Source: Synergistaceae bacterium
GTDB taxonomy: Bacteria; Synergistota; Synergistia; Synergistales; Synergistaceae
NCBI GenBank assembly: GCA_031269875.1
Contig: JAISYM010000112.1
Location: forward strand, 1 to 37,252
Length of the DNA: 37,252 bases
Direction of reading: 5' to 3'
This document shows, piece by piece, positions 1 to 37,252 of this stretch; the first letter of the stretch is position 1, and each line of letters opens with the position of its first letter. The position numbers and the translations under genes are program-made. Under the pieces are notes generated by a model, which saw only the letters and a list, made by a program, of their open reading frames with translations, ran no database searches and was not told the DNA's origin.

Positions 1-726
1 ATCGGCCGGGACGTGGACGGAGCCAACATAAGCGGCCTCATCGTGGAAAATAAAATCGACTCGCAGGGCATCTCGGTCGACGAGAATCTGGGCACCGGAA
101 GGGCGTACATATACATCCCTCCCGACGGAGACAGCAGCATAGTCGTCTACGCGGGGGCAAACAACAATCTCCTCCCAGAGGACATCTCCAAAAACGAGTC
201 CCTGTTCAGAAATGCCTCTTATTGTCTTCTGCCCATGGAAATACCGGTGGAAACCGTCGCATTCGCGGCTGACACGGCTCGGTCATACGGAGTCGCCACA
301 ATACTCAAACCCAGCGCCCTCCGAAAGATCGAAAGTTCCCTGCTGGAAAAAGTCGACATATTTGTTCCGAATGAGAAAGAGGCGGCTATCCTCTGCCCTC
401 ATCTGGAATCGATCGAGGACAGAGCCCTTTATTTCCTCGATCGGGGGGTGAAAGCGGTCATAATCACGATGGGCGCTTCGGGCTGTTACATGAGGGACGC
501 CAAACGGTCGCGGTTCTGCCCCGCCGCTTCGTTCCCCTCCCTGGACACCACCGGAGGGGCGGACGCCTTTATAAGCGCTCTCGCTGTGTACCTCAACGAG
601 AAAACCGATATCGCAGAGGCAATCCGCAGGGCAAATTGCGCGGCCGGTTTCTGCGTGTCACGCCAGGGAGTCCTTCCGGCGATGGTGGACCGGGTGACGC
701 TGGAACTGTATCTCGGCAGACACTGA
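1..726 (+). CDS. PfkB/ribokinase-family carbohydrate kinase, 5'-truncated by the window edge
   Basis: The reading frame is open from base 1, so the N-terminal part of the gene lies outside the window. The visible part carries the middle and C-terminal portion of a ribokinase-type fold, which phosphorylates a sugar or nucleoside with ATP. Visible landmarks are an N-E-K-E-A-A segment typical of the family before the nucleotide site, then a V-I-I-T-M-G-A-S-G-C strand, then D-T-T-G-G-A-D-A-F. The last corresponds to the family signature D-T-x-G-A-G-D-x-F, which holds the catalytic Asp. Here the anion-hole G-A-G-D is G-G-A-D, but the Asp is kept. The substrate cannot be deduced. No downstream gene follows on the same strand. 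Confidence 0.88.
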   Translation: MGRDVDGANISGLIVENKIDSQGISVDENLGTGRAYIYIPPDGDSSIVVYAGANNNLLPEDISKNESLFRNASYCLLPMEIPVETVAFAADTARSYGVATILKPSALRKIESSLLEKVDIFVPNEKEAAILCPHLESIEDRALYFLDRGVKAVIITMGASGCYMRDAKRSRFCPAASFPSLDTTGGADAFISALAVYLNEKTDIAEAIRRANCAAGFCVSRQGVLPAMVDRVTLELYLGRH

Positions 727-742
727 CGCGGCCCGTATTGAC

Positions 743-948
743 ATAATAAGTTATGACTATCCAATTGTCTCAGGAAAGAGACGCCGGGCCGGCGAACGAA
801 CGCAGCGAATCGGCGGCCGACATGGATGTCGGACGAGCGAATCATCTCAGGACAGAGGTGTATGAGCGGTCCGATTCGCGGAGTGAGTCGCCGGGCCGTC
901 ATCTCGGGTTCATCATTATGAGACAATTGGATAGTCATATAATAAGTT
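743..948. mobile_element. MITE-like element with 20-bp TIRs and 10-bp target-site duplication
   Basis: A 186-bp segment (753-938) is bounded by perfect 20-bp inverted repeats: ATGACTATCCAATTGTCTCA at 753-772 and its reverse complement at 919-938. It is flanked on both sides by the direct repeat ATAATAAGTT (743-752 and 939-948), the expected footprint of a target-site duplication. The interior has no convincing gene. It is itself an imperfect palindrome (the strings around 806-816 and 870-885 can pair) with a small CCGACAT/ATGTCGG hairpin near 816-833. This is the architecture of a non-autonomous miniature transposable element mobilised in trans. No transposase that could be its partner is in the window. 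Confidence 0.85.
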
Positions 949-960
949 GCCAAAAACCCG

Positions 961-1003
961 TTTTAACGCTTCACCCTTTAGGCCCGTGATTTCGAATCGG
1001 TAT
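961..1003 (+). repeat. Dispersed 43-bp repeat, copy 1
   Basis: This segment begins TTTTAACGCTTCACCCTTTA and aligns without gaps to 14208-14250, with 37 of 43 positions identical by eye. A third copy is inverted at 28335-28376. It lies ten bases beyond the stop of the TIR gene and just after the MITE. Its function is unknown. Confidence 0.75.
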
Positions 1004-1012
1004 AACTTAGCC

Positions 1013-2023
1013 CTAAATGCCTACTTTGCGGCGTTCGGCGATGAGTTCGACCAGATACGCCTCTCCGAGCTGTGTTATTTTCCAGAAAGTGTTTCCCGTC
1101 TCTCTCTGAAAAACAGTGTGAGGGGGGCTGGAAGTCGCGACATATCCAAGCGACGCGAATCGCGATATGATCATGGAGAAGGAGTCCTTCGCGATTGCCG
1201 GATTCGTCAGGAGTTTGTACGCGAGGCCGTTTCTCAGGTTGGCGTCGCGCTCTCGGCACAAATTGAGGATGAGGCTCCTTATGAAATGCTCGTCCTGCTG
1301 CTGCCGGATGTTGGGCGCAAGCGCCTTGAACAGGTCGTCCCAGAGAACCCGCACTACGACGTTTTCACGTTTACGGGCGGTATCCGCGCTAATCGTTATC
1401 TCGCAGTAATCGCTTGCGCCCCACTTTTCCGCCCTGCGAGACGCGGACGCTCCCGATGAGATATCGTCAGGCACGCCGGAAAGGCATGAGAACCCCGCTC
1501 CCGCGTAATCTAGCTTATCGAGCGCCAGGTCGCTGCCGCCCGATATTTGACGCCTCATAACGGCGATCATCCCGGCCAGCGCCGCCGGGACGCCGGAACC
1601 GCGCTTCATCTCCAGCCCGAGGAATGAGGCCGCCTCTTTGCAGGCGCTGATAATCTGAACGGGCGCGTTTTGCTCCTCCACCTTCAGGTGCCTGAAGCCG
1701 CCGATATGAGGCGGCAGGTCGCGAAAATCGGCGCCATCCAGATAAAACAGGATTATTTTCTTCCCAAGTACCCAGGCCGCGCCGAGCTCGAACAGCACCC
1801 AGTCCGTAGTTATGCCGGACGGGGTCACGATCGCAAAGAACACCTCGCTTGAGCCGATGGCGGATTTCAGCCATTCGGAAACACCTTCGTCCTCAAGCCG
1901 ATCCGGGTAATGAGACCAGGAACACAAAATTTTATCCGGCGCGATGTCGACCAACACCGACAAGAAGCCCTTCAGGGCTTCCGCGAATTGAAGGTCTTCC
2001 AGCGCGTGGCTTATGAATATCAT
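1013..2023 (-). CDS. TIR-domain protein with C-terminal helical/winged-helix-like region
   Basis: The protein has 336 residues. The N-terminal ~115 residues look like a bacterial TIR domain: an opening F-I-S-H-A-x-E-D strand/loop at 3-10, then a T-P-S-G-I-T-T-D-W-V-L-F-E-L-G-A-A-W segment. Glu79 there sits where TIR NADases carry their catalytic glutamate, followed by K-K-I-I-L-F. The C-terminal half (about 215-336) is predicted helical and ends in a segment resembling a winged-helix (F-x-K-I-T-x-L-G-E-A-Y). The ATG start is preceded by GGGAG. The gene starts 16 bp after the histidine kinase stop on the same strand, so it is probably co-transcribed with that two-component system. NAD+ cleavage is inferred from the family; a signalling or defence role is possible but not shown. 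Confidence 0.8.
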   Translation of the reverse strand: MIFISHALEDLQFAEALKGFLSVLVDIAPDKILCSWSHYPDRLEDEGVSEWLKSAIGSSEVFFAIVTPSGITTDWVLFELGAAWVLGKKIILFYLDGADFRDLPPHIGGFRHLKVEEQNAPVQIISACKEAASFLGLEMKRGSGVPAALAGMIAVMRRQISGGSDLALDKLDYAGAGFSCLSGVPDDISSGASASRRAEKWGASDYCEITISADTARKRENVVVRVLWDDLFKALAPNIRQQQDEHFIRSLILNLCRERDANLRNGLAYKLLTNPAIAKDSFSMIISRFASLGYVATSSPPHTVFQRETGNTFWKITQLGEAYLVELIAERRKVGI

Positions 2024-2039
2024 CGAAACGGGCTCCCTT

Positions 2040-3515
2040 TCAACCGTCGCATATCGTAATGGTAATGGCCGTACCTTCCCCGGGCGCGGAGATCAATTCG
2101 AACTTCCCGCCCAAAAGTTCCGTCCTCTGCCTCATACCGTTCAATCCGCGCTTTCCCTCCAGAAGCAGCGCATCCATCATTTCCTTGCTCCGGACGAAAC
2201 CGGCTCCGTTGTCGCTCACACGGAACACCACGCCGCGCTCGCCGCGCTTCGAAATCTCAACGTCAACCCGCGTGGCGTTTCCGTGCCTGACCGCGTTCGA
2301 GACGGCCTCCTGAAAGATACGGAAAATCGCGAGCGTAGTCTCCATCGGGATATCGATCGTAGGGTCTATCTCCGTGTCGATCTTGATCGCGTGCTGCAGC
2401 TCAAAGCGGTTTGCCGATTCCTCGATGCATGAGACGATCCCGAGAGATACCCAGGGAGGGACGAGCGAGTCGCAGATGTTTCTTAAGTCGCTCACCAAAT
2501 CCTGCGCCGCCCCTTCCGCGGTGAGAAGTTGGCGTTTCAACTCCTCTCCCATGCCCTCGGACACTATATTCGCTATCTGTATGCGCTGGATAAGGGCGGA
2601 GACCACTTGTATCGGACCGTCGTGTATATCCCGCGCGATCCTGCTTCGCTCGTTCTCCTGCGCTTTCAAGATGTCCATCATATAGCGCTTTTCGAGCTCC
2701 TCTTTCTCGATCATTCTCCCCGCAAGCTTGACGATTGCTTTTTTCAGCGACGATATCTCGTCTACCTGCATAGCGGCGCTGCCAGGACGCCCGTCGCCGG
2801 GAGGCGTCTCCTTCCCCCACTCCAGCGTCTCGACCTGTGAGGAGAGGTCCTGCAAGGGCAGGATGACCGACCTGCGCAGAAAAAACAGAGCCATGAGGCA
2901 GAGGAGCATGGATATAGAGCCTGCCGCGGAGAGCTTTATCAAGTTAAAATCGTTCATCCCCATCCAGCTGAGCATGGTCACCGCTGCAACGGCGTACACA
3001 CTCGGGTCACTCGTAGGAGCTACGTGAGCCACGTAAGAGATATCCTCACGTCCCACCCTGAACTTGCTCATAATGTTTCCACCGCGGGATATCCCTCTTC
3101 CCGTCGCCGCGATGGGAGCCCCGGCGAAAATATTTACCAGCACGGCGGCGTTCTGAGAACAGGAGATAAGCTGCCCGCCGTCGGTCACATAGGCCACCAG
3201 GCCGGGTATAAACTTCTCGCGCAACGTGCGGACGTCGGGACCGGTCACACCCTGCGCGCCGCTCACGTCCCTTATCGAGATAAGCCTGTCGTAACCGCGA
3301 TCCGCTACCAGTGACAAAAAAGCGGCAATCCGCTCGCCGTTGCCCTCATCCCATCTGTCGGCGGCGTATGCCGAGAGATTTCTGACGTAAGCGCCCGATA
3401 TATACGTCATCGCGTTTTTCTGAGAGATAAATGCCCTTGCCGATTCCACGAGGGTGATCACCACCGGAAGCAGGATACATATAAACAGTATCGTGAGCAG
3501 TTTCCTTCGAATCAC
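2040..3515 (-). CDS. NarL/DegS-type sensor histidine kinase (first pair)
   Basis: This is a 491-residue membrane sensor kinase. It has an N-terminal membrane segment (about 5-24), an extracytoplasmic sensing region, a second membrane helix (about 192-213), a HAMP-like linker, a HisKA_3 dimerisation helix with the phospho-acceptor His298 in the R-D-I-H-D-G-P motif, and an HATPase domain. The HATPase domain shows the N box (F-Q-E-A-V-S-N-A-V-R-H-G), D-N-G-A-G-F and a G-L-x-G-M-R-x-R tail. The GTG start overlaps the response-regulator stop as GTGA, which indicates translational coupling. The signal sensed is unknown. It is a paralogue of the kinase at 30912-32363, with the same domain order. Confidence 0.93.
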   Translation of the reverse strand: MIRRKLLTILFICILLPVVITLVESARAFISQKNAMTYISGAYVRNLSAYAADRWDEGNGERIAAFLSLVADRGYDRLISIRDVSGAQGVTGPDVRTLREKFIPGLVAYVTDGGQLISCSQNAAVLVNIFAGAPIAATGRGISRGGNIMSKFRVGREDISYVAHVAPTSDPSVYAVAAVTMLSWMGMNDFNLIKLSAAGSISMLLCLMALFFLRRSVILPLQDLSSQVETLEWGKETPPGDGRPGSAAMQVDEISSLKKAIVKLAGRMIEKEELEKRYMMDILKAQENERSRIARDIHDGPIQVVSALIQRIQIANIVSEGMGEELKRQLLTAEGAAQDLVSDLRNICDSLVPPWVSLGIVSCIEESANRFELQHAIKIDTEIDPTIDIPMETTLAIFRIFQEAVSNAVRHGNATRVDVEISKRGERGVVFRVSDNGAGFVRSKEMMDALLLEGKRGLNGMRQRTELLGGKFELISAPGEGTAITITICDG

Positions 3516-4177
3516 AGCGCCTGCGCCTCGTCAAGAGAAGTCCCGTCGAGCAGTTCGTCCATGGTGATTATCCCGTATTTGAGGGCCACGAGCAGCGCCT
3601 CTCCCTTGCCCCTGCAGCCGAATTTAGAATAAACGGAGGTCAGATGCGCCTGTACCGTCCTCTCCGTGATGTTGAGCTTTACGGCAATCTCCTTGATCGA
3701 AAAGCCCTTCGATGTCACGAGCAGGACTTCTCTCTCCCTCGCGGAAAGAGCCTCCGGCATCTCGTCGCTGTCGCCCAGAGCGGACGCGACGTGCGAGTCG
3801 AGATAAAATCCCCCGCTCATCACCTGCTTTATCGCCACCTCGAGCTCGCGCACGGCGGTCGTTTTGAGGACAAATCCGGTCGCCCCCGCGCGCAGCGACG
3901 CCATCACATACGGACGGGCGTTGAACGACGTAAGCATTATGGGCCGAGTCGGAAGTCCTGCGTCCTTTATCTTTTGCGCCACGGTTATGCCGTTTTCCCC
4001 GGGCATCTGTATATCCAGCAGCGCAATATCAGGACGCTCCGACTCGATGACGGCCCACGCGGCGTTCCCGTCCTCCACCTCGGCGGTGAGGGTGAAGTTC
4101 GGGTTTCTCTTGATCCACTCGGCAAGCCCTGATCTTGTGAGCGGATGATCGTCCGCTATGACGATGGTTACCGGCAT
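3512..4177 (-). CDS. NarL/FixJ-type response regulator (first pair)
   Basis: The 221-residue protein has a receiver domain with acidic Asp9/Asp10, phospho-acceptor Asp55 (L-L-D-I-Q-M-P-G) and Lys105 (F-V-L-K-T). A C-terminal LuxR-type helix-turn-helix follows (L-S-A-R-E-R-E-V-L to I-T-E-R-T-V-Q-A-H). The ATG at 4177 is chosen because GAGGGG lies eight bases upstream; an in-frame TTG at 4204 would overlap metH and lacks such a site. The start is 13 bp after the metH stop, so it may be read through from the methionine genes. It pairs with the kinase that overlaps its stop codon. Its target genes are not evident. Confidence 0.93.
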   Translation of the reverse strand: MPVTIVIADDHPLTRSGLAEWIKRNPNFTLTAEVEDGNAAWAVIESERPDIALLDIQMPGENGITVAQKIKDAGLPTRPIMLTSFNARPYVMASLRAGATGFVLKTTAVRELEVAIKQVMSGGFYLDSHVASALGDSDEMPEALSAREREVLLVTSKGFSIKEIAVKLNITERTVQAHLTSVYSKFGCRGKGEALLVALKYGIITMDELLDGTSLDEAQAL

Positions 4178-4190
4178 TGTTATCCCCTCG

Positions 4191-6542
4191 TTACCCCCCG
4201 ACAAGACTCCTGCAAAGTGACAGAGCCGCGTTACTGTCCCGCGCGTAGCGCGCTCCGAAAAGGTTTGCCAGCTCGTCGTTCATCGACGCCCCGCCGCAGA
4301 TGACCGGCACGGAAACGCCGCCTTCCGCAAGAGCGGCGACCACCTCAGAAACGCGGCCAACCGTGGTAGTCATCATCGCCGAAAGTCCTACTATATCCGG
4401 GGCCAGTTCCGCCGCTTGCCGCAAAATTTCCGCGGAGCTGACGTTCTTACCGGCGTCCGCCACTTCGAATCCCCCCGCCCGAAGCACGGTCGCGACTATG
4501 TTTTTGCCGATATCGTGAATGTCGCCCTCGACAGTGGCGAGCAGCACCTTTCCTCGCCCCCGCGACGCCTCCCCGCCCTCCATCATGCCGCGCAGACGGT
4601 CGAATACGGGGAAGGCCGTCTCCGCGGCAAAGAGTATATGCGGAAGAAAAATTTTCTTCGACTCGTAAAGCGCGCCCACCTTCTCCATAGCCTCTCCGAG
4701 GACGTTCTGGCTCACCTCCAGGGGCGGCATACCGGATGAGAGTTTCTCGTCGACCAGCGCCGACACGGTCTTCGACCTCCCGGACAAGAGAGCCTCCACA
4801 AGGGGATCGAGCGCGGATTCATCGAGCCTGTCCTCCAGCTTGCCAGTCTTGAGGAGCAGCGCGCCGTAAAGCGTCTCCATGACGACGTTGTCGCCGCTGT
4901 TGATTATCGCCGCGGACAGGCCGATTTCCACGGCCTGCGACAGAAACGCCGCGTTTATCCCGGATCTGTTCGGCATTCCGTGCGAGAGGTTCGATACGCC
5001 GAGTACCGTGTTAAGGCCATCTTCCGCGCACATGCGGAGCGTACCGAGCGTCGCCCTGTGATCGCATCCCGCGCCGACCGACATCGCCAGCGCGTCGACG
5101 ATAAAGCGGTCACGAGTGAGCCCCATCGCCAGAGCGCGCGCGAGCGCCCGTTTTACCGCCTCAAACCTGCCAGCCGGCGATTCCGGTATATCCTTGTCCA
5201 TAGCGAGCAGTACCATGACGCCGCCGTATTTTTTAAGGAGCGGCAATTTCGCCGCAAGCGACTCATCGTCACAGGCGCTCGAATTGATCAGCGGGCGGCC
5301 CGGATACTCCGCCAAGGCCCTCTCCAGGAGGTCGAGGCTCTGAATGTCCAGGGAAAGGGGCAGGGGCGTCGCGCCCTCGATTGCGATGATCGCGTCCGAC
5401 ACGCTCTCCTCCGTGAAGAATTTTTCAACGCCGAAATTAATATCCAGCGCGTTCGCGCCCTCGCGCCCCTGCGACGCGACTTCCTCCAGCATCGGAGCCC
5501 AGTCTCCCGAACGCATGCTGCTACGGAGGAGTTTCTTGCCGGTCGGGTTGATCCTCTCACCGATAACGCAAAAATTCCCTCCAAGATCAAAGACGGACGT
5601 GCGCGACGCAACGCGCGTCCCAAGCCTGACGTCTCTCGGGCGGCGTCCGGCGGGAACCACGCCCTTGAGCGCGGCGGAGAGCGCTTTTATATAATCCGGC
5701 CTCGTGCCGCAGCAGCCCCCGATTATCGAAGCGCCGGCCTCCACGAACTCCTCGGCGTAAAGTGAGAACTCCGCGGCGCTCGTATCGTAGACCGTCATTT
5801 TCCCGTCGAAGCGCGGATCGCCGGCGTTCGGCTCCACTGAGAGCGGCAGCGTGGTAGCCTTCGCCAGCCGCCTTAAATTTTGGAGCGTTTCCGCGGGACC
5901 AACGAGGCAGTTCATACCCAACACATCCACGTCGAGATCGCCCGCCACAGCGGCAAACACCTCCACGGAAGCGCCCGTAAGCGTCGTCCCCGACGAGTCG
6001 AACGCCATCTGAGCGATGAGCGGAATCTCCACAGATATCTCCCTCACAGCGATAAGCGCCGCCTTGAGCTCCTTTATATCGGTTATTGTCTCGATTATCA
6101 GACCGTCACATCCGGCGTTTATGAGAAGTTCCGCCTGCTCGCGGTAAGCGATGAGGCAATCGTGGAAACTTCCGCTTCCGGCGGGCTTTGGAAGCCGCCC
6201 GGTGGAGGTCATATCCCCGAAGACCAGTACGCGACGCCGCGCGCAAGACGCGGCGCGGCGGGCGATTGCCACGGCCTCCCTGTGGATTTCCGCTATTTTA
6301 TCCTGGAGGGAGTTCTCCGCGAGCTTTGGCCTGTTGCCGCAAAACGTGTTCGTGAGCAGTATATCCGCCCCGGCGTCGACATATTCCCGATGCAGCTTCT
6401 CCACGCTCAGCGGATGCTCCAAGTTGAGCAGTTCGGCCGGGACGCCGCCAAGCCCCTCGTCGAAGAAACACGTCCCATAACCGCCATCCAGCATGAGCGT
6501 GCGCGTTTCGAGCGCCTCTTTGAACTCTTCCCTCGATATCAT
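4191..6542 (-). CDS. metH: Cobalamin-dependent methionine synthase lacking the reactivation domain
   Basis: The 783-residue enzyme transfers a methyl group from methyltetrahydrofolate through B12 to homocysteine. Domains in order: a homocysteine S-methyltransferase barrel with zinc Cys212 and Cys277/Cys278 (G-G-C-C-G-T); a pterin-binding barrel starting near residue 325 (V-I-G-E-R-I-N-P-T-G); a B12-binding cap; and a B12 Rossmann domain with the D-x-H-x-x-G cobalt-ligand motif around His676. It ends after the B12 domain, so the SAM-dependent reactivation domain of the longer E. coli type enzyme is missing; a separate protein encoded at 7407-7991 appears to supply it. The ATG overlaps the metF stop as ATGA, so translation is coupled to metF. 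Confidence 0.95.
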   Translation of the reverse strand: MISREEFKEALETRTLMLDGGYGTCFFDEGLGGVPAELLNLEHPLSVEKLHREYVDAGADILLTNTFCGNRPKLAENSLQDKIAEIHREAVAIARRAASCARRRVLVFGDMTSTGRLPKPAGSGSFHDCLIAYREQAELLINAGCDGLIIETITDIKELKAALIAVREISVEIPLIAQMAFDSSGTTLTGASVEVFAAVAGDLDVDVLGMNCLVGPAETLQNLRRLAKATTLPLSVEPNAGDPRFDGKMTVYDTSAAEFSLYAEEFVEAGASIIGGCCGTRPDYIKALSAALKGVVPAGRRPRDVRLGTRVASRTSVFDLGGNFCVIGERINPTGKKLLRSSMRSGDWAPMLEEVASQGREGANALDINFGVEKFFTEESVSDAIIAIEGATPLPLSLDIQSLDLLERALAEYPGRPLINSSACDDESLAAKLPLLKKYGGVMVLLAMDKDIPESPAGRFEAVKRALARALAMGLTRDRFIVDALAMSVGAGCDHRATLGTLRMCAEDGLNTVLGVSNLSHGMPNRSGINAAFLSQAVEIGLSAAIINSGDNVVMETLYGALLLKTGKLEDRLDESALDPLVEALLSGRSKTVSALVDEKLSSGMPPLEVSQNVLGEAMEKVGALYESKKIFLPHILFAAETAFPVFDRLRGMMEGGEASRGRGKVLLATVEGDIHDIGKNIVATVLRAGGFEVADAGKNVSSAEILRQAAELAPDIVGLSAMMTTTVGRVSEVVAALAEGGVSVPVICGGASMNDELANLFGARYARDSNAALSLCRSLVGG

Positions 6543-7417
6543 CGGAGTCCCCCGCGCAAGTCGCACCGCCTCAAAATCTCAAGAACTCCCTTTGATCTGT
6601 TCATGGTGTATACGTGAATCCCTCGCACGCCGTTCCGCCACAGCCCCATTATCTGAGAGGCCGCGTAGTCTATGCCGGCTTCCCGCATCGACGCGTCGTC
6701 GTCCTCGTACCGATCGAGCAGTGAGGACAGCCGCTCCGGCACGCGGCACCCCGAAATCTCGACTATGCGCCTTATCTGCCGCGCCTTGAATACGGGCATT
6801 ATTCCCGCTATGAGCGGCGATTTCACGCCGGAGGACGAGACGTCCTCCGCAAAGCTCCAAAAGGCCTCGTCGTCGAAAAAGAGCTGGGTTATGAAAAAAG
6901 AGACGCCCGCATCTTCTTTCTCCCTCATATAAGCGATATCAACCTCGCGCGAGACGCTCTGCTGATGCCCCTCTGGATACGCCGCGCCGCCGACGCAGAA
7001 TATTTTAGCCTCAGCCACATATCGGACGAGATCGCTTGCCCGGGCGTAATCCTTCCAGGCGTCTTCGCCAGTATCCTGATCCTTCGGAACGTCTCCGCGC
7101 AAAGCGAGGATATTAGTCACGCCCAAGTCATCGAGAGAGTCCAAAACGCGGGAGGCGTCGTCGTTCGTATATCCGACCGCCGTCAAGTGCGACAGAGGAT
7201 TCATTCCGTTCGAGAGTATGATTCCGGCGATATCGAGAGCCCTCGGCCTGTTGTTCCCGCCGGCGCCGTATGTCACGGATATAAAATCGGGCGCCGCCGA
7301 TTTCATATCGGATATTGTCCGGCTTATCCCGGAGAGATCGGCGTCCATCTCCGGTTTGGGCGGAAAGACCTCAAAAGAAAGGGTCTGCCTGTCTCTCAAT
7401 AATTCGTCAATCCTCAA
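6539..7417 (-). CDS. metF: Methylenetetrahydrofolate reductase
   Basis: MetF reduces 5,10-methylene-THF to 5-methyl-THF, the methyl donor for the adjacent MetH. Recognition rests on the N-terminal T-L-S-F-E-V-F-P-P-K motif, S-V-T-Y-G-A-G-G, the H-L-T-A-V-G-Y segment and the F-F-I-T-Q-L-F-F-D strand, with about 290 residues matching the family. The start is uncertain: a TTG at 7417 (preceded by GGATGGG) or one at 7432, both overlapping the end of the upstream gene. The stop overlaps the metH start by four bases. The gene lies third in the methionine operon. Confidence 0.94.
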   Translation of the reverse strand: MRIDELLRDRQTLSFEVFPPKPEMDADLSGISRTISDMKSAAPDFISVTYGAGGNNRPRALDIAGIILSNGMNPLSHLTAVGYTNDDASRVLDSLDDLGVTNILALRGDVPKDQDTGEDAWKDYARASDLVRYVAEAKIFCVGGAAYPEGHQQSVSREVDIAYMREKEDAGVSFFITQLFFDDEAFWSFAEDVSSSGVKSPLIAGIMPVFKARQIRRIVEISGCRVPERLSSLLDRYEDDDASMREAGIDYAASQIMGLWRNGVRGIHVYTMNRSKGVLEILRRCDLRGGLR

Positions 7418-7991
7418 TAGTATCCCATCCAATCATGCAAATAATACTCTTGCGCGGAATTATTATACCAGTTTGCGAGTCGACCGACACGGGCCGTTCC
7501 GGTTTATCCTCCCCCACGGCGAGTTTGAGCCATTCCGCGTTATGGCGAACACTGAACCCGCCGTAACCAGGCGCGAAGCGCGTCGTCCCGCGCCCGCGCG
7601 CGGCCCGAAGTCTCTCGTCCACGTTTTCCGCGAGGCACTCTACAGCCTCCGAACCCCAGGAATCGAGCAACAGCGCCCGAAGCGGCTCGTCCCGCCCGAA
7701 ATACGCCTCCGCCGCCAAGTCCAACCCCGCCCCAAGGGAAAAGAGCATCGCGCTGTACGAAGCGCAGCCTTCCAATTTACCGGGAAGAGAAATATCGCCG
7801 AGCTCGCGCCGCTCATAATCGTTTACGACCGCAAGCGGCTCGGCCAAATCCAGCGCCTCGATGTAAATTTCCTTGGCGAGAGCCAGTTCGCCGTCCTTCA
7901 TATCCTTCAGCGCGGACCTGTAACCCGACCTCGCGAGATAGGCTTTGAGGCGCGGCATCACATCCTCCCGCCCGACTTCGATTATGGGCAA
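7407..7991 (-). CDS. Stand-alone methionine synthase activation-domain protein
   Basis: The protein is about 194 residues and resembles single-domain proteins related to the C-terminal reactivation domain of MetH, which binds SAM and re-methylates oxidised cob(II)alamin. Supporting features are the N-terminal P-I-x-E-V-x-x-E-D-V-x-x-x-L segment, a central D-S-W-G-S-E-A-V-E helix, and the R-F-A-P-G-Y-G-G-F-S segment that corresponds to the conserved R-x-x-P-G-Y-G motif of that domain. Its position directly upstream of metF and a truncated metH supports the call. The start is either TTG 7991 (overlapping the preceding stop and keeping the conserved P-I motif) or ATG 7958 with a clear GGGAGG site. 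Confidence 0.82.
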   Translation of the reverse strand: MPIIEVGREDVMPRLKAYLARSGYRSALKDMKDGELALAKEIYIEALDLAEPLAVVNDYERRELGDISLPGKLEGCASYSAMLFSLGAGLDLAAEAYFGRDEPLRALLLDSWGSEAVECLAENVDERLRAARGRGTTRFAPGYGGFSVRHNAEWLKLAVGEDKPERPVSVDSQTGIIIPRKSIICMIGWDTIED

Positions 7992-8824
7992 CTTTTTCCG
8001 GCCTCTTCGGTCTCTCCCGCCTCTCTGATCAGCCGCAGGATGGAGTCGAGCGGAGACCCGGCGTACCGCGCGGCGGGACGAGCCGGGACACAGATCGCGC
8101 CAGACCGGCAGAAAGCCACGCAGCGCTGGCATGATTCGCAGTTCGGGCCGAGCGACGCGCGCCCGCCTTCCATCGTTATATTCCCCTCAGGACAGATCCT
8201 TTGGCAGAGCCCGCATCCGGTGCATTTTTCGGCGAGCGCCTCTATCGGGAACATCGAATGGAATAAATTCCACGGTTTACGGCCGTGCGCCAAAGACGCC
8301 AATAAGCGCGAAGCGAGCGGAACCCCGCCTCCCCAAGCCGCGCTTCCGTCTAACAGCATCTTCGCGTATTTTTGTATCTCCGCCCGCGCATCGGATTCCA
8401 TTTTTTTATTTTTCGACGTATCTATCGTTTTATTGCCATAATTCCCCGGCATCCTGACTAAAAGCGACCCTATCGGCACGTATCCCTTGCGCGTTACGGC
8501 GCGGCGAATAGGCCCCTCCATCCCGCCTCCCGCGCCGCCCATCGTGGCCAGGAGGAAAATTTCCCGCCCGCGGCCCTCGGGCAGCGAGTCGATAAACCGC
8601 CACGCCGTAGGATACGTGGAAAAACACGCCACCGGGACCGCGAGACCCAGCGCGGCTTCATTTCCAAGCTCCTTCAGACAGGATTCAAAAATTTCCGGCC
8701 GCTCCATCGGCGCGAGCGAGACATCCTTCCCCGCGCTCCGAAGTTCACCCGAGAGCGCCTCCGCCATAAGCAGGGTATTTCCCGTCCCCGTAAAAACAGC
8801 GATGATAATTTTTCCGCTCCTCAT
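7982..8824 (-). CDS. EFR1-type flavodoxin/2x[4Fe-4S] ferredoxin fusion
   Basis: The protein has about 280 residues. The N-terminus has a flavodoxin-like FMN loop (F-T-G-T-G-N-T) near residue 11. The C-terminal third carries two ferredoxin clusters, C-T-G-C-G-L-C-Q-R-I-C-P and C-E-S-C-Q-R-C-V-A-F-C. This is the layout of EFRODO-type electron-transfer proteins. The ATG at 8824 is chosen because GGGGGT lies at a normal distance and the FMN loop then starts at the expected place; an upstream TTG at 8872 lacks support. It is first in the operon and overlaps the activation-domain gene. I infer that it delivers the electron for MetH cobalamin reactivation, since E. coli uses flavodoxin for that step. 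Confidence 0.88.
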   Translation of the reverse strand: MRSGKIIIAVFTGTGNTLLMAEALSGELRSAGKDVSLAPMERPEIFESCLKELGNEAALGLAVPVACFSTYPTAWRFIDSLPEGRGREIFLLATMGGAGGGMEGPIRRAVTRKGYVPIGSLLVRMPGNYGNKTIDTSKNKKMESDARAEIQKYAKMLLDGSAAWGGGVPLASRLLASLAHGRKPWNLFHSMFPIEALAEKCTGCGLCQRICPEGNITMEGGRASLGPNCESCQRCVAFCRSGAICVPARPAARYAGSPLDSILRLIREAGETEEAGKSCP

Positions 8825-8875
8825 TCCCTCAACCCCCGTTCCAGCTTTTTCTGCCGCGTCACACACTTCCAAGAG

Positions 8876-8904
8876 AAAATATCACCAATGCCGCACATCC
8901 GCAA
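8876..8904 (-). promoter_or_regulatory. Probable sigma-70 promoter of the methionine operon
   Basis: On the minus strand, TTGCGG (-35, 8899-8904) is followed after exactly 17 bases by TATTTT (-10, 8876-8881). Transcription would start about 45 bases before the ATG at 8824. No SAM riboswitch is visible in this short leader. The rest of the gap up to 9069 holds only an AT-rich 8-bp inverted repeat at 9031-9059. Confidence 0.5.
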
Positions 8905-9069
8905 TTGGAGGATATCCGATAGTTGGATACTTCACAGCCTTGACAGACGAGCGCCCCGCAAATCTTGGATTCGAGAACTTTTCCAAGAGATGCGAGGCGC
9001 TCAAGATCAAGTTTTAGTTATTCTGTTTCTAAATCAACACGTAATGGACGAGTTGATTTGGCTTTAGAA

Positions 9070-10068
9070 TTACTTGTAACTCACACGATCGGGGAAAGCC
9101 TCTTTCAGCGCATCTACGTCGACATAGTCGCGCGCGTTGAAATTGTTCTTGATGAATCCCGATTCGCGTCCCCACTTGTTTATGTTGTCCAGAGTGTCTA
9201 TCGTATCCTGTGTGAAGTTGATGCTGAGCTCGTTACGCTGCAGGTTCACTAATACCTGTTCTGCCGGAATATTGAGCCTTTTCTGGACGATTTCAGCGGT
9301 TTTCTCCGGTTCTGTGAGAATGAAATTCACTATCTCGTCCATGGCCTTGATGTATTTGACGACCGTTTCCTTATTTTCGCGGAGAAATTTTTCGGTGGAC
9401 AGCAGGACGGTCACGGTCTGCGCGTTTATAGTTTTGAGGTCAGCTATGGTATTGATTCCCTGTATTCCTCTCAATTCAATTGTTGCCTGGCCAGCAGCCC
9501 ACATTCCGGTTACCTGTTTCGACTTGACCGCAACGACTCCTTCCTGAGGGCTGCCTATAGGCACGAGTTTCACGGAATTCGGGCCGATCTTCGCGACCTC
9601 GATAAGCCTCGCTGTCCAGTATTCTTCGACGGTACCCTTACGGATCGCGATCGATTTGCCCGACAGGTCGGAAGGGGATTTTACGGATTCGTCGTTGACG
9701 TAGACCTGCCAAGAGAATGGATTGCCGGCAAGAGAGAGCGATAACTTCGTATATATGCGCAGGTCGCTCTTTTTGACTCCGCCAATACGGTTCAAAATGG
9801 CGAAGTCGGCTGCCATTCCAAAATCGAGCTGTCCCAGCGTCAGCGCGTCGATAGTATTGATACCAGCGGAGAAAACTTGAGATTTGACTTCCAGTCCGTA
9901 TTTTTTAAAAATTCCCAGCTCCTCGCCTAATGGTGGAATGAAAGAGTCGTTCTCTCCCGCCATCACGCCCACGCGGACCACGGCAAGTTTTTCAGCGCTC
10001 TGCGCCGGGATCGCCGACATCAGGATAAAAGCCATCAATAACATCGCATTTCTTACAATTTTCTTCAT
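9070..10068 (-). CDS. ABC transporter substrate-binding protein (SsuA/NMT1-like), paralogue 1
   Basis: The 332-residue exported protein has a signal peptide of about 24 residues (M-K-K-I, hydrophobic core, then P-A-Q-S-A). It has the NMT1/SsuA-like periplasmic-binding fold of sulfonate, taurine and nitrate uptake systems: G-E-E-L-G-I-F-K-K-Y-G near the start, G-K-S-I-A-I-R-K-G-T, and F-L-R-E-N-K-E-T-V-V-K-Y-I. It is the last gene of the ABC/arylsulfotransferase operon. It is clearly a tandem paralogue of the next gene upstream: both are 332 residues and end with almost the same D-Y-V-x-V-D-A-L-K-E-A-F-P-D-R-V stretch. The ligand is unknown; an organosulfur compound is inferred from context. 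Confidence 0.9.
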   Translation of the reverse strand: MKKIVRNAMLLMAFILMSAIPAQSAEKLAVVRVGVMAGENDSFIPPLGEELGIFKKYGLEVKSQVFSAGINTIDALTLGQLDFGMAADFAILNRIGGVKKSDLRIYTKLSLSLAGNPFSWQVYVNDESVKSPSDLSGKSIAIRKGTVEEYWTARLIEVAKIGPNSVKLVPIGSPQEGVVAVKSKQVTGMWAAGQATIELRGIQGINTIADLKTINAQTVTVLLSTEKFLRENKETVVKYIKAMDEIVNFILTEPEKTAEIVQKRLNIPAEQVLVNLQRNELSINFTQDTIDTLDNINKWGRESGFIKNNFNARDYVDVDALKEAFPDRVSYK

Positions 10069-10110
10069 TAATTGAACACCTTCCTTATCTTCGAAATAGT
10101 ATCGCCGAAT

Positions 10111-11109
10111 TTATTTGTAGTTCACCCGATCAGGAAATGCTTCCTTCAGCGCGTCGACGTTGACATAATCCCGCGCGTCGAAAACCTTTCTTATGAAACC
10201 TGCGCCTCTCGCCCATTCGTTCATTACATCAAGCTCGTCAATCGCGCTCTGCGTAAAATCAATGCTCAAATCGTTACGCTGTAAATTGACCTCAACCTGA
10301 GCGACTGGAGCATTCGTCCTTTTACTCACAATCTCCGCTGTCTTTCGGGGTTCGTTTTGGATAAATTCGACTATCTCGTTTGCAGCTCTGAAATAATTCG
10401 CAACCAGCTTCCTGTTCTCGGAGAGGTAAGCACTCGTGGAAACGGTATAATTCGCGCTCTTTGCTTTGATGAGTACAAGGTCGGCGATTGCTCTCACTCC
10501 TTCGATCTCGCTCAGAGTCACTGACGTCTGCCCGCCTCCCCACATTCCCGTGATTTGTTTCGCTTTAATGGCCGCGACACCTTCGAGCGGGCTGCCTATC
10601 GGCAGTATTTTGACTGAGTCGGGATCAATTCCGCCGTATTCGATCAATTTCGCCGTCCAGTACTCCTCTATGGTTCCCTTCCGAAGTGCAATCGATTTGC
10701 CGGAAAGTTCCGCCGGAGATTGAACGGTGTCGTCGTTGACGTAAAACTTCCATGAATAAGGCGTTCCGGGGAGCGATACGCCAGACTTCGCGCAAATTCT
10801 CAGTTCGCTCTTTTCGCTGCCTCCAATACGGTTCAACAGCGCGAAATCCGCGCCTCCTCCAAAATCGAGCTGTCCCAGTATGACGGCGTCCACCGTATTG
10901 ATACCTGTTGAAAATTCCTGCACGCTTATTTTGATCCCGTATTTTTCGTAAATTCCCAATTCATCCCCAACGATGGGTATATACGAAGCGGCCTCTCCTG
11001 CCATAACACCGAGCTTGACCGTGACAAGGTTTTCGGCGCCGTTTGCCGGAACGGCCAGCATCACCGGCAATATCGCGAACAATAACATTAGAAAACGAAA
11101 ATATTTCAT
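10111..11109 (-). CDS. ABC transporter substrate-binding protein (SsuA/NMT1-like), paralogue 2
   Basis: The 332-residue exported protein has a signal peptide ending near residue 24 (P-A-N-G-A). It has the same architecture as the protein at 9070-10068, so the two arose by tandem duplication and have since diverged over much of their length, including around the ligand pocket (for example A-D-F-A-L-L-N-R-I-G-G-S-E-K against A-D-F-A-I-L-N-R-I-G-G-V-K-K). A single permease and ATPase upstream may be shared by both. Two receptors with one translocator suggests two related ligands. The ligand cannot be named from sequence. Confidence 0.9.
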   Translation of the reverse strand: MKYFRFLMLLFAILPVMLAVPANGAENLVTVKLGVMAGEAASYIPIVGDELGIYEKYGIKISVQEFSTGINTVDAVILGQLDFGGGADFALLNRIGGSEKSELRICAKSGVSLPGTPYSWKFYVNDDTVQSPAELSGKSIALRKGTIEEYWTAKLIEYGGIDPDSVKILPIGSPLEGVAAIKAKQITGMWGGGQTSVTLSEIEGVRAIADLVLIKAKSANYTVSTSAYLSENRKLVANYFRAANEIVEFIQNEPRKTAEIVSKRTNAPVAQVEVNLQRNDLSIDFTQSAIDELDVMNEWARGAGFIRKVFDARDYVNVDALKEAFPDRVNYK

Positions 11110-11143
11110 AATCGAAAGCCTCCTTCTCTAATAGCCCAAGCGT

Positions 11144-12604
11144 TTACTCGAAAACCCGCGTGCCTTTCCGGCGTTCGCGTGACAGCAGATTTATGGCCGG
11201 ATACTCGAAAGCCTTCAACTGTTCACGACCGACGCCGGAAACCAATATCTCGGCCTCTGAATTTTCGCCGACTGGCGATCCAGGTACGCGATAACGGCGA
11301 ATGTCGGGCGCAGCAATGGATTCCTCCTCTGGTATGTCAAGCTGTGGTATCCATTCGTAAGGTACGCGGTAAGCCCTGTATACCATATTGTGCGTTCCGC
11401 CCATCGAGTTGGAATAGTAAGGGTTGATATACTCCCACACTGTTCTGTGATCCGTCGTAACTTCGAAAATTCTGCCGTCAGAGCCCTCGGTGATAAGCGT
11501 GTTTCCGTTCGGAAGCCTTTGTGCCGAACTCACGTACGGGCTGTAGAACCGAAATTCATCCGAAAATCCGGCGTTTATGGCGTTATACTCCCACTCGATT
11601 TCGAGAGTGACTGGGTTGAACTCTATTACGCGGGAATAATCCCTGCGGACACTATTCTGTCCTGTTTTGGAGGTCCCATTCGGCAAACCGTAACCACCCC
11701 AGCCGCCGTTATCAAAGACAAGCAAGCTGCCTTCGCCCGGCAGGCCTTTTGGGATCATGTGAAGATGATGCTGGCCTATTATCCAGCCAAGCTGTTCCAA
11801 CGCTGGATTCTCCCCAAAATCCGGTCCAATGCGCCAGACTACTTTCCCAGTCGCCTTGCTGGTAATAGCGAGGATGTTCGCGTTTCGGGCATCCCAGATG
11901 ATATTGTCTGGGTGAAAGCGTTCGTCTCCGGCGTCGTACCACCTGTTAGGGCCGAGCGTGGAGAGGCAGTTGATGTGCAGCCAATCACCGAGACCTGTCG
12001 TGACCACCGACGGGCTGCGGAACAACACGTTGACAGCGGCCTCGTCAAAACCCAATTCGTCAAAGTGCTCATTTGCGTTCCACTCCCACACCACATTGCC
12101 GCTCCAATCAACCTCGATGAAGCGGTCGTCGAGCAGCTTCTTATCCGATATCCTTCCGTTAGCGACATCCCTGTGAACCAATATCAGCGTGTTTCCGCCG
12201 TCGACGCGCGGCGCCGAACGCGGGGAATAATAGCCGGCAGACGCTCCCTCCCGCTCGTAATCGTGATGCTGCCGCGCAATATACCCGGCCGGCACGTCAG
12301 GGTCCTCTATGAACTCGTTTTTGTCAAATTTCCAAACAACCTTACCGTCCCAGTCGACTTGAAGCAAAGCGAGATGATCCTGAAAACCGTATTTAGGGTT
12401 CCTTGCGCCAGAGGAGCCGAATACTTGACCGCCTGGCAGTATTTTATTGGGAAAACCGAGCAATCCCTCCCAAAGCTGAACCTCGTTGCCCCTCATATCG
12501 ATGAGCAGAGCGCCCTTCGCCGATGGAAATATCGTATATCCGCTCCAGGATGACGCGGCGTCGTAATAAGTCGTCCCCGTCGGGTATATTCTTGGATGCC
12601 CCAT
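11144..12604 (-). CDS. Arylsulfotransferase-family protein, paralogue 1
   Basis: The 486-residue protein resembles the ASST family, beta-propeller enzymes that move a sulfuryl group between phenolic compounds without PAPS. It opens with the family-like I-Y-P-T-G-T-T-Y-Y-D motif. It then shows L-I-D-M-R-G-N-E-V-Q-L-W, the Q-H-H-D-Y-E-R-E-G histidine motif, G-Q-H-H-L-H-M-I-P-K-G and R-L-P-N-G-N-T-L-I-T-E-G. No signal peptide is visible, unlike the classical periplasmic AssT, so it is probably cytoplasmic. The ATG has an AGGAGGGG site and starts 12 bp after the stop of the paralogue upstream. The substrate is unknown; sulfated aromatics are inferred. Confidence 0.82.
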   Translation of the reverse strand: MGHPRIYPTGTTYYDAASSWSGYTIFPSAKGALLIDMRGNEVQLWEGLLGFPNKILPGGQVFGSSGARNPKYGFQDHLALLQVDWDGKVVWKFDKNEFIEDPDVPAGYIARQHHDYEREGASAGYYSPRSAPRVDGGNTLILVHRDVANGRISDKKLLDDRFIEVDWSGNVVWEWNANEHFDELGFDEAAVNVLFRSPSVVTTGLGDWLHINCLSTLGPNRWYDAGDERFHPDNIIWDARNANILAITSKATGKVVWRIGPDFGENPALEQLGWIIGQHHLHMIPKGLPGEGSLLVFDNGGWGGYGLPNGTSKTGQNSVRRDYSRVIEFNPVTLEIEWEYNAINAGFSDEFRFYSPYVSSAQRLPNGNTLITEGSDGRIFEVTTDHRTVWEYINPYYSNSMGGTHNMVYRAYRVPYEWIPQLDIPEEESIAAPDIRRYRVPGSPVGENSEAEILVSGVGREQLKAFEYPAINLLSRERRKGTRVFE

Positions 12605-12616
12605 GACAATCCCCTC

Positions 12617-14113
12617 CTATTCTCCTGAATCCACGACGCAGAAATTCGACAGCTCCGCGGTTCCTGATGGAGAGATGCCGCGGAATGGATCTTCCACCAA
12701 TTTTTCGGCGTTGAAAGTTACGCCCTCGACTTTGGTCACTTTGCCGCCGGGACCGAGAGGCGCTCCGGGAACACGGAACGTGCTGACATTTGGGGCCTCT
12801 ATCGATGTTTCGTCTGGAGAGGGTATCTGCGGTATCCATTCGTATGGGACACGGTATGCCCGATACGTTAGGTTATTGATGAGAATACCGTCACGGCCTC
12901 GTGTTATCGTCCTGAAATACGGTGAAACATACTCCCACACCGTCTTGTGTTCCTTTGTAACTTCGAACAGCCGTCCGTCGCGTCCCTCACTTATGAGCGT
13001 GTTGCCGTTTGGCAGGCGCTGCACGGAGCTGACGAACGGCGTGTAGAACTTGTACGAGTCCAGCGGATGAATGTGTCCTGCCTCCTTTGGGCCGTACTGC
13101 CACGCTACCTCCAGCGTGGCAGGGTCGAACTCCAGGATGCGCGAATAGTCGCGCCGTACGTTCGCCGTCCCGTATTTCGAGACGGGATTCGGAACTCCGT
13201 ACCCTGCCCAGCCTCCGTTGTCATAGACCAGGAAGTTTCCCTCTCCGGGAAGCCCCTTCTGTATCAAATGAAGATGGTGCTGGCCGATAATCTGCCCTAA
13301 CGAGCCCCCAGTGCGTTCGAAGTCTGGGCCGACGCGCCACACGATTTTTCCCGTCTTTTTACTGATAATCGCCATGACGTTCGCGTTTCGTCCATCCCAC
13401 ACTATATTGTCGGGATTAAAGCGCTCGTCCCCGGCGTCATACCATTTATTCGCCCCCAACCTGTTGACGTTATTGATAGCGAGCCAGTATCCCTGTCCGC
13501 CGTGCGCTACGTCGGAGGAAGGCTGGCGGTAGATGACGTTTTTCGCCGCCTCATCGAAACCCATCTCATCAAAGTGCTCGTTAGCGTTCCATTGCCAGAC
13601 TATTTCACCTTCCCAGGTGACTTCTATAATCGAACTGTCAAGAAGCGTTTTGTTTGAAATAAGAGGGTTCACCACGTTACGGCATACGACCATCAAAGTG
13701 TTTCCCCCGTCTGCACGCGGAGCGGTTCCAGGAGAGTAATATCCTGTAGCCGAACCCTCTCTCTGAAAATCATGATTTTGTCTTGCCACCCATCGCGGAT
13801 TATTTCCGAGGTCGGTCACATATTCGAACCTGTCAAATTTCCAGACAATGTTTCCGTTCCAGTCCACCTGCACCAGGTCAAGATTGTCGAACGGATGTCC
13901 CACTGTCGTACGTTCGCCGGTACTTGCCATTAAATATCCACCGGGCAGTATTTTGGGCGGATTGCCCTTGAGCCCACGCCATACGCGCACCTCTTTCCCA
14001 TTCATGTCGATAAGGATTACGCCTTTGGCGGATGGCAGAACCGTATAACCATTCCACGCGGCGTCTTTATCGTAAATTGTCACTCCCGTCGGATAAATTG
14101 TCGGATGTCCCAT
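12617..14113 (-). CDS. Arylsulfotransferase-family protein, paralogue 2
   Basis: The 498-residue protein is collinear with the protein at 11144-12604. It has the same opening I-Y-P-T-G-V-T-I-Y-D, L-I-D-M-N-G-K-E-V-R-V-W and G-Q-H-H-L-H-L-I-Q-K-G-L-P-G-E-G. It differs at several His positions: Q-N-H-D-F instead of Q-H-H-D-Y, and I-N-N-L-T-Y-R-A-Y-R instead of T-H-N-M-V-Y-R-A-Y-R. The two copies may therefore have different specificity or activity. There is no signal peptide. AGGAGGT precedes the ATG at 14113. It sits between the permease gene and its paralogue in a co-directional operon. Confidence 0.82.
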   Translation of the reverse strand: MGHPTIYPTGVTIYDKDAAWNGYTVLPSAKGVILIDMNGKEVRVWRGLKGNPPKILPGGYLMASTGERTTVGHPFDNLDLVQVDWNGNIVWKFDRFEYVTDLGNNPRWVARQNHDFQREGSATGYYSPGTAPRADGGNTLMVVCRNVVNPLISNKTLLDSSIIEVTWEGEIVWQWNANEHFDEMGFDEAAKNVIYRQPSSDVAHGGQGYWLAINNVNRLGANKWYDAGDERFNPDNIVWDGRNANVMAIISKKTGKIVWRVGPDFERTGGSLGQIIGQHHLHLIQKGLPGEGNFLVYDNGGWAGYGVPNPVSKYGTANVRRDYSRILEFDPATLEVAWQYGPKEAGHIHPLDSYKFYTPFVSSVQRLPNGNTLISEGRDGRLFEVTKEHKTVWEYVSPYFRTITRGRDGILINNLTYRAYRVPYEWIPQIPSPDETSIEAPNVSTFRVPGAPLGPGGKVTKVEGVTFNAEKLVEDPFRGISPSGTAELSNFCVVDSGE

Positions 14114-14207
14114 ACAAACACCTCCTGATAAAAAGATTTTTCCGCTGTCTATACCGATTTGTTATCGATAGGCTCTTTATGATGAGGCGGAGCGGTTTAC
14201 GAGCTGG

Positions 14208-14250
14208 TTTTAACGCTTCACCCTTCAGGCCTTTGATTTCAAATTGGCAT
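14208..14250 (+). repeat. Dispersed 43-bp repeat, copy 2
   Basis: This matches 961-1003 without gaps (about 37 of 43 identical) and the inverted copy at 28335-28376. It begins TTTTAACGCTTCACCCTTCA and ends AAATTGGCAT. It lies in the 139-bp gap between the permease stop (14253) and the second arylsulfotransferase start (14113), so it is transcribed inside the operon. No terminator is apparent in the same gap. Confidence 0.75.
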
Positions 14251-14252
14251 TG

Positions 14253-15038
14253 TCAATCTTTGACGCCATAGCGCCGAAGAACCGTCCTTCCGAAAAAACG
14301 CAGGAGTCTGTCGGAGAAATATCCCAAGAGCCCGAGCGTCAATATTCCCACGAATATCCAGTCTGTCCGGAAATAGAGCCGCGAGGTATAGATGAGATAC
14401 CCTATCCCGCTTTGGGCGGCGAGCATTTCCGCGGCCACTATCGAAATTATGGCTCCGCTGAGGCCCAGCCTCACGCCTGTAAAAATATGCGGAATAGAAG
14501 CGGGAACCGTGACGGTATAAAAAATCTGAAACGGCGACGCTCCCTGCGATTGGGCGACCTGCAATTTTATCGGACTTATCCCGGATACTCCGGCAATAGT
14601 ATTGATGATTACGGGGAAAATCGTCGCGTAGACGATAATGGCTATCTTCGATTCCTCTTCGATCCCGAACCACATCAGGAAGAGTGTGAGAAACCCTATC
14701 GCCGGTATGAATCGGAAAAAATTGATGAACGGCTCGAAAATTTCCCTGGCGATGACAAACTGGCCGATAATGAGTCCTACAGGCACTGCGAAGACAATAC
14801 CGATGCTCCAACCTATGAATATACGCATAAAGCTGACGCGAACGTACTCGAACAGCACTCCATTCCTTACAATTTCCCATCCTCCCTTCAGTGTTTGTGC
14901 CGGTCCTGGAAGAAAATCGGCGTCGTTCGACATGGACGCTATCTGCCATATCAGCACGATCAAGACGAACGTGACGACGCCATTTTTCAGTAAGGGCCGC
15001 AAATTTTTATTTTGATTTATTCTGTCTGTAAGATTCAT
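14253..15038 (-). CDS. ABC transporter permease (SsuC/TauC-like)
   Basis: The 261-residue membrane protein has about six hydrophobic helices: one near 20-38, then a block from about 65 to 240. A cytoplasmic coupling segment around residues 155-185 (Q-S-Q-G-A-S-P-F-Q-I-F-Y-T-V-T-V-P-A-S-I-P) is the EAA-like loop that contacts the ATPase. Family resemblance is to permeases for sulfonates, taurine, nitrate and riboflavin-precursor type ligands. Its start lies 15 bp after the ATPase stop. It is the only permease in the operon and presumably forms a homodimer. Confidence 0.92.
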   Translation of the reverse strand: MNLTDRINQNKNLRPLLKNGVVTFVLIVLIWQIASMSNDADFLPGPAQTLKGGWEIVRNGVLFEYVRVSFMRIFIGWSIGIVFAVPVGLIIGQFVIAREIFEPFINFFRFIPAIGFLTLFLMWFGIEEESKIAIIVYATIFPVIINTIAGVSGISPIKLQVAQSQGASPFQIFYTVTVPASIPHIFTGVRLGLSGAIISIVAAEMLAAQSGIGYLIYTSRLYFRTDWIFVGILTLGLLGYFSDRLLRFFGRTVLRRYGVKD

Positions 15039-15053
15039 ATCGCAATCACATCT

Positions 15054-15836
15054 TCAAATCTCGTATTCAGTCTCGAAGAATCCCTGTATCCTATGGATGA
15101 AACCGGATACGCGAGGATCGACGAGTTTCCTCGGATACGGAACATCGATTTCTATCGTCTCGATGATGGAAGCGTTCGGAGCGCTCCCCATAATGCTGAT
15201 TTTCTGCCCGAGAAAGACAGCTTCCTGTATGTCGTGAGTGACAAAAAGTATCGTCTTGCCGGTTTTTTTCCATATGTTTACGACTTCTTTCTGCATCAGC
15301 CTCCTTGTTTGAGCGTCGAGCGCGCCAAAAGGCTCATCCATGATCAATATCTCCGAATCATTCGCGATGCTCCGCGCTATCTGAACGCGCTGTTTCATAC
15401 CGCCCGACAGTTCATCCGGGTATTTTTTCTCATGCATTTCCAGCCCAACGAGCTTGATGCAATTTCGGACGATCTCGTCCCGATCTGATTTCGGCATTTT
15501 TTTAATCCTGAGGCCGTATTCGACGTTATTCCAAACGGTACTCCACGGAAAGATGGCCGCGTCGGCGTTCTGAAAAACGACGCCGCGTTCCCGGTCGGGT
15601 CCTTTCACGTCTTTTCCGTTTACCAGGACGCGTCCTTCTGTTTTTGGAGTGAAGCCCGCTATTATATTGAGAAGCGTAGATTTCCCGCATCCACTCCAAC
15701 CCAGAAATACATGAAACTCGCCTCTCGGAACGTCCAGATTGATATCGCGAAGGACGCGCGTTTGCTCTTCCTTCGTATCTGCCGATCCATAAGCTTTAGA
15801 CATGTGCGCAATCCGAATAACGCTGTCACATTCCAT
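15054..15836 (-). CDS. ABC transporter ATPase (SsuB/TauB-like)
   Basis: The 260-residue ATP-binding subunit has Walker A G-W-S-G-C-G-K-S-T, a Q loop (V-V-F-Q-N-A-D), the signature L-S-G-G-M-K-Q-R, Walker B I-L-I-M-D-E-P-F-G-A-L-D and an H loop (F-V-T-H-D). It is the first gene of the operon. The ATG at 15836 follows GGAGTGAG. The gene order ATPase, permease, two arylsulfotransferases, two binding proteins ties the enzymes to the transporter. The closest functional class is sulfonate/taurine/nitrate import; the exact ligand is open. Confidence 0.93.
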   Translation of the reverse strand: MECDSVIRIAHMSKAYGSADTKEEQTRVLRDINLDVPRGEFHVFLGWSGCGKSTLLNIIAGFTPKTEGRVLVNGKDVKGPDRERGVVFQNADAAIFPWSTVWNNVEYGLRIKKMPKSDRDEIVRNCIKLVGLEMHEKKYPDELSGGMKQRVQIARSIANDSEILIMDEPFGALDAQTRRLMQKEVVNIWKKTGKTILFVTHDIQEAVFLGQKISIMGSAPNASIIETIEIDVPYPRKLVDPRVSGFIHRIQGFFETEYEI

Positions 15837-15893
15837 TATTTCTCACTCCAAGATATCATTAATATACTTATAAAACATATTTATTTAATAGGA

Positions 15894-15922
15894 ATAATAG
15901 CATTTGGCGGCCCTCGCGTCAA
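15894..15922 (-). promoter_or_regulatory. Probable sigma-70 promoter of the ABC/arylsulfotransferase operon
   Basis: On the minus strand, TTGACG (-35, 15917-15922) is followed after 17 bases by TATTAT (-10, 15894-15899); each hexamer matches consensus at five of six positions. The start would lie about 50 bases before the ATPase ATG. The intergenic region is shared with the divergent gene at 16020, so one regulator could act on both. No operator is recognised. Confidence 0.6.
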
Positions 15923-16019
15923 TAGGGTGAACCGTCTTGTGATTGGAAAGCCAACAGCTTTAGAAAGATGTTACTATATCTCTTAATATCTATCGCGTCC
16001 GCGTAAGGGAGATTTATGA

Positions 16020-17060
16020 ATGTATCAGTTCGTCGGTTTTTTCTTTGCGTACCTTGTTGGCAGCGCCGGTTATCTGTTGTTTCGCAGGCTTAAAATCCCC
16101 ACGCCCGCCCTCTTGGGCTCGATGTTCGGGTGCGGTCTGCTCGGCATAGCTGGATACTATCCGAAATTTCCCGTGCAGGCGGTCTCGTTCCTCTCAAACG
16201 CGCTGATTGGCATAATGCTCGGCAGATTGATCGACAGGAATGTGTTCAGCCAAATCAGGAAATTACTGCGTCCAGTGCTCTGTCTGTCCGCCGGCATGAT
16301 AGTCCTGTCACTCACCTCGGGGTTTGCCCTCTACGGCCTGACCGATCTCAGCATGATCACCTCGCTCATAAGCGGCGCGGCCGGCGGCATCGCGGAGATG
16401 ATCATCTACGGAATTTCCGTGGACGCAGACGTCTCGGTCATCGCGTGCATACAGACTTTCAGAGTCGTCACTTTCGTCATGCTTATCCCGTATTTTGCCA
16501 AGATAGCGGAGAAACTGGGCGGCAGAAAGCGGGACGCTAAGCCGGTACAAGGCGCAGAGAGGGGACCGCTCTTCATACGAAAGGAATATCTGGCGCTTGC
16601 CATCATATCGCTCGCCGGGGCCGTAATCGGAAAACGCCTCGGCATTCCCTCCGGCGCGTTGATAGGGGCAATGATCGCGAGCGGCTCTTACGCCACGACC
16701 ATCGGGAAAAGATACCGTTACGATTCGCGCCTGCGCTGTTTCGCCCAGATAGCCCTCGGCATGGTGATGGGGGAACGCGTGACGCCCGAAGCGATGTCAG
16801 GGCTGGGGACGATCCTCATACCGGCTCTCGCCGTGACCGGCATAATGTTTATGGGAAGCGCGCTCTTCGCGTTTATGCTGTACAAGACTACGGATTGGGA
16901 TCTCGTGACGTGCCTCCTATGCGCCGCGCCGGCTGGCCTGAGCCAGATAACTGTCTACGCCGAAGAGATAGGCGCGGACACGTTTACCGCATCGGTCTTC
17001 CATACCGTCCGGATAATCAGCATCGTCACCATTTATCCGCTCGTGACAATGCTGTTTTAA
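16020..17060 (+). CDS. AbrB-family membrane protein with duplicated domain
   Basis: The 346-residue polytopic membrane protein has an internally repeated half: residues about 20-160 and 205-340 share the pattern I-P-(S/T)-(P/G)-A-L-(L/I)-G, then a hydrophobic pair of helices, then a G-A-A-G-G or A-A-P-A-G-L turn. This matches the AbrB_duplication family, often labelled putative ammonia monooxygenase or AbrB regulator. It is a membrane protein of unknown transport function, unrelated to the AbrB DNA-binding fold. The ATG at 16020 has GGGAGA upstream; an ATG four bases earlier is in another frame. It is divergent from the ABC operon. Confidence 0.88.
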   Translation: MYQFVGFFFAYLVGSAGYLLFRRLKIPTPALLGSMFGCGLLGIAGYYPKFPVQAVSFLSNALIGIMLGRLIDRNVFSQIRKLLRPVLCLSAGMIVLSLTSGFALYGLTDLSMITSLISGAAGGIAEMIIYGISVDADVSVIACIQTFRVVTFVMLIPYFAKIAEKLGGRKRDAKPVQGAERGPLFIRKEYLALAIISLAGAVIGKRLGIPSGALIGAMIASGSYATTIGKRYRYDSRLRCFAQIALGMVMGERVTPEAMSGLGTILIPALAVTGIMFMGSALFAFMLYKTTDWDLVTCLLCAAPAGLSQITVYAEEIGADTFTASVFHTVRIISIVTIYPLVTMLF

Positions 17061-17106
17061 GGGTAACCTGACAGAGACAAAAAGTTTGCGGATATATCAA
17101 AAAACC

Positions 17107-17679
17107 TTACGGCATGTGCGTGAATACCCCCGGTTTATATACGGGGTTCGGGTTCGTCACGATTATTCCGGCGTTTATGTATTTTACCCCCTGATTGATG
17201 CCGTGCCACCTGCTCAGGAAATCGCGGCTGCCGACATACGCGTAGTTCGCGATGTTGTACGGATCCATAAAATAAACCCTCTCGTTATCGTAGCCTACCG
17301 CGGTCACGTAATGCCCGTCGCCCCACGAATCCGTGTAGTCGTGTCCCGGCTCGTCGTTCCATGCCTGCATGAGACAGACGACGACGCGGCGCCGGTCGAT
17401 GCTTTCTTTGACATCGCGCAGCGTGAGGTTTTCCCTCAGCTCGGACTTTATCCCCTTATCATTCAAGAACTGGCACATCGCCTTTATTCCGGTTCCGCTC
17501 GTCGGAGACGAGCCGACAGCCAGTTCGAGAACGTCCTGCCTGCACTCGATGCCGTTGTAAAAGAGAATGGACTGCAGCACCGCCACTCCGCAGGTGTAAA
17601 ACGTAGCCTGCCCCACCAGCGGGAGGGAGATAAATTTGAAGGGAATCATTTCCGCGGAGGACGCGATATTCAGTGTCAT
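17107..17679 (-). CDS. C39-like papain-fold cysteine peptidase
   Basis: The 190-residue protein has the catalytic pattern of C39-like peptidases: Gln24 (oxyanion), Cys30 (T-C-G-V-A), His123 (G-D-G-H-Y-V-T-A-V-G-Y) and Asp139 (F-M-D-P-Y). No signal peptide or membrane helix is clear, so it is predicted to be cytoplasmic. Its ATG overlaps the stop of the Synerg-CTERM gene as ATGA, indicating tight translational coupling. This raises the possibility that it processes the adjacent product or a related substrate; that is inference. Such domains can also be non-proteolytic. It converges with the AbrB-type gene with a 46-bp gap that holds no obvious terminator. Confidence 0.85.
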   Translation of the reverse strand: MTLNIASSAEMIPFKFISLPLVGQATFYTCGVAVLQSILFYNGIECRQDVLELAVGSSPTSGTGIKAMCQFLNDKGIKSELRENLTLRDVKESIDRRRVVVCLMQAWNDEPGHDYTDSWGDGHYVTAVGYDNERVYFMDPYNIANYAYVGSRDFLSRWHGINQGVKYINAGIIVTNPNPVYKPGVFTHMP

Positions 17680-18314
17680 CGTTTCGAATTCCTTCCGCGG
17701 AGGAGCAGTGCGGCCAGCGCAATGAAGCCTAACGCGCCGGCGCCAACGTCACAGCCGCTTTCCGTATCCGGCGTTTCCGGCTTTGGTGTCCCCTCGCGCC
17801 AGATCGCGCAGTTGGCGTTAATCTCCGTATCGCCTACCATGTCTATGTCCACGTAACCGGAGATGTTCACTGTTCCTGAGTTCTCGTCGGTCAGTACGAC
17901 CGTGTAGGTAAGCCTGTCTATGGTAAACGACGGCAATCTGAACGGCTCGTTTACCGTGGGATTGAAACTGCCGACCTCGATCGGAAGCGAAAGCTCGTAT
18001 TTATTGTGGTAGCCCCACGTGTTGATGCCCAAGAGACTCGCGTTGAGCCCTCCCCAGGCCTCGTAACCTGTAATGTTCTCCGTCCCGTCCACGTCGGTAG
18101 ACTTTATGTCCAGAACACCGTCCGCGTTCAAGCGGACACGGACGAAGCCCCTCTCGGCAAATCCCGTGCCGCTCGAGAGCCACCTGGCGCCGACGGTACC
18201 TCCCTCCGCGTCTGCCGTGCATGTGAAAAGGACGGCGGCAAGAATCAAGGCCGCAAAAGCTCCGCGCGGCAAAAAGCGCGGTAAAAAGCTCGGCGAAACA
18301 GCATATTTTCTCAA
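17676..18314 (-). CDS. Exported protein with Synerg-CTERM sorting signal
   Basis: The 212-residue protein has three parts. It has an N-terminal signal peptide with a long hydrophobic stretch around 18-31. The middle domain (about 38-175) is beta-rich and of unknown function. The C-terminal sorting signal has a Thr/Pro/Glu linker, Ser-Gly-Cys at 186-188, a hydrophobic helix at 192-204 and a basic R-G-R-N-S-K-R tail. This tail matches the Synerg-CTERM domain known only from Synergistota. The start is a TTG; an in-frame TGA lies just two codons upstream and GAGGGGGA sits before it, so no other start fits. The gene begins 15 bp after the deacetylase-like gene and overlaps the peptidase gene. Confidence 0.9.
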   Translation of the reverse strand: MRKYAVSPSFLPRFLPRGAFAALILAAVLFTCTADAEGGTVGARWLSSGTGFAERGFVRVRLNADGVLDIKSTDVDGTENITGYEAWGGLNASLLGINTWGYHNKYELSLPIEVGSFNPTVNEPFRLPSFTIDRLTYTVVLTDENSGTVNISGYVDIDMVGDTEINANCAIWREGTPKPETPDTESGCDVGAGALGFIALAALLLRGRNSKR

Positions 18315-18329
18315 AGAAGATCATCCCCC

Positions 18330-19148
18330 TCATTCAAAACTTTGCATCGACACCTCGCCCGCCATCCCGAAGGCTCGCGAAGCTATGACCTCGCAGGAGG
18401 GCAAGTCGAAGGAATCCACGATTTCCGCTACGGTGTTCAGGTTTATGAATTTAACGCCTTCTTGAACGGAACGCAATAGGAATTCGCAAAATGGTCCGTA
18501 AATTTGCGGGAGGGTGGCTATTATCGAGTTCAGGGGTATGACGTTCAAGCCGCTGTGAAGGCTGTTTCCAAGCTCGATGAGGAGGGATTTCGCCTCCGGT
18601 TCACCCGCTTTGCCGAGAATGATCTCTAAAGGCGGTAAATTCGACGGGATCTGGAGCGTGTCAAAGGTCTTCCAGGACATCCTGGGGAAAAATGGATACA
18701 GGCCAAAGGTGTCGCTGCAATATTTGAAATGGGATTCATCCACAACTCTGAGGCTGAAGTAGCTGACGCGGAAACCAGGCGCGGCGAAGCCGTTAGGACG
18801 TTTCCCGGTTCTTCTCGTGAAGTACTCTATGGCACGTTTGATATCGGCCTCTATCGTCGTATCCTTCAGCTTTTGAAGGCGCAGACTCCACTCCTGCGGA
18901 TTCCAGCCGTAGACGCCGCAATCCTGCCCTCTGCGCGACGCGTCCCGCAGTATCCCGGGCGCGGACGCGACGATTTCCTTTCCCTGGCCGAATATCTTCG
19001 AGACAGCCGACCCGGTCCCCTCGCTTCCCATACCGAAGAAAAAACTGCCCCCGACCGACAGCCCGTTTAACGTGTCGAGCAACCGAGGCACGCCGTCCCT
19101 GTAAGCCTTCAACGTGTCGGTGTATATCTTGAGGGCGATTATCTTCAT
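18330..19148 (-). CDS. ArnD-like polysaccharide deacetylase homologue, probably inactive
   Basis: The 272-residue protein has the NodB/ArnD deacetylase scaffold: an opening I-x-x-D-T-L then D-G-V-P-R-L-L, S-F-F-F-G-M-G, a G-F-A-A-P-G-F-R segment and Y-C-S-D-T-F-G. The key residues are missing. ArnD's D-V-D-T is Y-T-D-T here (Tyr9 in place of Asp). The metal motif H-x-W-D-H is Y-G-W-N-P (Tyr80, Pro84). The C-terminal catalytic His region reads L-N-V-I-P-L-N. I compare with the E. coli ArnD sequence from memory. The reading frame is intact and sits within an operon, so it looks like a conserved non-catalytic homologue rather than a decaying gene. It may bind a lipid-linked sugar. Confidence 0.78.
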   Translation of the reverse strand: MKIIALKIYTDTLKAYRDGVPRLLDTLNGLSVGGSFFFGMGSEGTGSAVSKIFGQGKEIVASAPGILRDASRRGQDCGVYGWNPQEWSLRLQKLKDTTIEADIKRAIEYFTRRTGKRPNGFAAPGFRVSYFSLRVVDESHFKYCSDTFGLYPFFPRMSWKTFDTLQIPSNLPPLEIILGKAGEPEAKSLLIELGNSLHSGLNVIPLNSIIATLPQIYGPFCEFLLRSVQEGVKFINLNTVAEIVDSFDLPSCEVIASRAFGMAGEVSMQSFE

Positions 19149-19158
19149 CCAACCTGTT

Positions 19159-19812
19159 TCACTCCGCGCCGGAACCGCCGGCGGAAATATCGGGACCGTC
19201 CGCCTCAGCCTTCGGCTTGCGGAACACCTCGACCTTCGCCGGCGGTATATTGCGCATGATTATCTTCGAGCGCACTTTGCGGAAAGTTTTCGGTACGAAC
19301 GGCATCTCCCCTAAGAGGGCGTAGGTGAACTGGACAAAAAGCCCTCCGGGGGCCAATATACGCTCCGTCTCCGACATTATGGCCACGCTCACGGCGGGCG
19401 GAAGGCTTCGGAAGGGGAGGCTCGATACCACGGCCAACACTGGGGCAAGCCCCCCCATCTCCGCTTTGAGCTCCTCCGCCGGACAGCAGAGAACATTCAC
19501 GTCACTGAAGCGGCTTCGCAGACAGAGGGCCAGTGACTCCGATTTCTCGACCACAACGAGCCTCGAAGGAGGAACCCCCCTCATGAGCAGCGCCTCCGTC
19601 ACAGGGCCTGTTCCCGCGCCAAGCTCGACCAGATAGCCCGATTTCAAAAAAGACGCCCCAAACGGGCGCGCCATCTCGTTCGCGAGAGCGGCGGAACTCG
19701 GGCAGAGCGCGCCGATATCGCGGGGAGTCCTCAGAAGCTCCCGCAATATAATCAGCCACTGGCCCGGTTTACGCCCGTCCATAACGTCATCTCTGCCGGC
19801 TTTTTGCTTCAA
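19159..19812 (-). CDS. SAM-dependent methyltransferase, phospholipid N-methyltransferase-like
   Basis: The 217-residue class I methyltransferase has SAM motif I L-V-E-L-G-A-G-T-G-P (62-71), an acidic V-V-E-K strand end (motif II), and S-S-L-P-F-R-S-L-P at the motif IV position, a form seen in PmtA-type phospholipid methyltransferases and rRNA dimethylase relatives. An N-terminal amphipathic helix (about 18-30) could touch the membrane. The start may be TTG 19812, seven bases after the fprA stop, or the in-frame ATG at 19782. The substrate is not established. Confidence 0.8.
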   Translation of the reverse strand: MKQKAGRDDVMDGRKPGQWLIILRELLRTPRDIGALCPSSAALANEMARPFGASFLKSGYLVELGAGTGPVTEALLMRGVPPSRLVVVEKSESLALCLRSRFSDVNVLCCPAEELKAEMGGLAPVLAVVSSLPFRSLPPAVSVAIMSETERILAPGGLFVQFTYALLGEMPFVPKTFRKVRSKIIMRNIPPAKVEVFRKPKAEADGPDISAGGSGAE

Positions 19813-19819
19813 AAGGCAA

Positions 19820-21028
19820 TCATATCCCGCTTATGGCCTTTGCCATATTTTTTCCCAGGGACTCGCAGAGCTTTAAATCCTCCGCCTTGGGAAAAGATTT
19901 GAACTCTACCGGCGGGCCGATCAGCGTCCAGCCGCCCTTAGAGCGATTCACGAACTCCGTCATCTCCTTCAGAGCGGCGCTGCTCCAACTGTACGAACCG
20001 CATAGCCCGATATGCCTGCCCTTCATCATCTTGTTCTCCAGCAGACGGAGCAGGGAGGCCATAGGGGGATACAGCTCCATGTTGTATGTGCAGGACGACA
20101 GCACCAGCCCGGCGTATTTCCATATTTCGGTCGTCACGTAGGACATGTTCGAGCGCGATATGTCGTACACCGAGATCTTTTTGACGCCGGATTCGGAAAG
20201 CGCGCGCGCAATCACATCGGACGCGATCTTCGTATTTCCGTACATCGAGCCGTACACTACGACGACGCCCTCCTCCGTCTCTTGCCTGCTCCACTTTTCA
20301 TAAAGCCCTATCACGTGCGAGGGGTCGCTTCTCCATATTGGGCCGTGAGCCGGACAGATCATCGCGATATCGAGCCCGCGCACTTTGGAGAGCGCCTTCA
20401 AAGCCGGAGCGGCGAATCGGCCGACGATGTTCACGTAGTAGCGCATCATCTCGTAGATAGCCCAATCGTGATTTGCCTCATCGTCAAAAAGCCCGCCCTC
20501 GAGCGCCCCGAAACCGCCGAATATATCGTTCGAGAACAGGATGCGGTCAGTCGCGTCATAAGTGACCATACTCTCCGGCCAATGAACCATCGGCGCCGTG
20601 GCAAACGTGAGCTTACACCGGCCACAGTCGAGCGTTTCACCCTCCTTTACCTCAACGAGGCCGTCCTCTATCCCGAAAAAATTCCTCAGCATTTCGAGCG
20701 TTTTGGCGTTCCCGACGTACTTCACTTCGGGGTAAAGGCGCTTTATGATCCCGAGCGACCCGGAGTGATCCGGCTCCATGTGGTTTACTATCACGTAATC
20801 CAACCGCCGGCCGTCCAAAAGGAGGTTCAGCCGGTACAGAAAGTCGTCCATAAACGAACTCTTGACCGTATCTATCAGCACCGTGCGTTCATCATCAATA
20901 AAATAGGAGTTGTACGCAACCCCCAGTGGAATATCCCATAGTCCTTCAAATTTATCCGTCTCCCTGTCGTTTGCCCCGATCCAATATACGGACTGGTTCA
21001 CCGGCAGGATACCGTAAGCCTTATGCAT
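19820..21028 (-). CDS. fprA: Flavodiiron protein (A-type flavoprotein)
   Basis: The 402-residue cytoplasmic enzyme reduces O2 and/or NO in anaerobes. The N-terminal metallo-beta-lactamase-like domain keeps the diiron ligands H-x-E-x-D-H (His83, Glu85, Asp87, His88), His149, Asp168 (S-N-D-I-F-G) and a later His in C-P-A-H-G-P-I-W. The C-terminal flavodoxin domain binds FMN through G-S-M-Y-G-N-T. The length matches the short A-type proteins without rubredoxin extensions. AGGAG precedes the ATG. It is the second gene of a six-gene operon. It probably protects oxygen-sensitive enzymes. Confidence 0.95.
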   Translation of the reverse strand: MHKAYGILPVNQSVYWIGANDRETDKFEGLWDIPLGVAYNSYFIDDERTVLIDTVKSSFMDDFLYRLNLLLDGRRLDYVIVNHMEPDHSGSLGIIKRLYPEVKYVGNAKTLEMLRNFFGIEDGLVEVKEGETLDCGRCKLTFATAPMVHWPESMVTYDATDRILFSNDIFGGFGALEGGLFDDEANHDWAIYEMMRYYVNIVGRFAAPALKALSKVRGLDIAMICPAHGPIWRSDPSHVIGLYEKWSRQETEEGVVVVYGSMYGNTKIASDVIARALSESGVKKISVYDISRSNMSYVTTEIWKYAGLVLSSCTYNMELYPPMASLLRLLENKMMKGRHIGLCGSYSWSSAALKEMTEFVNRSKGGWTLIGPPVEFKSFPKAEDLKLCESLGKNMAKAISGI

Positions 21029-21053
21029 TTATCTGCTCCTTTGTCTTAATTAT

Positions 21054-21431
21054 TTAATCTTCTATCCTCTTGCCATGCTTCGAACTGCCGTACGTCGTCG
21101 TCTTTTCTTCCTGCTGTTTGGCGGGGATTTCCAGGTTTTTCTGGAGGTCCTGGAGAAGTTTCTTGCGTCTTTTATCAAGCTCGCTCTCCTCCATTCTCGG
21201 GCTGTCTTTCGCGTCAAACCTCCCCTCCACGACCAGTATCTCCACAAGCTTTACGTCCTCGTCTATCGCGGCGGCAAGCGCCTTCGCCCGCACGTCCGCC
21301 TTGGGGTTGTCACGCAGGTAAGTGCGTGCCTTCTCATACACTATGTCCAGCAGCTTCCGGCACGACGGACAAACAGAACCTGCCGACGTACCAAAAATTT
21401 TCCCGCATACGTTGCATGTTGTCATCTCCAC
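21054..21431 (-). CDS. YvyF-like zinc-finger protein (flagellar-operon type)
   Basis: The small protein (about 125 residues) has an N-terminal zinc finger of two Cys pairs (C-N-V-C-G-K and C-P-S-C-R-K). A segment like the MerR-type helices of YvyF/TIGR03826 proteins follows (Y-L-R-D-N-P, D-E-D-V-K-L-V-E-I-L-V-V-E-G-R-F), then a charged Lys/Glu/Gln-rich tail. The GTG at 21431 is eight bases from GGAGG; an ATG two codons later is possible. In Firmicutes such genes lie in flagellar operons, but no flagellar gene is nearby here. It leads the fprA operon. Confidence 0.75.
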   Translation of the reverse strand: MEMTTCNVCGKIFGTSAGSVCPSCRKLLDIVYEKARTYLRDNPKADVRAKALAAAIDEDVKLVEILVVEGRFDAKDSPRMEESELDKRRKKLLQDLQKNLEIPAKQQEEKTTTYGSSKHGKRIED

Positions 21432-21564
21432 ACCGAACACCTCCGCCTTTTCCTCGATGCGAATTATCGTACTACAGGCAACAATGATACACTAAAAACA
21501 TGAGGGAGTGATGCCGATTTTCAGTATTTGAATTATGTAGAATTTTGTGAATATTGTCAAAAAC

Positions 21565-21593
21565 TTGTTTTTTATCGGAAAATATACGATAAT
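21565..21593 (+). promoter_or_regulatory. Probable sigma-70 promoter of the methylmalonyl-CoA operon
   Basis: TTGTTT (21565-21570) is followed after 17 bases by GATAAT (21588-21593) in an AT-rich stretch. The remaining 60 bases to the ATG at 21658 hold a GGAGG site. The rest of the divergent gap (21432-21564) shows no other signal that I can name. Confidence 0.5.
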
Positions 21594-21657
21594 TGACTAC
21601 ATATTCGAGAAAGACCGGGCGAGGCTCTTGCCGCGTCTGGAATGGAGGATGGTGTAA

Positions 21658-23337
<1,680 letters not shown>

Positions 23338-23365
23338 GGCTGGGATCTCTAGGAGGTAGAGGGTT

Positions 23366-23773
23366 ATGGCGGATCAAAAAATTCGAGTTGTAGTGGCAAA
23401 ACCTGGTCTTGACGGACATGACAGGGGCGCAAAGGTAATAGCCCGCGCGTTTCGCGATTCGGGCATGGAGGTAATATATACAGGACTCAGGCAGACGCCG
23501 GAGCAGATCGTCGAGACCGCGATTCAGGAAGACGCGGACGCGATAGGTCTGTCCGTCCTGTCCGGGGCGCACGAACACTATTTCAGGGCAATCGTTGATC
23601 TCCTGAAGCAAAAGAACGCGTCCGACATAGTGGTTTTCGGAGGAGGGGTCATTCCCGAGAGTGACATTCCGGCGCTGCTCGAAATAGGCGCGGGTGCCAT
23701 ATTCGGCCCCGGCACTCCTACGACGGAGTGCATAGAGTGGCTCAAGAAGGCCGTTTCCCAGAAACGGGTATAA
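23366..23773 (+). CDS. mcmB: Methylmalonyl-CoA mutase, B12-binding small subunit
   Basis: The 135-residue Rossmann-type domain has the cobalt-ligand motif G-L-D-G-H-D-R-G (His18) near the start. It also has the G-L-S-V-L-S-G-A-H strand and F-G-G-G-V-I-P, both characteristic of MCM B12 domains. It starts 28 bp after the large-subunit stop with AGGAGGT upstream. With the previous gene it would form the complete mutase. Confidence 0.95.
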   Translation: MADQKIRVVVAKPGLDGHDRGAKVIARAFRDSGMEVIYTGLRQTPEQIVETAIQEDADAIGLSVLSGAHEHYFRAIVDLLKQKNASDIVVFGGGVIPESDIPALLEIGAGAIFGPGTPTTECIEWLKKAVSQKRV

Positions 23774-23780
23774 TAAATAA

Positions 23781-23840
23781 GGCTGATTAATCAGCCTAAA
23801 CGACATCCGGCCGATTGCGAAACCTGACACCACAAATCGG
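23781..23840 (+). repeat. GCTGATTAAT-type intergenic repeat, short copy
   Basis: It starts with the perfect 16-bp palindrome GGCTGATTAATCAGCC (23781-23796), followed by AAACGACAT, and ends CACAAATCGG. The same landmarks in the same order occur at 26276-26375 in this operon. It lies between the mutase small-subunit gene and the epimerase gene. The palindrome could fold as a 6-bp stem with a TTAA loop in the mRNA. Confidence 0.6.
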
Positions 23841-23873
23841 ACTTTCATAAATTTTATGATAGGAGGTGACATT

Positions 23874-24287
23874 ATGAACACTACGGTGATAGATCATATT
23901 GGCATAGCAGTCCAGAGCATCGAGGAATCGTTAAAATTCTGGGAGGGATCGCTGGGCATAAAGTGTACGGAAGTGGAAACTGTCGAGGATCAGAAGGTAA
24001 AGACCGCATTTCTCCCCATAAAGGATTCCGAAGTCGAGCTTCTCGAAGCCACATCCCCCGAAAGCCCAATAGCTAAGTTTATCGAGAAAAAGGGCGAGGG
24101 AATTCATCATATCGCGATCAGAGTCGACGATCTCGAGTCCGCGCTGGCCGAACTCAAACAAAAGGGAATAAGACTGATAGACGAGACACCACGCTTGGGC
24201 GCGGGCGGCGCTATGATCGCGTTTGTACACCCAAAGTCAACCGGGGGCATACTTCTGGAGCTAAGTCAGAGGCAGACAGATATTTAA
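23874..24287 (+). CDS. mce: Methylmalonyl-CoA epimerase
   Basis: The 137-residue VOC-fold protein interconverts the R and S isomers of methylmalonyl-CoA, linking mutase and decarboxylase. Likely metal ligands are His8 (D-H-I-G-I-A-V), His78 (G-I-H-H-I-A-I) and Glu129 (I-L-L-E-L). The two half-repeats start at about residue 6 and residue 77. The ATG at 23874 has a strong AGGAGGTG site; a frame-compatible ATG 18 bases earlier would swallow that site. The gene sits 15 bp before mmdA. Confidence 0.95.
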
Positions 24288-24302
24288 GGAGGTTTATCGG
24301 GT

Positions 24303-25862
24303 ATGGCGGACCGCACAATTGATCAACTATGCGAGAATCTGCTCGCTAAGAGGGAGAAGGCCTCGCAGGGCGGCGGCGAAAAGGCCATCGCGAAGCAGCA
24401 CGAAAAGGGCAAACTTACGGCCAGGGAGAGGATACAAAAAATCCTCGATCCGGGCAGTTTCGTCGAGCTGGACGAACTGGTCGAACATCGCTGCTCGAAT
24501 TTCGGCATGGAAAAGACCGTGTTCCCGGGAGACGGGGTCGTCACTGGGTACGGCACGGTGGAGGGCCGTATCGTTTACGTCTTCAGCCAGGATTTCACCG
24601 TTATAGGCGGTTCGCTCGGTGAAGCGCACGCGAAAAAGATATGCAAGGTGCTGGACCTGGCGGTCGCGAACGGCGCTCCGTGCGTCGGCGTGAACGACTC
24701 GGGCGGAGCGCGCATCCAGGAGGCGGTCGACGCCCTTTCCGGATACGGCGGCATATTCTTCCGCAACGTCAAGGCTTCCGGCGTCGTCCCGCAGCTCTCG
24801 GTCATAGCAGGACCTTGCGCGGGCGGAGCAGTCTACAGCCCGGCGCTGACGGATTTCGTCTACATGATCGATAAAGTAGGGGTCATGCACATAACCGGCC
24901 CGCAGGTCATAGAGGCGGTCACCGGCGAAAAGGTAACGTCAGAGCAGATAGGCGGCGCGCGCGCACACAACCAGACTTCCGGAGTCGCGCACTTCTTCGC
25001 GGCGAACGAGGACGAGTGCTATGCCCAGGTCAGAAAGACGCTCTCGTTTCTTCCGAGCAATAACCTGGAGGAGCCGCCGCGCGCGGAGCCGGCGGACGAC
25101 ACCGCCCTCCTCGACATGTCGCTGCGGGAGGTAGTCCCTCCCAACCCGAACAAAGGCTACGACGTCCGCGACGTGATCAAAAAAGTGGTTGACGGCGCCG
25201 ATTTCTTCGAGGTTCAGCCGCTCTACGCCATGAACATAGTCACCGGTTTCGCCAGGGTCGGAGGAAGACCGATAGGCATCATCGCCAACCAGGCAAAGGT
25301 TATGGCGGGATGCCTCGATATCGACGCGTCATGCAAAGCGGCCCGCCATATCCGCGTCTGCGATTCATTTAACATACCGATAGTGACTTTCGAGGACGTC
25401 CCCGGATACCTCCCCGGGCTCAATCAGGAGATGGGCGGAATCATAAAGCACGGAGCGAAACTGCTGTACGCTTACAGCGAGGCAACCGCGCCAAAGATCA
25501 CGATAGTCCTTCGCAAAGCATACGGCGGTTCTTACCTCGGCATGTGCAGCAAGGACTTGGGCGCGGACGTCGTCTTGGCGTGGCCCCAAGCCGAGATTGC
25601 CGTGATGGGCGCCGAGGGCGCGGCCAACATTATTTTCCGCAAGGAGATCGAGGCGTCCGAGGATAAAACTGCGACGCGCGCCGAAAAGATCGAGGAATAC
25701 CGCGAGGCGTTCGCGAACCCCTACGCGGCGGCCGCCCGCGGATATGTGGACAGGGTCATCCTTCCCGAGGAAACAAGGCCGGCGCTGCATCAGGCACTCT
25801 CGATGACCGCGAACAAAAAGGAATTGCGACCGAGGCGTAAGCACGGCGTAATGCCGGGCTAG
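24303..25862 (+). CDS. mmdA: Methylmalonyl-CoA decarboxylase alpha subunit / propionyl-CoA carboxyltransferase
   Basis: The 519-residue biotin-dependent carboxyltransferase has two crotonase-like halves: G-D-G-V-V-T-G-Y-G and G-G-A-R-I-Q-E in the first, and G-I-I-A-N-Q, F-E-D-V-P-G-Y-L-P-G and R-K-A-Y-G-G-S-Y in the second. It moves CO2 between methylmalonyl-CoA and biotin on the carrier protein encoded downstream. The neighbours (small membrane subunit and biotin carrier) point to the Na+-pumping decarboxylase rather than a cytosolic propionyl-CoA carboxylase. The direction in vivo is not decided by sequence. AAGGAGG lies before the ATG. Confidence 0.94.
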   Translation: MADRTIDQLCENLLAKREKASQGGGEKAIAKQHEKGKLTARERIQKILDPGSFVELDELVEHRCSNFGMEKTVFPGDGVVTGYGTVEGRIVYVFSQDFTVIGGSLGEAHAKKICKVLDLAVANGAPCVGVNDSGGARIQEAVDALSGYGGIFFRNVKASGVVPQLSVIAGPCAGGAVYSPALTDFVYMIDKVGVMHITGPQVIEAVTGEKVTSEQIGGARAHNQTSGVAHFFAANEDECYAQVRKTLSFLPSNNLEEPPRAEPADDTALLDMSLREVVPPNPNKGYDVRDVIKKVVDGADFFEVQPLYAMNIVTGFARVGGRPIGIIANQAKVMAGCLDIDASCKAARHIRVCDSFNIPIVTFEDVPGYLPGLNQEMGGIIKHGAKLLYAYSEATAPKITIVLRKAYGGSYLGMCSKDLGADVVLAWPQAEIAVMGAEGAANIIFRKEIEASEDKTATRAEKIEEYREAFANPYAAAARGYVDRVILPEETRPALHQALSMTANKKELRPRRKHGVMPG

Positions 25863-25874
25863 GCGGTGATCTGA

Positions 25875-26270
25875 ATGAGCCAGTACATGCTAATGTCGTT
25901 TTTCTGGTTGTTGTTCGCGATAGTCGCGGTCAGCCTGGTATTCCTCGTAGTCATCGGAGTGACGGTTATCGCGATTATGAAGAAGATGTGCGCAAGCGGG
26001 CAAGAGAGGCCGTACCAGCGCGATGACTCCCAAGGCGGATCGGCTCAAACCCAAGCGCCCGTTCCGGTGGGAATCCAGGCGGCGCCAGCTCCAACAGATG
26101 ACGAGGACGAAATCGTGGCCGTGATAACAGCCGCGGTAACGGCGCTATGCGGCCCACGGGCCGGAGTAGTCTCCATAACGCCGTCCGGCGCCGGCTCACG
26201 CCACGGCACAGGGAGCGCTTGGCGTCTTACCGGCAGGCTCCAAAACTTCGAAGGTTTCTCAGATATTTGA
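25875..26270 (+). CDS. mmdD: Small membrane subunit of decarboxylase (MmdD/OadG-like)
   Basis: The 131-residue protein has one N-terminal membrane helix (about 9-35), then a polar Gln/Ala/Pro linker. A short C-terminal region (A-V-I-T-A-A-V-T-A-L-C-G, then W-R-L-T-G-R-L) is like the delta/gamma subunits that assemble Na+-translocating decarboxylases. It starts 12 bp after mmdA. Sequence conservation in this family is low, so the call leans on gene position and topology. Confidence 0.82.
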   Translation: MSQYMLMSFFWLLFAIVAVSLVFLVVIGVTVIAIMKKMCASGQERPYQRDDSQGGSAQTQAPVPVGIQAAPAPTDDEDEIVAVITAAVTALCGPRAGVVSITPSGAGSRHGTGSAWRLTGRLQNFEGFSDI

Positions 26271-26275
26271 GGAAA

Positions 26276-26375
26276 CGCTGATTAATTTGCCCAAACGACA
26301 TTTTGCCGTTTGGGAAGCCGGGCACAGCAAGGGTGTAAATTTTCACCCTTTAGGTGCTTAAACAACAAATCAGCC
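26276..26375 (+). repeat. GCTGATTAAT-type intergenic repeat, long copy
   Basis: A roughly 100-bp segment is bounded by GCTGATT (26277-26283) and AATCAGC (26368-26374). It contains CCCAAACG/CGTTTGGG (26290-26297, 26307-26314) and AAGGGTG/CACCCTT hairpins. It shares GCTGATTAAT, AAACGACAT and the terminal ACAAATC with the shorter copy at 23781-23840. It also contains the string TTCACCCTTTAGG found in the 43-bp repeat at 961-1003. It sits in the gap between mmdD and the biotin carrier gene. Confidence 0.6.
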
Positions 26376-26411
26376 TTTTCTTGAATTAAACATTTTTAGG
26401 AGGTCATAGAT

Positions 26412-26813
26412 ATGGCTCGCAATTTCAGAGTTTCTGTCAATGGGAAATCATACGATGTCGCGGTAGAGGAACTGGGACAGTCCGCCGCGCCAGCGCCGGC
26501 CGCCGCACCGCTTCCCGCCCCTGTCCCCGCCCCAATCGCGGCCCCAGCGCCGGCCGCCCCCGCCGCCGCGCCGGTGAAGGCAAGCGCGCCAGTTGCCGGA
26601 GGAACGACTATTTCATCTCCGATGCCGGGCAAAATATGGAAGATGCACGTCAAGGAGGGCGACGTCGTTACAGAAGGACAGCTCGTGCTCGTACTCGAGG
26701 CCATGAAGATGGAAAACGAGATATTCGCGCCGGCCGGAGGAACTGTCGCGCAGCTCTGCTGCAGAGAAGGCGACAGCGTCAACACCGGGGATACGCTTAT
26801 CGTAATCGCCTGA
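26412..26813 (+). CDS. mmdC: Biotin carrier subunit of methylmalonyl-CoA decarboxylase
   Basis: The 133-residue protein has a short N-terminal segment, a long Ala/Pro hinge (about residues 25-60), and a C-terminal biotinyl domain with the E-A-M-K-M-E-N-E motif; Lys99 is the biotinylation site. It starts after the intergenic repeat with AGGAGGT. It is the last gene of the operon: a strong terminator follows, and no membrane beta subunit gene (MmdB/OadB type) is present. Confidence 0.95.
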   Translation: MARNFRVSVNGKSYDVAVEELGQSAAPAPAAAPLPAPVPAPIAAPAPAAPAAAPVKASAPVAGGTTISSPMPGKIWKMHVKEGDVVTEGQLVLVLEAMKMENEIFAPAGGTVAQLCCREGDSVNTGDTLIVIA

Positions 26814-26846
26814 TACGAATTTGCTATCCATAGACTCTGAGCCACC

Positions 26847-26873
26847 AGCCGCCTCTCGAGGCGGCTTTTTTTC
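26847..26873 (+). terminator. Rho-independent terminator of the methylmalonyl-CoA operon
   Basis: A 9-bp GC-rich stem, AGCCGCCTC (26847-26855) paired with GAGGCGGCT (26858-26866), is followed by a run of seven T. It lies 33 bp past the mmdC stop. Confidence 0.92.
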
Positions 26874-27005
26874 GCTCTTTTTTTGATCTTTATTAACCTT
26901 TATTGATCTTTTTTGCTCATTTTTTCGCAAATAATCGAGAAGAACGTGACAATATATACTTTTTTATGTATCATTCTCCCATACAGTTTTTCTGGAGGCG
27001 ATTAT

Positions 27006-27881
27006 ATGCCCAATCTCGCGCCGTGGGAAATTGAGGAGAATGAGCGGTGGATGTATCCTGGTGGTGAACCGCCGGAGGATTTCACCGGTTCCGCCCGATT
27101 TACCTCCGGCCAAGTGTCCGACAGGACGGCCAGGAATCCCTCACGTTTCGAGAGGGGCGGGGAGGACGTGCCGGAGCGAAATATCGGCATAAATCCACAC
27201 ACAGCTGAAGAGCTTAAACGTATCGGCGCGTTCGAGGGCTATACTAAGTATCACAGGCAAGTGCTGGTAGCGTGCGCGCATATGCGTGAACACTTAAAAA
27301 AACTGGGCGCGGCGCTCTTCAAAGACTGCGAACTGGAATCCCTTCCTGAACGCTACGAGGAGATATCCCGCGAGCTCGAAGAAAACTGGAGGCTGCGGAA
27401 GCAGTCGCCGGAAGCGGTCAGGAGGGGGATATTCCTCGCGACCGAGTTAATAAAGGCTTTCCCCGTCTATAGGTTCTTTATCCCGCTCAAATCGCCTCTC
27501 AGACTGGTTGGCTGTATGGCTGACAGACTGGACGCCTCACAGGTGTCGCTGGTCTTGGACAAGATCAACAGACTGCCAAGCGCGCCCTACTCCGAGCCGT
27601 CCTTCCTCGGCATGAGGTGCGTCGCGTGCGACCGCTTGATGAGCTTTTATCTCCGCGCTGGAGAGTACGACAAAGCACTCGACGCCTGCGACTGCGGCAT
27701 TACGCTCGAAAGTGCCGACCCTCGCTCGAAGAACAGGTTCCAGCGCCGGAAAAAAGCCATCATCGAGATGGTCCATAAAAAAGGCTCGGCGAAAGACAAG
27801 ACGAAAAACACTTGGGGCTTCAGCTACGAAAGGCAATTCAAGAGGTCGTTACACGACTTTTCTAACGCCACCCTTCGATAG
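27006..27881 (+). CDS. Hypothetical protein, possible TPR-like C-terminus
   Basis: I do not recognise this 291-residue protein. The N-terminal ~75 residues are polar and likely disordered. The rest is mostly helical with many charged residues and no signal peptide or membrane helix. Residues about 208-265 (C-D-R-L-M-S-F-Y-L-R-A-G-E-Y-D-K-A-L-D-A-C) resemble a tetratricopeptide repeat. Cys residues cluster in that region (M-R-C-V-A-C and C-D-C-G). The ATG at 27006 is chosen because TGGAGGCG lies just upstream; a more upstream start would be in an AT-rich leader. It converges with the next gene and overlaps it by 33 bp at the 3' ends. Confidence 0.75.
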   Translation: MPNLAPWEIEENERWMYPGGEPPEDFTGSARFTSGQVSDRTARNPSRFERGGEDVPERNIGINPHTAEELKRIGAFEGYTKYHRQVLVACAHMREHLKKLGAALFKDCELESLPERYEEISRELEENWRLRKQSPEAVRRGIFLATELIKAFPVYRFFIPLKSPLRLVGCMADRLDASQVSLVLDKINRLPSAPYSEPSFLGMRCVACDRLMSFYLRAGEYDKALDACDCGITLESADPRSKNRFQRRKKAIIEMVHKKGSAKDKTKNTWGFSYERQFKRSLHDFSNATLR

Positions 27882-28286
27882 CCAAGCCGCCGCCCTTTCC
27901 TTGATATCGCCGTGCAAGACGATCTTCGCGCCCTCGACGTGAGCGCCGCACCCAAGCCCTTTGCGCATGGCTTTGGCAATCGCCGCCGCGGTACTGGCGT
28001 CCGGCTCCGGCTTGAGGCTGACCATGATGACCGTTCGCCCTCCCCTTCCGGCCGTTTCCCTGTGAAGCGCCGCCTGCGACGCTGACGCCAAAAATTTATC
28101 ATAGCCCACAGGCTCTTTCTTTGAATCCTGCGTATCGCCCTGAGCCGGACAAATTGCGGCAGCAGGCCGAGGAACGGGTTTCCCGACTACATCGCCGATG
28201 GAAAGTAAAAGATCGCCCTCTCCCCCGAGCGAGATTTGGCCGAAATCCCACGAATCGCCTCTCTTTTTCTTCTTTCCGCCGGACAT
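27849..28286 (-). CDS. SUI1/eIF1-like translation factor (YciH type)
   Basis: The 145-residue protein has a basic, low-complexity N-terminal half and a C-terminal SUI1 domain from about residue 80: G-R-G-G-R-T-V-I-M-V, then A-K-A-M-R-K-G-L-G-C-G-A and I-V-L-H-G-D. Bacterial YciH proteins bind the 30S subunit and influence start-codon fidelity. The ATG at 28286 has GGGGAGGT upstream; a longer frame would run into the dispersed repeat. The 3' end is antisense to the last 33 bases of the hypothetical gene. Confidence 0.88.
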   Translation of the reverse strand: MSGGKKKKRGDSWDFGQISLGGEGDLLLSIGDVVGKPVPRPAAAICPAQGDTQDSKKEPVGYDKFLASASQAALHRETAGRGGRTVIMVSLKPEPDASTAAAIAKAMRKGLGCGAHVEGAKIVLHGDIKERAAAWLSKGGVRKVV

Positions 28287-28334
28287 TTCAAAACCTCCCC
28301 ATAACGCTACCCCAGTGTCGCGGCACCTATCACA

Positions 28335-28376
28335 ATACCAATTTGAAAACAAAGGCCTGAAGGTGAAGATTTGAAA
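28335..28376 (-). repeat. Dispersed 43-bp repeat, copy 3 (inverted)
   Basis: On the minus strand this reads TTCACCTTCAGGCCTTTG followed by TTTTCAAATTGGTAT, matching 14208-14250 closely with one base deleted near its start. It lies about 50 bp upstream of the SUI1-like start codon and would be in that gene's leader. The remaining bases up to the trpB promoter at 28526 contain nothing that I can name. Confidence 0.7.
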
Positions 28377-28525
28377 CCGCGCAGCCACGTCGTCCAACAT
28401 CGAACGATTCCTATTTCGCGATTGCTCTTTGATGACCGCGCGGCGCAAGGCCGCGACAGAATTTTATCATAAGATTATCCGCAGTGCCTGCCAAACCCAG
28501 ATCAAGCCCCCGGTGAATCGTCTGC

Positions 28526-28554
28526 TTGCGTAAAGTTAAATTATGTGGTATAAA
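28526..28554 (+). promoter_or_regulatory. Probable sigma-70 promoter of trpB leader
   Basis: TTGCGT (28526-28531) and TATAAA (28549-28554) are separated by 17 bases. Transcription would begin near 28561, giving a leader of about 310 nucleotides before the trpB start. Confidence 0.6.
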
Positions 28555-28584
28555 GCATTCATACGATTTATCGGGGGAATTTTT

Positions 28585-28662
28585 GTGACAAGTGTTCGTG
28601 AATTTTATTTTTCCGTGGACGACGGATTTATGAGCGGTTTTTTGTGGCGGTGGCGTCAGTAG
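28585..28662 (+). CDS. Putative trp leader peptide
   Basis: A 25-codon frame starts at GTG (28585), six bases after GGGGGA, and ends with TAG. Its C-terminal residues are F-L-W-R-W-R-Q, with Trp codons at 28645-28647 and 28651-28653. An in-frame ATG at 28630 would give a 10-residue version. Tandem Trp codons just before a stop, ahead of competing hairpins and a terminator, are the hallmark of a ribosome-mediated attenuator; the trpB gene follows. No similarity to the E. coli TrpL sequence is implied. Confidence 0.75.
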   Translation: MTSVREFYFSVDDGFMSGFLWRWRQ

Positions 28663-28740
28663 ACGCCTACGTGTTTTTTCTGTGAATACAGAAGAGGCTC
28701 GGAGGTAACGCAATACTATCCCGAGCCTCTTTTTTATTTT
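28652..28740 (+). promoter_or_regulatory. Trp attenuator: pause hairpin, antiterminator and terminator
   Basis: Segment 1:2 is GGCGTC (28652-28657) pairing with GACGCC (28662-28667), overlapping the last leader codons. Segment 2:3 is GACGCCT (28662-28668, C bulged) pairing with AGGCTC (28695-28700), enclosing a TTCTGT/ACAGAA hairpin (28678-28693). Segment 3:4 is AGAGGCTCGG (28693-28702) pairing with CCGAGCCTCT (28721-28730) plus a T-rich tail, a rho-independent terminator. A ribosome stalled at the Trp codons would mask segment 1 and favour the antiterminator. Confidence 0.75.
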
Positions 28741-28792
28741 ATCTGTTTTAGGCCGCCGCGTCGTACATGCCGAAGCGAAAGACCGAAAGACC

Positions 28793-28830
28793 AAGAAGAG
28801 AGGCGAAAGTTAAAGCCTCTCTTCTTTTTT
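28793..28830 (+). terminator. Second terminator-like hairpin upstream of trpB
   Basis: A perfect 12-bp stem, AAGAAGAGAGGC (28793-28804) paired with GCCTCTCTTCTT (28815-28826), is followed by a T run. It lies only about 40 bp before the trpB start. It could be a second attenuation point, and the short direct repeat CGAAAGAC(C) precedes it. Confidence 0.75.
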
Positions 28831-28870
28831 ATGTTTTGTGTCTATATCAAAAAAAAGGAGGAAACAATCA

Positions 28871-30247
28871 ATGAGCAAAATACCTACCCGAATTTACTTG
28901 AGCGAGGACGAGGCGCCGAAATACTGGTACAACCTTCGGGCCGTGATGCGCAACAAGCCAGCACCGATTCTGCACCCAGGGACGCTCGAACCGGTGACGG
29001 CCGCGGATATGGAGGCGATTTTCTGCAAGGAACCCGTAAAACAGGAACTTGACGACACGACAAGGCTCATCCCCATTCCCGATGGCATTTTGGACTTTTA
29101 CCGGGCATATCGGCCGTCGGCGTTGATCCGCGCGTATTACCTTGAAAAAGCCTTGGAGACGCCGGCGGAAATATACTACAAGTTCGAAGGGACGAATACC
29201 TCTGGCAGTCACAAGCTGAACTCGGCGGGACCCCAGGCCTTTTACGCTAAAGAAGAAGGGCTTGCCCGCCTTACGACTGAGACCGGAGCCGGCCAGTGGG
29301 GTACGGCTATGGCTATGGCGGCCGCGTTCTACGGCGTAGAGCTTACCGTGTATATGGTGAAGATAAGCGCGGAACAAAAACCCTACCGCAAGGCCGTGAT
29401 GGAAACCTACGGGGCTAAGGTGTACCCGTCGCCGTCGGATACCACAGACGCCGGACGCGCGATTCTCGAACGGGATCCGGATACTTACGGTTCCTTGGGC
29501 TGCGCTATTTCAGAAGCGATTGAAACGGCGGTGAAAACCGACAGATGCCGTTACGTGCTGGGCAGCGTTTTAAACCATGTCCTGCTGCATCAATCGGTGA
29601 TCGGCCTTGAAACGAAAACGGCCCTTGACAAGTACGGGATCGCGCCGGACTTAATCATAGGGTGCGCGGGCGGCGGCTCGAACCTGGGCGGGCTCATCGC
29701 CCCGTTTATGGGGGAAAGAATCGAGGGGAAAAACAGCATCCGCTTTATCGCGGTCGAGCCGGCCTCCTGCCCGAGTTTTACCCGGGGCCGCTTCGCCTAT
29801 GACTTTGGCGACACCGCCAAAACCACCCCGCTCATCAAGATGAAAACATTGGGCAACGGCTTCATCCCCAGCAGCAATCACGCGGGGGGCCTCCGTTATC
29901 ACGGCATGAATTCCGTCTTGAGCCAGCTCTTCGAAGACGGCCTTTTGGAGGCCCGTTCCGAAACGCAGAACGACGTGTTTGAAGCGGCGGTAAAGTTTTC
30001 GAAGGTCGAAGGGATACTCCCAGCGCCAGAATCGAGCCACGCGATCAAGGCCGCCATTGACGAAGCGATCGAGTGCAAGAAAACCGGGGAGAAAAAAGTG
30101 ATACTTTTCGGATTGACCGGGACAGGTTATTTTGACCTTTCGGCTTATATGCAGTACAACGCCGGAACGCTCAGCGACAAAGTCCCCACGGACGACGATC
30201 TGGCGAAAGGCTTCGCGACCATACCGGACATCCCGCAGAATCGCTGA
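28871..30247 (+). CDS. trpB: Tryptophan synthase beta chain, TrpB2 type
   Basis: The 458-residue PLP enzyme condenses indole with serine. It is longer than TrpB1 and shows the TrpB2-type N-terminal extension (R-I-Y-L-S-E-D-E-A-P-K-Y-W-Y-N). It has the PLP lysine in G-S-H-K-L-N-S-A (Lys115), T-E-T-G-A-G-Q-W-G and the phosphate-binding G-C-A-G-G-G-S-N. The ATG at 28871 is supported by AAGGAGGA; an upstream in-frame start would lie in the terminator leader. No trpA or other trp gene is adjacent, so it may salvage indole. The attenuator upstream links its expression to Trp supply. Confidence 0.95.
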   Translation: MSKIPTRIYLSEDEAPKYWYNLRAVMRNKPAPILHPGTLEPVTAADMEAIFCKEPVKQELDDTTRLIPIPDGILDFYRAYRPSALIRAYYLEKALETPAEIYYKFEGTNTSGSHKLNSAGPQAFYAKEEGLARLTTETGAGQWGTAMAMAAAFYGVELTVYMVKISAEQKPYRKAVMETYGAKVYPSPSDTTDAGRAILERDPDTYGSLGCAISEAIETAVKTDRCRYVLGSVLNHVLLHQSVIGLETKTALDKYGIAPDLIIGCAGGGSNLGGLIAPFMGERIEGKNSIRFIAVEPASCPSFTRGRFAYDFGDTAKTTPLIKMKTLGNGFIPSSNHAGGLRYHGMNSVLSQLFEDGLLEARSETQNDVFEAAVKFSKVEGILPAPESSHAIKAAIDEAIECKKTGEKKVILFGLTGTGYFDLSAYMQYNAGTLSDKVPTDDDLAKGFATIPDIPQNR

Positions 30248-30286
30248 ATGGCTGAAACCGCAATCTCGAGGCGCCGCCCCAAACCC

Positions 30287-30313
30287 CGCCGGGGGGACGA
30301 GTTCCCCCCGGCG
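30287..30313. terminator. GC-rich hairpin between convergent trpB and GNAT genes
   Basis: CGCCGGGGGGA (30287-30297) pairs with TCCCCCCGGCG (30303-30313), an 11-bp stem with a 5-base loop. There is no T run on either side, so it may be a transcription barrier or mRNA 3'-end structure rather than a classical terminator. Confidence 0.5.
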
Positions 30314-30326
30314 CCCCCTAGCTTAT

Positions 30327-30881
30327 TCAGCCGAAATATTCATCAGCCGTGATCGCGTAATACGCAGCGTCGCAAATGCCTTGGTTGTTCCTGTCAGACT
30401 GCCGGAGTATCCCCTCAAATTTCAAGCCGGCCTTTGCCATGACCTTGCCGCTGTTCGGATTGCGAGTGTCGTGACGCGACCGGACTAGGTTGACGCCAAC
30501 CTCCTCGAAGAAAAAGCGCACAAGCCTCTTCAACGCCTCAGAGGTATAGCCTTGACGCCACCACTTTTTTCCTATGCAGTAGCCGATATGCACGGCCCTT
30601 ATGTCATCGTCCAAGCGCACGACGCTGATACCGCCGATCGGCTCGCCCATCTCGCGCGGTACTATGGCCCAACTGTAAAAGTTCAAGTCTTTGTAACTGG
30701 CGGCCCACTCTGATATGACCCTTTCGCTTTCGCGGGTATCGGGGTGCGCCGGCCACGTCATAAAAGCCGCGACATCCGGGTCGCTCGCCCAGTTGCGGAA
30801 CATAGCCCCCGCGTCGCCCGGCGTAAAGCGCCGCAGTATGAGCCGCTCAGTTTCGAGCGTGATTGTGCCGAGATGCGTCAT
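30327..30881 (-). CDS. GNAT-family N-acetyltransferase (RimJ/RimL-like)
   Basis: The 184-residue protein starts T-L-E-T-E-R-L-I-L-R-R-F, typical of the RimJ/RimL group, and has the acetyl-CoA segment W-R-Q-G-Y-T-S-E-A-L-K (motif A) and N-P-N-S-G-K-V-M-A-K-A-G-L-K-F-E-G (motif B). It acetylates an amino group of a protein, amino acid or small molecule, but the target is not deducible. The ATG at 30881 is preferred because GGAGG is at a usable distance; a GTG at 30890 is only two bases from it. The start lies 31 bp past the stop of the next gene upstream on the same strand. Confidence 0.9.
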   Translation of the reverse strand: MTHLGTITLETERLILRRFTPGDAGAMFRNWASDPDVAAFMTWPAHPDTRESERVISEWAASYKDLNFYSWAIVPREMGEPIGGISVVRLDDDIRAVHIGYCIGKKWWRQGYTSEALKRLVRFFFEEVGVNLVRSRHDTRNPNSGKVMAKAGLKFEGILRQSDRNNQGICDAAYYAITADEYFG

Positions 30882-30911
30882 CTGCTCCACAGCCTCCTTT
30901 ATCTATAGGGA

Positions 30912-32363
30912 TTATGACGGTGCGTTCCGCGCTTTTACCCTTACCGTTATGGCGCAGCCCTCGCCTGGTTTTGACTCGATATCGAGCTTCCCGCCCAGCA
31001 GTTGAACGCGCTCGTACATGTTCGAAAGCCCCCGGTGGCCCTCCAGCCTCAGCCGCTCGAAGTCCAGCGGGCAGACATCAAAGCCGCTTCCGTCGTCCAC
31101 GACGCGGAATACCAGCTCGTCCCCCTCCATAGCGAGCGAGACGTCCAGTGACGACGCTCCTCCGTGCCTCACCGCGTTCGAGATGGCTTCTTGCAGAATC
31201 CTGATTATCGGGAGCGAATATTCCTCCATAACCTCTATATCCCCCGCAGAGACGTTCACGCCGACGCCATAGGTCTCGGAGAGGCGCTCCGCCATCTCCT
31301 CCAGGGCTGAGGAGACGCCCAGGGCGAGCCACGACGGGGACAGATCGTCGCAGTAGTTACGGATTTCATTCGCGGCGTACTGTGAAATCCTCTCAGCTTC
31401 GTCCAGTTCGTCCAGCGCGCCGTCCTTCTGCGTATTCCGGGCGATCTGCGCGAGCTGGAGGCGCTTTATCGACGCCACAACCAACTGCAGCGGGCCGTCG
31501 TGGAGTTCGCGGGCAAGCCTCCTCCTCGCGTCCTCCTGCGCCTGTACGATATCGCTTATGTAACGAAGGCGAAGCTGTTCCTTCGCCACCGCCTCTGCCG
31601 CCGATTTTTCTATCACGTTTGACAGCGCGTCAACCTCATACAGGCGTGACGGTTCGAAGCGCGGGACGCTATGTCCCCAGTCCGTCACGCCGGTCGCGCC
31701 AGCGATCGCCCGGATCGGGATCACCAGATACCGCCACAGCGCGGCGATTCCCACAAGTACCGCCGCAGAGGAAACCATGACAGAGACAAGCCAGACGTTC
31801 CACACCCGCGATATGGAACTCAGCAGGTTCGTCCTGGAGGCGGCTACCAGGACGAAATTCCCGTTCGCCATCTCTCTCGCGACCACGTAATAACTCATCC
31901 CGCTCTCGTCAGTCACCTGAGCCGGCTGGCCCGCGAGCAGATCCTCCCTCCAGAGGGAAGCCAGGTTTTCCGCGCCGAACGAGCCCGCGATGGGACGCCC
32001 GTCACGGCTGAAGAAAAAAATGCCTCCTGACTTGAACGTCGGGTCGGCGGAGAACATGCGAAAGAAGAACCTGCGGGCTACGCTCTGGCGCTGGACCTCC
32101 ATGCGGTGTGACGCCTCGCCCCAGCCTCCCCAGCTGTTCGTCACCCACCTGCGCATATGGCCGCCCCATTCCTCGTTCTGCCACCTATTTGCCGACAGCC
32201 GTGAGTTTTCGACAAAGCTCTCCGCGATGTCGGATACATAAGCGGACAGCATCGAGTCCGTGACGCTGACCTGCGCCCTGAACGCGTAGATGGAGACCGC
32301 AAGCGTGGCGCCCGTAAGAACCGTAACCAAAAGCATCAGGAGAAGAAGCGCGTTGCGCCTCAC
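30912..32363 (-). CDS. NarL/DegS-type sensor histidine kinase (second pair)
   Basis: The 483-residue kinase has two membrane helices (about 5-26 and 188-210) flanking an extracytoplasmic domain rich in Trp, a HAMP-like region, HisKA_3 with His288 (R-E-L-H-D-G-P), and an HATPase domain (L-Q-E-A-I-S-N-A-V-R-H-G, D-D-G-S-G-F, G-H-R-G-L-S-N-M). The GTG start overlaps the regulator stop as GTGA, exactly as in the first pair at 2040-4177. It is similar to that kinase only in the cytoplasmic half; the sensor domain differs, so the signal is probably different. Confidence 0.93.
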   Translation of the reverse strand: MRRNALLLLMLLVTVLTGATLAVSIYAFRAQVSVTDSMLSAYVSDIAESFVENSRLSANRWQNEEWGGHMRRWVTNSWGGWGEASHRMEVQRQSVARRFFFRMFSADPTFKSGGIFFFSRDGRPIAGSFGAENLASLWREDLLAGQPAQVTDESGMSYYVVAREMANGNFVLVAASRTNLLSSISRVWNVWLVSVMVSSAAVLVGIAALWRYLVIPIRAIAGATGVTDWGHSVPRFEPSRLYEVDALSNVIEKSAAEAVAKEQLRLRYISDIVQAQEDARRRLARELHDGPLQLVVASIKRLQLAQIARNTQKDGALDELDEAERISQYAANEIRNYCDDLSPSWLALGVSSALEEMAERLSETYGVGVNVSAGDIEVMEEYSLPIIRILQEAISNAVRHGGASSLDVSLAMEGDELVFRVVDDGSGFDVCPLDFERLRLEGHRGLSNMYERVQLLGGKLDIESKPGEGCAITVRVKARNAPS

Positions 32364-33004
32364 TCCGCGTCCTCCTCGTCTATATGAAGCTGGTCGAGGA
32401 ATATTATGCCCCGCTTGAGCGCTATGAGTATCGCTTCTGTTTTGTTTTTAGCGCCGAGCTTATTGTAGACAGACGCCAGATGCGCCTGGACAGTGCGCTC
32501 CGTTATCGACAAGAGCGACGCGACCTTATGTCCCGTCATTCCCTGAGCCGCGCAGAGCAGAACCTCCTTCTCCCTCGAAGAAAGCTCCTCCGGCTCGGCG
32601 AAACCCGCCGCGAACGAAACGGACGAGTCCAGATAGAGCCTGCCTTCATGTGCGGCTCGAATTGCCGCGCGGAGCTGCTCGAAGGGGGCCGTCTTAAGCA
32701 CGAAACCGGACGCCCCGGCCCGCAGCGAGGCCATGACGTACTGCTGCGCCCTGTATGCCGTAAGCATGACGACCTTCACGGCAAGTTTCGCCTTCATCGC
32801 CCTTTCGGCGACCTCTATACCGGTCCCATTCGGCATCTCTATGTCGAGAAGCGCCACGTCCGGTCCCGCCTCCAACATGGCCCTCCACGCCGATTCGCCG
32901 TCTTGCGCCTCCGCTACAAGCTCGAAATCGGGTTCATCCTTTATCCACGCCGCAAGGCCCGCGCGCGTCAGAGGGTGATCGTCAGCCAACAGAATTTTTA
33001 TCAC
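32360..33004 (-). CDS. NarL/FixJ-type response regulator (second pair)
   Basis: The 214-residue regulator has a receiver domain with Asp54 (L-L-D-I-E-M-P-N-G) and Lys104 (F-V-L-K-T-A). A LuxR HTH follows (L-S-S-R-E-K-E-V-L-L to I-T-E-R-T-V-Q-A-H). The GTG at 33004 is chosen because GGGGAGG lies seven to eight bases upstream. It is a close paralogue of the regulator at 3512-4177. The divergent small exported protein at 33199-33561 is a plausible target. Confidence 0.92.
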   Translation of the reverse strand: MIKILLADDHPLTRAGLAAWIKDEPDFELVAEAQDGESAWRAMLEAGPDVALLDIEMPNGTGIEVAERAMKAKLAVKVVMLTAYRAQQYVMASLRAGASGFVLKTAPFEQLRAAIRAAHEGRLYLDSSVSFAAGFAEPEELSSREKEVLLCAAQGMTGHKVASLLSITERTVQAHLASVYNKLGAKNKTEAILIALKRGIIFLDQLHIDEEDAE

Positions 33005-33116
33005 AATCAAGACCTCCCCGAACATCCGCTCCAGTAATGTCAACATTAAACATACCAAAGGCGCGGCCATTTCACAATTGTCAAGTTTACTAATTACTCC
33101 ACTGCTCAATTTCGCA

Positions 33117-33145
33117 TTGCGTCTAGGATAGGCCGAATATAAAAT
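33117..33145 (+). promoter_or_regulatory. Probable promoter of the Spy-like gene
   Basis: TTGCGT (33117-33122) and TAAAAT (33140-33145) are 17 bases apart, about 54 bases before the gene start. The region is shared with the divergent regulator gene, where a minus-strand TTGTGA with TATGTT is weaker. A small CCCGG/CCGGG hairpin lies between promoter and gene. Confidence 0.5.
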
Positions 33146-33198
33146 ACAAAAGTCTAAAACACCCGGATTCCGGGCAATTATGGGAGGTGTACGATATA

Positions 33199-33561
33199 TT
33201 GAAAAACAGGCGGAAAATATTTGCGCTCCTGGCTGTGGTGATGATCTTGGCGTTTGCCGGCAGCGCCTTCGCGTACTGCGGGCGTCACGGCGGCGGAGGA
33301 TGGGGAATCGGCAGGGATTGGGATGACGGAGAGCCGCGCGGCCAAGGTTACGGCGGGCCGGCGTACGGCGGAGCGGACATCCCTCAAGAGTTGCGCGACA
33401 AGATGACGGAGGCTCGAAATGTCATGTACGAACTCCGCGCGGAACTCACAAAAACGCCGGTAGACAAGGAGAAGGCTCTCGCGATCTTCCGCAGACACCG
33501 CGACATCCGAAACGAGATAGGCGAGTGGTTCTTCATGGAGCGCATCGAACGCTTAAAATAA
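33199..33561 (+). CDS. Small exported Spy/CpxP-like protein
   Basis: The protein is about 120 residues. A signal peptide of about 22 residues (M-K-N-R-R-K, hydrophobic core, A-F-A) is followed by a Gly/His-rich stretch (Y-C-G-R-H-G-G-G-G). A helical domain follows (L-R-D-K-M-T-E-A-R-N-V-M-Y-E-L-R-A-E-L) resembling Spy, CpxP or ZraP-type periplasmic proteins. The TTG at 33199 with GGGAGG eleven bases upstream gives a normal signal peptide; the GTG at 33187 would overlap that site. Metal binding or chaperone activity is inferred. It is divergent from the second two-component pair. Confidence 0.8.
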   Translation: MKNRRKIFALLAVVMILAFAGSAFAYCGRHGGGGWGIGRDWDDGEPRGQGYGGPAYGGADIPQELRDKMTEARNVMYELRAELTKTPVDKEKALAIFRRHRDIRNEIGEWFFMERIERLK

Positions 33562-33568
33562 TATACTC

Positions 33569-33609
33569 AAATAAACCAAAGGGGGCTGTTGGCCCCCTTT
33601 GGTTTATTT
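33569..33609 (+). terminator. Strong bidirectional-looking terminator after the Spy-like gene
   Basis: A perfect 18-bp inverted repeat, AAATAAACCAAAGGGGGC (33569-33586) and its complement (33592-33609), has a 5-base loop. The A/T-rich ends supply U tracts in both directions. The following gap to 33895 holds no gene or signal that I can support. Confidence 0.9.
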
Positions 33610-33895
33610 CCAGTTCGTGCTGTTCTTGTTGGAAGGAGTAAGTTTAGTTCAAAAACATTGTATTTGATCTGTGTGGATCGTTACGTAAAACGTGTGTTCG
33701 CCAGTATTTATTGGCGTTTGCTTCGCTTTGGCGGCGGACCGTCGCGCCGTGCGGCCGTCGCGCGTTTTATGACGCCGTGACCAGTAGTTTCGCACTTCGC
33801 AAGCCTCCACATCGCCTCCTCCCGACCCTCTTAAAACTTCATGGACGTAGGATAAACCGTAAATAGAAAGGACACATCGTATGTGAGGACAACAC

Positions 33896-34381
33896 TCATA
33901 TTGTATATTTACGCAATTCCTCCCGCCCTATTATTCTCTGATTTCTACTGCCTACAAAGTCCTCCTCCAAGGTGCGAAGGTCTTCGTCGAACCTGCCCTC
34001 CACCAAGGCGTCCGCCATTTCGAGCAGCTCTTTATGACACGAGTCACCGCTCGACGCTATCTCCTCTATCGTATAACCGGTATATATCCACAGACTGAGC
34101 CCTGCCTTCCGAGCCGCGCCGGCCAGCGGCAAGAGCTCCCTGGCTTGAAGGAGCGGTTCCCCTCCTGAAATAGTGAGCCCCGAGAGGAGAGGATTTTCCC
34201 CGGCTTCACGGAGGAAAGCGGCCGCGAGCGCGTCGGAAGATATTTCATATCCGCCGGCCGGGTCATGGGTCGCCGGGTTGTGGCAGCCGGGGCAGCAATG
34301 GAAACAGCCCTGCGTGAATACGACATACCTCAACCCCGGCCCGTCTACGATACTCTCCGAAGCAATTCCGGCTATCCGCAT
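33896..34381 (-). CDS. nrdG: Anaerobic ribonucleotide reductase activating protein
   Basis: The 161-residue radical SAM enzyme installs the glycyl radical in NrdD. It has the cluster motif C-F-H-C-C-P-G-C (CxxxCxxC) after F-T-Q-G, plus S-G-G-E-P-L-L and W-I-Y-T-G-Y. It starts 12 bp after the nrdD stop, so both are made from one transcript under the upstream riboswitch. The length is in the usual range for this family. Confidence 0.96.
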   Translation of the reverse strand: MRIAGIASESIVDGPGLRYVVFTQGCFHCCPGCHNPATHDPAGGYEISSDALAAAFLREAGENPLLSGLTISGGEPLLQARELLPLAGAARKAGLSLWIYTGYTIEEIASSGDSCHKELLEMADALVEGRFDEDLRTLEEDFVGSRNQRIIGREELRKYTI

Positions 34382-34393
34382 CCGAGTACAGCC

Positions 34394-36787
34394 TTATTCC
34401 GAACCCTTCAAGCCGCCGAAATCGTGCTTCACCCTGTCGCGCTCCTCGGCGCGCTTCGCGTTGTTGAAGCGGTCGACGGTGCCGACGAGGTACCCGGTGA
34501 TGCGCCTGATGCGTTCGAAGTTTCTGCCCCCGTCGCCCTCCGACCTGCCGCATTTGGGGCAGCTGTCACCTATTATCCCGTTGTATCCGCAGACCGGGTC
34601 GCGATCAACAGGGTGGTTGATGGAGCCATACCCTACTCCCGATTTGGCCATAAACCGCACGACGTTTTCAAACGCGTCGAGGTTGCGCGTCGGGTCGCCG
34701 TCAAGCTCGACATATGTTATGTGCCCGGCGTTCGTCAGCTCGTGGTACGGCGCTTCGATCGATATCTTCTTCGCTGCGGTGACGATGTGATAGACCGGCA
34801 CGTGAAAGCTGTTCGTGTAATAGTCGCGGTCCGTGACGCCCTCTATGATTCCGAACTCACGCCTGTCCAGCCCCACGAAGCGGCCGGAAAGCCCCTCCGC
34901 CGGGGTAGCCAGCAGGGAGAAATTGAGCCCGCTCGACTCCGTCTGCCTGTCCATCAGCTGGCGCATGAAGCGGACAATATCGAGCCCAAGCGACTGCGCG
35001 GATTCGCTCTCCCCGTGATGCTCGCCGGTGAGAGACTTGAGCGCTTCGGCGAGGCCGATGAAGCCCATCGACAGAGTGCCGTGCCGGAGTACGTCCCCGA
35101 CCTCGTCATTCCAGCCGAGTGTCTCACTGTCCAGCCATACACCCTGCCCCATCAGGAACGGATAGTTGCGGACGCGCCTCTTGCACTGAATGCGAAAGCG
35201 CTCCAAGAGCTGAGCGATTATGAGTTTAGCCAGCGACTCCAGCTCCGAGAAAAAAGCGGCTACGCTGCCCAAGGATTTAATGGCTATGCGGGGCAGGTTG
35301 ACCGTGGTGAAGCTCAGGTTGCCGCGCCCGTTGCTTATCTCGCTCTCCGGGTCGTGCGTGTTCGAGATGACCCTGGTGCGGCACCCCATGTACGCTATCT
35401 CCGTCTCCGGACGTCCCGGCACATAATACGCCGCGTTGAACGGCGCGTCCAAAAACGAGAAATTTGGAAACAGCCTTTTCGCGGACACGCGGCACGCGAG
35501 CTTGAACAAGTCGTAGTTCGGATCACCGGGGTTGAAGCTCGTGCCGCTCTTTACCCTGAATATCTGTATGGGGAATATCGGCGTCTCCCCTCCCCCAAGC
35601 CCCGCTTCCGTCGCCAGGAGCACCGCGCGGGAGGCCAAGCGGCCCTCGTGCGACGTGTCCATCCCGTAGTTTATCGAGGAGAACGGCGTTTGCGCGCCCG
35701 CCCTGGAGTGCATCGTGTTCAGGTTGTGGATCAGCGCCTCCATAGCCTGGTATGTCGCGCGCTCCGTCGCTGCCGCGGCGCGCTCTCCGGCAAATTTCAG
35801 CGCGCGGGACGCCGTTTCCTCCGGGATGCCGGCATGTGTCAAAATTCCAGCGAGTTCACCCAGACAATCCGCCGAACGGGGCTCGCTCCCCCCGCCCGGT
35901 TTGGCAAGGCCGCCGGCCCGGTTCACGTCGCCCAGCGCGGGGAATTTTTTGTCCCTGTAAACGCCGTCCAGTATCTCAGAAACCTTCTCTAACCGCTCGG
36001 CGTCTCCTTCCTCGCACATCAGCGAGAGGGCCGTCTTTAAAAATTCACCGAAAAAGCGCGAGAAGGTCTTAGCGACGCCCTTGCCCATAGCGTAATCGAA
36101 GTTGACGATGCTCTGCCCGCCGTGCTGGTCGTTCTGGTTGCTCTGTATCGCGATGCAGGCCAGGGCGGAGTACGACGCGATATCGTTCGGCTCGCGCAGG
36201 ACGCCGTGCCCGGTCGAGAATCCTCCGTCAAAGAGCTTCAGGAGGTCGATCTGACAGCAGGTGGTCGTGAGCGTGTAAAAATCCAGATCGTGGATGTGAA
36301 TATCACCAGATTTGTGGGCGCTCACGAAGCGCGGATCGATCACGAACATCTCATAAAATTTCTTGGCGCCCTCTGAACCGTACTTTAGCATCATCCCCAT
36401 CGCCGTGTCAGCGTCGATGTTGGCGTTTTCGCGCTTTATGTCGCACAGAGCGGAGCTTTTAAAGGCTATTTCCTCGTAGATGTGCATGAGGCTCGTGTTC
36501 ATCTCCCTGACGCGGCTGCGCTCCGCCCTGTAGAGTATATAGGCGCGCGCGGTCAGGACGCTGCCGTCCTCCATCAGAACCGACTCCACCACGTCCTGGA
36601 TCTGCTCCACTGACGGCGAAATCAGGCCCGTCGCCTCCAATCTCGCCTCGACTATCTTCGCTATGTCCTCCGCCGACGACGCGCCGGTCTCCTGTGTCGC
36701 GCAAAATGCCTTCGACACAGCCGCTGTAATCTTCGACCTGTCATAACCGACCTGTCTGCCGTCGCGCTTCTTGATCGTCCTTATCAA
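34394..36787 (-). CDS. nrdD: Anaerobic (class III) ribonucleotide reductase
   Basis: The 797-residue oxygen-sensitive enzyme makes deoxyribonucleotides without B12. An N-terminal ATP-cone (about 3-92, starting K-K-R-D-G-R) gives allosteric control. The barrel has the N-N-L/H-N-L-N-T-M type segment and P-F-S-S-I-N-Y-G. The C-terminus carries a zinc site (C-G-Y-N-G, C-P-K-C-G) and the glycyl radical loop R-I-T-G-Y-L with Gly765. The TTG start follows GAGGGGGT. A cobalamin riboswitch precedes it. Confidence 0.96.
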   Translation of the reverse strand: MIRTIKKRDGRQVGYDRSKITAAVSKAFCATQETGASSAEDIAKIVEARLEATGLISPSVEQIQDVVESVLMEDGSVLTARAYILYRAERSRVREMNTSLMHIYEEIAFKSSALCDIKRENANIDADTAMGMMLKYGSEGAKKFYEMFVIDPRFVSAHKSGDIHIHDLDFYTLTTTCCQIDLLKLFDGGFSTGHGVLREPNDIASYSALACIAIQSNQNDQHGGQSIVNFDYAMGKGVAKTFSRFFGEFLKTALSLMCEEGDAERLEKVSEILDGVYRDKKFPALGDVNRAGGLAKPGGGSEPRSADCLGELAGILTHAGIPEETASRALKFAGERAAAATERATYQAMEALIHNLNTMHSRAGAQTPFSSINYGMDTSHEGRLASRAVLLATEAGLGGGETPIFPIQIFRVKSGTSFNPGDPNYDLFKLACRVSAKRLFPNFSFLDAPFNAAYYVPGRPETEIAYMGCRTRVISNTHDPESEISNGRGNLSFTTVNLPRIAIKSLGSVAAFFSELESLAKLIIAQLLERFRIQCKRRVRNYPFLMGQGVWLDSETLGWNDEVGDVLRHGTLSMGFIGLAEALKSLTGEHHGESESAQSLGLDIVRFMRQLMDRQTESSGLNFSLLATPAEGLSGRFVGLDRREFGIIEGVTDRDYYTNSFHVPVYHIVTAAKKISIEAPYHELTNAGHITYVELDGDPTRNLDAFENVVRFMAKSGVGYGSINHPVDRDPVCGYNGIIGDSCPKCGRSEGDGGRNFERIRRITGYLVGTVDRFNNAKRAEERDRVKHDFGGLKGSE

Positions 36788-36837
36788 ATTTCAACCCCCT
36801 CATCCTTTAAAACCCCGCGCCGCGGCGCAAAAAGCAC

Positions 36838-36861
36838 AAAAAAACCGCGCTCCGCGCGCGG
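36838..36861 (-). terminator. Terminator in the riboswitch expression platform
   Basis: On the minus strand, CCGCGC pairs with GCGCGG across a 5-base loop and is followed by seven T (36838-36844). It lies between the riboswitch core and the nrdD start, so B12 binding is expected to favour early termination. A second GCGC-rich palindrome near 36815-36830 lies just before the ribosome-binding site. Confidence 0.85.
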
Positions 36862-36920
36862 CCAGACATACGGCTTATGCCGCATCTCCCGTGTCCCCGC
36901 GGGCATGCTTATTTATAAAG

Positions 36921-37069
36921 ACCTCCGGGCCGGTATCCTGGCTCGCCATCACCCTCCCCGACGCCTTCCCGACTTTCGGTCGGTGGCAATATGTCGGCTC
37001 GTCCGGCTTACAGTGGCGGGTACCGCGCCGGCTCCCCGAAACGCTCCGGCTTCCCTGACACCCGCAGGT
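36921..37069 (-). ncRNA. Cobalamin riboswitch upstream of nrdDG
   Basis: Read on the minus strand, the element has a closing P1 stem (ACCTGCGGG at 37061-37069 with CCCGGAGGT at 36921-36929). It has the core GGGAAGCCGG, then CCCGCCACTGT (37010-37020). It ends with the B12 box GAGCCAGGATACCGGCC (36928-36944), close to the family consensus AGCCAGGAGACCNGCC. Order and spacing match the class. In the presence of adenosylcobalamin it should lower nrdDG expression. Confidence 0.95.
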
Positions 37070-37077
37070 CAAATGTG

Positions 37078-37105
37078 ATTATATATCATATCAATTTGAA
37101 GTCAA
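37078..37105 (-). promoter_or_regulatory. Probable sigma-70 promoter of the riboswitch-nrdDG unit
   Basis: On the minus strand, TTGACT (37100-37105) and a perfect TATAAT (37078-37083) are separated by 16 bases, placing the start just ahead of the riboswitch. The promoter lies inside a segment (about 37089-37121) that weakly resembles the dispersed 43-bp repeat. Beyond it, 37122-37252 holds a GGGCCGGCCC palindrome around 37140-37152 and no gene that I can support. Confidence 0.65.
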
Positions 37106-37252
37106 AGACCCGAATGGGCGACTGAGACAATACAAATTTTGGGCCGGCCCCAAACCCGCAAGGGAAGCCAGCCCACTCGACCACCATTGTAAAATGAACC
37201 CAGCCGCCCGCGTTATGCCAATTTCACGCCGCGGCGCGCGGCCTTATTTTCG

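Follow-up and report, generated by a model that had tools for sequence, protein, structure and literature searches.

A candidate tryptophan attenuator with two terminators upstream of a horizontally acquired trpB2 gene in Synergistaceae

The region at positions 28526-28870 of a 37,252-nt window (the whole stretch of DNA analyzed here, from a Synergistaceae bacterium) probably contains a ribosome-mediated tryptophan (Trp) attenuator that acts on the gene trpB2, a reading to which a probability of roughly 0.8 is assigned. For the Trp attenuators of the Synergistota in general, the evidence tilts somewhat toward a relay in which the 3' arm of the first terminator (T1), freed only upon ribosome stalling, would act as the antiterminator of a second terminator (T2). 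The first-pass annotation of the region, which was made from the sequence alone, had already proposed an attenuator. This interpretation is supported but was incomplete, as it had missed T2 (which lies inside 28526-28870), the pairing between T2 and T1, the existence of a family across the phylum and the acquisition of the gene by horizontal transfer.

Architecture of the leader region

A scan of 84,980 species genomes for relatives of the TrpB2 protein yielded three Synergistaceae MAGs (loci L001, L002, and L003) with proteins that are 93-96% identical; judging from their names, these MAGs were presumably sampled from termite guts. All elements described for the region are located on the + strand. 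The promoter (28526-28554), as read from the sequence, comprises a -35 element TTGCGT (28526-28531), a 17-nt spacer and an extended -10 element TGG-TATAAA (28549-28554), and lies under the threshold of a simple generic promoter scan. The arrangement TTGCG-17-TATAAA is common to L001-L003, and a similar one is found in trpP-type leaders of related genomes. The ribosome-binding site of the leader, GGGGG, is located at 28573-28577; at each of the four trpB2 loci, the start codon is preceded by an invariant GGGGGAATTTTT, and the Shine-Dalgarno sequence GGGGGAAUUUUU is kept in L001, L002, and L003, which are three independent MAGs.

The leader ORF (28585-28662) codes for the peptide MTSVREFYFSVDDGFMSGFLWRWRQ, starting with GTG at 28585 and ending with TAG at 28660-28662. 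Its two Trp codons (28645-28647 and 28651-28653) are non-adjacent and fewer than in most relatives. The leaders of the three MAGs terminate at the corresponding position, with the endings SWRWWP, SWRWWP, and LWRWRQ, and follow the same GGGGGAATTTTT; length differences amount to whole codons. Frame, start, WRW(W) ending and Trp codons are conserved in four of four trpB2 loci. The end of the leader ORF is overlapped by the pause hairpin 1:2 (28647-28672), which has the core GGCGUC-AGUA-GACGCC (28652-28667). It is followed by the antiterminator 2:3 (28665-28706), which pairs off the 5' arm of T1. For the RNA left free by a stalled ribosome, up to the T1 loop, a single long hairpin is predicted for 28665-28706, the tip of which is the "helper" hairpin described earlier; as long as the T1 3' arm is not yet transcribed, the antiterminator is the fold predicted to be most favorable in each of the four trpB2 loci. 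T1 (3:4; 28693-28740) consists of the stem AGAGGCUCGG/CCGAGCCUCU and a U tract. All the elements named by the first-pass annotation, namely promoter, GTG-initiated leader with W-R-W, pause hairpin, antiterminator with helper hairpin and T1, were thus found in the sequence.

That annotation had also suggested looking for covariation in the hairpins. In the four trpB2 sequences, covariation amounts to only two doubly changed pairs, one each in the pause hairpin (pair 28656-28663, U-A to G-C in L001/L002) and in T1 (U-A to C-G), whereas the antiterminator has none in this set. Both the pause hairpin and T1 exhibit a standard pair in every counted cell (100%) of the four-sequence alignment.

T2 (5:6; 28793-28830), with the stem AAGAAGAGAGGC/GCCUCUCUUCUU (28793-28804 and 28815-28826) followed by a U tract, is kept in four of four trpB2 loci. 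Inspection of the four sequences by eye revealed no short ORF that is conserved in the stretch from T1 to T2. T2 was also considered as a dispersed repeat and rejected as such: the motif occurs once per relative, at the trpB2 locus, and the two other matches in the window's genome have a different loop.

The attenuator family and its second terminator

Weaker matches of a model built from the four sequences (R1) proved to be Trp attenuators. With a threshold of E 0.001, a covariance model of 15 sequences (R2) has matches in 84 of the 188 Synergistota genomes. Among the opened R2 matches, 61 distinct loci from 58 genomes and 34 genera carry a leader that is rich in Trp, typically as WWW or WWWW, and has its end at the pause hairpin; the conservation of leader codons as Trp, which the first-pass annotation had proposed as a check, therefore extends from the four trpB2 loci to the whole phylum. 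At one of the 61 loci, L127, the WWWW run is present and the reading frame continues past the usual stop. Twelve opened matches without a Trp-rich leader (L125, L128, L129, L133, L160, L180, L181, L183-L186, and L188) were set aside. The genes downstream of the 61 loci include trpB1, trpD, and trpE as well as genes for an SNF symporter, an ABC substrate-binding protein and TrpP transporters, the last of these assigned at 26.6 bits, slightly below the 27.2-bit Pfam cut-off. Trp-rich attenuator leaders also precede an amidohydrolase (L179) and a protein without a Pfam match in its first 120 residues (L177), both of which would be unexpected members of a Trp regulon. An antiterminator capturing no less than half of the 5' arm of T1 is predicted for 56 of the 61 loci.

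T2, defined by a stem of -12 kcal/mol or better and a U tract, was found at 56 of the 61 loci compared with 11.9% of dinucleotide shuffles; at -18 kcal/mol or better, the figures are 50 of 61 and 2.0%. The only group with T1 and without T2 consists of five loci (L138, L141, L148, L149, and L151; genera g6, g9, and g16), all of them trpB1 leaders with a terminal NSWWCV or a similar sequence. Consequently, T2 is not indispensable, and this group constitutes a natural comparison for its role.

In the window, region 4, which is formed by the T1 3' arm and U tract (28725-28735; GCCUCUUUUUU), is complementary to the T2 5' arm (region 5) over 11 pairs. The combination of 2:3 and this 4:5 pairing is predicted at -30.8 kcal/mol and 3:4 alone at -21.5 kcal/mol. 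If all other pairs are allowed, the 3:4 fold is slightly better (-46.3 versus -44.1 kcal/mol for 2:3 plus 4:5), and a relay would therefore have to act kinetically, with timing deciding the outcome, as is the case for attenuators.

Proposed mechanism and alternative explanations

We infer the following course of ribosome stalling, RNA folding and T2 disarming. If the ribosome front is taken as 12-15 nt ahead of the A site, a ribosome with a Trp codon in its A site would reach at most ~28666 and leave 2:3 nearly whole, while a ribosome at the stop codon would reach ~28672-28675 and block 2:3. When Trp is plentiful, the ribosome would run to the UAG and its footprint would cover the start of the antiterminator, upon which T1 (3:4) would form and transcription would stop. 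Polymerases leaking past T1 would meet T2 (5:6), because the T1 3' arm would already be in use. When charged tRNA-Trp is scarce, the ribosome would stall at either Trp codon. The 2:3 hairpin, starting just past the footprint, would then capture the T1 5' arm, and the freed region 4 would pair with region 5, thereby disarming T2 and allowing trpB2 to be transcribed. If such a relay exists, a single stall would open both gates and the second gate would catch the leak of the first, resulting in tight repression while induction is kept.

The coupling of T2 to T1 has to be weighed against a simpler arrangement, in which a standard trpL-type attenuator operates on T1 only and T2 is an unregulated backup terminator, its likeness to T1 resulting from duplication or from both terminators favoring GC stems that have purine 5' arms. 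That T2 is missing at five loci would suggest that T1 suffices, and the T2 stems resemble the T1 bases; the outer T2 stems (e.g., GACGCG...CGCGUU), however, are unlike the upper stems of T1. Moreover, a strong, unregulated T2 would block trpB2 under starvation as well, and a mere backup function is judged less likely. The pairing of regions 4 and 5 across genera also argues against this explanation: duplex energies are -14.5 kcal/mol for matched, -12.7 kcal/mol for swapped and -8.7 kcal/mol for letter-shuffled partners. The advantage of matched over swapped partners has a z of -5.3 over 53 loci (T2 arms clipped at two of them) and a z of -3.7 with one row per genus (30 genera, 200 draws, mean p 0.0006, maximum 0.01), the latter test using wider T2 arms. 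The swapped control preserves composition and T2-like character, and drawing one row per genus removes kinship within genera, while deeper kinship stays. Compensatory 4:5 variants were found to follow each lineage, as in GCCUCU/AGAGGC, GGAACCC/GGGUUCC (L139), GGCUCU/AGAGCC (L163), GCGGCU/AGCCGC (L173), and UGGCCCU/AGGGCCA (L177). These comparisons indicate lineage-specific matching, with which both function and a shared origin of the two terminators (T2 as a copy of T1) would be compatible. On balance, regulation through T1 only appears doubtful, and the relay is retained as the preferred reading.

Two further explanations would dispense with a translated attenuator. T-boxes (RF00230) precede the clostridial trpB2 orthologues at L051, L052, L054, L068, and L072, which makes a T-box or another tRNA- or ligand-sensing leader conceivable in place of a translated attenuator. 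Yet the region has no gathering-level match in Rfam, the T-box model is absent even at E 5, and a translated leader with Trp codons is conserved in frame at all four trpB2 loci, which renders a sensor of this kind very improbable. The GTG start, the presence of just two Trp codons and the promoter score under the scan threshold might alternatively suggest that leader peptide and hairpins arose by chance and that the gene behind them is constitutive. This is contradicted by the retention of promoter, Shine-Dalgarno sequence, frame, Trp codons and alternating hairpins in four MAGs, by the 61 loci of the phylum and by the folding energy of the 181-nt region (-60.6 kcal/mol versus -43.9 +/- 3.7 kcal/mol in shuffles; z -4.5, reached by 0 of 200 shuffles), so that coincidence is the least credible explanation of all.

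Should the relay be correct, the whole phylum would use an attenuator design with two coupled terminators, for which no description concerning Trp was found. Neither Trp attenuators of Synergistota nor a two-terminator coupling of this kind are described in the open-access papers that were searched, which is weak evidence of absence as the subscription literature lies mostly outside this search; the earlier supposition that the arrangement is little described in Synergistota agrees with this result. In a genome-wide RNA survey, the passage devoted to the Synergistetes species Thermovirga lienii does not report Trp attenuators (PMC6429828).

Function and origin of trpB2 and comparison with known systems

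The trpB2 gene (28871-30247), preceded by a ribosome-binding site AGGAGG (28856-28861), codes for a TrpB-like PLP enzyme of 458 aa. It scores above the cut-offs of TIGR01415 (547 bits, cut-off 519) and NF009057 (647 bits), and under the cut-off of the TrpB1 model TIGR00263. Genes for trpA and trpC are absent from the window's genome and five near relatives, while the same searches were positive in 14 of 14 controls; with the genome being 94% complete, the risk that genes were missed is small. No second trpB-like gene was identified in the window's genome by a protein search that used TrpB2 rather than a TrpB1 model. Since these genes are absent, TrpB2 is the only visible route to Trp in the genomic data and would require indole from outside. 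The lone TrpB2 target, in genomes devoid of trpA and trpC, fits the indole salvage envisaged by the first-pass annotation, and TrpB2 may thus use indole in the cell. A convincing tryptophanase was not seen in the window's genome; strong matches to PF01212 were rejected as candidates, since these frames of 350-377 aa, in our judgement, fit threonine aldolase better. The arrangement suggests that amino-acid-fermenting gut bacteria unable to make Trp have a regulated source of it in indole.

A phylogenetic tree of 58 TrpB2 proteins places the four Synergistaceae rows together in a clade nested among termite-gut spirochaetes, with a support of 100/98 for the group of seven rows; the TrpB2 of a different Synergistota genus, g38, branches far away. 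On this phylogenetic evidence, trpB2 was acquired horizontally and is of spirochaete ancestry. In 82 trpB2 loci of other lineages, R2 identified no attenuator upstream of trpB2, the only matches being two weak ones (22.9 and 19.8 bits) at the Bacillota locus L077, which overlap on opposite strands ~2 kb downstream of the gene. No leader was found before the g38 trpB2 loci. The closest leaders outside trpB2, promoter included, belong to trpP- and trpE-type loci of related genomes, and the acquired gene therefore probably ended up downstream of a native Trp leader. A salvage gene would in this way have become controlled by the Trp sensor of the host lineage itself, while its spirochaete and clostridial orthologues carry other control elements. 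In clostridial trpB2 T-box leaders, the orthologous gene and the tRNA-charging signal are shared with the region studied here and the sensor differs. The trpB2 genes of termite Treponema have neither T-box nor attenuator, and only an operator-like palindrome near the promoter.

The leader resembles E. coli trpL in its short peptide with Trp codons near the stop, pause hairpin, antiterminator and U-tract terminator, and the same response to charged tRNA-Trp is expected. As in the trpL type, 2:3 is predicted to exclude 3:4, the pause hairpin 1:2 overlaps the Trp-codon leader and intrinsic terminators precede the structural gene. However, E. coli trpL has one terminator, while two are present here; in addition, the pause hairpin is far shorter and overlaps the stop, the target is a single, horizontally acquired salvage gene, and there is no Rfam match. 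The his leader of E. coli/Salmonella is organized in AB, CD, and EF segments with mutually exclusive alternate pairings (PMC10989985). Its six-segment chain, flipped by stalling, corresponds to the one described here, with 1:2, 2:3, 3:4, 4:5, and 5:6 resembling AB, BC, CD, DE, and EF, and five successive, mutually exclusive pairings are likewise available here by complementarity. In the his leader only EF is followed by uridines, whereas in the present region 3:4 (CD) is a terminator as well as 5:6 (EF), and Trp codons replace His codons. As T1 also carries a U tract and the last hairpin is not the only terminator, the region can be said to work like a his leader rather than to be one.

Chlamydia trachomatis is likewise a Trp auxotroph whose indole-salvage genes, trpRBA, respond to Trp. 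There, control is exerted by TrpR and the trans-acting YtgR (WWW motif), and the sequence annotated as trpL is atypical and lacks validation (PMC7755916), in contrast to the cis control and clean leader found here. A second terminator in tandem is known from the rimP leader of Gammaproteobacteria (PMC2965389), where an antiterminator is also possible; this leader lacks an amino-acid leader peptide and differs in gene and signal.

Several additional elements were observed. In termite-gut Treponema (L004, L008, L014, and L027), an operator-like repeat GTTTCTATATAnAGAAnCG...TTTCTnnATATAGAAACG adjoins the trpB2 promoter and represents a possible repressor site. In Synergistota genus g38 (L086-L109), a conserved motif like CAAATATGCTACACAGAAAA-TTTT...TATAAT upstream of trpB2 is perhaps an activator or repressor site. 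A sub-threshold T-box match (66.5 bits; G000:C81:3016-3301, L198) is located elsewhere in the window's genome. Within the window, a divergent ORF (27849-28448, - strand) lies upstream of the leader, the C-terminal part of which, in our judgement, looks like a SUI1/YciH-type translation factor. The sole Rfam match at gathering level in the window is a cobalamin riboswitch (RF00174, 85 bits) at 36911-37080 on the - strand.
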